A stretch of 42,348 nt of DNA from Asaia bogorensis (GTDB lineage: Bacteria; Pseudomonadota; Alphaproteobacteria; Acetobacterales; Acetobacteraceae), in contig CAMCJI010000005.1 in assembly GCA_945874805.1 (NCBI GenBank), positions 1-42,348 of the forward strand, written 5' to 3'. The position numbers and the translations under genes were made by a program. The notes below the pieces were generated by a model that was not told where the DNA came from, made no database searches, and saw only the letters and a list, made by a program, of their open reading frames with translations. Positions within the stretch are counted from its first letter, which is position 1, and each line of letters begins with the position of its first letter. Positions 1 through 42,348 of the stretch are shown one piece after another.

Positions 1-11
1 GGAGCGGCGTT

Positions 12-467
12 ATGTGCGCCGCTATGAGCGGGGTGGTTGGATTGGAGATCCTCCGAGGGGTTGAGCGGCGACGGCGTTGGGATCTGGAGGACAAGCTTCG
101 GATTGTCGCCGAGACGGAGGTGCCGGGTGCGGTGTTTGCTGCTGTCGCGCGCCGGTATGATGTGTCGCGCGGACAGTTGTGGACCTGGCGGCGGCTGGTC
201 CGGTCAGGCGCGATCGGGATGGCGCTTGCGGGGAGACCTGAGTTTTTGCCGATGCAGGTGTCTGCGGGGCTGAGATCGGCGATCGATGGCGGGACTGGGG
301 CGGTCGCACGTGTCCGTGGGGCCGGATCGACCGATGCTCCTGCACAGCGCGATCGGCACGCGGCGGGTCGTATTGAGATCATGCTGGCGAACGGCGTGTC
401 TATTCGGATCGAGGGCTCGGTCGAGGCCGTTATGCTGAAGGCAGCCATCTCGGCCGCGCGCGGATGA
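12..467 (+). CDS. IS66-family accessory protein OrfA/TnpA (helix-turn-helix)
   Basis: A 151-residue basic protein. Residues about 18-65 (ERRRRWDLEDKLRIVAE through VARRYDVSRGQLWTWRR) form the helix-turn-helix seen in the first open reading frame of IS66 elements and in IS3/IS911 OrfA proteins. The C-terminal half carries the SIRIEGSVEAVMLKAAI pattern common in IS66 OrfA, where a short beta motif precedes the stop. The stop overlaps the next start as ATGA, which is the usual translational coupling between the IS66 accessory genes. An ATG at 24 is an alternative start. In IS66 this protein is an accessory factor for transposition; here the cognate large transposase gene is not present downstream, so function is doubtful. 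Confidence 0.75.
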   Translation: MCAAMSGVVGLEILRGVERRRRWDLEDKLRIVAETEVPGAVFAAVARRYDVSRGQLWTWRRLVRSGAIGMALAGRPEFLPMQVSAGLRSAIDGGTGAVARVRGAGSTDAPAQRDRHAAGRIEIMLANGVSIRIEGSVEAVMLKAAISAARG

Positions 468-1543
468 TCCCGATCCCGTCGGGTATGCGGGTCTGGCTGG
501 CGACCGGCAGCACGGACATGCGGCGCGGCATGAACGGCTTGGCGTTGCAGGTTCAGCAGGGCCTCGGGCGTAACCCCCATGCTGGCGATCTCTACGTGTT
601 TCGCGGCAGGCGCGGCGATCTGGTGAAGATCCTCTGGCATGACGGGCTGGGGATGTCGCTCTATGCCAAGCGCCTGGAGCGGGGCCGCTTCGTCTGGCCA
701 TCGCCCGCCGATGGCGTGGTGCCGATCTCGGCGGCGCAGCTGGGTGTCTCGCGCTCTGGTTTCCATGCCTGGCTGACGCGGCCGCTGAGCAAGCGTGCCC
801 GCCAGGACGAAGAGATCGGCGCCAAGGTGCGCGCGAGCTTCATCGGCAGCGCCCGAACCTATGGGGCACGCCGGGTCTGGCGCGACGTGCTGACGGACGG
901 GATCAACTGTGGCCTGCACCGCATTGAGCGCCTGATGCGGGCACAGGCTTTGCGTGCAAGGCCACGCCGGCGGGGGCTGCCCAAGGACGACGGCTTGCGG
1001 CCTGCGTCGGCCATTGCTCCCAACGTGCTTGCCCGGCAGTTCGCCGCAGCGCGCCCGAACCAGAAGTGGATCGCCGACTTCACCTATCTGTGGACAGCCG
1101 AAGGCTGGCTCTACGTCGCAGCCGTCATCGACCTGTATTCCAGGCGCGTGGTCGGCTGGTCGATGAAGGCGGAGATGACGGCCCAGCTCGTCACCGACGC
1201 GCTCGTTATGGCGATCTGGCGCCGTGGAAAACCGGATGCCCTGCTGCATCATTCCGACCAAGGCAGCCAATATACCAGCGCGCAATTCCAGCGGCTGATG
1301 GCCGACAACGGCGTCACCTGCTCGATGAGCCGCTCCGGAAATGTTTGGGACAATGCAGCTATGGAGAGCTTCTTCTCGTCGCTGAAAACCGAGCGAACCG
1401 CCCGGAAAACCTACCGCTCGCGCGACGAGGCACGCGCTGACGTGTTCGACTACATCGAGTGCTTCTACAACCCGATCCGTCGGCACTCGACCCTGGGCTA
1501 TCTCAGCCCGCTCGACTTCGAGAAACAGGTGCAGTTAGCTTAA
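464..1543 (+). CDS. Chimeric protein: IS66 TnpB N-terminus fused to IS3-family OrfB transposase
   Basis: This is one uninterrupted 359-residue frame of two origins. Residues 1-92 match IS66 TnpB (SGMRVWLATGSTDMRRGMN, HAGDLYVFRGRRGDLVKIL, SLYAKRLERGRF, then ISAAQL). Residues from about 93 (LGVSRSGFHAWL) to the end match an IS3-family OrfB integrase. The DDE triad is visible: D205 in WIADFTYLWT, D265 in HHSDQGSQYTS and E301 in DNAAMESFFSSLK. The junction falls near nucleotides 737-745, is in frame and keeps the whole catalytic domain. Lost are the last roughly 25 residues of TnpB and the OrfA/frameshift region of a normal IS3 element. Whether the fusion is active cannot be judged from sequence. 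Confidence 0.8.
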   Translation: MIPIPSGMRVWLATGSTDMRRGMNGLALQVQQGLGRNPHAGDLYVFRGRRGDLVKILWHDGLGMSLYAKRLERGRFVWPSPADGVVPISAAQLGVSRSGFHAWLTRPLSKRARQDEEIGAKVRASFIGSARTYGARRVWRDVLTDGINCGLHRIERLMRAQALRARPRRRGLPKDDGLRPASAIAPNVLARQFAAARPNQKWIADFTYLWTAEGWLYVAAVIDLYSRRVVGWSMKAEMTAQLVTDALVMAIWRRGKPDALLHHSDQGSQYTSAQFQRLMADNGVTCSMSRSGNVWDNAAMESFFSSLKTERTARKTYRSRDEARADVFDYIECFYNPIRRHSTLGYLSPLDFEKQVQLA

Positions 1544-1548
1544 CCAGG

Positions 1549-1573
1549 TGTCCACCGAACCGGCAGCAGGCCA
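1549..1573 (+). repeat. Probable IS3-type right terminal inverted repeat
   Basis: Five bases after the transposase stop the sequence reads TGTCCACCGAACCGGCAGCA and ends in GGCCA. A TGTCCACC start, a GC-rich body and a final CA are typical of the right end of IS3-group elements. No matching left end is present in the window, which fits loss of the left half of that element. Confidence 0.55.
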
Positions 1574-1804
1574 AACCGCCCGAAAGTACGGTTCGGTATA
1601 AGAGGCTCCACGCCCCTGGACCCCAGCAGGGGGAAGGTCCCCCTGCACCCGCCGTCCGAAAGGAATCAGAAGGCGAGAGAGGGGGGCCATCCGCACCGAT
1701 CAACGGTACGGCAGGCCCCTCTCTATCGCCTTCTGCTCTCATGAATGTCAGTCCAGGGGCACTGCCCTTGGCGGGGGTCGAGGGGGCGGAGCCCCTCGCC
1801 TTCC
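1574..1804. other. Intergenic region rich in inverted repeats
   Basis: No gene was recognised here. A compact hairpin (8-bp arms CAGGGGGA / TCCCCCTG) lies at 1627-1645. A long imperfect hairpin spans 1668-1734, with outer arms AGAAGGCGAGAGAGGGG and CCCCTCTCTATCGCCTTCT around a loop of about 30 bases. A GC-rich block at 1752-1800 resembles dispersed repeats of alphaproteobacteria. The region lies between the IS end (plus strand) and the 3' end of ald (minus strand), so the hairpins could terminate transcription from both sides. Confidence 0.5.
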
Positions 1805-2920
1805 TTACTGGCTGAGCACCTCCGCAGTCGGGAGATATGCGACTCCGAGGTCGGAGGCGACGGCGGCGTAGGTTACCTTGCCGCCGAACACGTTGAGGCC
1901 GGCCGCGAGGTGGGGGTCGGCTTGCATGGCGCTTTTCCAGCCTTTCGCGAGGGCGAGGGCGAAGGGGAGGGTCGCGTTACCGAGGGCGATGGTACTGGTG
2001 CGGGCGACGGCGCCTGGCATGTTGGTGACGCAGTAGTGGACGACGCCTTCTTCCACGTAGGTGGGGGCGGCGTGGCTGGTGGGTTTGCTGGTTTCGAAGC
2101 AGCCGCCCTGGTCGATGGCGATATCGACGATGACGCTGCCAGGGCGCATTTTCGCCACCATCGCGCGGGTTACGAGTTTCGGCGCGGCGGCTCCGGGCAC
2201 GAGGACAGCGCCGATCACCAGATCAGCTTCGACCACGGCGGATTCGATGGCGTCGGTGGTGGAATAGACGGTGTGCATGGCGTTGCCGAACTGGGCATCC
2301 AGTTCCTTCAGCCGGGCGATCGAGCGGTCGATCACGGTGACGGCGGCGCCGAAGCCGATGGCGATGCGCGCCGCATTGGTGCCTGAGACGCCGCCGCCGA
2401 TGATGGCCACCCGGCCGGCCGGCACGCCGGGGACGCCGCCGAGCAGCACGCCGGCGCCGCCCTGTTCCTTCTCCAGGCAATGTGCGCCCACCTGGACGGA
2501 CATGCGGCCGGCCACTTCGCTCATGGGTGCCAGCAGCGGCAGGCCGCCGCGGCTGTCGGTCACGGTTTCGTAGGCGATGCAGGTGGCGCCGGACGCCATC
2601 AGGCCGAGGGTCTGCTCGCGGTCGGCGGCGAGGTGGAGGTAGGTGAACAACACGTGGTCCGGCCGCAGCATGGCGATTTCGGGGGCCAGCGGCTCCTTGA
2701 CCTTCACGATCATGTCCGAGCCGGCGAAGACGGCAGCCGCGTCGGGGGCGATGGTGGCACCGGCGGCGATGTAGGCGGCGTCGGTGAAGCCGATGGAGGT
2801 GGCGGCACCTTGCTGGACCAGCACGGAATGGCCGCGGCTGGTGAATTCGCGCACCGCTCCGGGGGTGAGGCCCACGCGGTATTCGTGGGTCTTGATTTCC
2901 TTTGGAACGCCGATGCGCAT
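1805..2920 (-). CDS. ald: Alanine dehydrogenase
   Basis: NAD-dependent alanine dehydrogenase (L-alanine + NAD + water to pyruvate + ammonium + NADH), 371 residues, the normal family length. The N-terminus [20 protein letters not shown] is diagnostic. The catalytic pair is present as K75 (IVKVKEP) and H96 (TYLHLA). The Rossmann nucleotide site is [14 protein letters not shown] near residues 170-184. It is the last gene of a minus-strand series SDR - hemB - nucleotidyltransferase - ald, 51 bp after the preceding gene, so co-transcription is likely. The cytoplasmic enzyme links amino-acid use to pyruvate and can re-oxidise NADH under low oxygen. That role would fit the FNR-type box at the head of the series, but this link is inference. 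Confidence 0.95.
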
Positions 2921-2971
2921 TGGAGCTGTCCTGTCTGGTGAAGCCGGGCGGACTTTACTCTGGCCCGCCGG

Positions 2972-3523
2972 TCAGTCCACCCCGGATTCCCACGGCAGAA
3001 CGATCAGCTGCGGCCACTGCGCGGCCCAGCGGGCGGCCTTGGCTTCGAATACCGCCCGGCTGGCCAGGCGGCGGTTGGCGCGGATGATCCCGGCCTGCAG
3101 GTCGGCGGTGCCGAAGGGCGTGCAGATGGCATGAGGGCGCAGGCCAATCGAGCCCGCGGTGGTGGGGAAGGTCGCGATCGCCTCTGGCACGGAGGTGTAG
3201 GGGGCGATGCTGCGGCCGAAGCGGGAGGGATACCAGAGATGCACGCGGGCCTGGTTCTTCACGTCCAGCCGGACGGGGATGTCCGGGAAGGCGGCGCGCA
3301 GCCGGGCTTCGTGCGCCGCTTCGCCCTCCTCGGAGAGGTCGGCGGGGTCGTGGTAGGCGATGTCGATATCGGCGATCCCGGCGGTGGCCGGTCGCCCGGC
3401 CTGGCGGTTCCACAGCGACTGCGCCACCGCGCCGGCGGTGATCCAGGCGTTGGGCAGGTTCAGGACATCGAAGCGGTCGAGCAGGGTGGCGAGCCAGGGG
3501 TTCGCCCTGGCCGCCGCGATCAC
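2972..3523 (-). CDS. Nucleotidyltransferase family protein (COG3575/DUF925 type)
   Basis: A 183-residue protein resembling the COG3575 group of predicted nucleotidyltransferases. The segment ITAGAVAQSLWNRQAGRP followed by IADIDIAYHDPADLSEE looks like the polymerase-beta-like fold with a D-x-D-type acidic pair. The VRLDVKNQARVHLWYPSRFG stretch is typical of this group. The start is GTG and overlaps the hemB stop as GTGA, so translation is probably coupled to hemB. No member of this group has a settled substrate that I can name, and I assign none. The coupling to hemB and ald suggests housekeeping use. Confidence 0.75.
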   Translation of the reverse strand: MIAAARANPWLATLLDRFDVLNLPNAWITAGAVAQSLWNRQAGRPATAGIADIDIAYHDPADLSEEGEAAHEARLRAAFPDIPVRLDVKNQARVHLWYPSRFGRSIAPYTSVPEAIATFPTTAGSIGLRPHAICTPFGTADLQAGIIRANRRLASRAVFEAKAARWAAQWPQLIVLPWESGVD

Positions 3524-4518
3524 CCCGCCGCCCGCAGCAGGCGGGCAGCGGCGGGGGCGAAGTAGGTCAGCACCCCGGCGGCACCGGCGCGCTTGAAGCC
3601 GAGCAGGCTTTCCATCATCGCCTTGTCATGGTCGAGCCAGCCGTTGCGGACGGCGGCCATGATCATCGCGTATTCGCCGCTCACCTGATAGGCGAAGGTC
3701 GGCACCCCGAAGCGGTCATGTACGCGGCGGACGATGTCGAGATAGGGCATGCCGGGCTTGACCATGACCATGTCCGCACCTTCGAGGAGGTCCATCTCCA
3801 CTTCGCGCAGGGCCTCGTCGGAGTTGGCGGGGTCCATCTGATAGGTCTTCTTGTCCCCGCGCAGGGCACCGCCGGAGCCGACGGCCTCGCGGAACGGGCC
3901 GTAGAAGGCGGAGGCGTATTTCGCGGCGTAGCTCATCAGCCTTGTGTGGATCAGGCCTTTTGCATCGAGGGCGGCGCGGAGATGGCCGATGCGGCCGTCC
4001 ATCATGTCGGAGGGCGCGATGATGTCGATGCCGGCTTCGGCCTGGTTGGTGGTTTGCAGGGCGAGGATTTCGAGGGTCTCGTCATTGGCGACGTAGTTGT
4101 TGCGGATCACCCCGTCCTGGCCGTGGTCGGTGTAGGGATCGAGTGCCACGTCGCCGATGAGGCCGAGATCGGGGAATTCGCGCTTCAGCAGCCGGGCGGC
4201 GGAGCACATCAGGTTTTCGGGATTACCGGATTCGGTGCCCTCGGCGTCCTTCTTCTCCGCCGGCGTCGCGGGGAACAGGGCGATGGCGGGGATACCGAGT
4301 TCGACGGCCGGGGCGACATGGGCGGCCAAGCGGTCGAGGGTGACGCGCTGGACGCCGGGCATGGAGGCGACGTCGGTGGTGATGCCCTGGCCCTCGATGA
4401 CGAAGACCGGCCAGATCAGGTCGCTGACCGAGAGGGTGTTCTCGGCGACGAGGCGGCGGGTCCAGGCGTCGACGCGGGTGCGGCGCAGGCGGGTGGCGGG
4501 GAAGCTTCCGACTGTCAT
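3520..4518 (-). CDS. hemB: Delta-aminolevulinic acid dehydratase (porphobilinogen synthase)
   Basis: Condenses two 5-aminolevulinate molecules to porphobilinogen, an early step of heme and corrinoid synthesis. Length is 332 residues, as expected. The two Schiff-base lysines are K200 (SYAAKYASAFYGPFR) and K254 (VMVKPGMPYLD). The metal loop reads DVALDPYTDHGQDG, with aspartates where zinc enzymes have cysteines, so this is the Mg-dependent, alphaproteobacterial-like type. The loop has Gln where HGHDG is more usual. A good Shine-Dalgarno (AGGAGAACCGC then ATG) supports the start. It lies 12 bp after the SDR gene and overlaps the next gene by 4 bp, so it sits inside an operon. Confidence 0.97.
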   Translation of the reverse strand: MTVGSFPATRLRRTRVDAWTRRLVAENTLSVSDLIWPVFVIEGQGITTDVASMPGVQRVTLDRLAAHVAPAVELGIPAIALFPATPAEKKDAEGTESGNPENLMCSAARLLKREFPDLGLIGDVALDPYTDHGQDGVIRNNYVANDETLEILALQTTNQAEAGIDIIAPSDMMDGRIGHLRAALDAKGLIHTRLMSYAAKYASAFYGPFREAVGSGGALRGDKKTYQMDPANSDEALREVEMDLLEGADMVMVKPGMPYLDIVRRVHDRFGVPTFAYQVSGEYAMIMAAVRNGWLDHDKAMMESLLGFKRAGAAGVLTYFAPAAARLLRAAG

Positions 4519-4530
4519 GCGGTTCTCCTG

Positions 4531-5271
4531 TTAGACGTGTTGGCCGCCGTTGATGTGCAGTTCGGCGCCGGTGATGTAGCTCGCGGCCTCGCCGCACAGG
4601 AAGCCGATCGAGCGGGCGACCTCGTCGGTGCTGCCCAGGCGGCGCATGGGCACTTCGCGCTGGGCGTATTCGGCGGTGCCGGGGGAGAGGATGGAGGTGG
4701 CGATCTCGCCTGGTGAGATCGCGTTGATGCGCATGCCGACGGAGGCGAACTCGGCGGCCATCTCCCGCGTCAGGGCGGCGAGTGCGGCTTTCGAGCAGGC
4801 GTAGGCGGCACCGGCATAGGGGTGGACCCGGCTGCCGGCAATCGAGGTGACGTTGACGACGGAGCCCTTGGCCGCGGCCAGGGCGGGGGCCAGGCCGCGG
4901 ACCAGCAAAGCGACGGCGACGAGGTTGACGTTCAGCACGCGCAGCCAGGTCGCATGGTCGGTCAGGGCCACGCCGAGGCGGCTGCCGCCGGGGCCTTTGG
5001 GGGAGATGCCGGCGTTGTTGACCAGGGCGTCGAGCTTGCCGTCCGGCAGGCGGGAGAGGATTTCGGCGATGCCGGCGGGCAGGGTGGCGGCTTCGGCGAG
5101 GTCGAGTTCGATATGGTCCTGCGGGCCGGCGGCCCAGGGGCAGCGGGGCGAGAAGGGCTGGCGCGAGACGGTGATGACGCGGTAGCCGAGGTCGGCGAAA
5201 TGCCGGGCCGTCGCGTGGCCGATGCCGCGGCTGGCGCCGGTGAGGACCAGGACCTTCTGATGCGTTTCCAT
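4531..5271 (-). CDS. SDR family NAD(P)-dependent oxidoreductase
   Basis: Classical short-chain dehydrogenase of 246 residues. TGASRGIG (11-18) binds the nucleotide, NNAG is at 85-88, and the catalytic S143 (NVTSIAGS), Y157 and K161 (YACSK) are all present. It ends in ITGAELHINGGQHV, the usual SDR C-terminus. I chose the ATG at 5271 (METHQKVLVL); an upstream extension is possible in frame but adds a non-conserved, arginine-rich leader. It is first in a minus-strand series leading into hemB. The substrate is unknown. Its start lies about 50 bp from the centre of the FNR/FixK-type box at 5315-5328, so it may share oxygen control with the divergent stress-protein gene. Confidence 0.85.
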   Translation of the reverse strand: METHQKVLVLTGASRGIGHATARHFADLGYRVITVSRQPFSPRCPWAAGPQDHIELDLAEAATLPAGIAEILSRLPDGKLDALVNNAGISPKGPGGSRLGVALTDHATWLRVLNVNLVAVALLVRGLAPALAAAKGSVVNVTSIAGSRVHPYAGAAYACSKAALAALTREMAAEFASVGMRINAISPGEIATSILSPGTAEYAQREVPMRRLGSTDEVARSIGFLCGEAASYITGAELHINGGQHV

Positions 5272-5314
5272 CGGCCGATCATTCCCCCGGCGCGCAGCCG
5301 GCGCAAGGGCGCGG

Positions 5315-5328
5315 TTGATCGGGGTCAA
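5315..5328. promoter_or_regulatory. FNR/FixK-type box (anaerobox)
   Basis: The 14-mer TTGATCGGGGTCAA fits the FNR/FixK consensus TTGAT-N4-ATCAA, with only the second half-site's first base (G for A) off consensus. It lies in the 120-bp divergent gap between the SDR gene (minus) and the universal stress protein gene (plus). Its centre is 70.5 bp upstream of the stress-protein ATG. With the usual activation position of -41.5 this predicts a leader of about 29 nt. Confidence 0.65.
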
Positions 5329-5391
5329 TGCCGCGTATGGTGGGGGGCGGCAATCTATGCTCGGCTACGGGCAGCCACGGGGGATCGGCAC

Positions 5392-6219
5392 ATGGGCTAC
5401 AGGACGTTGATGGTGCATCTGGAGGTCGGCGGGGACAATGCCGCGGTGCTGCAGGTGGCGCGGGATCTGGCGGAGCGGTTCAAGGCGGGGGTGATCGGCA
5501 TTGCCGCCTGCCAGCCGGTGTCGATCACCGTCGGCGATTCCTACGTCTCAGGCGAACTGATCCAGGCAGGGGCGGACGAGCTGGCGGCGGAGATCGCAGC
5601 GGCCGAGGCCAGCTTCCGCGCGGGCTTCGCGGGGCATGCCGGGCTGGTGGAATGGCGGTCCACCACCGAGATGGAGCCGCTGGCCGATTACATCGCCCGG
5701 CAGGCGCGGGCGGCCGATCTGGTGGTGACCGGGGTGGACCACAACGACTCGATGTTCGACACGACGCGGCATGTGGGCATCGGCGATCTCGTCACCGCCT
5801 GCGGGCGGCCGGTGCTGATCGTGCCGGCGAAGGTGATGCGGCCGATCCGGCGGGTGCTGATCGGCTGGCAGGACTCCCAGCCGGCGCGGCGGGCGATTGC
5901 GGATGCGCTGCCGCTGCTGGCTTTGGCCGAGTCTGTCACCATTGCGGAGATCGTCGAGGCGGAGGGGGAGGAGCTGGCGCGGCTGCGGCTGGCGGATGTG
6001 GTGGCATGGCTCGCCCGGCACGGGGTGGCGGCGCAGATGCGGGTTGAATTGTCGGACGGGGAGGTAGCGGCGCAGCTGGATGCGCTGGCGAATGCAGTGC
6101 AGGCGGATTTGGTGGTGGCAGGCGCCTATGGGCATGCGCGGTTGCAGGAGTGGATTCTGGGCGGGGTGACGGATGATCTGCTGCTGACCGCCGAGCGGGC
6201 CACGCTCGTCTCGCATTGA
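5392..6219 (+). CDS. Universal stress protein, tandem UspA domains
   Basis: A 275-residue cytoplasmic protein with two UspA-like domains (about 1-145 and 150-275). The first begins YRTLMVHLEVGGDNAAVLQVARDLAERF. The second ends VVAGAYGHARLQEWILGGVTDDLL, which carries the G-x2-G-x9-G-(S/T)-like nucleotide-binding pattern in variant form. The start at ATG 5392 is preceded by GGGGATC; the frame is open further upstream but that part is not Usp-like. An FNR/FixK-type box is centred 70.5 bp upstream. Universal stress proteins are well-known members of low-oxygen regulons in alphaproteobacteria, so activation under oxygen limitation is the best inference. The gene is alone in its orientation before the GST gene 46 bp later. 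Confidence 0.9.
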   Translation: MGYRTLMVHLEVGGDNAAVLQVARDLAERFKAGVIGIAACQPVSITVGDSYVSGELIQAGADELAAEIAAAEASFRAGFAGHAGLVEWRSTTEMEPLADYIARQARAADLVVTGVDHNDSMFDTTRHVGIGDLVTACGRPVLIVPAKVMRPIRRVLIGWQDSQPARRAIADALPLLALAESVTIAEIVEAEGEELARLRLADVVAWLARHGVAAQMRVELSDGEVAAQLDALANAVQADLVVAGAYGHARLQEWILGGVTDDLLLTAERATLVSH

Positions 6220-6265
6220 GGCGGCCGGGCCCCATATAAGTGGGACAAACCCGCAGGAGCGTCGC

Positions 6266-6952
6266 ATGATCAAGTTCTATTACAGCCTGGCACCGAACCC
6301 GATGAAGGTGGCGCTGTTCCTGGAGGAGGCCGGCCTCGCCTACGAGGCGATTCCGGTGGACACCCGCAAGGGCGAGCAGTTCGCGCCGGAGTTTGCGGCG
6401 CTGAACCCGAACAACAAGGTGCCGGTGATCGTCGATGGCGATGCGGTGGTGTTCGACAGCAATGCCATCCTGCTCTACCTCGCGGAGAAGACCGGGCAGT
6501 TCCTGCCGGAGCCGAACCGCGCGGCGCATGGGCAGATGCTGTCGTGGCTGATGTTCATTGCCTCCGGCGTTGGGCCCTATTCCGGCCAGGCGGTGCATTT
6601 CCGGCATTTCGCGCCGGAGCCGAAGGAGTATGCGGTCAACCGCTATGCCTTTGAGGCAAAACGGCATTACGGTATTCTGGATGCCCATTTGGCCAACCGG
6701 ACCTGGATGCTCGGCGAGACCTATACCATCATCGACATGGCGCTGTGGGGCTGGGCGCGGATGGTGCCGTTCGTGACCGGCGACGATGCGGCCTGGGAGA
6801 AGTTCCCGAACGTGAAGCGGCTGCTGGATGCGGTGAACGCGCGGCCGGCGGCGGCGCGGGCCATGGCGATCAAGGAGCGGCACGCGTTCAAGACCGAGTT
6901 CGACGCCGAGGCCAAGGCGCATATGTTCCGCCACACGGTCGAGAAGGTCTGA
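6266..6952 (+). CDS. Glutathione S-transferase family protein (YfcG/YghU-like)
   Basis: A 228-residue soluble protein with an N-terminal thioredoxin fold (residues 1-80) and a C-terminal helical domain. NNKVPVIVDGD supplies the cis-proline loop, and VFDSNAILLYLAEKTGQFLP supplies the glutathione gamma-glutamyl contact (DS in place of the common ES). The C-terminal half has WMLGETYTIIDMALWGW, matching the usual G-x-x-x-T-x-A-D N-capping box in a looser form. The set resembles Nu-class enzymes such as YfcG and YghU, which act as disulfide-bond reductases rather than conjugating enzymes. A strong AGGAG lies 7 bases before the ATG. It may be co-transcribed with the stress-protein gene upstream (46 bp). 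Confidence 0.9.
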   Translation: MIKFYYSLAPNPMKVALFLEEAGLAYEAIPVDTRKGEQFAPEFAALNPNNKVPVIVDGDAVVFDSNAILLYLAEKTGQFLPEPNRAAHGQMLSWLMFIASGVGPYSGQAVHFRHFAPEPKEYAVNRYAFEAKRHYGILDAHLANRTWMLGETYTIIDMALWGWARMVPFVTGDDAAWEKFPNVKRLLDAVNARPAAARAMAIKERHAFKTEFDAEAKAHMFRHTVEKV

Positions 6953-6960
6953 GCAGCGGC

Positions 6961-6986
6961 GGGCTGACGTCGGTTTCGGTCAGCCC
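6961..6986 (+). terminator. Stem-loop after GST gene
   Basis: Perfect 8-bp arms GGGCTGAC / GTCAGCCC around a 10-base loop begin 8 bp after the GST stop. There is no T-run after it, so it is either a Rho-assisted stop or an mRNA-protecting hairpin rather than a textbook intrinsic terminator. The rest of the 317-bp gap to the next gene holds the promoter of the PEP-CTERM gene. Confidence 0.45.
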
Positions 6987-7208
6987 GGCGCAGACGGCTG
7001 CATCAGAGGGGGCGACGCACGCGCCTGAGCCGGGCTGGCCGCGCGGCTGCGGCCGATCCGGCGCTCTATCAACCCGAACTAGACTCGGGCCTGCCGGCGC
7101 AGGCACATCTCTCGTTTTGCATCGGTGCGCGTTGGGCGGTGTTGCATTTCGCATGCATCGCCCCATTTTGCGATTCTCTAAACTATTGATTTTGCATAAT
7201 TCAAACTG

Positions 7209-7224
7209 TGGCACGGAACATGCT
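7209..7224 (+). promoter_or_regulatory. Sigma-54 (-24/-12) promoter of the PEP-CTERM gene
   Basis: TGGCACGGAACATGCT matches the sigma-54 consensus TGGCACG-N4-TTGCW at all seven -24 bases and four of five -12 bases. GG and GC are separated by exactly 10 nt. It ends 46 bp before the ATG of the downstream gene, which leaves a leader of about 34 nt with AAGGA at 7257-7261. The preceding 70 bp is AT-rich compared with the rest of the window and could bind an enhancer protein. Confidence 0.75.
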
Positions 7225-7269
7225 GTTCTCCGGTCGCCAGATAATTTTGTCGCCTGAAGGACATCCAAA

Positions 7270-7923
7270 ATGCATTTTTTCAAGAAGCCCGCCCGGGCCG
7301 CTCAGGCGCTCGCCGTCCTCGGCCTGGTCGCAGTTGCATTTCAGGCCACGCCGGCTGCGGCGATACCCTATGTCGCGGAGCCCTATTATGTGACCACCGG
7401 TCAGACCGGAGCGCAAACGCAGATCGACGTGAACCATACGACGTCGTGGCTGTTCACCGCCGTGTCCGGCTGGCGGCTGGGCGGCGGCGATTTCACGATG
7501 AAGGACGCGCCGAGCACGAGTGCTACGATCTCGTTGTCGCTCTATGCCGGCAACGACGCCACCGGGACGCTGCTGGACGCCGTGACCTATACGAACAGCC
7601 AATTCTGCACGGCCCAGGCCGGCAACAACTGCCAGTCCTACGGCAGCACGCCATTTCACTTTGCCACGCCGTACACGCTGACGTTAGCCTCGACGTACTA
7701 CCTCGCTTTGACCTCCTCCGCGCCGGACGTGCAGAGCCAGGCCTATTTCATCAAGGGCACTGACGGGACGACGATCACCAGCGGGGAGCGGACGATCGCC
7801 CAGACGTTCAACACCGCCAGCCTCAGCACCCAGGCGGTGGTCGACACGCCCGAGCCGCTGTCTGCCGCGCTGCTGGGAATGGGATTGGTTGGTCTTGTGG
7901 CGGCCCGGCGGCGCCAACGCTGA
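7270..7923 (+). CDS. PEP-CTERM sorting-domain exported protein
   Basis: A 217-residue exported protein. Residues 1-31 form a signal peptide (FFKK, hydrophobic core, TPAAA cut before IPY). The C-terminus is a PEP-CTERM tag: DTPEP at about 192-196, a hydrophobic helix LSAALLGMGLVGLVAA and a basic RRRQR tail. The middle is Thr/Ser/Tyr-rich and beta-like with one Cys pair (C-x7-C in FCTAQAGNNC), typical of secreted cargo of exosortase systems. The exosortase itself is not in the window. A -24/-12 promoter lies directly upstream. Sigma-54 control by the PrsK/PrsR pair is known for PEP-CTERM genes in other bacteria. The protein probably belongs to the cell surface or exopolysaccharide matrix; its exact job is unknown. 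Confidence 0.85.
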   Translation: MHFFKKPARAAQALAVLGLVAVAFQATPAAAIPYVAEPYYVTTGQTGAQTQIDVNHTTSWLFTAVSGWRLGGGDFTMKDAPSTSATISLSLYAGNDATGTLLDAVTYTNSQFCTAQAGNNCQSYGSTPFHFATPYTLTLASTYYLALTSSAPDVQSQAYFIKGTDGTTITSGERTIAQTFNTASLSTQAVVDTPEPLSAALLGMGLVGLVAARRRQR

Positions 7924-7935
7924 TCCTGGCGCTCA

Positions 7936-9042
7936 CTAGGATTTGAGGGCGCCCACCAGCCGGTCGATGTCCGCCTCGTCGTTGTAGCCGTGCGGACTGA
8001 CGCGCAGCACGCCGCCGCGGGCGGCAACGTGGATGCCATGCGCGGTCAGGCGGGCGATCATGGGTTCGAGCGTGCCGGCCGGGAGGGTCAGGCCGATGGC
8101 CTGGGGGATGCGGTCGGCCGGGGCGGTGAGGCCGAGGGCGGCGGCGCCGTGGGCCACGCGGTCGGTCAGTGTTCGCAAGCGGGCGGCGAGGCGGTCCCTC
8201 CCCCAGCCCAGCACCGTGTCCAGCCCCGCCTCGACGATCGGCAGCAGGATCATGTTGTTGCGCTCGCCGAGGTCGTAGCGGCGGGCACCTGGCATGAAAT
8301 CACCGCCGCTGCGGCTGTTCTCGTGGTGCTCCAGCGGCACGCCATCCTGGCGCCAGGGGGCGGCGTAGAGGAAGCCGAAGCTGTAGGGGCCGAGAATCCA
8401 CTTGTAGGTGGGGAAGGCCATGAAATCGGGCTTGATGCGGCCGACGTCGAGATCCAGCACGCCGACGCCCTGGGTGGCGTCGATCACCAGGGCCGCACCG
8501 GCGGCGCGCAGCGCGGGGGCGACACGGTCGAGATCGACGCGGCTGCCGTCGGTCCAATGCGAGGGGCTCAGCGCGGCGACGCTGACCGCGGGGGCGCCAG
8601 GGCGATTGAGGGCTTGCAGGATAGCCGCAGCCCAGTCGTTGTCGGCGGGGCGGGCGACCTCCTCGATGCTGGCATTGGTCTCGGTGGCGCGCTTCTGCCA
8701 AGGCAGCACCTGCGAACTGTGCTCGCCGGCCAAGGTGAGAATGCGGCTGCCCGGCGGGATGGGCAGATTCAGCGCCGCCGTCGACACGCCGTAGCTGGTG
8801 GCGCCGGTGAGCGCGATATCGTCGGCCGTCGCACCGATCAGAGCGGCGACCTTGGCGCGAATGCGCTCGGTGCGGGCAACGCCCTCCTGGCGATCGATCC
8901 GCCAAGGCTGAACCTTGGCGAACACCCCGGCCTCGCCGGCGATGCGGCCCGATTTGGGGATCGGAGTCATCGCGGCGGCGTTGAGGTAGGTGACGCCGGC
9001 CGGGATGTCGAACAGAGCGCGCTGGCAAGGGAGATCGGTCAT
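7936..9042 (-). CDS. Class V aminotransferase-like PLP enzyme
   Basis: A 368-residue fold-type I PLP enzyme of the class V (NifS/isopenicillin-N-epimerase/kynureninase-like) group. The sequence starts with the YLNAAAMTPIPK pattern. ALTGATSYGVSTAA binds the phosphate, D188 in ALVIDATQGVG contacts the pyridine nitrogen, and K214 in FPTYKWILGPYSFGFLY forms the aldimine. The substrate is not evident; the group includes cysteine desulfurase-like enzymes, epimerases and transaminases. There is no adjacent co-directional gene and only a weak Shine-Dalgarno. It converges on the PEP-CTERM gene with a 12-bp gap. Upstream lie a TCAGG tandem repeat and the first copy of the paired-palindrome element. Confidence 0.85.
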   Translation of the reverse strand: MTDLPCQRALFDIPAGVTYLNAAAMTPIPKSGRIAGEAGVFAKVQPWRIDRQEGVARTERIRAKVAALIGATADDIALTGATSYGVSTAALNLPIPPGSRILTLAGEHSSQVLPWQKRATETNASIEEVARPADNDWAAAILQALNRPGAPAVSVAALSPSHWTDGSRVDLDRVAPALRAAGAALVIDATQGVGVLDLDVGRIKPDFMAFPTYKWILGPYSFGFLYAAPWRQDGVPLEHHENSRSGGDFMPGARRYDLGERNNMILLPIVEAGLDTVLGWGRDRLAARLRTLTDRVAHGAAALGLTAPADRIPQAIGLTLPAGTLEPMIARLTAHGIHVAARGGVLRVSPHGYNDEADIDRLVGALKS

Positions 9043-9070
9043 CTGGGGAGTGTTCCTGGGCTCGGGCGGG

Positions 9071-9114
9071 TCAGGTCAGGTCAGGTCAGGTCAGGACAGG
9101 TCAGGTCAGGTCAG
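9071..9114 (+). repeat. TCAGG pentanucleotide tandem repeat
   Basis: Nine near-perfect units of TCAGG in a row (one unit reads ACAGG, the last is partial). It sits 28 bp upstream of the start of the class V aminotransferase (minus strand), in its probable promoter/leader region. A 5-bp unit can change copy number by slippage and alter promoter spacing; no coding sequence is affected. Confidence 0.9.
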
Positions 9115-9116
9115 AC

Positions 9117-9362
9117 AAGAATCTTCTTTTTGTGAACAAAAAGAAGCAAAAAAACTTTGTTCGTTGGGTTGGGGCTTGAGCGGCGACGGGGGTTCTTTGG
9201 GGTGGGGGTTTTTTTGGCTTCGCCGTCTTGGGACACGTTATTGGGGGTTTTTGACGAAGTCCAGTGTGGGTCCTTCGCAAGGGCTCAGGATGACGGTAGA
9301 GAGAAACCATGCGAATGGATGAAGTTTTTTTGCTTCTTTTTGTTCACAAAAAGAAGACTCTT
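9117..9362. repeat. Paired-palindrome element, copy 1 (REPIN/MITE-like)
   Basis: The left palindrome at 9123-9146 has 11-bp arms CTTCTTTTTGT / ACAAAAAGAAG around GA and is followed by CAAAAAAACTTT. The right palindrome at 9333-9356 is the exact reverse complement, preceded by AAGTTTTTTTG. The outer flanks also pair (AAGAATCTTCTT versus AAGAAGACTCTT). The centre is GC-rich with the shared motif GGCTTCGCCGTCTT, and holds a second repeat-like stretch around 9268-9293 (CTTCGCAAGGGCTCAGGAT). It lies between the aminotransferase and M81 genes. The A-run follows the hairpin on the strand shown, so a single half is not a classical intrinsic terminator. Confidence 0.85.
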
Positions 9363-9387
9363 ACTGCCGCTTGTCTTCTTACCCCCC

Positions 9388-10896
9388 TCAGCGCGGCATG
9401 TTCCAGCCGTGTTCCGGCTCCAACGGGAAGATCGGGCGGCGGACGTTGCGGAACGTCAATTGATTATAGTCGGAGGTGCACACACCGACGCCGGCGCATT
9501 CGACGATTTCTCGGGCGATTTTGCCGAGGTCGGCGCGCCAGTGGACGCGGCTTTTGATGGCGACGTATTTTTTCAGGGCGGGGTTGATGCCGAGGACTTG
9601 CAGCATTTCCTGGGCGGTGGGTTCGATGTGGCGGCTGAGCAGGATGACTTGGATGCGGCCGGTGTCCAGCACGACGGTTTTGCCCATGTAGATTTTCAGG
9701 CCGGGGGTGAGGCCGCCTTTGGCGGTGTAGCTGCCGGCGGAGATGGTTTGCACGCGGCCGGTGAGCGTGATGGGTTTGCTGGCGACGGGGAGCAGCGGCA
9801 TCGGCAGTTTGGCGCCGACGGTCAGCGTGATTTCGGCGCCGACGCCGGCGGCGGCGGCTTGTTCGACGGCTTCGGGGTCGTAGATGCCGAAGAAGACGAC
9901 GTCGTCGAGTTCCTGGCGGATGAGTTCGGCCAGCACTTCGGTGGTGTCCATCGTGCCGCCGCTGGCGCAGTTGTCGTAGTGGTCGAGGATGAAGACGGGA
10001 TCGGCGCCGGGTTTGGCGAGGGCTTTGGCGCGGGTGACGGACTCGGCGAGGGGGGCGATGTCGAACTGGAACTCGCGGCGGGCGTTCCAGGCGAAGGCGA
10101 GGAGCTCGGCGACCATGGCTTTGGCGTCGTCGGGATTGTCATCGGTGACGACAACGGCGGAGAGGCCGGCGTTGGAGACGTCGGCGTGGGGGAAGCCGAC
10201 GAAGAGGCTGGCGGCCAGCGCCCGGCCGGATTTTTCCCAGGCGGCGCACATCTCTTGCAGGTCTTTGTTGGGGAAGCGGTGAGTGCCTTGGGCCATGACG
10301 TGCGGGAGCATCGGCGCGTTGGCCCAGGCGGAGGTAGGTTTCACCTCGCCGCGGATGGCGCGCAGGAGGACGCGGGCGGCGCGTTCGGCGGTCTCGCGCA
10401 TGTCGATGTGCGGGTAGGTGTGGTAGCCGGCGACGACGGTCGCGGTGTGGACCATGTTGTCATAGAGGTTGGCGTGCATGTCGTAGGCCACCGCGATGGG
10501 GGTGGCGGAGTCGATGGCGCGGATGCGGCGGAGCAGTTCGCCCTCGCCGTCCTCATGGTGTTCGGCGGCCATGGCGCCGTGGAGGTCCAGCAGGATGCCG
10601 TCGTAGCCGCCTTTGGCGACTTCGTCGGTGATGAGGGTGCAGAAGGTTTCGTAGGCTTCGCGGTCGACCCGGCCGCTCGGCGGGGCGCTGGCGCAGACGG
10701 GGACGGTGATTTCGGCGCCGGCCTCGGCGGCGACGGCGAGGAAGCCGCCCATGCAGGTGCCGGTGTTGCGGTAGAAGTCGATGGCGGCCTGGCCTTTGAG
10801 GAGGGTGTCGCCGTTGCGGGCGAAGCGGGGGAGCTTCGTCGGCACGGGAGAGAAGGTGTTGGTCTCGTGCGACATGGTGGCGAGCAGCAGGCGCAT
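9388..10896 (-). CDS. M81 family metallopeptidase (MlrC-like)
   Basis: A 502-residue protein of the M81/MlrC family, named after the enzyme that completes microcystin breakdown; most members have unknown substrates. Family marks are [16 protein letters not shown] at the N-terminus, [13 protein letters not shown] near residue 100, [12 protein letters not shown] (metal/active-site region), [13 protein letters not shown] and [18 protein letters not shown]. The start at 10896 follows GGGAGAG; an in-frame upstream extension of 53 residues is Ser/Pro-rich and not family-like. It is divergent from leuC (92 bp gap). The neighbourhood of peptide-binding protein, amidase and amino-acid enzymes supports use on small amides or peptides, but that is inference. 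Confidence 0.9.
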
Positions 10897-10988
10897 GGGT
10901 CTCTCCCTGTTCGAGGAGGCAGCATGCACGTTCTGGCGCGGGCGGGAAACCGGGGGTAAAGCGGTTGCAAGCAAGCTGGGAGGGCGCG

Positions 10989-12395
10989 ATGCCGGCGACG
11001 ATGTTCGAGAAGATTTGGAACCGCCATGCGATCCTGACACGGCCGGATGGGGCAACGCTGCTGCATGTCGGGCGACACCTGGTGCATGACGGGTCTCGGG
11101 CGGCGTTTCGGGCGTTGGCGGAGCGGGGGATGGGGGTGCGCCATCCCGGGCGGACGTTCGGGACGCCGGATCATTATGTCTCGACGAAAAGCCATTCGCT
11201 GGAGGCGATCGTCGAGCCGCAGCGCCGCGAGATGGTGAGTGCGCTGGCGGAGAATGCGTCGAAGCATGGGGTGACGCTGTTCGGGTTGGGGGACGTTCGG
11301 CAGGGGATCATTCATGTGATCGGGCCGGAGCAGGGGATCACGCAGCCCGGCCTGCTGATGGTGTGCGGGGACAGCCACACGGCGACGCATGGGGCGCTGG
11401 GGGCGCTGGCGTTCGGGATCGGGGCGTCGGAGGTTTCGCATGTGCTGGCGACGCAGACGCTGTGGCAGAGCCGGCCGGCGAGCATGCGGGTCACCGTCGA
11501 TGGGCGGTTGGGCGTGGGGGTGACTGCGAAGGACGTGATCCTGGCGATCATCGCGAAGATCGGGGCTGCGGGCGGGACGGGGCATGTGATCGAGTATGCC
11601 GGGTCGGTGTTCCGCGGCATGTCGATGGAGGGGCGGATGACCGTGTGCAACATGTCCATCGAGGCGGGGGCGCGGGCGGGGATGGTCGCACCCGACGAGA
11701 CGACGTTCGCGTATCTGCAGGGCCGGCCCTATGCGCCGCAGGGGGCGAATTGGGAGCGGGCGGTGGCGTTCTGGAAGACGCTGCCGAGCGATGCGGGGGC
11801 GGTGTTTGCGCGGGACGTGTGGCTGGATGCGGCGGAGATCGCGCCGATGGTGACATGGGGGACCTCGCCGGAGGATGCGGCACCGGTGACGGGCGTAGTG
11901 CCCGATCCGGCAGAGGCGGGGGATGCGGAGCGGGCGGGGGCGATGGCGCGGGCGCTCGATTACATGGGGCTCAGGCCAGGGATGCGGATGGAGGAGATTC
12001 CGATCGGGCGGGTGTTCATCGGGTCCTGCACGAATTCGCGCATCGAGGATTTGCGGGCGGCGGCGGCGGTGGCCGCGGGGCGGCGGGTGGTGGTGCCGGC
12101 GATGGTGGTGCCGGGGTCGGGGCTGGTGAAGGCGCAGGCGGAAGCCGAGGGTCTCGACAGGGTGTTTGTGGAGGCTGGGTTCGAGTGGCGGGAGCCCGGC
12201 TGTTCGATGTGCGTGGGGATGAATGGGGATCTCGTCGCACCAGGGGAGCATTGCGCCTCAACCTCGAACCGGAATTTCGTGGGGCGGCAGGGGCGGGGGG
12301 CGCGGACGCATCTGCTCAGCCCGGCGATGGCGGTGGCAGCCGCGGTGACCGGGCGGATTTCCGATGTGCGGCGGCTGATGGCGGGGCGCGTGTGA
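10989..12395 (+). CDS. leuC: 3-isopropylmalate dehydratase large subunit (LeuC-type hydro-lyase)
   Basis: Aconitase-superfamily large subunit, 468 residues. The three [4Fe-4S] cysteines are C347 (FIGSCTNSR), C405 and C408 (GCSMCVGMN), at positions almost identical to bacterial Leu[20 protein letters not shown] and [19 protein letters not shown] are family signatures. The substrate-side segments are unusual: HVGRHLVHD where IDRHLVHE is common, and [11 protein letters not shown] where MDHNVPT is common. The stop overlaps leuD as TGATG. No leuB or leuA lies nearby. It may therefore be a second, specialised copy acting on an isopropylmalate-like acid such as a methylmalate/citraconate. The start is supported by GGGAGGG. 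Confidence 0.88.
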
Positions 12396-13015
12396 TGCGC
12401 AAGTTCGAAAAGCTCGATGCGGTGGCGGCACCGGTCGATATGCCGAATGTGGATACCGACCAGATCATCCCGGCGCGGTTCCTGTGGCGGGCGCGGGCGG
12501 ACGGGTATGGGTATCTGCTGTTCAACGATCTGCGCAGCGAAGCGGACGGCACGCCGAAGCCGGATTTCGTGCTGAACCGCCCGGCCTATCGGGGCGCGGA
12601 AGTGCTGGTGGCGGACCGGAATTTCGGCTGCGGCTCCTCGCGCGAGCATGCGGTGTGGGCGCTTTCCGATGCGGGGTTGAAGGTGGTGATCGCGCCGAGC
12701 TTCGGGGACATCTTCTTCAACAACAGTTTCAAAAACGGGTTTCTGCCAGTGGTGCTGCCGGAGGCGCGTTGCACCGAGTTGCGGGCGGCGCTGGCGCGCA
12801 ATCCGGGGGCGCATCTGGTGGTGGACCTGGAGGCGCAGACGGTCACCGGGCCGCTGGGCGTCAATGACGGGTTCGGGACGGACAGCTTCGCCATCGACCC
12901 GTTCCGCAAGGAACTGCTGCTGACCGGGATGGACGACATCAGCTTCACCCTCAGCCGCCAGGCGGAGATCGATGCGTTCGAGGCGCGCTATGCGAGCGAA
13001 ACACCCTGGATCTGA
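12395..13015 (+). CDS. leuD: 3-isopropylmalate dehydratase small subunit (LeuD-type)
   Basis: Swivel-domain subunit of the LeuCD hydro-lyase, 206 residues, normal length. PNVDTDQIIPARFL (about 17-30), LVADRNFGCGSSREHAVWAL (about 70-89) and NNSFKNGFLPVVL are the standard LeuD marks. The active-site loop between IIPARFL and FNDLR carries the substrate-recognition residues (WRARADGYGYL). The ATG shares one base with the leuC stop (TGATG), so the subunits are translationally coupled and should be made in equal amounts. The hairpin GGTTTT/AAAACC just after the stop (13019-13034) has no T-run. Whether the pair serves leucine synthesis or a catabolic route is open, as for LeuC. Confidence 0.9.
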   Translation: MRKFEKLDAVAAPVDMPNVDTDQIIPARFLWRARADGYGYLLFNDLRSEADGTPKPDFVLNRPAYRGAEVLVADRNFGCGSSREHAVWALSDAGLKVVIAPSFGDIFFNNSFKNGFLPVVLPEARCTELRAALARNPGAHLVVDLEAQTVTGPLGVNDGFGTDSFAIDPFRKELLLTGMDDISFTLSRQAEIDAFEARYASETPWI

Positions 13016-13159
13016 GTAGGTTTTTCGGAAAACCGCAGCGTCGCGCCTTCCTGGCCCGCTGCTTGCACCATACAACCGGAGCGGTCGCGTGCCGGCACAT
13101 CATGCCGCCACGCTGGGCATAATTGTGCCGCGACCTTGGGCAATTGAATGGAGAATGAC

Positions 13160-14746
13160 ATGACAATGAAGCGCAGAGACGTGATGACGGCTGGTGCCGC
13201 CGCGGCAGCCACCGCAGGGCTGGCGCGGCCCTCCCTGGCCCAGGGCGCGCGGGTGCTGCGCTTCGTGCCGCAGGCCAACCTCGCCAACCCCGACCCGATC
13301 TGGACCACCGCGACCGTTGCCTACATCCACGGCTACATGATCTGGGACACGCTGTTCGGCCTGGACGAAAAGCTCACGCCGCAGCCGCAGATGGCGGCCG
13401 GCTATGAGGAGTCCGCCGACGGGCTGACCTTCACCATCACGCTCCGCGACGGGGTGAAGTTCACCGACGGCGAGCCGGTGCGCGCGGCCGATGCCGTGCA
13501 GTCGATCAAGCGCTGGGCGCAGCGCAACCCGATGGGCGGCACGCTGATGTCGCGCACCAACGAGCTGGTGGCGCTCGACGACAAGCGCCTGCAGTTCCGC
13601 ATGAAGAAGCGCTTCCCGATCACCGCCTACGTGCTCGGCGGCGAAGGCTGCTTCATCATGCCCGAGCGCATCGCCAAGACCGACGGCTTCACCATGGTGA
13701 CCGAATACGTCGGCTCCGGCCCCTACAAGTTCCTGCGCGACGAATGGGTCTCCGGCGCCTCGGCCGCCTATGCGCGCAACGACGGCTATGTGCCGCGCCA
13801 GGAAGCGCCGAGCATGTGGGCCGGCGGCAAGGTGGCGAACTTCGACCGCGTGGAATGGAAGATCATGCCCGACGCCGCCACCGCCTCCGCCGCCCTGCAA
13901 CGCGGCGAGATCGACTGGTGGGAGAACCCACTGGCCGACCTGATCCCCTCGCTACGCAAGGATAAGGCCATCAAAACCGAAGTGCTCGACCCGCTCGGCG
14001 CGCTCGGCGTGGTGCGCTTCAACCATCTGCACGTGCCGTTCAACAACGTGAAGCTGCGCCAGGCGCTGCTGCACGGCATCGACCAGCAGGAGATCCTCGA
14101 CGCCTGCTACGGCGATCTGGCCGGTGAACTCGGCAAGACCGGCGCGGGCTATTTCACCATGGGCTCGCCCTACGCCAACGACGTCGGCATCGAAGTGCTG
14201 ACCAAAAAGCGCGACATGGCGCTGACGCGCAAGCTGGTGGCGGAGAGCGGCTACAAGGGCGAGGAAGTGCTCCTCATGTCGCCCACCGACCAGCCGATCC
14301 TGTTCGCGACCTGCCAGGTGGTGGCGGACTTCCTGAAGAAGGCCGGGCTGAACGTGCGCTACGAGGTGATGGACTGGGGCACGCTCGTGGCCCGCCGCGC
14401 CAAGAAGGAGCCGGCGTCGGCCGGCGGCTGGAGCATCTTCTGCACCACCTGGGCCGGCCTCTCGACGGCCAACCCCGGCAGCAGCCAGATCCTGCGCGGC
14501 ACAGGCGAACAGAGCTGGTTCGGCTGGCCGACGATGCCGAAAATGGAAGAACTGCGCGACGCCTGGTTCGACGCCCCGAGCCTGGACGCGCAAAAAGCCA
14601 TCACCCGCGACATGCAGAAACTCGCCTTCGAAGAAGTGCCGGTACTGCCCACCGGCATGTTCTTCACTCCCACCGCCTACCGCGCCAACCTCACCGGCAT
14701 CGTCCGGTCCGGCGTGGCGCTGATGTGGGGGATCAAGCGGGTTTGA
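13160..14746 (+). CDS. Peptide/nickel-type ABC transporter substrate-binding protein (SBP_bac_5)
   Basis: A 528-residue periplasmic binding protein of the oligopeptide family. The N-terminus MTMKRRDVMTAGAAAAATAG with a later SLAQ cut is a Tat-like signal (KRRDVM). WDTLFGLDEKLTPQPQMAAGYEESADGLTFTITLRDGVKFTDGEPV is the family signature region. I chose ATG 13160, because GGAG at 13150-13153 lies 6 bases upstream; ATGs at 13148 and 13166 are alternatives. No permease or ATPase gene is adjacent, so it is an orphan binding protein that must use a transporter encoded elsewhere. Third codon positions are C-rich, unlike the G-rich leuCD next door, which may indicate high expression. Confidence 0.9.
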   Translation: MTMKRRDVMTAGAAAAATAGLARPSLAQGARVLRFVPQANLANPDPIWTTATVAYIHGYMIWDTLFGLDEKLTPQPQMAAGYEESADGLTFTITLRDGVKFTDGEPVRAADAVQSIKRWAQRNPMGGTLMSRTNELVALDDKRLQFRMKKRFPITAYVLGGEGCFIMPERIAKTDGFTMVTEYVGSGPYKFLRDEWVSGASAAYARNDGYVPRQEAPSMWAGGKVANFDRVEWKIMPDAATASAALQRGEIDWWENPLADLIPSLRKDKAIKTEVLDPLGALGVVRFNHLHVPFNNVKLRQALLHGIDQQEILDACYGDLAGELGKTGAGYFTMGSPYANDVGIEVLTKKRDMALTRKLVAESGYKGEEVLLMSPTDQPILFATCQVVADFLKKAGLNVRYEVMDWGTLVARRAKKEPASAGGWSIFCTTWAGLSTANPGSSQILRGTGEQSWFGWPTMPKMEELRDAWFDAPSLDAQKAITRDMQKLAFEEVPVLPTGMFFTPTAYRANLTGIVRSGVALMWGIKRV

Positions 14747-14766
14747 TCGCTTTCGGGTGAGTAAAT

Positions 14767-14968
14767 AGGAAGGAAGATTCTTCTTTTTGTGAACAAAAAG
14801 AAGCAAAAAAACTTTATCCGTTGGTAGTTGGCTTTCCGGGTGGAATGGCTCTTGGCGTAGCCCATTTTTTGGCTTCGCCTGCTTGAGAACCAACTACCCG
14901 GCCTAGCGGCGAAGCCCGGAGAAAAGTTTTTTGCTTCTTTTTTTCAAAAAAGAAGATGCTTCCTTCCT
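14767..14968. repeat. Paired-palindrome element, copy 2
   Basis: The left palindrome at 14780-14803 is identical to copy 1. The right palindrome at 14934-14955 has arms CTTCTTTTTT / AAAAAAGAAG around TC. Outer flanks AGGAAGGAAGATTC and GCTTCCTTCCT are inverted. Inside, GGTAGTTGG (about 14823-14831) is complementary to CCAACTACC (about 14890-14898), giving a second, inner stem. The TAG stop of the ornithine-cyclodeaminase homologue (14967-14969) lies at the right edge. The element fills the gap between two convergent genes. Confidence 0.85.
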
Positions 14969-15917
14969 ACCCTTCCTGCCTGACTGTCTTCCAGACCAAA
15001 GAAGCCGCTGCGAGGTCTTCGATGGCGCTGCCGACGGATTTGAACAGAGTGATTTCGCCGTCGATCAGCCGCCCGGCGACGCGGCCGCGGCAGAGGCCGG
15101 CGAGGTCGCCAGCGAGGGTGCCCTTGTCCAGCACGCCGGATTCGATCGGTTGGGTGAGGTCGCCGGCTTCGGCGAGGGCGGCGGGGGTGTCGATCCAGAT
15201 GCGAGCGCGGCGGATGGCGGTATCGTCGGTCTCGCGCATGTCCGGGCGGTAGCCGCCGATCAGGTCGAGATGCGCGTCGGGTTTCAGCCACTCGCCGAGG
15301 ATCAGGGGGGTGGCGGAGAGGGTGGCGCAGGAGATGATGTCGGCCTGGCGGGCGGCGGCTTCAAGGCCGGGGGTGGCCGTGGCGTCGAAGCCTTCGGCGC
15401 GCAGGTCGGCGGCCAGGGTCTCGGCTTTGGCGGTGTTGCGGTTCCAGACCTGCACGCGGCGGATGGGCCGGACGGCGGCCCAGGCCTGCGCCATCAGGCC
15501 GGCGATGTGGCCGGCGCCGACGATCAGCAGCGAGGAGGCGTCGCGGCGGGCGAGGTGATCGCCGGCGAGCGCCGAGGCCGCGGCGGTGCGGCGGCCGGTG
15601 ATTTCGTTGCCGTCGATAAGGGCGAGCGGGCGGCCGGTGTCGCCCTCGCTGAGCAGGTAGGTGGAGTGCACCGCGTTCAGGCCGCGCGCGCCGTTCGAGG
15701 GATAGACGGAGACGATCTTCACGCCGACAGCGCCGGCCCGCCAGGCGGGCATCAGCAGCAGGGTGGCCTCTGACGCGCCAGGCACGTCGATGGCGTGGCG
15801 GTGGCGCAAGGGAACCTCGGCGCCGGCGATGAAGGCCTCGCGCAGGGCGGCGATCAGGTCCGGGAACGGCAGGGCGGCGCGGGTGGCGGCGAGATCGACG
15901 ACGATGGGCTGGGACAT
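14967..15917 (-). CDS. Ornithine cyclodeaminase / mu-crystallin family protein
   Basis: A 316-residue NAD(P)-binding enzyme of the OCD/mu-crystallin family. Members include ornithine cyclodeaminase, alanine dehydrogenase of archaea, ketimine reductases and opine-type enzymes. GVKIVSVYPSNGARGLNAVHSTYLL and LALIDGNEITGRRTAAASALA are family hallmarks. SLLIVGAGHIAGLMAQAW is the Rossmann motif near residue 130. An upstream in-frame extension is translated from the adjacent repeat element (FFASFFPKKEDL) and is rejected; ATG 15917 gives a proper N-terminus. The stop codon TAG falls in the terminal repeat of element copy 2. It is divergent from the DAO-type oxidoreductase, with which it could share an imine or amino-acid substrate. 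Confidence 0.88.
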   Translation of the reverse strand: MSQPIVVDLAATRAALPFPDLIAALREAFIAGAEVPLRHRHAIDVPGASEATLLLMPAWRAGAVGVKIVSVYPSNGARGLNAVHSTYLLSEGDTGRPLALIDGNEITGRRTAAASALAGDHLARRDASSLLIVGAGHIAGLMAQAWAAVRPIRRVQVWNRNTAKAETLAADLRAEGFDATATPGLEAAARQADIISCATLSATPLILGEWLKPDAHLDLIGGYRPDMRETDDTAIRRARIWIDTPAALAEAGDLTQPIESGVLDKGTLAGDLAGLCRGRVAGRLIDGEITLFKSVGSAIEDLAAASLVWKTVRQEG

Positions 15918-15933
15918 GCGGGCTCCGGTCGGG

Positions 15934-16099
15934 GAAGGGAAGGCAAGGTCTTCTTTTTTTGGAAAAAAAGAAGCAAAAAAACCACCGTGCTCGGGCTTGT
16001 CCCGAGCATCCACGCCTGCACACTGCTGGCAAGCCGAAGCTCTTCGGGATGAAAGTTTTTTGCTTCCTTTTTTTCAAAAAAGAAGATGCTTCCTTCCTG
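15934..16099. repeat. Paired-palindrome element, copy 3
   Basis: Left palindrome at 15950-15973 (CTTCTTTTTTTG / GAAAAAAAGAAG in form), then CAAAAAAACC. Right palindrome at 16063-16085, preceded by AAAGTTTTTTG and with one extra C (CTTCC). The centre differs from other copies: it contains a GCTCGGG...CCCGAGC hairpin at about 15989-16007, resembling common alphaproteobacterial REP sequences. It lies in the divergent gap between the OCD homologue and the DAO-type oxidoreductase, so promoters of both must lie in or beside it. Confidence 0.8.
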
Positions 16100-16130
16100 C
16101 CACTTGCCTAGTTCGAAACGGAGCGAGCCA

Positions 16131-17300
16131 TTGAACATCGTTATCATCGGCGGCGGTGCTGTCGGGAGTTCCACGGCGTATCATCTGGCGTCCATGCCGG
16201 GGTTTTCCGGGCGGATTACGGTGATCGAGCGGGACCCGACGTATCGGATCGCGTCGTCTTCGCTGTCGGCGAGTTCGATCCGGACGCAGTTCTCCAATCC
16301 GGTGAATATTGCGATGTCGCAGTATGGCATGGCGTTTCTGAAGGCGGCGCCGGCGGCGCTGGCGGTGGGGGGCGAGGCCCCTGCCCTGTCGCTGCATGAG
16401 CGCGGGTATCTGTTCCTGTCCACGCCGGAGGGCGAGGCGGTGATGCGGGAGAACCATGCGGTGCAGCGCGCAGCCGGGGCGGATGTGGATCTGCTGTCGC
16501 CCGCCGAGATCCGGGCGGCGTTTCCGTGGATGAGCACGGAGGGGATCGCGCTGGCGTGTTTCGGGCGGTCTGGGGAGGGGTGGTTCGACGGACCGGGGCT
16601 GCTGGCGGCGTATCGGCGCAAGGCGCGGTCGCTCGGCGTCACCTATCTGCCGCGCGATGCGGTGGGGGTGCGGCGCGCGGGCGAGCGGATCACCGCGGTG
16701 GTGCTGGATGACGGGGCGGAGGTGGCGGCGGATATCGTGGTCAATGCCGCCGGGCCGTGGTCTGCCAGGGTGGCCGGGTGGATGGGGATCGACCTGCCGG
16801 TGCGGGCGCGCAAGCGGCTGGTGTATGTGGTGGCGTGCAAGACGCCGCTGCCTGGCTGCCCGATGGTGATCGATTCCAGCGGCAATTTCTTCCGGCCGGA
16901 GGGGCCCGGCTACATCACCGGGCGCTCGCCTGGCGAGGGGGAGCCGGACCCGGACGATGCGCCGCTGGAGGTGGATGACGCGATGTTCCACGACTACGTG
17001 TGGCCGGCGATCGCGGCGCGGATTCCGGCGCTGGAGGAACTGAAGCAGACGGGGTCCTGGGCCGGCTACTACGAATACAACACGTTCGACCATAACGGCG
17101 TGGTCGGCCCGCATCCCGCCTGCGCGAACATGATCTTCGCCACCGGCTTCTCTGGCCACGGCATGCAGCACTCCCCGGCGAGCGGGCGGGCGGTGGCGGA
17201 ACTGATCGCCCACGGGGCGTTCGCGACGCTGGATCTGTCGCAACTCGGCTGGCAGCGAATTCTGGACGGCGTGCCGTTCGTGGAGAAGAATATCTGGTAG
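16131..17300 (+). CDS. FAD-dependent oxidoreductase, DAO family
   Basis: A 389-residue flavoenzyme of the D-amino-acid oxidase / sarcosine or glycine oxidase / FOXRED1-like group. The start MNIVIIGGGAVGSSTAYHL contains the GxGxxG dinucleotide motif. FSNPVNIAMSQYGMAFL and the late NGVVGPHPACANMIFATGFSGHGMQHSPASGRAVAELI complete the FAD-binding fold. I chose a TTG start at 16131 because GGAG (16120-16123) lies 7 bases upstream and the protein begins exactly at the beta strand. The earlier in-frame ATG at 16086 is inside the repeat element. It is likely to oxidise an amino or imino acid; the electron acceptor is unknown. It is divergent from the OCD homologue. Confidence 0.88.
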   Translation: MNIVIIGGGAVGSSTAYHLASMPGFSGRITVIERDPTYRIASSSLSASSIRTQFSNPVNIAMSQYGMAFLKAAPAALAVGGEAPALSLHERGYLFLSTPEGEAVMRENHAVQRAAGADVDLLSPAEIRAAFPWMSTEGIALACFGRSGEGWFDGPGLLAAYRRKARSLGVTYLPRDAVGVRRAGERITAVVLDDGAEVAADIVVNAAGPWSARVAGWMGIDLPVRARKRLVYVVACKTPLPGCPMVIDSSGNFFRPEGPGYITGRSPGEGEPDPDDAPLEVDDAMFHDYVWPAIAARIPALEELKQTGSWAGYYEYNTFDHNGVVGPHPACANMIFATGFSGHGMQHSPASGRAVAELIAHGAFATLDLSQLGWQRILDGVPFVEKNIW

Positions 17301-17321
17301 GGCGGGCTTGCGGCGCGGCGA

Positions 17322-18824
17322 TCAGGAATACTGAAACGCCGCGTCGTCCAGGTCGATTTTCGGGAACTCGTCCTTCTCGTTCCAGTAGTCCTGGGTGTGC
17401 GACCAGTCCGGCTTGTCGCCGCGCTTGGGCAGCAGGTGCAGGCCGCGCAGGAGGTAGCCGGGATTGAAGTTCTCCGGGTCGATCCAGGGGAGGAGCTGCA
17501 TCTCGGCGTCTTCCGGGCGCAGGGTGGGCACCACAACGCGGGCCTGACGGGCCTCCATATGGTTCAGGAGGCGGCAGACGAAGTCTGAGACGAGGTCGGC
17601 ACGCAGCGTCCAGGCGGAGCGGAAATAGCCGAAAACCCAGGCCATGTTGGGCACGCCGGTGAACATCATGCCGCGATAGGTGACGGTGTCGCCGAAGACG
17701 AGCGGCTTGCCGTCGATGGCGAAATCGATGTCGCCCAGGACGTTGAGGTGGAAGCCGGTGGCGGTGACGATGATGTCGGCCGGCAGTTCCTCGCCGGATT
17801 TCAGCATGATGCCGGTGGGGGTGAAGCGTTCGATCTCATCAGTGACGACGGAGGCTTTGCCTTCACCGATGGCGCGCATCATGTCGCCGTCGGGCGTGAC
17901 CGCGATGCGCTGGCGCCAGGGGCGGTAGCTGGGGGTGAAGTGCTTTTCCATGTCGAAGCCGGCGGGCAGGTAGTGGCGGACGCCGGCCAGCAGTTCCTGC
18001 TTGGTCTTTTCGGGTTCGGTGAAGGTGCGGCGGGTGAAGATGTCGGAATCGCGCAGGATGCGGCGGCGGACGATTTCGTGGATCCAGGCCTCATCCACGC
18101 CGAGGTCGCGCAGTTCGTCGGCCAGCGCGATGGCGTTGCGCTGGGTGCGGAAGAAGGTGGGCGAGCGTTGCAGCATGGTGATATGGGCGACGTCGGCGGC
18201 CATCGCCGGGATGATGGTGGCCGCGGTGGCGCCGGAGCCGATGACGACGACGCGCTTGCCCTTGTAGTCAAGGTCCTCGGGCCATTTCATCGGGTGGACG
18301 ATGCTGCCCTGGAAGTCGGCCATCCCTGGCCATTCCGGCGTGTAGCCCTCGGAGTGCCGATAGTAGCCCTGGCACATCCACAGGAAGTTGGCGGTGAAGC
18401 GGGTGGGCTGGCCGGTCGCGGTTTGCGTGGCCTCGATCGTCCACATCTGCTCGGCGGAGGACCAGGTGGCGGCGGTGATGTGGTGGCCGTAGCGGATGTG
18501 GCGTTCCAGGTCGTTCTCGGCGATCACCTCGCCGAGGTAGCGGCGGATTTCCTCGGCGGTGGCGATCGGCGCGGTGGTCCAGGGCTTGAAGCGGTAGCCG
18601 AAGGTGTAGAGATCGGAATCCGAGCGGATGCCAGGGTATTTGTGGGTGAGCCACGTCCCGCCGAAGCTGGCCTGCGCCTCCAGAATGACGAAGCTGCGGC
18701 CCGGGCATTGCTGTTGCAGGTGGTAGGCGCCGCCGAGGCCGGAGATGCCGGCGCCGACGATCAGCACGTCCACATGCGCGACGGCCTGCTCGGCGGCGGT
18801 GGTGGCGAATGGCGCGTCGTTCAT
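17322..18824 (-). CDS. Flavin-containing (Baeyer-Villiger-type) monooxygenase
   Basis: A 500-residue class B flavoprotein monooxygenase. The FAD motif is GAGISG (24-29, in VLIVGAGISGLG). The fingerprint F-x-G-x3-H-x3-W-P is complete at 171-182 (FQGSIVHPMKWP). The NADP motif is IGSGATA (195-201). IVTATGFHLNVLG is the typical ATG motif before the C-terminal part. Such enzymes insert oxygen into ketones or oxidise N/S atoms using NADPH. It lies alone on the minus strand, downstream of an SDR gene (74-bp gap); alcohol-to-ketone oxidation by the SDR and then ester formation by the monooxygenase is a plausible but unproven pairing. It converges on the DAO-type gene. Confidence 0.92.
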   Translation of the reverse strand: MNDAPFATTAAEQAVAHVDVLIVGAGISGLGGAYHLQQQCPGRSFVILEAQASFGGTWLTHKYPGIRSDSDLYTFGYRFKPWTTAPIATAEEIRRYLGEVIAENDLERHIRYGHHITAATWSSAEQMWTIEATQTATGQPTRFTANFLWMCQGYYRHSEGYTPEWPGMADFQGSIVHPMKWPEDLDYKGKRVVVIGSGATAATIIPAMAADVAHITMLQRSPTFFRTQRNAIALADELRDLGVDEAWIHEIVRRRILRDSDIFTRRTFTEPEKTKQELLAGVRHYLPAGFDMEKHFTPSYRPWRQRIAVTPDGDMMRAIGEGKASVVTDEIERFTPTGIMLKSGEELPADIIVTATGFHLNVLGDIDFAIDGKPLVFGDTVTYRGMMFTGVPNMAWVFGYFRSAWTLRADLVSDFVCRLLNHMEARQARVVVPTLRPEDAEMQLLPWIDPENFNPGYLLRGLHLLPKRGDKPDWSHTQDYWNEKDEFPKIDLDDAAFQYS

Positions 18825-18897
18825 CGGCGGCTTCCTGGCGTTTCGGCGGGGAGTATGCGGCGGGCGGCGCCGGTTTTCCAGCGCCGCCCGCGCGCGC

Positions 18898-19662
18898 CTA
18901 GCCGCTGTTGCGGTTCAGGGCGGCGACGTAGCCGCGGTTCCAGGTGGGGCACATCCATACTTCATTGATCACCACCCGCGCCGGCAGGCAGGCGACGTAG
19001 CGGATGAGGTCGCCGAGGTCCTCGGATTGCGCCATCTTCGCCCGGTCCTCGGCGCTGACGGGGATCGGCCGCTTGTCGAGGATCGGGGTTGCGACCTCGC
19101 CGGGCAGCACCGCGGTGCAGCGGATGTTGTTGACACACTCCTGCTGGTTGACGGTGTGGCACAGCGCCACCGCGCCGTGCTTGGCCGCGGTGTAGGCAGC
19201 GCCCGAGAGGCTGCTGATCGAACGCCCGGCCATGCTGGCGGTGACGATGATCGTGCCTTCCTGCTGGGCGCGCATCATCGGCAGCACGGCGGAGATGCTG
19301 TAGAACACGCTGTTCAGGTTGGCGCCGATGACGAGGTCCACGCCCTCGGGCTGCAGCACCGCCCAGTCGCGGTCGCGGATGTTCGCACCGGCGTTGGCAA
19401 CCAGGATTTCCAGCCGGCCGAAGGTGGCGCCGATCCAGGCGGCAATCGCGCCGACACGCGCCGAGTCGGTCAGGTCGCCTGGCTGCACATGCGCTTTGCC
19501 GCCGGCGGCGATGATGCGGGCGGCGACCGATTCCAGCGGTTCCGTGCGGCGCCCGGTCAGCACGATCTCCGCGCCCTCCTTCGCCAGCGCCAGTGCCGCG
19601 GCCTCGCCGATGCCGGAACCGGCGCCGGTCACCCATGCGATCTTGCCTTGAAGCTGTGCCAT
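18898..19662 (-). CDS. SDR family oxidoreductase
   Basis: Classical SDR of 254 residues: TGAGSGIG (12-19), ANAG (89-92), S143 in TASMAG, Y157 and K161 (YTAAK). The stretch NIRCTAVLPGEVATPIL matches the PG motif. The C-terminus INEVWMCPTWNRGYVAALNRN resembles the clavaldehyde dehydrogenase/YdfG-type subgroup, in which the C-terminus is extended. The start at ATG 19662 follows a GGGGGAGAG purine block. It precedes the flavin monooxygenase on the same strand and is divergent from the hydroxyacid dehydrogenase (147-bp gap). The substrate is not known; likely a small secondary alcohol or ketone. Confidence 0.88.
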   Translation of the reverse strand: MAQLQGKIAWVTGAGSGIGEAAALALAKEGAEIVLTGRRTEPLESVAARIIAAGGKAHVQPGDLTDSARVGAIAAWIGATFGRLEILVANAGANIRDRDWAVLQPEGVDLVIGANLNSVFYSISAVLPMMRAQQEGTIIVTASMAGRSISSLSGAAYTAAKHGAVALCHTVNQQECVNNIRCTAVLPGEVATPILDKRPIPVSAEDRAKMAQSEDLGDLIRYVACLPARVVINEVWMCPTWNRGYVAALNRNSG

Positions 19663-19809
19663 CCCACTCTCCCCCATGCTCTTGTGACTATGTGCCCGGC
19701 GTGATGAAGTCGCCGCCGGTATCGCTATCAGGCCACCACGTTGGCCGCGGATATGCAATTGCCTCGCCAAACGTGCCTGCCTAAAAAAATTGACCGAGGA
19801 GGAAACCAA

Positions 19810-20850
19810 ATGGCCAAGTTCAAGATCGCAACCCCAGCCGGGGCGAGCTTCACCACCGCCCCCGTGGACTACGACTATGAGATGGAGCCCCTTGCCGGGC
19901 TCGACTACGAAATCGTCGAAGGCCCGATGAACGAGGACGGGTTCGCGGAATTCGCGCGCGACGCGGATGCGATCTACGCCAAGGGCATCCCCATCTCGAA
20001 GAAGATCATCGACGGGCTGACCCGCTGCAAAACCATCACGCTCGGCAGCGTGGGCGTGGACTCGGTGGATGTCGCCGCCGCCACCGCGAAGGGCATCCCG
20101 GTCACCAACTGCCCGGACACCTTCATCGAAGAAGTTGCCGACCACTGCCTGATGCTGCTGCTCGGCTGCTTCCGCGACGTGATCGGCCAGGACAAGCTGG
20201 TGCGCGACGGCCGCTGGCGCGAGGGGCGCACGCCCCTGCTGCAAATCCCGCGCCTGATGGGCCAGACCCTCGGCCTGATCGCCTTCGGCCACGTCGCCCG
20301 CGCGGTTGCCAAGCGCGCCAAGCCGTTCGGCCTGATCATCAAGGCCTATGACCCGTTCATCGAGGAACTGGTGATGGTCGAACACGGCGTGCTGCCCTGC
20401 ACGCTGGAAGAAGTCATGGCCTGCGACTTCGTCTCCATGCACGCGCCGGCAACCCCGGAAGCGCAGGCGATGATCAAGGCCAAGCACTTCGCCATGATGA
20501 AGCCGACCGCCTACTTCCTCAACGTCGGCCGCGGACCCACCGTGGACGAAGCCGCGATGATCGCAGCACTCGACGCCAAGCAGTTCGCCGGCGCAGGCCT
20601 CGACGTGCTGGTGCAGGAGCCGCCGCAGCAGGACAACCTGCTGCTGCGCATGCCCAACGTGATCCTCTCCGCCCACACCGCCTCGGCCTCCGCCCGCTTC
20701 GACCCCGCACGCAAGCGCCGCGTGGGCCAGGAACTGGCACTGGCACTGACCGGCCGCTGGCCGATGAGCTGCGTGAACCCGACCGTGCTGCCGAAACTCG
20801 ACCGCCGCCGGTGGCAGCCGATCTCGATGGAGCGCGGGCCGAATAGCTAG
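19810..20850 (+). CDS. D-2-hydroxyacid dehydrogenase family protein
   Basis: A 346-residue NAD-dependent dehydrogenase of the D-isomer 2-hydroxyacid (PGDH/VanH-like) family. Catalytic residues are R241 (NVGRGPTVDEAAM), E270 (LDVLVQEPP) and H289 (SAHTASAS). An aspartate, D181 in KAYDPF, favours NAD. The nucleotide loop reads GLIAFGHVA, so the first glycine of GxGxxG is Ala158. The N-terminus is longer than a minimal family member. AGGAGGAAACCAA upstream of ATG 19810 is one of the best ribosome sites in the window, and codons are strongly C-ending, both suggesting high expression. Element copy 4 follows immediately after the stop. Confidence 0.9.
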   Translation: MAKFKIATPAGASFTTAPVDYDYEMEPLAGLDYEIVEGPMNEDGFAEFARDADAIYAKGIPISKKIIDGLTRCKTITLGSVGVDSVDVAAATAKGIPVTNCPDTFIEEVADHCLMLLLGCFRDVIGQDKLVRDGRWREGRTPLLQIPRLMGQTLGLIAFGHVARAVAKRAKPFGLIIKAYDPFIEELVMVEHGVLPCTLEEVMACDFVSMHAPATPEAQAMIKAKHFAMMKPTAYFLNVGRGPTVDEAAMIAALDAKQFAGAGLDVLVQEPPQQDNLLLRMPNVILSAHTASASARFDPARKRRVGQELALALTGRWPMSCVNPTVLPKLDRRRWQPISMERGPNS

Positions 20851-20856
20851 TTAGTA

Positions 20857-21055
20857 GAAGATAAGCGTCTTCTTTTTGTGAACAAAAAGAAGCAAAAAAA
20901 CTTTATTCGTTGGTGGGGGCGTTAGCGGCAGAGTTGGCTTTTGGCGGCGTGGGTTTTATGGCTTCGCCGTCTTTTCACCAACTCTGCGGCTTGCGGCGAA
21001 ACCACGGGGAAAAGTTTTTTGCTTCTTTTTTTCAAAAAAGAAGGTGCTTCCTTCT
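20857..21055. repeat. Paired-palindrome element, copy 4
   Basis: The left palindrome at 20869-20892 is identical to copies 1 and 2. The right palindrome at 21022-21043 is identical to copy 2. The inner arms GCAGAGTTGG (about 20928-20937) and CCAACTCTGC (about 20978-20987) are complementary to each other but differ from the inner arms of copy 2. The shared central motif is GGCTTCGCCGTCTT. It separates the hydroxyacid dehydrogenase from the AtzG/AtzE-like pair on the same strand. Confidence 0.87.
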
Positions 21056-21071
21056 TAACACGAAGATCGCA

Positions 21072-21242
21072 ATGACCGACGACGTTGAGGCGCTGCTGAA
21101 ACTGGCCGGCATCAGCCCCCCGCCTGATCGGGCGCAGGCGCTTATGGCCGGAATGCGCGACCTGCGCCAGCAGGCGGAGATCGTGCGCGGGCTGGCCGAG
21201 GGCGAGCCGGCCACTGTGTTTCGGGTGGACCCGCTGGGATGA
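21072..21242 (+). CDS. AtzG-like small subunit (DUF4089)
   Basis: A 56-residue protein: MTDDVEALLKLAGISPPPDR, then a helix rich in Ala/Leu, ending EGEPATVFRVDPLG. This matches the DUF4089/AtzG pattern, a GatC-like small partner of amidase-signature enzymes in which the C-terminal PATVF segment lies along the large subunit. The stop overlaps the amidase start as ATGA, so they are translated together. The frame is open further upstream into repeat element 4, but that part is repeat-derived and excluded. The ribosome site before ATG 21072 is weak (GAAGAT). AtzG with AtzE hydrolyses 1-carboxybiuret in the cyanuric-acid pathway; whether this pair shares that substrate is unknown. Confidence 0.8.
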   Translation: MTDDVEALLKLAGISPPPDRAQALMAGMRDLRQQAEIVRGLAEGEPATVFRVDPLG

Positions 21243-22609
21243 GCATTGCCGACATGGCCCGCGCGTTGCGCAGTGGCGAGGTGACGTCCGAGGCGCTGAC
21301 GCGCCAGGCGCTGCGGCGTATTCAGGCGGTGGATCATCGGATCGATGCGTTCATCACTGTCACTCCCGCGCGTGCCCTTGCGGATGCCAGGATGGCCGAT
21401 GGTTTGCTGGCACGCAGCATGGATCGCGGGGCGCTGCATGGCATTCCCTATGCGCTGAAGGATATTTTCGACACCGTCGGCATCCGCACCACCTGCCATT
21501 CCAAGCTGCGGGAGGAGCATGTGCCCGCCGAGGATTGCTTCGTCGGCGCGCGGCTGGCCGCGGCCGGGGCGGTGCTGCTGGGCAAGCTCGGCACGCATGA
21601 ATTCGCCGTCGGCGGGCCGAGCCATGACCTGCCGTTTCCGCCGCCGCGCAATCCGTGGAATCGCGAGCATGTGCCGGGCGGTTCCTCCTCCGGCGCCGGG
21701 GCGGCGATTGCGGCGGGGATGGTGCGGATTGCGATGGGCTCGGATACCGGCGGCTCGATCCGCCATCCCTCGGCCTATTGCGGCGTGGTCGGGCTGAAGC
21801 CGACCTATGGGCGGGTGAGCCGGCGCGGGGTCGCGGCGCTCTCCTGGTCGATGGACCATTGCGGGCCGATGGGCCGCAGCGTCGAGGATGTGGCGATCCT
21901 GCTCGGGGCGGTGGCGGGCCATGACAGCCTCGATCCCGGCAGCGCCGATGTGCCGGTCGGCGATTACCTCGGCGGGTTGGAACGCGGCGTGGCCGGGCTG
22001 CGCCTGGGCGTGCCGCGGGCGTGGCTGGCGCAGACGGCCGGGCCGGTGCGAGACGGGATCGAGCGGGTGCTGCTTGCGCTCACGGCGGCCGGCGCCGTGG
22101 TCAGCGACGTGGTGGTGCCGGATCTGGGGGAGATTTCGGCCTGCGGGCGCGTGATCCTGTCGGCCGAGGCGTTTGCCGCGCATGCCGCCGACCTGCGGGC
22201 GCGGCCAGGCGACTACGGCCGCATCGCCTTCACCAGGCTGGCCGCCGGGGCGGCGCTGACGGCGGAGGATCTGATGCAGGCCCAGCGCCTGCGCCGGCAG
22301 ATGACGGAGCGGATGAACCGTGTGTTCGACAAGGCCGACGCGCTGATCTGCCCGAATGTGATGATCGAGGCCCCGCGCTTCGACGCGCTGCCGGACGCGA
22401 TGGCGCCGGGCGCGCCGATGCAGATGATCCAGTTCAACGTCACCGGCCATCCCGCTTTGGCGATGCCGATCGGGCTTGGGCTGGGCGGGCTGCCGATCGG
22501 CCTGCAGATCGCCGGGCGCGGCTTCGATGAGGCGACGGTGCTGCGGGTGGGGCGCGCGATCGAGGTGCTGTCAGGCTGGGAGCAGGTGGCCTTGCCTGTG
22601 GTCGCGTAG
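21239..22609 (+). CDS. Amidase-signature enzyme, AtzE-like
   Basis: A 456-residue amidase-signature hydrolase. The Ser-cisSer-Lys triad is visible as K74 (YALKDIF), S149 (GGSSSGAG) and nucleophile S173 (GSDTGGSIRHPS), with the expected 24-residue spacing between the serines. CGVVGLKPTYGRVSRRGV continues the signature. The coupled upstream AtzG-like gene points to the AtzE subgroup (1-carboxybiuret or related small amide hydrolysis), but no cyanuric-acid genes are in view, so only a small-amide hydrolase is claimed. It ends 2 bp before the convergent permease gene of an ABC importer that could bring in its substrate. Confidence 0.88.
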   Translation: MSIADMARALRSGEVTSEALTRQALRRIQAVDHRIDAFITVTPARALADARMADGLLARSMDRGALHGIPYALKDIFDTVGIRTTCHSKLREEHVPAEDCFVGARLAAAGAVLLGKLGTHEFAVGGPSHDLPFPPPRNPWNREHVPGGSSSGAGAAIAAGMVRIAMGSDTGGSIRHPSAYCGVVGLKPTYGRVSRRGVAALSWSMDHCGPMGRSVEDVAILLGAVAGHDSLDPGSADVPVGDYLGGLERGVAGLRLGVPRAWLAQTAGPVRDGIERVLLALTAAGAVVSDVVVPDLGEISACGRVILSAEAFAAHAADLRARPGDYGRIAFTRLAAGAALTAEDLMQAQRLRRQMTERMNRVFDKADALICPNVMIEAPRFDALPDAMAPGAPMQMIQFNVTGHPALAMPIGLGLGGLPIGLQIAGRGFDEATVLRVGRAIEVLSGWEQVALPVVA

Positions 22610-22611
22610 CG

Positions 22612-23373
22612 CTATTTCCGCCCGCCGGCCGCTTGGCCCAGCCCGAGCAGCAGCACGGAGACGGCGCTGAGGATCACCGCCGCGGCACAGATCGCCGGGC
22701 TGAGGAACTCGCGCATCCCCGCCAGCATCTGCCGCGGCAGGGTGTATTGGCCCGGGCCGGCGATGAACAAAGCGACCACCAACTCGTCGAAGCTGGTGGC
22801 GAAGGCGAACAGCGCGCCGGCGGCGATGGCCGGCGCCACCAGCGGCACGGCAATGCGCCACAGCGCCAGGCCCGGCGAGGCGCCGAGGCTGGCGGCGGCG
22901 CGCAGCAGGCTGCGGTCGAAACCCTGTAAGGCGGCGAGCACGGTGACGATCACGTAGGGCAAGGCGAGCACGGTATGCGCCAGTACCAGCCCGGCGAAGG
23001 TGCCGTTCAGCCCGACGACGGCGGCGGCGAAATACATCGCCAGCCCGGCGATGACCGAGGGCACCACCAGCGGTGCCGACAGCAGCGCCATCACCCAGGG
23101 GCGCGGCTGACTGAGCCAGAGGCCGATGCCCGCGAGCGCGCCCAGCGCGGTCGCCAGCACGGCGGTGGCACCACCGACGATGATGCTGTTGCGGGTGGCG
23201 AGCATCCAGCGCTCGGAGCCGAAGAACTCGCTGTACCAGCGCAGCGACACGCCGGGCAGCGGCAGGCTGAGCAGCGTGCCGGAGGTGAACGAGATGGGCA
23301 CGACGACGACCAGGGGGGCGACCAGGAAGATCAGCACCAGCACGGCGGCGCCCAGCGCCAGCACCCGCGTCAT
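22612..23373 (-). CDS. ABC transporter permease (PotC-like)
   Basis: Inner-membrane permease of 253 residues and about six transmembrane helices, in the polyamine/thiamine/iron-type (COG1177, PotC-like) family. The EAA loop reads LRAAASLGASPGLALWRIAVPLVAPAI at about 165-190, the contact for the ATPase. The ATG overlaps the upstream permease stop as ATGA. It is the third gene of the minus-strand series binding protein - permease - permease. No ATPase gene follows; the series ends tail-to-tail against the amidase with a 2-bp gap. Confidence 0.9.
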   Translation of the reverse strand: MTRVLALGAAVLVLIFLVAPLVVVVPISFTSGTLLSLPLPGVSLRWYSEFFGSERWMLATRNSIIVGGATAVLATALGALAGIGLWLSQPRPWVMALLSAPLVVPSVIAGLAMYFAAAVVGLNGTFAGLVLAHTVLALPYVIVTVLAALQGFDRSLLRAAASLGASPGLALWRIAVPLVAPAIAAGALFAFATSFDELVVALFIAGPGQYTLPRQMLAGMREFLSPAICAAAVILSAVSVLLLGLGQAAGGRK

Positions 23374-24527
23374 GCCGGCCGCCCGAAGGCGCGGGCCGCC
23401 ATCCGCCCGGCAAGCACCGTCAGCGCGACGCCGGCCGTCAGCAGCACGGCAAGTGCCGCCGCCATGCCCCAGTTCAGGCTGGCCGTGGCGTATTCCGCTA
23501 TGAAGGCGCCGACCATCTGGTCTCCGCCGCCGCCCATCAGGGCGGGGGTGATGTAGAAGCCGCAGGCGAGCATGAACACGATCAGCCCGCCTGCGCGCAC
23601 GCCCGGCAGGGTCAACGGCAGATAGACGCGCACGAAGGCGAGCCAACCGGGGGCGCCGAGGCTGGCGGCGGCGCGCATCAGCCGCGGATCGACCCGGCGC
23701 ATCACGGCGACCAGCGGCAGCACGGCGAAGGGCAGCAGCACATGCACCATCGCCAGCAGCACCGCGAAGCGGGTGAACATGATCTGCACCGGCGCCTCGA
23801 CCAGGCCGAGGGCCAGCAGGGCGGCGTTCACCGGGCCCTCGCGTTGCAGCAGCACGAACCAGGCGGTGGTGCGCACGATGATCGAGATCCAGAACGGTAC
23901 CAGCACCGCCATCAGCGCGAGGCGCGCCCAGCGGGGCCGCAGGGTGGCGATCGCCCAGGCGACGGGGTAGGCGAGCAGCAGGCAGATCGCCGTAACCGCC
24001 GCGGCGATCAGGAAGGTGCGGCCGAACAGCGGCAGGAAGATCGCCTCGCGGGCCGGCACCGGCCGCACATCGCCGGCGGGCGTGAGGTCGAGATCGACGG
24101 CGCGCAGCAGATAGAGTGGCGTGACGCCGATGGCGGCGCGGCGCAGCACGCGCCAGGTGTCCGGGTCGGACCAGCCGGGGTGGATCGCGGGCAGGGCCAT
24201 CGCGTAGGGGGCGGCGGGCTGGGCGGCGGCGGTGCGGATCAGCAGGCCGCGCAGGCCCGTCCGCTCGAAGTTGAGCCGCTGGGCGAGGCCGCCGATCGCC
24301 TGCTCCTCGTCTGCTCTACGCAGTTCGGTGGCGATGGTGGCGAAGACATCCTCACCGGGGAGGCCCTGCCCATCCCACGCGCGCAGCAGCACGGCAGTTT
24401 GCGGCAGGGTGGCGCGCAGTTCGGGGTCGCGCAGGGCGGTGGCCAGCACCAGCAGCAGCGGCGCGATCAGCGCCGCGACGACCAGGGCCAGCGCCGGCAG
24501 GATCAGCCAGCGGGAGGCGTGGGCCAA
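23370..24527 (-). CDS. ABC transporter permease (PotB-like) with periplasmic insert
   Basis: A 385-residue inner-membrane permease of the PotB-like (COG1176) family. After the first helix (about 8-30) comes a long periplasmic insertion of about 130 residues, before the core helices starting near 165. Such an insert is typical of this subgroup. The EAA loop is RAAASLGAPGWLAFVRVYLPLTLPGV. The start is TTG at 24527, only 3 bp after the stop of the binding-protein gene; no ATG gives a better fit. It overlaps the next permease by 4 bp. The substrate class is probably a polyamine-like or other small organic cation or amide. Confidence 0.87.
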   Translation of the reverse strand: MAHASRWLILPALALVVAALIAPLLLVLATALRDPELRATLPQTAVLLRAWDGQGLPGEDVFATIATELRRADEEQAIGGLAQRLNFERTGLRGLLIRTAAAQPAAPYAMALPAIHPGWSDPDTWRVLRRAAIGVTPLYLLRAVDLDLTPAGDVRPVPAREAIFLPLFGRTFLIAAAVTAICLLLAYPVAWAIATLRPRWARLALMAVLVPFWISIIVRTTAWFVLLQREGPVNAALLALGLVEAPVQIMFTRFAVLLAMVHVLLPFAVLPLVAVMRRVDPRLMRAAASLGAPGWLAFVRVYLPLTLPGVRAGGLIVFMLACGFYITPALMGGGGDQMVGAFIAEYATASLNWGMAAALAVLLTAGVALTVLAGRMAARAFGRPA

Positions 24528-24530
24528 TGG

Positions 24531-25553
24531 CTACTTGGCCACCCACAGCGCGAACCGCTTTTCCAGATCGTCGCCGAACTCCACCCAGAATTCGGTGTTG
24601 ATCGACAGGCCCTCGGTTGCGTGATTGGCGACCATGCCGGGGTTCTTGGCGCGGATGGCGGGGTCGTCGGCCACGGCCTTGTTGGCGGGGGAGACGGCCC
24701 AGTCGCCGGCGAGCGCGCGGAGCGGCGCTTCGTCGGTCATATATTCCACCATTTTCATCGCCTCGGCGGTGTTGGGCGAGCCTTTGACCACGGCCCAGTA
24801 GTCAAAGGCATAGAGCAGGGTGTTCCAGAGCAGCGGATACTTCGCGCCGTCGCGCGCGGCGAGTGCGGTGCGGCCGACGTAGCCGACGGCGTAGGCGGCC
24901 TCGCCGGAGCCGACGAGTTGCAGGGGCTGGGCGCCGGACTTCCACCAGATCATCGAGGGCTTGACGCTGTCGAGCTTGGCAAACGCCCGGTCCTGGCCGG
25001 CCGGGGTGGCGAGCACTTTGTAGACGTCCGCAGGCGCCACGCCGTCGGCCAGCAGCGCGATCTCCAGCGTCATCTTCGCGCCGTTGCGCAGGGTGCGCTT
25101 GCCGGGGAAGGCTGCGGTGTCGAAGAATTCGGCGTAGGTGGCGGGGCCCTTGGCGACGCGGGCCTGGTCGTAGAACAGGGCGACCCCGAAGCCGACGGCG
25201 CCGGCGCCGCAGGGCAGGGTACCGTTGGGCACGAACTTCTCGGCCTTGACGACCGACCAGTTGATCCGCTCGAACAGCCCGTCCTGGCAGCCGCGCACCA
25301 GTTCCGGGGCTTCGACCATCACCACGTCCCAGGCGACGTCGCGGGCGCGGACCATGGCGGCGATGCGGGCGACCTCGCCGTTATAGACGTCGTCCACGAC
25401 TTTCTTGCCGGTTGCGGCGGCGTAGCCCTGGAAGAGGTGTTTGCGAGCGTTGTCCTGGAAGCCGCCGCCGAAGCCGACGACCGTCAGGTCGCGGGTTTGC
25501 GCCTGGGCGGTGCCCATCGCCAGAACCAGTCCCAGAATCGCCGCTATCCGCAT
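24531..25553 (-). CDS. ABC transporter substrate-binding protein (PotD-like)
   Basis: A 340-residue periplasmic binding protein of the spermidine/putrescine type (COG0687). Signal peptide residues 1-18 (MRIAAILGLVLAMGTAQA). DLTVVGFGGGFQDNARKHLFQGYAAATGKKV and WDVVMVEAPELVRGCQDGLF are family patterns, and VGYVGRTALAARDGAKYPLLWNTLLYAFDYWAVVKGSPN is the ligand-domain core. It is the first gene of an ABC importer operon with two permeases downstream. The operon lacks an ATP-binding subunit within the window. The ligand cannot be read from the sequence; the acidic residues that bind polyamines are not obviously conserved. Confidence 0.9.
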   Translation of the reverse strand: MRIAAILGLVLAMGTAQAQTRDLTVVGFGGGFQDNARKHLFQGYAAATGKKVVDDVYNGEVARIAAMVRARDVAWDVVMVEAPELVRGCQDGLFERINWSVVKAEKFVPNGTLPCGAGAVGFGVALFYDQARVAKGPATYAEFFDTAAFPGKRTLRNGAKMTLEIALLADGVAPADVYKVLATPAGQDRAFAKLDSVKPSMIWWKSGAQPLQLVGSGEAAYAVGYVGRTALAARDGAKYPLLWNTLLYAFDYWAVVKGSPNTAEAMKMVEYMTDEAPLRALAGDWAVSPANKAVADDPAIRAKNPGMVANHATEGLSINTEFWVEFGDDLEKRFALWVAK

Positions 25554-25621
25554 GTCGCCATTTCCCGTTTGCGTTTCGGCGAGCCTAGCAGGTCGGGGCG
25601 GCGTGTCGAAGGCGGAATCGG

Positions 25622-26497
25622 TCAGGCGGAGGTATCCAACGGCTCGATCTCGCGCGGCAGGCCGTTGCGGTAGTTGTAGTTGCTGGGCGCATCGCCGTGG
25701 ACGACGGTGCAGCCGGCGTATTCGCCGTCCTCGTCGTGGAAATGCAGCCGGTGCTCCTCCACTCCGGCCCAGACGGCGCCGTGCTGGTGGTAGTGGTATT
25801 GCAGGGCACGGCGGCGCAGTTCCGATTTGTTCGGCGCGGTGAAGTGGTGCAGGAGCGAATGGAACAGCAGCGCGTCGCCCGGCTGCATCTCGACGGCGAT
25901 GCGGTCGGCCACGCGCACGGCACCGGGAACGATGCGGCAGAGGTTGAAGTCGTTCTCATGCACGTGCGGCTTGCCGCCGCCGAGATGCGAGCCGGGCACC
26001 AACTCCATGCAGCCGTTGGCCTTCAGCGACTCGTCGAGCGCGATCCACACGCCGACGATCAGGCCGGGGTCGGTCACCCGGAAGTAGGACGCATCCTGGT
26101 GCCAGGGCTTGGCCGAGCCGATGCGCGGCGGCTTGACCAGCGCCATCTCCTGAAACAGCACGCGGCCGTGGCCGAGCAGCTGGTCGAGGATGAGGTGCAG
26201 GCGCCGGCTCATCGCCGGGCGTTTGAGGTCCTCGGCGTCCTCCACGAAGTCCATGTATTTGCGGATGCGCAGTTCGCGCTCGGCGGGGGTGGCGGTGGCG
26301 ATCTCCTGCCCGGATTCATACATCAGGCCGGTCTGCCGGGCGGGGATGGTGCCCTGGGCGAGGCCGGTCAGCGCCGCCTTCGCCGCGGCGATGTGCTGCG
26401 GGCCGAGCAGGCCGCGCACCAGCACCCAGCCCTCGCGCTTGTACTGGGCGATCTCGTCCGGGGTCAGAAGGGTCTCAGCGGTGGTTTGCATGTCCAT
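25622..26497 (-). CDS. Phytanoyl-CoA dioxygenase (PhyH) family protein
   Basis: Fe(II)/2-oxoglutarate oxygenase of 291 residues. The iron triad is H133-x-D135 (PWHQDASYF) and a distal His in FHSLLHHFTAPNKS (H217 or H218). The 2-oxoglutarate-binding Arg should be within LRRRALQYHYHQ. The PhyH family hydroxylates diverse small molecules, including ectoine and secondary metabolites; the substrate here is unknown. The ATG at 26497 follows GGAGGATGCC; an in-frame ATG upstream gives only a low-complexity leader. It lies 68 bp upstream of, and on the same strand as, the ABC importer, so it may act on the imported compound. It is divergent from upp. Confidence 0.88.
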   Translation of the reverse strand: MDMQTTAETLLTPDEIAQYKREGWVLVRGLLGPQHIAAAKAALTGLAQGTIPARQTGLMYESGQEIATATPAERELRIRKYMDFVEDAEDLKRPAMSRRLHLILDQLLGHGRVLFQEMALVKPPRIGSAKPWHQDASYFRVTDPGLIVGVWIALDESLKANGCMELVPGSHLGGGKPHVHENDFNLCRIVPGAVRVADRIAVEMQPGDALLFHSLLHHFTAPNKSELRRRALQYHYHQHGAVWAGVEEHRLHFHDEDGEYAGCTVVHGDAPSNYNYRNGLPREIEPLDTSA

Positions 26498-26582
26498 GGC
26501 GGCATCCTCCTCACTGTCTGCGGCAGCGTTGCGCGCAGCATAGCGCAAGTCCTACCCTCCGGCGAGACGCGGGGGACAGGCG

Positions 26583-27218
26583 ATGGACGAGGCGCGGACG
26601 ATCATGGTGGATCACCCAATGGTGCAGCACAAGCTGACCCTGCTGCGCGACCGCGCCACCCCGCCCAGCAGCTTCCGGCGGCTGGCGCATGAGATCAGCC
26701 TGCTGATGGGCTACGAGGTGACCCGCGACCTGCCGCTGGAGAGCATCACCATCGAGACGCCGCTGGAGGCGATGGCCGCCCCGCAGATTGCCGGCAAGAA
26801 GCTCTGCCTCGTCTCCATCCTGCGGGCCGGCAACGGGATTCTGGAGGGGATGCTCGATCTGGTGCCGACGGCGCGGGTGGGGTTCATCGGGCTGTTCCGC
26901 GATCCCGTGACGCTGCATCCGGTGGAGTACTATCTCAAGCTGCCGAATGACGTGGCGCACCGGCTGTGCATCGTCGTCGATCCCATGCTGGCGACGGGGC
27001 ATTCCGCCGCGGCGGCCGTCAGCCGGTTGAAGGCGGCCGGGGCTACGAACATCCGCTTCGTCTGCCTGCTCGCCGCCCCCGAGGGGCTACGCAGCTTCCA
27101 CGCCGAACATCCGGACGTGCCGGTCTATACCGCCGCGATCGACCGCGGGCTGGATGAGCACGGCTACATCCGGCCGGGCCTTGGCGATGCCGGGGATCGG
27201 ATCTACGGGACGAAATGA
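26583..27218 (+). CDS. upp: Uracil phosphoribosyltransferase
   Basis: Pyrimidine salvage enzyme (uracil + PRPP to UMP), 211 residues, normal length. The PRPP loop is [12 protein letters not shown] (131-142; the more usual form is GGSA). The uracil site ends in [47 protein letters not shown] is a signature block. It stands alone, with a divergent PhyH gene before it and the convergent alcohol dehydrogenase after it. The nearby nucleoside hydrolase (29634) would supply free bases, so the two form a salvage theme although not an operon. Confidence 0.96.
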
Positions 27219-27226
27219 CGCCCGGG

Positions 27227-27252
27227 GGGTGCCTGCCGGGGGCAGGTCACCC
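27227..27252. terminator. Strong hairpin between convergent upp and alcohol dehydrogenase genes
   Basis: Arms GGGTGCCTGCC and GGCAGG-T-CACCC pair around a GGG loop with one bulged T. It starts 9 bp after the upp stop and ends 17 bp from the dehydrogenase stop. TTGCTCCC follows on the plus strand. Position and strength suit a bidirectional terminator, though the T-tract is weak. Confidence 0.6.
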
Positions 27253-27268
27253 TTGCTCCCGTAACCGC

Positions 27269-28345
27269 TCAGGGCGTGATCGCGACCTTCATCACACCGT
27301 CACGCTGATGACTGAACAGGTCGTAGGCCTCGACGATCTGGTCCAGCTTGAAGCGATGCGTGACCAGCGGCTTGAGATCGAGCCGCCCGTTCGCGATCAC
27401 CTCAATCAAGCGCCGCATGCGCTCCTTGCCGCCCGGGCATAGCGTGGTGACGATGGTGTGGTCGCCCAGGCCGGCGGCGAAAGCGTCATACGGGATGGTC
27501 AGGTCGGTTGAATAGACGCCGAGCGACGAGAGCGTTCCGCCCGGCCGCAGCACGCGCAGCGCAGCCTCGAACGTGGATTGCGCGCCGAGCGCCTCGATTG
27601 CCACATCGACGCCGCGCCCGTCCGTCAGGCGCATGATCTCCTGCACGGGATCGACCTTGGAGAAATCCACCACATGGTCCGCGCCGAGACGGCGGGCGAT
27701 GGCGAGCCGCTCCGGCACGCAATCCACCGCAATGACGGTGGTAGCCCCCATCAGCTTCGCCCCGGCAGTGGCACACAGGCCGATCGGGCCCTGGGCGAAG
27801 ACCGCGACCGTGTCGCCGATCTGCACCTTGCCGCGCTCGGCGCCGGAGAAGCCGGTGGACATGATATCCGGGCACATGAGCACCTGCTCGTCGGTCAGAT
27901 CGTCAGGCACCGGTGCGAGATTGGCCATCGCATCGGGCACCAGCACGTACTCGGCCTGGCAGCCGTCGATCGTGTTGCCGAAGCGCCAGCCGCCCATCGG
28001 CCGCCACCCGTGCTTCGTGCCGGCCCCGTCCTGGCTGCATCGCCCGCAGAGGCAGGCATTCGACCAGCCGGAGGGCGTGATGGCGCCCGCGATCACCCGC
28101 TGACCCTCGCGGTATCCCTGCACGCCCGCCCCGAGGCGCTCGATCACGCCGACAGGCTCATGGCCGATCGTAAGCCCCGCGGCGACGGGATACTCCCCCT
28201 TCATGATGTGGACGTCAGTGCCGCAGATGGTTGTCGTGGTGACGCGGATCAGCGCATCGAGCGGGCCGACCTCGGGGACCGGCTTTTCACGCAGCTCGAT
28301 CCGGCCCGGCCCGGCGAATACGATGGCCCTCATGGTCGCAGTCAT
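27269..28345 (-). CDS. Zinc-dependent alcohol dehydrogenase (secondary-alcohol type)
   Basis: A 358-residue medium-chain dehydrogenase. The catalytic zinc ligands are C41 (TICGTDVH), H62 and E63 (GHEPVG), plus the Asp in CPDIMSTGFSGAE, which replaces the usual Cys as in Thermoanaerobacter-type secondary ADH. The VAVFAQGPIGLCATAGAKLMGA stretch binds the nucleotide. A C-x2-C pair (CLCGRC) hints at part of a structural zinc loop. Expected reaction: NAD(P)-linked interconversion of small secondary alcohols and ketones or aldehydes. It follows the CBS-domain gene by 66 bp on the same strand and is probably in the same FNR/FixK-controlled unit. Such a dehydrogenase would help dispose of reducing power under low oxygen. 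Confidence 0.92.
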   Translation of the reverse strand: MTATMRAIVFAGPGRIELREKPVPEVGPLDALIRVTTTTICGTDVHIMKGEYPVAAGLTIGHEPVGVIERLGAGVQGYREGQRVIAGAITPSGWSNACLCGRCSQDGAGTKHGWRPMGGWRFGNTIDGCQAEYVLVPDAMANLAPVPDDLTDEQVLMCPDIMSTGFSGAERGKVQIGDTVAVFAQGPIGLCATAGAKLMGATTVIAVDCVPERLAIARRLGADHVVDFSKVDPVQEIMRLTDGRGVDVAIEALGAQSTFEAALRVLRPGGTLSSLGVYSTDLTIPYDAFAAGLGDHTIVTTLCPGGKERMRRLIEVIANGRLDLKPLVTHRFKLDQIVEAYDLFSHQRDGVMKVAITP

Positions 28346-28411
28346 TGGCTTGGTCCTTTGAAACGATGGGGCCGGGCGCGCATGGAGCAGGACGCGGTCG
28401 GACGGACCGGT

Positions 28412-29104
28412 CTAGCGGGCGCCCAGCAGGAAGGGCGGCGGGGCAGCGAAGTCGGTTTCCACGCGCTTGACGCCGGGCACCTCCTCGGCGAGCACCCGCA
28501 GGGCGCGGCGGATATCCTCGGACCCGCAGAAGCCATTCAGGCGCACGACGCCGTCAGCGACATCGAAGAACATGAGATGCCTGTCGAACCAGGCCTGGTC
28601 GCGCAGCGCGGCGGACAGGCTGGCATGGATCTGCGCATCCGATCGCGCCACGGCCGTTCCGGCCTCGCCGATGATCAGCGCGCGCAGGAGGTCGGCGCGC
28701 GAGACCAGCCCGACCAGAACACCATCGCGCAGGACGGGCACGCGGCGGACGCCCCGTGCTTCCATGATCTGCGCGATCTCCTCGGCCGCTGCGTCCTCGG
28801 CCACGCTGGCCACGTTCATGGTCATGGCATCCTTCACGAGGCGGCCGTGCACGCGCGCGAACCGCGCGGCGTCCGCCTCCGGTGCACCGAAGATCCTCGC
28901 GAGCCAGCTCGCTTTGGCAGACGGGTCGCCCGCAAGCCGGCGGATCAGGTCGCCTTCCGTGAGGATGCCGACGAGCCGTCCGTCCTCCTGCACCACGGGC
29001 GCGCCTGAAATGCCGCGCTCGGCCATAGCGCGGGCTGCAGGCTCCAGACCCATATCGGGCAGGAAGGTCAGCAGCCCGGTGGACATCAGTTCACGCGCCA
29101 GCAT
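28412..29104 (-). CDS. CBS-domain protein with C-terminal BON domain
   Basis: A 230-residue cytoplasmic regulator-like protein. Two CBS motifs (about 6-60, MSTGLLTFLPDMGLEPAARA through GILTEGDLIRR; and about 88-145, MTMNVASVAEDAAAEE through GLVSRADLLRAL) should bind an adenosine nucleotide. The last 80 residues (IHASLSAALRDQAWFDRHL, then VRLNGFCGSEDIRRALRVLAEEVPGVKRVET) form a BON domain. AAGGAGACACGAG precedes ATG 29104. The start overlaps the HTH gene by 14 bp, so the two are co-expressed. CBS-BON proteins are found among oxygen-limitation and stress genes of alphaproteobacteria; the target protein is unknown. Confidence 0.9.
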   Translation of the reverse strand: MLARELMSTGLLTFLPDMGLEPAARAMAERGISGAPVVQEDGRLVGILTEGDLIRRLAGDPSAKASWLARIFGAPEADAARFARVHGRLVKDAMTMNVASVAEDAAAEEIAQIMEARGVRRVPVLRDGVLVGLVSRADLLRALIIGEAGTAVARSDAQIHASLSAALRDQAWFDRHLMFFDVADGVVRLNGFCGSEDIRRALRVLAEEVPGVKRVETDFAAPPPFLLGAR

Positions 29105-29408
29105 CTCGTGTCTCCTTGTTGTCGCTTCCGTTTCCTGGAACGCGAAATTCTTCAGCTTCTGCCTGGTCTGCCCCTGCCGACCCGGCGATCCCCGGCGTTT
29201 GAACCGGCTCACCGGGACGGGCGAGAGAGCGGCATGTCTCGTGTGTGGCGAGAAACGCCTCAAGGTCGCGCGGGATGACGCGCCATTCCCGCCCCAGATC
29301 GATTGCCCTGAGTTCCCGGAGCCTGATCCACTGCCGCACCGTCGCTTCCGACACCCGAACCAGATCCGCGACATCCTTCACGGTCATGAACTTTCGCGTC
29401 AGCACCAT
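29091..29408 (-). CDS. Helix-turn-helix (excisionase-type, HTH_17) protein
   Basis: A 105-residue protein. MTVKDVADLVRVSEATVRQW and then IRLRELRAIDLGREWRVIP with DLEAFL form the MerR/excisionase-type winged HTH (residues 8-55). The C-terminal 45 residues are Gly/Ala/Glu-rich and probably disordered. The ATG at 29408 follows GAGGGGC; ATG at 29387 is an alternative. It overlaps the CBS-BON start by 14 bp. An FNR/FixK-type box is centred 67.5 bp upstream. Such small HTH proteins often act as local regulators; without phage genes nearby an excisionase role is unlikely. It could autoregulate this operon. Confidence 0.8.
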   Translation of the reverse strand: MVLTRKFMTVKDVADLVRVSEATVRQWIRLRELRAIDLGREWRVIPRDLEAFLATHETCRSLARPGEPVQTPGIAGSAGADQAEAEEFRVPGNGSDNKETRDAGA

Positions 29409-29468
29409 GCCCCTCGCATCCGCACGCTCTCCAGGCCGGACAGTGCCCACGCGTGATGCTCGGGCGCA

Positions 29469-29482
29469 TTGACTTGAATCAA
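29469..29482. promoter_or_regulatory. FNR/FixK-type box upstream of the HTH/CBS-BON/ADH series
   Basis: TTGACTTGAATCAA fits TTGAT-N4-ATCAA with one mismatch (C at position 5) and has perfect TTGA and TCAA ends. The centre is 67.5 bp from the HTH gene start, nearly the same distance as the box of the stress-protein gene at 5392 (70.5 bp). Activation at -41.5 would give a leader of about 26 nt. The plus-strand nucleoside hydrolase start is 158 bp away, so control of that gene is less likely. Confidence 0.65.
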
Positions 29483-29633
29483 TGGCCCTTGAGCGCGGTT
29501 GAGTGCCGACGAGCCTCATCGACCGTTGGATGGGCCGATGCCACGCACGCTGCTGACCGCGTGGGCCGCGCGGCGGGGCTTGCTGCTGCGGCGCGGCGTG
29601 GCGTATCGGCGGGGGCAGGCAAGGGAGGCGGGG

Positions 29634-30557
29634 ATGGGCCAGGCGACGATCATCGATTGCGATCCAGGGACGGATGACGCGATCGCGCTGTTCCTGGCGA
29701 TGGGCTCGCCGGAGCTGGATTTACGGGCGGTCACCGTGGTGGGCGGCAATGTCGGGCTGGACCGGACCTTGGCGAATGCGCGGGCGCTGGTCGGGCTGGG
29801 GCGGGCGGATGTGCCGGTGTTCGCGGGGGCGGACCGGGCGATGCTCGGCCCCTTCGTCTCCGAGGTGCGGGTGCATGGGGAGGACGGGATCGGCGGGGTG
29901 GTGCTGCCGCCGGGGGCGGCCGCTCAGCCGGGGGTGGCGAGCGATGCGATCCGGGCGATCTTGCGGGGGGCGGCGGAGGATTCGGTAACGCTGATCGGGC
30001 TCGGGCCGGCGACCAATCTCGGGCTGGTGCTGGCGACCGAGCCGGCGCTGGCCGCGCGAATCCGGCAGATCGTGCTGATGACCGGCGCCTGGGCGGAGGG
30101 CAACAAGACGCTGGACGCCGAGTTCAACGCCTGGAACGACCCCGAGGCATTGCAGATCGTGCTGGACTGCGGCCGGCCGGTGGTGCTGGTGACGCTGGAG
30201 CTGACGGCGCAGGCGTTCTGCACCCCGGCGCGGGTGGCGGCGATCCAGGCGCTGGGCGGCGGGGCGTGCCATGCGACGGCCTGCGCCATCATGGAGCGGA
30301 TGCCGCCGACGCAGCGGCTGGGCGGCGGCGGGTATCCGCAGCACGATGCCTGCGCGGTGGCCTGGGCGGTGGCGCCGCAGCTGTTCACCACGCGGGCTGT
30401 CTACGCGACGATGGATTTGGGGCCGGGGCCGGGCCGTGGGCGCACCGTGATCGACCGCTGGGGGCGGCTGGGGCGGCCGGCGAACGCGACGCTGCTGGAG
30501 CGGCTGGATGTGGAGGGGTTTTTCGGGCTGCTGGGCGCGCGGATTTCGGGGGCGTAG
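29634..30557 (+). CDS. Nucleoside hydrolase (IunH-type)
   Basis: A 307-residue enzyme of the inosine-uridine hydrolase family, which splits N-ribosides to base and ribose. The calcium-binding Asp cluster is intact at the N-terminus (IIDCDPGTDDA; D8, D10, D14, D15). AEFNAWNDPEALQIVL matches the ribose-binding N-x-x-x-D/E region, and QHDACAVAWA supplies the late metal Asp. The start at ATG 29634 follows AGGGAGGCGGGG; an upstream ATG in the same frame gives an Arg-rich leader that is not conserved. The upp gene 2.4 kb away could use the freed uracil. Confidence 0.9.
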   Translation: MGQATIIDCDPGTDDAIALFLAMGSPELDLRAVTVVGGNVGLDRTLANARALVGLGRADVPVFAGADRAMLGPFVSEVRVHGEDGIGGVVLPPGAAAQPGVASDAIRAILRGAAEDSVTLIGLGPATNLGLVLATEPALAARIRQIVLMTGAWAEGNKTLDAEFNAWNDPEALQIVLDCGRPVVLVTLELTAQAFCTPARVAAIQALGGGACHATACAIMERMPPTQRLGGGGYPQHDACAVAWAVAPQLFTTRAVYATMDLGPGPGRGRTVIDRWGRLGRPANATLLERLDVEGFFGLLGARISGA

Positions 30558-30735
30558 GCAAGCTGCCCCCGGCCCTGCCCAGTGCTGTCGTCCATTCTAA
30601 AGAGGGCTGCGTGACCGGCTCCGGGGCCGGTTCTGTCGTGGATGTCTGACCAGCCATCCGCTCTTGCGAGCCTTGCGCGCCTTCCCCCCTCCCCCCATCC
30701 GGTACAAACTCGCGGGGAAATCCGGGAGAAACCGC

Positions 30736-32451
30736 ATGTCTGCTTCCACCTGGCGCGAGCGCGCCTCTGTTGTGTTCCGCACCGAGAAGAAGCCGGCGAC
30801 CGGCTCGAAGGGCATGGTGGTCAGCAACAATCCGCTGGCCTCGGCGGCGGGCGCGCAGATGCTGGCGGCGGGGGGGAATGCGGTGGATGCGGCGATCGCC
30901 ACGCTGTTCGCACTCACCGTGGCCGAGCCGATGATGGTCGGGCTGATCGGCGGCGGAACGGCGCATGTGCGCACCGCGGACGGCACGCATCGGGTGATCG
31001 ACGGGATGAGCACCGCGCCGCTCGCCGGCGCGCCGGACATGTACCGCCCCGTCCCCGGCGCCGCGCCTGACAACTACGACACGCTGGACCGGGAAAATCT
31101 CGTCGGGCCGAAGGCGGTGGCGGCCCCTGGCAGCCTGCGGGCCTGGTGCCAGACGCTGGCGCGCTACGGCACGTTCAGCCTGGATGACGTGATGCAGCCG
31201 GCGATCAATCTGGCGGCGCGGGGGTATCGGGTCTCGCCCTACCTGGGCAACTGCATCGCCGAGGCGGCGCCGGACATGCGGCTCGATCCGGCGATCTCGG
31301 CGGTGTACCTGCCGGGCGGCACGCCGCTGAAGGCCGGGGACAAGCTGGTGATGGGCGACTACGCCGAGACGCTGCGGCAGATCGCGCGCGAGGGCGAGGC
31401 GGCGATGCATGGCGGCTCGCTCGGCGATGCGATCGCCGACCGGATCAGCGCCGGGGGGGGCTGGGTCAGCCGCGAGGACCTGCGGGCGGCGACACCCATC
31501 GAGCGGCAGCCGATCATCGGCAGCTATCGCGGCTGGCAGATCATCGCACCGCCGCCGCCGGCCGCGTCCGGCGTGCACATCACCCAGATGCTGAACATCC
31601 TGGAGGGCTTCGACGTCGGGGGGTTGGGCTTCGGCTCGCCGGAACTGGTGCATCTGGTGGCCGAGGCGATGAAGATCGCCTTCGCCGACCGCAACGCGGC
31701 AACCGGCGACCCGGCCTTCGTCAACGTGCCGGTGGAGAAGCTGATCAGCAAAGCCTACGCCGACGAGCGGCGGGGCAAGATCGACCTGGCGCGGGCGCAG
31801 GCCTGGGGGCCGGGGGTGACCCAAGGCGGCAGCGCCTACACCACGCATATGACCGCGGCGGACGCCGACGGGAATGTGGTGGCGACGACGCAGACCATCA
31901 ACTCGCTGTTCGGCGCGCGGTTCATGATCCCGGGCACCGGGATGATCCCGAACAACTACATGAACACGTTCGATCCACGGCCGGGCGGGGCGATCTCCAT
32001 CATGCCGGGCAAGCGCGTCACCACCTCGATGGCGCCGACGATGGCACTGAAGGACGGCAAGCTGCGCTTCGCCCTCGGGTTGCCGGGCGGCAAGCGCATC
32101 TTCCCCTCGGTGATGCAGGCGCTGCTGTGCCTGATCGACCACGGCATGTCGTTGCAGGAAGCGGTGGAAGCACCGCGCATCTGGACGGAAGGCAACGCTC
32201 TGGAACTCGAAGGCGCCTATCCCGACAGCATCGTGCGGCGGCTGCGGGCGATGGGCCACACGATCCAGCTGCTGCCGACCGTCGCCGGGGGGATGAACGC
32301 GATCGAATTCCTCGCCGACGGCAGCCTGCGCGGGGCGGCCTGCTGGCGGGCGGACGGCACGGCCGTCGGCGTGGGCGGCGGGCTGGCGCGCGAAGGCGTG
32401 CGGTTCTGGCCAGACGCGCCGGTGCTCGACGGGGTGGGGACGCGCAGTTAG
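30736..32451 (+). CDS. Gamma-glutamyltransferase family protein (Ntn hydrolase)
   Basis: A 571-residue homologue of gamma-glutamyltransferase. The autoprocessing/nucleophile Thr is T369 in SAYTTHMTAADADGNVVA, and the small-subunit substrate segment is KRVTTSMAPTMAL. N-terminal marks are GMVVSNNPLASAAGAQMLAAGGNAVDAAIA and GGGTAHVR. There is no signal peptide, so it is predicted cytoplasmic, unlike the periplasmic GGT of enteric bacteria. The canonical ...SVVD after TTH is TAAD here, and glycine-rich GGG at 72-74 is kept. It could hydrolyse glutathione or an acylated or gamma-glutamylated amine. GGGAGAAACCGC precedes the ATG. Copy 5 of the repeat element follows. Confidence 0.88.
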   Translation: MSASTWRERASVVFRTEKKPATGSKGMVVSNNPLASAAGAQMLAAGGNAVDAAIATLFALTVAEPMMVGLIGGGTAHVRTADGTHRVIDGMSTAPLAGAPDMYRPVPGAAPDNYDTLDRENLVGPKAVAAPGSLRAWCQTLARYGTFSLDDVMQPAINLAARGYRVSPYLGNCIAEAAPDMRLDPAISAVYLPGGTPLKAGDKLVMGDYAETLRQIAREGEAAMHGGSLGDAIADRISAGGGWVSREDLRAATPIERQPIIGSYRGWQIIAPPPPAASGVHITQMLNILEGFDVGGLGFGSPELVHLVAEAMKIAFADRNAATGDPAFVNVPVEKLISKAYADERRGKIDLARAQAWGPGVTQGGSAYTTHMTAADADGNVVATTQTINSLFGARFMIPGTGMIPNNYMNTFDPRPGGAISIMPGKRVTTSMAPTMALKDGKLRFALGLPGGKRIFPSVMQALLCLIDHGMSLQEAVEAPRIWTEGNALELEGAYPDSIVRRLRAMGHTIQLLPTVAGGMNAIEFLADGSLRGAACWRADGTAVGVGGGLAREGVRFWPDAPVLDGVGTRS

Positions 32452-32486
32452 GCGGCAGGCGTTTGGCCGAACATGAGGCGGTAAGC

Positions 32487-32623
32487 AGGAAGGGAAGATT
32501 CTTCTTTTTGTGAACAAAAAGAAGCAAAAAAACTTTTCCCGTTTGGGTTCGGCTTTAGCGACGTCGTTGGGGTTTGTTGCTGGAGGGTTTTTTGGCTTCG
32601 CCGGTCTTCAACGGCGAAGACTC
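32487..32623. repeat. Paired-palindrome element, copy 5 (right half deleted)
   Basis: The left flank (GGAAGGGAAGATT) and left palindrome (32501-32524) are as in the other copies, followed by CAAAAAAACTTTTCCCGTT. The central GGTTTTTTGGCTTCGCCGGTCTT is kept. The right palindrome with its T-run is missing: after CAACGGCGAAG the sequence joins directly to ACTCTTCCTCGCC, which resembles the outer right flank of copy 1. It is therefore an internal-deletion derivative. It lies between convergent ggt-like and maoC-like genes. Confidence 0.75.
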
Positions 32624-32631
32624 TTCCTCGC

Positions 32632-33087
32632 CTACACCGGCCTCCGGCGCGTCATGACCATGCCTTTCCAACTCATGACCACTTCGCCGTGCTGGTTCAG
32701 CGCTTCGGAGTGGGAGCGGACGATACCGCGGTCGGGTTTGCTGCGGGAGGGGATGACCTCCAGCACGGTGATGCGCAGGCGCAGCGTGTCGCCGGGGCGG
32801 ACCGGGCGGGGCCAGCGGATCTCGTCGATGCCGGGGGAGCCCATGGAGGAGCCAGGCGATAGGTGCTGGTCTGCCATTAGCCGCATCATCGCCGAGGCGG
32901 TGTGCCAGCCACTGGCGATCAGGCCACCGAAGTTCGAATGCTTCGCGGCCTCGGCATCGATGTGGAAGGGCTGTGGGTCGTATTTGGTGGCAAATTCGAG
33001 GATTTCGGCTTCGCTCATCACGTAGCTGCCGTATTCGTACACGGTACCCGGCACGTTGTCTTCGAACCAGCGTTCGGTCGGTGGCAT
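32632..33087 (-). CDS. MaoC-like dehydratase (R-specific enoyl-CoA hydratase type)
   Basis: A 151-residue single hot-dog domain. The hydratase-2 motif with catalytic Asp and His is YDPQPFHIDAEAAKHSNFGG (D37, H42), followed by LIASGWHTASAMMRL. Expected reaction: reversible hydration of trans-enoyl-CoA to (R)-3-hydroxyacyl-CoA, used in fatty-acid breakdown or polyhydroxyalkanoate supply. It may be dimeric. It is the last gene on the minus strand after the small stress genes, 56 bp from CsbD. No acyl-CoA genes are adjacent; the thiolase at the window end is 8 kb away. Confidence 0.93.
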   Translation of the reverse strand: MPPTERWFEDNVPGTVYEYGSYVMSEAEILEFATKYDPQPFHIDAEAAKHSNFGGLIASGWHTASAMMRLMADQHLSPGSSMGSPGIDEIRWPRPVRPGDTLRLRITVLEVIPSRSKPDRGIVRSHSEALNQHGEVVMSWKGMVMTRRRPV

Positions 33088-33143
33088 GGCGCGCTCCCTG
33101 CTGCAGAGCCGAGGCTACAGCAGCAGGGGACGGGCGGCGAGGG

Positions 33144-33314
33144 TCAGCCCTTCAGTGTGTCGTTGAGGCCGCCGATGGCGTTCTGAATCTTGCCTTCGAC
33201 TTTCTGGGCCCTGCCGTCGGCGGTCAGCTTGGCGTCACCGACGAGCTTGCCGGCCGCTTCCTTGACGGAGCCGGCAGCCTGTTTGGCCGCGCCGGCGATG
33301 CGGTCCTTGTCCAT
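33144..33314 (-). CDS. CsbD family stress protein
   Basis: A 56-residue hydrophilic protein: MDKDRIAGAAKQAAGSVKEA, GKLVGDAKLTADGRAQKVEG and then KIQNAIGGLNDTLKG. The A/G/K-rich helical repeat with VEGKIQNAIG is the CsbD pattern (general stress proteins of unknown biochemical role, also YjbJ in E. coli). The start follows AAAGGAAGCAAGTAGC. It is directly downstream (1 bp) of the Lys-rich small gene and forms a three-gene set with the entericidin-like lipoprotein. General-stress regulation is expected, but I could not find a convincing EcfG-type promoter upstream. Confidence 0.9.
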   Translation of the reverse strand: MDKDRIAGAAKQAAGSVKEAAGKLVGDAKLTADGRAQKVEGKIQNAIGGLNDTLKG

Positions 33315-33315
33315 G

Positions 33316-33450
33316 CTACTTGCTTCCTTTGGATTTCACGGGTGCGGGGGCCGTCTGCGGCGGCAGGAAGCCGGCAGCTGTGCCAGCGGGCTTCTTGTCG
33401 GCCTTCGGCTTCTTGGCTTCGCGCTTGTTCTTGCTCAGACCTTTGGCCAT
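33316..33450 (-). CDS. Lys-rich small protein, conserved type of unknown function
   Basis: A 44-residue very basic protein: MAKGLSKNKREAKKPKADKK, a Pro/Ala linker LPPQTAPAP and a final KSKGSK. The N-terminal MAKG...SNKREAKKPK pattern resembles short hypothetical proteins seen in many proteobacteria. AGGAGATCCCC directly before the ATG is an excellent ribosome site. The stop is followed after 1 bp by the CsbD start, so the two are coupled. Its charge suggests nucleic-acid or ribosome contact; this is inference. Confidence 0.75.
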   Translation of the reverse strand: MAKGLSKNKREAKKPKADKKPAGTAAGFLPPQTAPAPVKSKGSK

Positions 33451-33465
33451 AGGGGATCTCCTGGA

Positions 33466-33618
33466 TCAGGGCGCGTTTTTGACGGCGCTTTTGGTGATTG
33501 CCTGGCCGCCGGCGGACATGTCGCGACCGGCGCCGGCCGTGGTCTGGCAGGCGCTGAGCAGAACGCTCGCGTCGAACAGTGCCATCAGGGCGGCCGCCAG
33601 CATAGTGTTGTTTTTCAT
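33466..33618 (-). CDS. Entericidin A/B family lipoprotein
   Basis: A 50-residue lipoprotein. The signal ends in a lipobox LLSAC (Cys27), followed by QTTAGAGRDMSAGGQAITKSA, the entericidin signature (C-x-T-x-x-G-x-G-x-D). Entericidins are small outer-membrane lipoproteins, with EcnA/EcnB described as an antidote/toxin pair in enteric bacteria; many proteobacteria have single copies induced in stationary phase. AAGGAACATCC precedes the ATG at 33618. It is first of a minus-strand set with the Lys-rich and CsbD genes (15 bp then 1 bp spacing) and is divergent from the patatin gene. Confidence 0.88.
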   Translation of the reverse strand: MKNNTMLAAALMALFDASVLLSACQTTAGAGRDMSAGGQAITKSAVKNAP

Positions 33619-33778
33619 CAGGATGTTCCTTGCGACCAAGTTTCTACCATTGAAATGATCGCCCCCGGCGGCACAGGTGCACAGCGACGGATTGTACGCA
33701 TGTCGGTACGGCGGCAGCGCGGGCCGGTGAAACGTTTGCGGCGCTGGCGTGTCTTGCTCCTGATGAGTGGAGAGCCGC

Positions 33779-34891
33779 ATGCCCCCCTACCCGACGCGCC
33801 CGGACAGCTACGACAAGGCCGTGGGCCTCTGCCTGCAAGGCGGGGGCGCGCTGGGGAGCTATCAGGCCGGCGCCTATGAGGCGATGGCCGGGTCGGCCTA
33901 TCTGCCGGATTGGGTGGCCGGCATTTCGATCGGCGCGATCAATGCGGCGCTGATCGCCGGCAATCCGCCGGAGCGGCGCGTCGAGCGGCTGCGGACGTTC
34001 TGGGAGCGGGTAACGGTGCCGACCGGCACGCTGCCGCTGCTGGCGCAGTTCGGCACGCGGCAGAGTGCGGCGATGGCCGCGACCCTGTTCGGCCAGACCG
34101 GCTTCTTCGCGCCGCGCAACCCCTTTGAATGGTTCGCCGCCGCCACGCCCGTCAGCCCCTACAGCCTCGCCCCGCTGCGCGAGACACTGGAGGAGTTGGT
34201 AGATTTCGACCTGATCAACAGCCGCGCGGTACGGCTTTCGGTGGGCGCGGTGCAGATCGCCACCGGCAACCTGATCTATTTCGACAGCCATGAGCGGCGG
34301 ATCGGGCCGGAGCACATCATGGCCAGCGGCGCCCTGCCGCCCGGGTTTCCGCCGGTGGAGGTGGAGGGGATGCTCTACTGGGATGGCGGCCTCGTCTCCA
34401 ACACGCCCTTGGAATACATGATCGACAGCCAGCCCCGCCGCAGCCGCCTGGCCTTCGAGGTCGATCTGTTCAACGCGCGCGGGGCGGTGCCGCAGACGCT
34501 CGACGAGGCGACGGAGCGGCAGCTCGACATTCGCTACGCCAGCCGCACCCGCGCCGGGGCGACCAAGGTGCGCGAGACCTGGGACCTGCGGCATATGGCC
34601 AACAGCATCTACGATATGCTGCCGGACGACTGCCGCACCACGCCGGAGGCCCAACAGTTGTACAGGTTCGGCTGCATCACCGAGATGGATATCGCCCATC
34701 TGATCTACCGGCCGTCCCAGCCGCAGGGCGGGGCGAAGGACTATGAATTCAGCGGCCGCACGATGCGCGAGCGCTGGGAGGCCGGGCGCGCGGATGCGGA
34801 GGCGACCCTGCGCGCCGCGCCCTGGCTCGCGCCGATGCCGCCCGGCCACGGTGCCCGCGCCTTCGACGTGCAACGCCCGGCGGGGGACTGA
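33779..34891 (+). CDS. Patatin-like phospholipase
   Basis: A 370-residue serine lipid acyl hydrolase. GGGALG (21-26) is the oxyanion hole, G-I-S-I-G carries the nucleophile S50, and the catalytic Asp is D202 in YWDGGLVSNTP. The C-terminal half (ITEMDIAHLIYRP, DYEFSGRTMRERW) matches the DUF3734 extension found in bacterial patatins. There is no signal peptide, so it should act on the cytoplasmic membrane. I chose ATG 33779 (GGAGAG upstream), not the GTG at 33767. The next gene starts 3 bp after its stop, so it may head the membrane redox operon that follows. Confidence 0.92.
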   Translation: MPPYPTRPDSYDKAVGLCLQGGGALGSYQAGAYEAMAGSAYLPDWVAGISIGAINAALIAGNPPERRVERLRTFWERVTVPTGTLPLLAQFGTRQSAAMAATLFGQTGFFAPRNPFEWFAAATPVSPYSLAPLRETLEELVDFDLINSRAVRLSVGAVQIATGNLIYFDSHERRIGPEHIMASGALPPGFPPVEVEGMLYWDGGLVSNTPLEYMIDSQPRRSRLAFEVDLFNARGAVPQTLDEATERQLDIRYASRTRAGATKVRETWDLRHMANSIYDMLPDDCRTTPEAQQLYRFGCITEMDIAHLIYRPSQPQGGAKDYEFSGRTMRERWEAGRADAEATLRAAPWLAPMPPGHGARAFDVQRPAGD

Positions 34892-34894
34892 CGG

Positions 34895-35095
34895 ATGACG
34901 ACGGCGCAGATGCTGCTGTTGCTGATGCAGGCCTGGTGCGGGGTTGGGGCGGTGATCGGCGCTGCCTTTCTGCTGCTGGGGCTCGACCGGGTGGACCCCG
35001 CCGCGCGCGGGGCGGTGGGATTCCGGCCCTTGCTGCTGCCGGGGCTGGTGCTGCTGTGGCCGGTGGTGCTGTGGCGCTGGTGGGAGGCGCGCTGA
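34895..35095 (+). CDS. Small membrane protein 1 of the Rieske operon
   Basis: A 66-residue hydrophobic protein with two predicted helices (about 5-28, LLLLMQAWCGVGAVIGAAFL; and about 42-62, FRPLLLPGLVLLWPVVLWRW), joined by a short polar turn DRVDPAARGA. I do not recognise a named family. It lies 3 bp after the patatin gene, and its stop overlaps the next start as TGATG, so it is translated with the 33-residue protein. The conserved-looking LLPGLVLLWPVVLWRW ending suggests a partner subunit of the Rieske/ferric-reductase-like protein. Confidence 0.75.
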   Translation: MTTAQMLLLLMQAWCGVGAVIGAAFLLLGLDRVDPAARGAVGFRPLLLPGLVLLWPVVLWRWWEAR

Positions 35096-35196
35096 TGCGC
35101 CGGGCCCAGCGCGCCGCGCACCGGCGGATCTGGACGGCGATGGCGCTGCTGCTGCCGCCGGCGATCCTTTTTTGCCTGCTTGGAGCGATGCGATGA
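35095..35196 (+). CDS. Small membrane protein 2 of the Rieske operon (33 residues)
   Basis: A 33-residue protein: basic head MRRAQRAAHRRIW, then one transmembrane helix TAMALLLPPAILFCLLGAMR. The start is inside the preceding stop (TGATG), and its own stop overlaps the Rieske gene start (ATGA at 35193-35196). It is probably missed by automatic callers. Double overlap and good hydrophobic design argue for a real gene. The charge pattern predicts the N-terminus inside the cell. Function unknown; probably an assembly or stabilising subunit. Confidence 0.7.
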   Translation: MRRAQRAAHRRIWTAMALLLPPAILFCLLGAMR

Positions 35197-36947
35197 GCGT
35201 GCAGTACCGCCCGGTCGGCTGGACGCCGGCGAAGCTGATCTATGACGTGGTGGCGGTGGCGGCCGTCGCGGCCTATCTGCTCGCCTATCTGCGCCTCGCC
35301 CCCCTGATGCAGCCGGACATCCAGCCGATCGATGAGGGGACGATCCCGATCCGCGCCTACGGCAGCTGCGCGCTGCTGCTGCTGAGCCTGGTGCTGTGCA
35401 TCGGCCCGCTGGCGCGGCTGAGCCCGCCCTTCCTGCCGCTGCTGTACAACCGCCGGCATCTCGGCGTGCTGACCTGCCTGGTGGCGCTGGCGCATGCCTA
35501 TGCGGTGCTGGACTGGTACTTCGCCTTCTCCCCCACCCCGCCGTGGGAGGCGATGTTCGCGACGGATACCGCCCAGGGCTTTGCGCGCGGGCTGCCGTTC
35601 CTGCCGTTCGGGATGGCGGCCCTGCTGGTGCTGCTGCTGCTGCTGGCGGCGACCAGCCATGATTTCTGGCTCGCCTTCCTCGGCCCGGCGCTGTGGAAGG
35701 GGCTGCATATGGCAGTGTACTTCGCCTATGCGGCGGCTGTGCTGCATCTGGCGCTCGGGCCGCTGCTGTCGGCGGCCTCGCCGGTGCTGGCGTGGGTGAT
35801 GCTGGGGGCGGCTGGCGTGGTCACGGCGCTGCATCTGGCGGCGGCCTGGCACGGCCGGCCGGATGTGGCGCCGCGCACCGCGGATGGCTGGGTGGATGCC
35901 GGGCCTGCCGCCGCGATCCCCGAGGGCGGGGCGATCGTGGTGCATCCCGCCGAGGGGGAGGCGGTGGCGATCTTCCGCTACCAGGGCATGCTCTCGGCGG
36001 TGAGCAATCTGTGCGCCCACCAAGGCGGGCCGCTGGGTGAGGGTCGGGTGGTGGATGGCTGCATAACCTGCCCGTGGCACGGCTACCAGTATCAGATCGG
36101 CAATGGCCGGGCGGTGCCGCCCTATACCGAGATGCTGCCGACCTACCGGCTGCGGCTGGCGGGCGAGCGGGTGGCGCTGGACCCACGCGCCTTACCGGCG
36201 GGCACGCCGATACCGCCGCTCGCGGTGGAACAGCCGGGCGAGCCGCCGGCGGAGGGCTTCTTTATCGGCTGGGCCACCACCGTCGCGCCGGATCACCGGC
36301 GGCTGCTGGCGGCGCTGGCGCTGCTGCTGCCGGCGGGGTTCCTCGGCCTTGGGCTGCTGCTTGGCCGCACCGCCGTCGATCCCGAGGGGGGTGCGTTCGA
36401 CTGGGCGGCGGGCGAGCAGATGCTGGAGGGGGTGGCGACCGCCCTGCCCTATCCGCTGCTGCATCTGCCGAGCGGCGAGACGCTGCTGCTGGGTGGCGCG
36501 GGTAAGCGCGGCACGGCGCTCGATCCGGCGCTGGATGGCCGGGCGGTGACCGCGACGGGGGTGTTCATCCGCCGCGGCACGCTGCGGATGTTCCAGACCG
36601 ACGAGGTCGTCGCGCGCGATGGCGCGGCGGTGCCGGCGGCGGTGCAGCCGCTGGGGGCGTTCAGCATCGCCGGCGAGATCTGCGACGGCAAATGCACCTC
36701 CGGCGCGATGCGGCCGGGGCGGGGGCTGGCGCACCGGGCCTGCGCCAATCTGTGCCTGACCGGGGAGCTGCCGCCGGTGTTCGCCACCGCTCTGCCGGTG
36801 CAGGGCAGCCGCTATCTGCTGCTCGCCGGGGCGGATGGCGGGCCGTTGCCGGCCGCCGCCCGGGCCTGGACGGCGATCCCCGTTACCCTGGCGGGCGAGT
36901 TGGAGCGGCGCGGCGATCTGCTGGTGTTCCGGGTGAAGCTGCCATGA
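35193..36947 (+). CDS. Ferric-reductase-like membrane protein fused to a Rieske [2Fe-2S] domain
   Basis: A 584-residue protein. Residues 1-220 hold six helices with a ferric-reductase/MsrQ-like layout; H101, H172 and H185 are candidate heme-b ligands. Residues 240-335 are a Rieske domain with C274-x-H276 and C293-x2-H296 (CAHQGG and CPWHGY). A seventh helix (370-391) is followed by a C-terminal domain (400-584) with a Cys/His set, C497-x3-C501 and H514-x2-C517-x3-C521, that could bind a metal. Electron flow between heme and the Rieske centre is likely; the donor and acceptor are unknown. It is coupled by ATGA to genes on both sides. I know no characterised protein with this exact order. Confidence 0.85.
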   Translation: MSVQYRPVGWTPAKLIYDVVAVAAVAAYLLAYLRLAPLMQPDIQPIDEGTIPIRAYGSCALLLLSLVLCIGPLARLSPPFLPLLYNRRHLGVLTCLVALAHAYAVLDWYFAFSPTPPWEAMFATDTAQGFARGLPFLPFGMAALLVLLLLLAATSHDFWLAFLGPALWKGLHMAVYFAYAAAVLHLALGPLLSAASPVLAWVMLGAAGVVTALHLAAAWHGRPDVAPRTADGWVDAGPAAAIPEGGAIVVHPAEGEAVAIFRYQGMLSAVSNLCAHQGGPLGEGRVVDGCITCPWHGYQYQIGNGRAVPPYTEMLPTYRLRLAGERVALDPRALPAGTPIPPLAVEQPGEPPAEGFFIGWATTVAPDHRRLLAALALLLPAGFLGLGLLLGRTAVDPEGGAFDWAAGEQMLEGVATALPYPLLHLPSGETLLLGGAGKRGTALDPALDGRAVTATGVFIRRGTLRMFQTDEVVARDGAAVPAAVQPLGAFSIAGEICDGKCTSGAMRPGRGLAHRACANLCLTGELPPVFATALPVQGSRYLLLAGADGGPLPAAARAWTAIPVTLAGELERRGDLLVFRVKLP

Positions 36948-37114
36948 TCGAGACCGCGCTTGCCACCTTCATCGCCGTGCTGGCCTGGTTCGCCTGGCAG
37001 GGCGGGGCGATGCTGGCCGAATTCGCCGGGCTGGACGAGCTTTGGCCGCTCATCCAGCCGCTCTGCGTGCTCGCCACGTTCAGCATCATCGACTGGATGA
37101 TGCGGCGGGTGTGA
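36944..37114 (+). CDS. Small membrane protein 3 of the Rieske operon (56 residues)
   Basis: A 56-residue protein with two hydrophobic segments: ETALATFIAVLAWFAWQGGA (about 3-22) and LWPLIQPLCVLATFSIIDWM (about 33-52), separated by MLAEFAGLDE. It starts inside the Rieske gene stop (ATGA) and ends in the basic MMRRV. It is the last gene of the operon; the next gene is convergent 12 bp away. The family is not recognised. Strict overlap with the Rieske gene argues that it works with that protein in the membrane. Confidence 0.75.
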   Translation: MIETALATFIAVLAWFAWQGGAMLAEFAGLDELWPLIQPLCVLATFSIIDWMMRRV

Positions 37115-37126
37115 GCGGCGTGGCGC

Positions 37127-37471
37127 TCAGCGCCGCGGCATTCGCGCGTCGATGATGGCCAGCACCTCCTGCCCCGGCAGGCCGTGGCCGAGCAGGCTGA
37201 TGCGGTCCGTGGCGACCATGCGCAGGCTGAACGACGCGTCTGCCGCGCAGGTGACCAGGAAGTCCGGATCGTCGGCCAAGCTGTTGCGCTGCGAGATGAG
37301 CAGCATCGTCTCCGCCAGGTAGTCGTCCTGCAATATGGCCTCCCAGTCCGGCGCCGCGAGGCCGATCAGCACAGCCAGCTGCTCCAGCGGGTAGGCGATC
37401 CGGTCCGGCCGTGCGGCGGGGCGGGGTCCGCCTACCGGGATTGCCGCCGAACCCGTCAATGTCTTGCTCAT
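37127..37471 (-). CDS. Hypothetical protein
   Basis: A 114-residue soluble protein of no family I recognise. The N-terminal 35 residues are Pro/Gly/Ala-rich (IPVGGPRPAARPDR). The rest is a helical region with ILQDDYLAETMLLISQRNSLADDPDFLVTCAADASF. ATG 37471 has GGAG 10-12 bases upstream (AGGAGCATTACGAT), better than the in-frame ATG at 37510. It converges on the Rieske operon with a 12-bp gap. Its upstream region is the most AT-rich gap of the window. No function is assigned. Confidence 0.65.
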   Translation of the reverse strand: MSKTLTGSAAIPVGGPRPAARPDRIAYPLEQLAVLIGLAAPDWEAILQDDYLAETMLLISQRNSLADDPDFLVTCAADASFSLRMVATDRISLLGHGLPGQEVLAIIDARMPRR

Positions 37472-37753
37472 ATCGTAATGCTCCTGTGGGTGCCCCGCGC
37501 GGGGGGTCATTCATCGTCTGTTAGGGAGCATAATGGCGATTCGGTTATCAAAAGGTTAACGGCGCAATTCCTTTGCGTGGGTATTTACAACTACTTAGGC
37601 GGCAATGCTCATTTCGGAGGTTGACTGAAAACGATGGTATTCATTAACGAGACCCTTGCAACCCTTTGGAAAATACGCGCTTTTTATACACGTAGTTATA
37701 CGGAGAGTGCGTGACGCCGACCGTCACAACAGCGTTAAAAATGAGCGTGACGG
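37472..37753. other. AT-richer intergenic region with nested inverted repeats
   Basis: No convincing gene. The stretch 37530-37710 is clearly richer in A/T than its surroundings and probably holds the promoter of the minus-strand hypothetical gene. Next to the stop of the ketopantoate-reductase homologue, GACCGTCAC (37719-37727) and GTGACGGTC (37747-37755) form a 9-bp stem, and GTGACG / CGTCAC (37711-37727) form a competing smaller one. The loop of the first contains AAAAAT, so it could end transcription of the minus-strand gene. Confidence 0.5.
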
Positions 37754-38815
37754 TCAGAGCAGGCCGATGAGGTTTTCCGGCCGCGCCACGATCTCACCGC
37801 GCTCCACCTGGGTCACGACCCGGGTCAGTGCCACATGGGCGGGGGCCTGCAGGCCGATTTCGGCAGCCTTGTCGGCGATGAAGCCGTTCATGAACTGGAT
37901 TTCGGTGCGCCGGCCCTTCAGCATGTCCTGGCCCATCGAGGGGCGTTGCAGGTCGCTGCGGGTGGTGGCGTTGGTGCCGGCGAGCAGGATCGCCTCCACC
38001 TGCGCCATCGCCTGCGCATCCCCCTCGGAGGCGCGGGCGAGCATTTCGGGCTCCAGCTTGCCGATCTTCTCCAGGCTGTAGCCCTGGGCCTGGCCAACGC
38101 GGACGGCCTCGCCGCCGAGTTGGATGGCGAAGCGGCGGATGTCGTCATGCCGGTCCATCGCGTTGCCGGCGAGGCCAGTGGCCGCCGAGACACCGTTGCG
38201 CATGCCGTTCACGCACAGCTTCGACCAGCGTTCGCCCCACAGATTGGTGGTCGCCTTCACCGAGTCGATGCCTGATATCATGTCAGCCAGCATCTCCACG
38301 CGCGGGGTGATGCGGCCATGCACCTCGCCGACGCGGAACACGGTGTGGCTGGTGCCGCCCTTCGGCACGGTGCGGCGGATATGCGCGGGTTCGTACAGCT
38401 CCGAGGAGATCGCGGCGGCGATGCAGCCCACCGTGCGGCCCCAGCCGACGATGCCGGCGATGCGTTCCTCATTGATGCAGTTCTGGAGCGAAACCACGAA
38501 GCCGGCGGGGGCGAGGTATTGGCGGATCATCATCGTCGCCCATTCGGTGTCGTAGGATTTCACCGCGATGACCGCGATATCCACCGGGCGCTCGCGGGCG
38601 AAGCGCTGCACCTCCGTCAGGTGCAGGATGGGGGGGTGGCAGGTGACCTGCTCCTCGGGCGTGAGGCCGGACAGATGCAGGCCGCCGGCGCGGACGGCTT
38701 CCACGTGTTCCGGCCAGGCATCGACGAGGGTGACGTCATGGCCGAGGCGGTGCAGATGCCCGCCGACATAGCCGCCGACCGCGCCAGCCCCCATCAAAAC
38801 GATCCGTGGCCGCAT
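37754..38815 (-). CDS. Ketopantoate reductase family protein (PanE/ApbA-like)
   Basis: A 353-residue NADP-binding protein. RIVLMGAGAVGGYVGGHL is the N-terminal GxGxxG, and VDIAVIAVKSYDTEWA, VVSLQNCINEERIAGIVG and KLCVNGMRNGVSAATG are PanE/ApbA-family marks. The C-terminal helical domain has RPSMGQDMLKGRRTEIQFMNGFI, which contains the usual S-S-M-x-x-D-like active site in the form SMGQD. It is longer than typical PanE (about 300), as in the 2-dehydropantoate 2-reductase-like group of unknown substrate. The start at 38815 follows GGGGAGAGTGCC. It may serve pantothenate synthesis or a related 2-keto-acid reduction. Confidence 0.85.
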   Translation of the reverse strand: MRPRIVLMGAGAVGGYVGGHLHRLGHDVTLVDAWPEHVEAVRAGGLHLSGLTPEEQVTCHPPILHLTEVQRFARERPVDIAVIAVKSYDTEWATMMIRQYLAPAGFVVSLQNCINEERIAGIVGWGRTVGCIAAAISSELYEPAHIRRTVPKGGTSHTVFRVGEVHGRITPRVEMLADMISGIDSVKATTNLWGERWSKLCVNGMRNGVSAATGLAGNAMDRHDDIRRFAIQLGGEAVRVGQAQGYSLEKIGKLEPEMLARASEGDAQAMAQVEAILLAGTNATTRSDLQRPSMGQDMLKGRRTEIQFMNGFIADKAAEIGLQAPAHVALTRVVTQVERGEIVARPENLIGLL

Positions 38816-38895
38816 GGCACTCTCCCCATTACCGATTTTGCGGCAGACTACCCGGCGGAGCGGCTGGGGGCCAATCGGCAAAGATGGGGGAGCGG

Positions 38896-39495
38896 ATGCG
38901 CCGGGTACTGTTCATCACACACGCGGAAGTGCAGATCGACCCGGCGGTGCCGGTGCCGCGCTGGGGGCTTTCGGCGCGCGGACGGCAGCGGCATGCGGTG
39001 TTCAGCCGGTCCGCCGCCGTCGCCGGCGTCTCGGCGGTGCATTGCAGCGATGAGCAGAAGGCGATCGACGGGGCGGCGATCCTGGCCGAGGCGCGCGGGC
39101 TCGTGCCGCAGATCTGGCCGGCCTTGCACGAGAACGACCGCTCGGCCACCGGCTACCTGCCGCCGGCGGAGTTCCAGGCGACGGCCGACCTGTTCTTCGC
39201 CCACCCGCAGACCAGCATCCGCGGCTGGGAGCGGGCGGCCGATGCGCAGAGCCGGATCCTCGCCGCCGTGGCGGCGATCCTGGCCGCCGAGCGCACGGCG
39301 GGGGACATCGCGATTGTCGCGCATGGCGGGGTGGGCGCGCTGCTGCTGTGCCATCTCTCCGGCGTGGCGATCAGCCGGGCGCTGGATCAGCCGGGCCAGG
39401 GTGGCGGCAACTGGTTCGCCTTCGAGGCCGCGACGTGGCGGCTGATCCACGGCTGGACGGACATCACGGCGCAGGGCAGTACGGACGAGCGCTGA
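38896..39495 (+). CDS. Histidine phosphatase superfamily protein
   Basis: A 199-residue phosphoglycerate-mutase-like protein. The N-terminal catalytic-His motif reads LFITHAEVQIDPAVPVPRWG, i.e. THAE in place of R-H-G-E, and the second His is in AIVAHGGVGALLL. The group with (S/T)H(A/P)EV and VPVPRW is a distinct subfamily, and its substrate is unknown. Starts at ATG 38896 and ATG 38884 are both possible; a GGGGGAG block favours 38896. It is divergent from the ketopantoate-reductase homologue (80-bp gap) and 65 bp before the cytochrome gene. Confidence 0.82.
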   Translation: MRRVLFITHAEVQIDPAVPVPRWGLSARGRQRHAVFSRSAAVAGVSAVHCSDEQKAIDGAAILAEARGLVPQIWPALHENDRSATGYLPPAEFQATADLFFAHPQTSIRGWERAADAQSRILAAVAAILAAERTAGDIAIVAHGGVGALLLCHLSGVAISRALDQPGQGGGNWFAFEAATWRLIHGWTDITAQGSTDER

Positions 39496-39560
39496 GCGCC
39501 GCTTGCCGAAGGCGCGGGAGTCTGCGCCCGCTAGCGCCATACGCCACCAGGAAGGCTCCC

Positions 39561-40094
39561 ATGCGCCATCATATCCTCGCATTTTCCCTGCTGCTGACCG
39601 CCGGCGCCGCGAGCGCCCAGACGCCCTACACGCCCGGCCCCGACAACGTGAAACTGCCGGCGAACTACCAGGCGGGCTTCATCCGCTACGCCACGGTGGA
39701 CAAGCCGGACCGGAAGATCATCCGCTACCTCTACGCCAATCCCGAGGCCTTCGCCGCCGCCAAGCCCGGCCAGGAACTGCCGCACGGCACCGTGCTGATC
39801 ATGGAAGACCATGCCGCCCGGCTCGGTGCGGACGGGGTGCCGCTGCTGGACCAGCAGGGCCGGTTCATCGCCAACCCTGCCGTCATCAGCGTGACGGTGC
39901 AGGAGAAGCAGCCGGGCTGGGGCGTGGGCTATCCGGCAGCGAAGCGCAATGGCGAGTGGGAATACGCGCGGTTCAATGCCGACCTCTCGCGCAATCCGGG
40001 GCCAGTGGAAGCGTGCTTCACCTGCCACATCCAAACGCGCGCGAGCCAGGATTTCGCGTTCAATTTCTGGGACTTCGTCCAGACGCGCAAATAG
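39561..40094 (+). CDS. Cytochrome P460-family periplasmic heme protein
   Basis: A 177-residue exported protein with signal peptide residues 1-19 (ILAFSLLLTAGAASA, then QTPY). A single c-type heme site C152-F-T-C155-H156 is near the C-terminus (EACFTCHIQTRASQDFAFNFWDF). IRYATVDKPDRKIIRYLYANPEAF, PHGTVLIMEDHAA and WEYARFNAD match the cytochrome P460 domain. Known P460 proteins oxidise hydroxylamine or bind NO via a lysine-crosslinked heme; K51-K52-type lysines are visible but cannot be assigned. Its 3' end is overlapped by the convergent sigma-factor frame. Confidence 0.9.
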   Translation: MRHHILAFSLLLTAGAASAQTPYTPGPDNVKLPANYQAGFIRYATVDKPDRKIIRYLYANPEAFAAAKPGQELPHGTVLIMEDHAARLGADGVPLLDQQGRFIANPAVISVTVQEKQPGWGVGYPAAKRNGEWEYARFNADLSRNPGPVEACFTCHIQTRASQDFAFNFWDFVQTRK

Positions 40095-40789
40095 GCCGCA
40101 ACCCGCCGCAGCCCAGGCTTGGCGCCGGCCGCGCGGGCGGGGGCTGCCTGCTTGCGGCGGGCCACGGCTGCCCCGTCCAGCGCGTCGATCGCGTTGCGCA
40201 CGCGGTTGCGGGCGCGGTGCAGCAGGACCCGCTGGTTTTCCGAGGTGATGTCAAGCAGCTCGCACGCATCCTCGGCGGACTGGCCTTCGATATCGCGCAG
40301 GATGATCACCGCGCGCTGGCCGGCCGGCATTTTCTCGATGACCTCCTGCACATGCGCCCATAGCTGACGGCCGGCGACCACCCGCTCGGGGTCCAGTTCC
40401 TCCCAAAGGGCGGGAGCGTCCGTCCAGTGGCCGTCCGGTGCGAAGCGGGAGGGGTCGACGGCGCGTTCCTCGCCCTGTGCGCCTTCGGCAAAGCTGGAGA
40501 AGCTGACGGTGCGCCCCTCCCGCACCGCGCGGGTGCGGGCACGGTTCAGCACGATGGTGAAAACCCAGGAGGAGAGGGCGGAGCGGCCCTCGAACTTTGA
40601 AATATGTGAGAAAACGGCAAGCCAGGCGTCCTGCACCACCTCCTCCGCCTGGGCGCGGCTGCCGATGATGCCGCTAGCGACGCCCACGAGCGAGCCGTGA
40701 AACCGGCGGATCAGGCGGCGGAACGCAGCCTCCTCACCGGCACGCAGCCGGGCGAGGAATTCGGGCGTGTCAAAGAGGCGATCTGGCAT
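39929..40789 (-). CDS. ECF RNA polymerase sigma factor with long C-terminal read-through
   Basis: A sigma-70 region 2 domain (FRRLIRRFHGSLVGVASGIIG, AEEVVQDAWLAVFSHISKFEG) and region 4 (VIEKMPAGQRAVIILRDIEGQSAEDACELL, ENQRVLLHRARNRVRNAI) are clear within the first 210 residues. The frame then continues to 286 residues and runs 166 bp antisense into the cytochrome P460 gene. The extra tail is basic, Trp-rich and not family-like, so a lost stop or an old frameshift near 40100 is possible. A zinc anti-sigma gene lies divergently 76 bp away. The start could be ATG 40789 or 40813; neither has a strong ribosome site. Confidence 0.85.
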   Translation of the reverse strand: MPDRLFDTPEFLARLRAGEEAAFRRLIRRFHGSLVGVASGIIGSRAQAEEVVQDAWLAVFSHISKFEGRSALSSWVFTIVLNRARTRAVREGRTVSFSSFAEGAQGEERAVDPSRFAPDGHWTDAPALWEELDPERVVAGRQLWAHVQEVIEKMPAGQRAVIILRDIEGQSAEDACELLDITSENQRVLLHRARNRVRNAIDALDGAAVARRKQAAPARAAGAKPGLRRVAAYLRVWTKSQKLNAKSWLARVWMWQVKHASTGPGLRERSALNRAYSHSPLRFAAG

Positions 40790-40865
40790 GGCGGGAGTGT
40801 AGCACTCCGCCATGAAACGCGGCAGTCTGAACGGAGTCCAATGATGACATATCGGAGTAACCCGT

Positions 40866-41096
40866 GTGCCGACCTGCCGGGATGTGAGTGAACTTGCGAC
40901 TGACTACATGGAAGGCACGATGACCTGGCGCGGCAAGCTGGGCATGCGCTGGCATCTCGGGCTGTGCGGCCCATGCCGGACGCATCTGGAGCAGCTTGGC
41001 AAAACCAAACGGCTGCTGGCGCGCGGCACGCTGCCGGCGCCGACAGCCGAGGTTGAGGACCGCCTGGTGGCAGAACGGGGCGGCGGCTTGAAGTAA
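40866..41096 (+). CDS. Zinc-finger (zf-HC2/ZAS) anti-sigma factor
   Basis: A 76-residue protein with MPTCRDVSELATDYMEGTMT at the N-terminus and the zinc motif H-x3-C-x2-C (WHLGLCGPCRTHLEQL, residues about 30-45), the marks of a ZAS-type anti-sigma factor. It has no transmembrane segment, so it should hold the sigma factor in the cytoplasm and release it on a redox or stress signal. The start is GTG at 40866 with GGAG 9-12 bases upstream. It sits divergent from the ECF sigma gene instead of in the same operon, which is unusual for this class. The stop lies within a terminator-like hairpin. Confidence 0.82.
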   Translation: MPTCRDVSELATDYMEGTMTWRGKLGMRWHLGLCGPCRTHLEQLGKTKRLLARGTLPAPTAEVEDRLVAERGGGLK

Positions 41097-41105
41097 AGCC
41101 GCCCC
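41077..41105. terminator. Hairpin between anti-sigma and DUF35 genes
   Basis: Arms GGGGCGGC (41077-41084) and GCCGCCCC (41098-41105) around a 13-base loop. The anti-sigma stop codon is in the loop. It lies between two convergent genes and could stop transcription from both sides; there is no T-run. Confidence 0.5.
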
Positions 41106-41113
41106 CCTGCCCA

Positions 41114-41488
41114 TCAGCCAGGCCCGAAACACGGCACCGGGGCGCCGCCTTCGCTGGGCATGAAGGTGAGCTTCACTTTCATGCCGATCTTCCAGTGGTC
41201 CATGTCAGCTCCAACGAGGTTGGTCATCATCGTCGGGCCTTCGGAGAGGGTGACGTACGCGATGGTGAAGCCGCCGCGGCGCATCGGGCTGAAGCTGTAG
41301 ATCCTGCCCTCGCCGGAGGCTTCCTCCCAGGCGGTTTCCGCGAAGCAGAAGGGGCAGAGGTGGCGCGGATACCAGTGCGCCTTCTTGCAGGCGGTGCAGC
41401 GGCGGATGAGGAACTTGCCTTCCTTGGCCGCGGCGTAGAACGGGTCGCTCTCGGGGTTGCTGGCGGGGGCGTTGAAGGTCTGGGTCAT
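41114..41488 (-). CDS. Zn-ribbon OB-fold protein (DUF35), thiolase partner
   Basis: A 124-residue protein. The zinc ribbon is C31-x2-C34 and C45-x2-C48 (CTACKKAHWYPRHLCPFC), followed by an OB-fold (GRIYSFSPMRRGGFTIAYVTLSEGPTMMTNLVG). Such proteins bind thiolase-like enzymes and channel acyl-CoA substrates, as in the DUF35-Ltp2 aldolase of steroid side-chain breakdown and in archaeal HMG-CoA synthase. It is 5 bp downstream of the thiolase gene on the same strand, so the pair is an operon and probably one complex. Confidence 0.93.
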   Translation of the reverse strand: MTQTFNAPASNPESDPFYAAAKEGKFLIRRCTACKKAHWYPRHLCPFCFAETAWEEASGEGRIYSFSPMRRGGFTIAYVTLSEGPTMMTNLVGADMDHWKIGMKVKLTFMPSEGGAPVPCFGPG

Positions 41489-41493
41489 GGTGG

Positions 41494-42348
41494 CTACTCC
41501 CGCTCCAGGATCAGGGTGGCTGAGGCGTGGCGGCTGCCGAGCAGGCCGCCGGTGCCGTGGGCGAGGGCCAGGCCGCAGTTGGGAACCTGGACCTTCGGGT
41601 GGGCTTCACCGCGGAGCTGGCGGACGGCTTCGATCACCTTGGTGATGCCGCCGCGATTGGCCGGGTGGTTGTTGCACAGGCCGCCGCCATCGGTGTTGAA
41701 CGGCAGCTTGCCGACACCGGAGATCAGGTTGCCATCCATCACGAAGGCGCCGCCCTTGCCCTTTTCGCAGAAGCCGAGGTCTTCAAGCTGCATCAGCACG
41801 GTGATGGTGAAGCTGTCGTAGATCGAGGCGTATTGGATGTCCTTCGGGGTCACGCCGGCTTCCGCGAAAGCCTGCGGGCCGGTCCAGACGCCGCCGGAGT
41901 AGGTGATGTCGATATCGCCGCCGAACTGGCCCTTGGTGGTCTCGGCACCGCCGAGCACCTTCACGAGCGGGCGCTTGAGCTGGCGGGCGATCTCGGGGCG
42001 GACGACGAGCAGGGCGCCGCCGCCATCGCTGACGACGCAGCAATCCAGGCGGTGCAGCGGGTCGGAGACCATCGGGCTGTCGAGCACCTGCTGGACGGTG
42101 ACGACGTCCTTGAGCATGGCGTGGGGATTGTATTGGGCGTGGTGGCTGGCGGCGACCTTGATCCAGGCGAGTTGTTCGGAGGTGGTTCCGTACTGGTACA
42201 TGTGGCGGGCGGCGGCCATGCCGTAGACGTTGACCGTGGTGGGGCCGAAATGCGTCTCCCACGGGTCGTTCGGCACGTTGGGGTTGCCCAGGCGCGTCGA
42301 GGTGCCGCTATGGCCCTCGCTGCGCGGCCGGCCGGCAAGGGTGATGAG
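41494..42348 (-). CDS. Thiolase-like protein (SCP-x/Ltp2 type), N-terminus outside window
   Basis: A partial gene: the frame stays open to the window end, so the upstream part (about 100 residues of a roughly 390-residue protein) is missing. FGPTTVNVYGMAAARHMYQYG, SDGGGALLVVRPEIA, YASIYDSFTITVLMQLEDLGF and LCNNHPANRGG are thiolase-lipid-transfer marks. Near the C-terminus the usual active-site Cys loop (C-x-G-G-G) is replaced by HGTGGLLGSRH, with no Cys, as in Ltp2-type retro-aldolases and SCP-x-like proteins. The partner DUF35 gene follows. Acyl-CoA or sterol-like side-chain cleavage is the best guess. Confidence 0.88.
   Translation of the reverse strand, partial: LITLAGRPRSEGHSGTSTRLGNPNVPNDPWETHFGPTTVNVYGMAAARHMYQYGTTSEQLAWIKVAASHHAQYNPHAMLKDVVTVQQVLDSPMVSDPLHRLDCCVVSDGGGALLVVRPEIARQLKRPLVKVLGGAETTKGQFGGDIDITYSGGVWTGPQAFAEAGVTPKDIQYASIYDSFTITVLMQLEDLGFCEKGKGGAFVMDGNLISGVGKLPFNTDGGGLCNNHPANRGGITKVIEAVRQLRGEAHPKVQVPNCGLALAHGTGGLLGSRHASATLILERE

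Follow-up and report, generated by a model that had tools for sequence, protein, structure and literature searches.

Four plus-strand genes, each overlapping the next, occupy positions 34895-37114 of the 42,348-nucleotide stretch of Asaia bogorensis DNA that we analysed (hereafter the window), and encode products of 66, 33, 584 and 56 amino acids. The coordinates and the gene overlaps (TGATG, ATGA and ATGA) given in the initial annotation are all correct, and every residue that it singled out, namely H101, H172 and H185, C274, H276, C293 and H296, and C497, C501, H514, C517 and C521, is found in the large protein. The features of the locus are as follows.

33779..34891, plus strand: patatin-like/DUF3734 gene, a neighbour probably outside the core
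34895..35095, plus strand: S66, 66 amino acids, two predicted helices, putative subunit 1
35095..35196, plus strand: S33, 33 amino acids, one helix, putative subunit 2; TGATG overlap with S66
35193..36947, plus strand: large gene, 584 amino acids, FRD-Rieske-TM-(OB-like)2; ATGA overlap with S33
35217..35858, plus strand: FRD/STEAP-like six-helix membrane domain, residues 9-222, with invariant NRRH (86-89), H101, H156, H172, H185 and H214
35883..36209, plus strand: Rieske [2Fe-2S] domain, residues 231-339, ligands C274, H276, C293 and H296; predicted cytosolic
36288..36368, plus strand: seventh transmembrane helix, residues 366-392, predicted N-in
36384..36641, plus strand: first OB-like domain, residues 398-483, structural matches at Z about 7
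36642..36944, plus strand: second beta-domain, apparently OB-like, which bears the Cys/His site; predicted periplasmic
36672..36755, plus strand: motif GEICDGKC-x12-H-x2-C-x3-C, residues 494-521
36944..37114, plus strand: S56, 56 amino acids, two helices, putative last subunit; ATGA overlap with the large gene

When genome contigs were scanned, 262 relatives came to light, 80 of which were retained. They reveal a conserved operon of five genes, mostly alphaproteobacterial, which encode in order a 2TM protein, a 1TM protein, an FRD-Rieske protein, a TM protein with two OB-like domains and the Cys/His residues, and another 2TM protein. Most relatives have the large protein split into adjacent N (FRD plus Rieske, about 350 amino acids) and C (TM plus Cys/His, about 250 amino acids) proteins, the large gene of the window being a fusion of genes three and four. 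A homologue of S66 with conserved residues G18, F25, R44, W55 and P56 lies upstream in 83 of 86 loci, and the remaining three loci are at contig ends. Homologues of S33 are mostly 46-58 amino acids long and carry the motif RRxHRxxHxxIW, and a small two-helix or membrane ORF takes the S56 position after the C gene in 67 loci, including the window. These small genes have been annotated independently by NCBI in Rhizobium plasmids, and purifying selection on them is indicated by pN/pS, which is 0.12-0.37 for S66 and S33 (as for N and C) and usually 0.40-0.56 for S56, one close pair giving 0.87. A profile search, as had been proposed at the outset, uncovered a divergent branch in which the order is likewise S66-S33-N-C. 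Judged from sequence comparison, the gene set is conserved far beyond chance, given the 262 relatives, the ubiquity of S66, the purifying selection and the order kept in divergent lineages.

Gene fusions add to this picture. No fewer than three changes on the tree are needed to account for the N+C fusion, which occurs in at least two separate lineages; one change falls in a Roseobacter MAG that stands away from the Acetobacteraceae group. S66 and S33 are fused in locus L182 and, judging by length, in several others. Both kinds of fusion in other lineages support the existence of one complex. The suggestion that the 66-, 33- and 56-residue partners are subunits gains support, and the small proteins presumably serve as subunits of this complex. 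Searches of plasmids located the operon in Rhizobium only, and named isolates that carry it belong to Rhizobium, Roseibium, Pseudovibrio and Falsiroseomonas. One locus (L091) is labelled Myxococcota, yet groups within the alphaproteobacteria in the N-domain tree, and its label is probably a binning error to judge from that placement.

Two domains of the large protein have recognisable families. Its Rieske domain (PF00355) is matched by Pfam with an E value of 4.5e-14 (52.6 bits against a gathering cut-off of 20.3), the C-x-H ... C-x2-H ligands being C274, H276, C293 and H296, and its Ferric_reduct domain (PF01794) with an E value of 1.9e-9 (38.1 bits against a cut-off of 28). Neither the C-terminal domain nor any of the three small proteins scores above a Pfam or NCBIfam family cut-off. 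Residues H101, H172 and H185 are invariant in 82 of 82 sequences, as are H89, H156 and H214, which are additional to the three histidines named earlier, and R87. By spacing, H101, H172 and H185 correspond to haem ligands His-115, 209 and 222 of NOX2, and R87 occupies the position of NOX2 His-101; an Arg at this fourth His position is a signature of YedZ and STEAP proteins (NOX2 positions and signature: PMC3591440). The FRD domain thus retains three of the four canonical haem histidines, with R87 at the fourth, which suggests that it possibly holds a single haem only. The same RR...H / H...H frame is seen in a second FRD protein of the window genome, which is MsrQ-like. By these sequence features, the FRD/Rieske/Cys-His protein is a member of the FRD superfamily, of a Rieske-bearing variant and with a predicted haem b.

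The AlphaFold2 model of the large protein (pLDDT 87.9, pTM 0.86) is consistent with this assignment, as it shows the six-helix fold with haem histidines on TM3 and TM5 that is expected of the superfamily. Residues 12-222 match STEAP4 (Z 16.3 over 198 residues, rmsd 3.8), and STEAP1 and STEAP2 match also. The match to NOX5 (Z 14.4) extends over residues about 9-356, the Rieske domain occupying the place of the flavin domain, and DUOX likewise matches the membrane part. Residues 231-339 match Rieske ferredoxins at Z about 15. Under the positive-inside rule, K/R counts average 9.2 over the N-terminus, loop 2-3 and the stretch that follows TM6, versus 2.8 over the three outer loops, although the signal is uneven in that loop 4-5 has few positive charges (0.35); the segment after TM7 is acidic. 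These counts, together with homology in the case of the Cys/His domain, lead to a prediction in which the N-terminus and the Rieske domain are on the cytosolic side and the Cys/His domain is periplasmic. A periplasmic location is also consistent with the secreted relatives of the Cys/His domain, which have signal-peptide-like starts and adjoin SCO1/SenC genes. The initial annotation had envisaged electrons moving across or along the membrane, and the STEAP/NOX fold (Z 16), the cytosolic Rieske domain and the periplasmic C-terminal domain, as predicted, make the across-membrane version likely.

Profile searches of Pfam and the PDB returned nothing significant for the C-terminal domain, with weak matches to DUF5818 and DUF5666 only. 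When modelled alone, the C-terminal protein (pLDDT 90.3) comprises two beta-domains in addition to a helix, and the first beta-domain matches OB-fold proteins at Z about 7; the match list is filled by this first domain and barely covers the second, which we infer to be OB-like as well. The C-x3-C...H-x2-C-x3-C set described initially is present, but its first Cys is not universal, for C497 is replaced by V or I in the divergent branch and is therefore clade-specific. By contrast, the operons of that branch retain C501, H514, C517 and C521, and so do secreted relatives. Because of the V/I replacement, the core of the putative extra metal site is probably C501-H514-C517-C521. In this respect, loci from profile searches provide a fairer test of invariance than the 80 retained loci, whose apparent invariance is inflated by their selection with exact peptide patterns, including GEICDGKC. 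In three loci (L127:7904-9919, L131:6570-8351 and L133:6789-8448), a small secreted protein related to the Cys/His domain (GEIIDTWC...HHxCAxWC) has as neighbours another secreted Cys protein and a protein of the SCO1/SenC type. The cluster is conserved, and both the GEIIDTWC-type relative and the neighbouring secreted Cys protein are without a Pfam family.

Several known systems share parts of this architecture. YedZ/MsrQ (PF01794) has the six-helix FRD domain and the Arg at the fourth His site, whereas the window protein adds the Rieske domain, the periplasmic Cys/His domain and invariant H89, H156 and H214, and has no MsrP neighbour among the window genes scanned. STEAP metalloreductases provide the best-matching solved membrane fold, but the N-terminal NADPH-oxidoreductase domain of STEAP2-4 is missing here (the first helix begins at about residue 12) and a Rieske domain replaces the flavin supply. 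NOX and DUOX proteins share the membrane fold and a cytosolic electron-donor domain after TM6, except that the donor in the window protein is a Rieske domain rather than an FAD/NADPH domain and that three, not four, canonical histidines are present. The Rieske ferredoxins of aromatic dioxygenases (BphA3, CarAc) have the same domain fold and ligand set, but they are soluble single-domain carriers. A bacterial FRD joined to a Rieske domain, as in the window protein, has been catalogued as architecture M4 (Zhang et al. 2013, PMC3591440); in the parts of that survey considered here, M4 is treated as an architecture only, the drawing of which also includes an FMN domain, with no mention of an operon, small subunits or a Cys/His domain. 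The initial proposal that haem, Fe-S cluster and metal site in one chain form a new route must be tempered accordingly, since the combination is not wholly new. Among open-access papers, we found none on the operon, its small subunits, the Cys/His domain or their function.

Two Rieske-fused enzymes recur beside the operon, one a glutamate-synthase-like FMN protein and the other a pyruvate-oxidase-like TPP enzyme that resembles E. coli PoxB; neither the Rieske-GltS-like nor the Rieske-PoxB-like protein attains a curated NCBIfam cut-off. Rieske fusions to one or other enzyme type are found, for example, at L067:2839-4446, L067:4479-6452 and L106:9079-11055. Linkage was assessed in 290 alphaproteobacterial genomes, 14 of which have a full-length C protein. 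The full Rieske-GltS-like gene is present in six of the 290 genomes, all six with the operon (Fisher p 3.8e-9, a test that counts related genomes as independent). These six represent four genera, and the genus-level count is 4/4 versus 11/213 (about 4e-6 by our own arithmetic). In some of these genomes the gene is on a different contig from the operon, and the GltS part without the Rieske domain occurs in two further genomes, both lacking the operon. The Rieske-PoxB-like gene is present in nine of the 290 genomes, five of them with the operon (Fisher p 1.4e-5, under the same assumption of independence), and is often adjacent to it. A search of the window genome found neither a Rieske-GltS-like nor a Rieske-PoxB-like gene.

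Other neighbours are less constant. The patatin gene (33779-34891) stops 3 nucleotides before S66, with no overlap, and just 4 of the 80 relatives have a patatin gene immediately upstream, a clade-restricted arrangement; the lipid link once suggested for it is weak, and we rejected it as a core feature on this count. Elsewhere the same upstream slot holds an SDR gene or a Rieske-glutamate-synthase-like or Rieske-pyruvate-oxidase-like gene. A role in PHB metabolism through the recurrent SDR was also rejected, as six of six SDRs tested fall below the NCBIfam cut-off for 3-hydroxybutyrate dehydrogenase. An OpgC-like acyltransferase is encoded near the operon and the secreted-paralogue cluster (L175:9847-11085, L177:5125-6336, L111:2967-4124, and near L127 and L132), in L177 directly upstream of S66, and a CxxxCxxC (radical-SAM-like) protein is encoded directly upstream of the divergent operon at L176:4975-6066 and L178:4946-6022. 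The window also contains a plus-strand gene for a cytochrome P460 family protein with a CFTCH haem motif (39555-40091), whose ORF overlaps that of an ECF sigma factor on the opposite strand (39932-40813).

On balance, we favour the view that the products of the operon form a membrane complex by which electrons are carried one at a time across the cytoplasmic membrane, from a cytosolic Rieske centre by way of haem b to a metal or thiol domain in the periplasm. In its favour are the conserved genes and their order, the fusions, the invariant ligands, the predicted fold and topology, and the genomic association with Rieske-tagged cytosolic enzymes, whereas the lack of both enzymes in the window genome, the missing fourth haem His and the uneven charge signal count against it. 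In such a complex, cytosolic donors would reduce the Rieske [2Fe-2S] centre, and electrons would then pass via one b-type haem (H101/H185) to the periplasmic face, a second cofactor close to H89/H156/H172/H214 on the cytosolic side perhaps taking part. There the Cys/His site in the second OB-like domain would pass them on, the recipient being either a metal ion or a periplasmic protein in its oxidised form, and the three small proteins may form the scaffold.

Two rival explanations concern the acceptor. In one, the complex would be a STEAP-like periplasmic metal reductase, with its metal site at the Cys/His residues, and would reduce Cu(II) or Fe(III) either for uptake or to serve the assembly of cuproproteins. 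STEAP4 and STEAP2 are the closest solved membrane folds, and the secreted Cys/His-domain relatives adjoin SCO1/SenC, a copper-handling family; however, that linkage belongs to the paralogue and not to the operon, and no metal transporter or regulator was recognised among the recurrent neighbours, so that we treat this explanation as doubtful, if deserving of attention. Alternatively, electrons might pass via the Cys-rich domain to an oxidised periplasmic protein (a disulphide or methionine sulphoxide) in a repair or redox system resembling MsrPQ. The FRD domain is indeed of the YedZ/MsrQ type, with three His and an Arg, and the CxxxC pairs could act as redox-active thiols, but the protein scores 34.1 bits against the cut-off of 130 for the MsrQ equivalog (NF003831), the window genes scanned around the operon include no molybdopterin MsrP, and the genome encodes a separate MsrQ-like FRD protein. 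A repair function of this kind seems to us unlikely.

Two further explanations depart from outward delivery to a metal or protein. The joint presence of a Rieske domain and a membrane protein with predicted haem b could signify a quinone-linked respiratory module, a remote analogue of cytochrome bc that is used by the Rieske-tagged pyruvate oxidase or glutamate synthase. PoxB of E. coli, which the linked TPP enzyme resembles, feeds quinone. Yet the Rieske domain resembles dioxygenase ferredoxins and is predicted to be on the cytosolic side, the membrane fold is that of STEAP and NOX, and Pfam found no counterpart of the cytochrome b subunit of cytochrome bc1/b6f among the operon proteins, all of which makes this module quite improbable. 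An NOX-like oxidase that makes superoxide or reduces O2 at an outer haem would accord with the matches of the membrane part to NOX5 and DUOX, but we give it very little credence, as Pfam finds no NADPH/FAD domain, the fourth haem His is absent, and the conserved periplasmic Cys/His domain would be left without a role.

Returning to transmembrane transfer from a cytosolic Rieske centre, we tentatively entertain a more specific form of it, in which the operon specifies a new multi-subunit complex whose docking Rieske domain replaces the flavin donor of NOX and STEAP, into which Rieske-tagged PoxB-like and GltS-like enzymes plug, and whose periplasmic metal centre of three Cys and one His is of a new kind. 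If true, a flavin-free, Rieske-driven branch would be added to the NOX/STEAP/MsrQ superfamily, and cytosolic catabolism would have a means of reducing a periplasmic target. The two Rieske-fused enzymes, as yet uncharacterised, and the Cys/His domain, which belongs to no Pfam family, would likewise gain a biological context.
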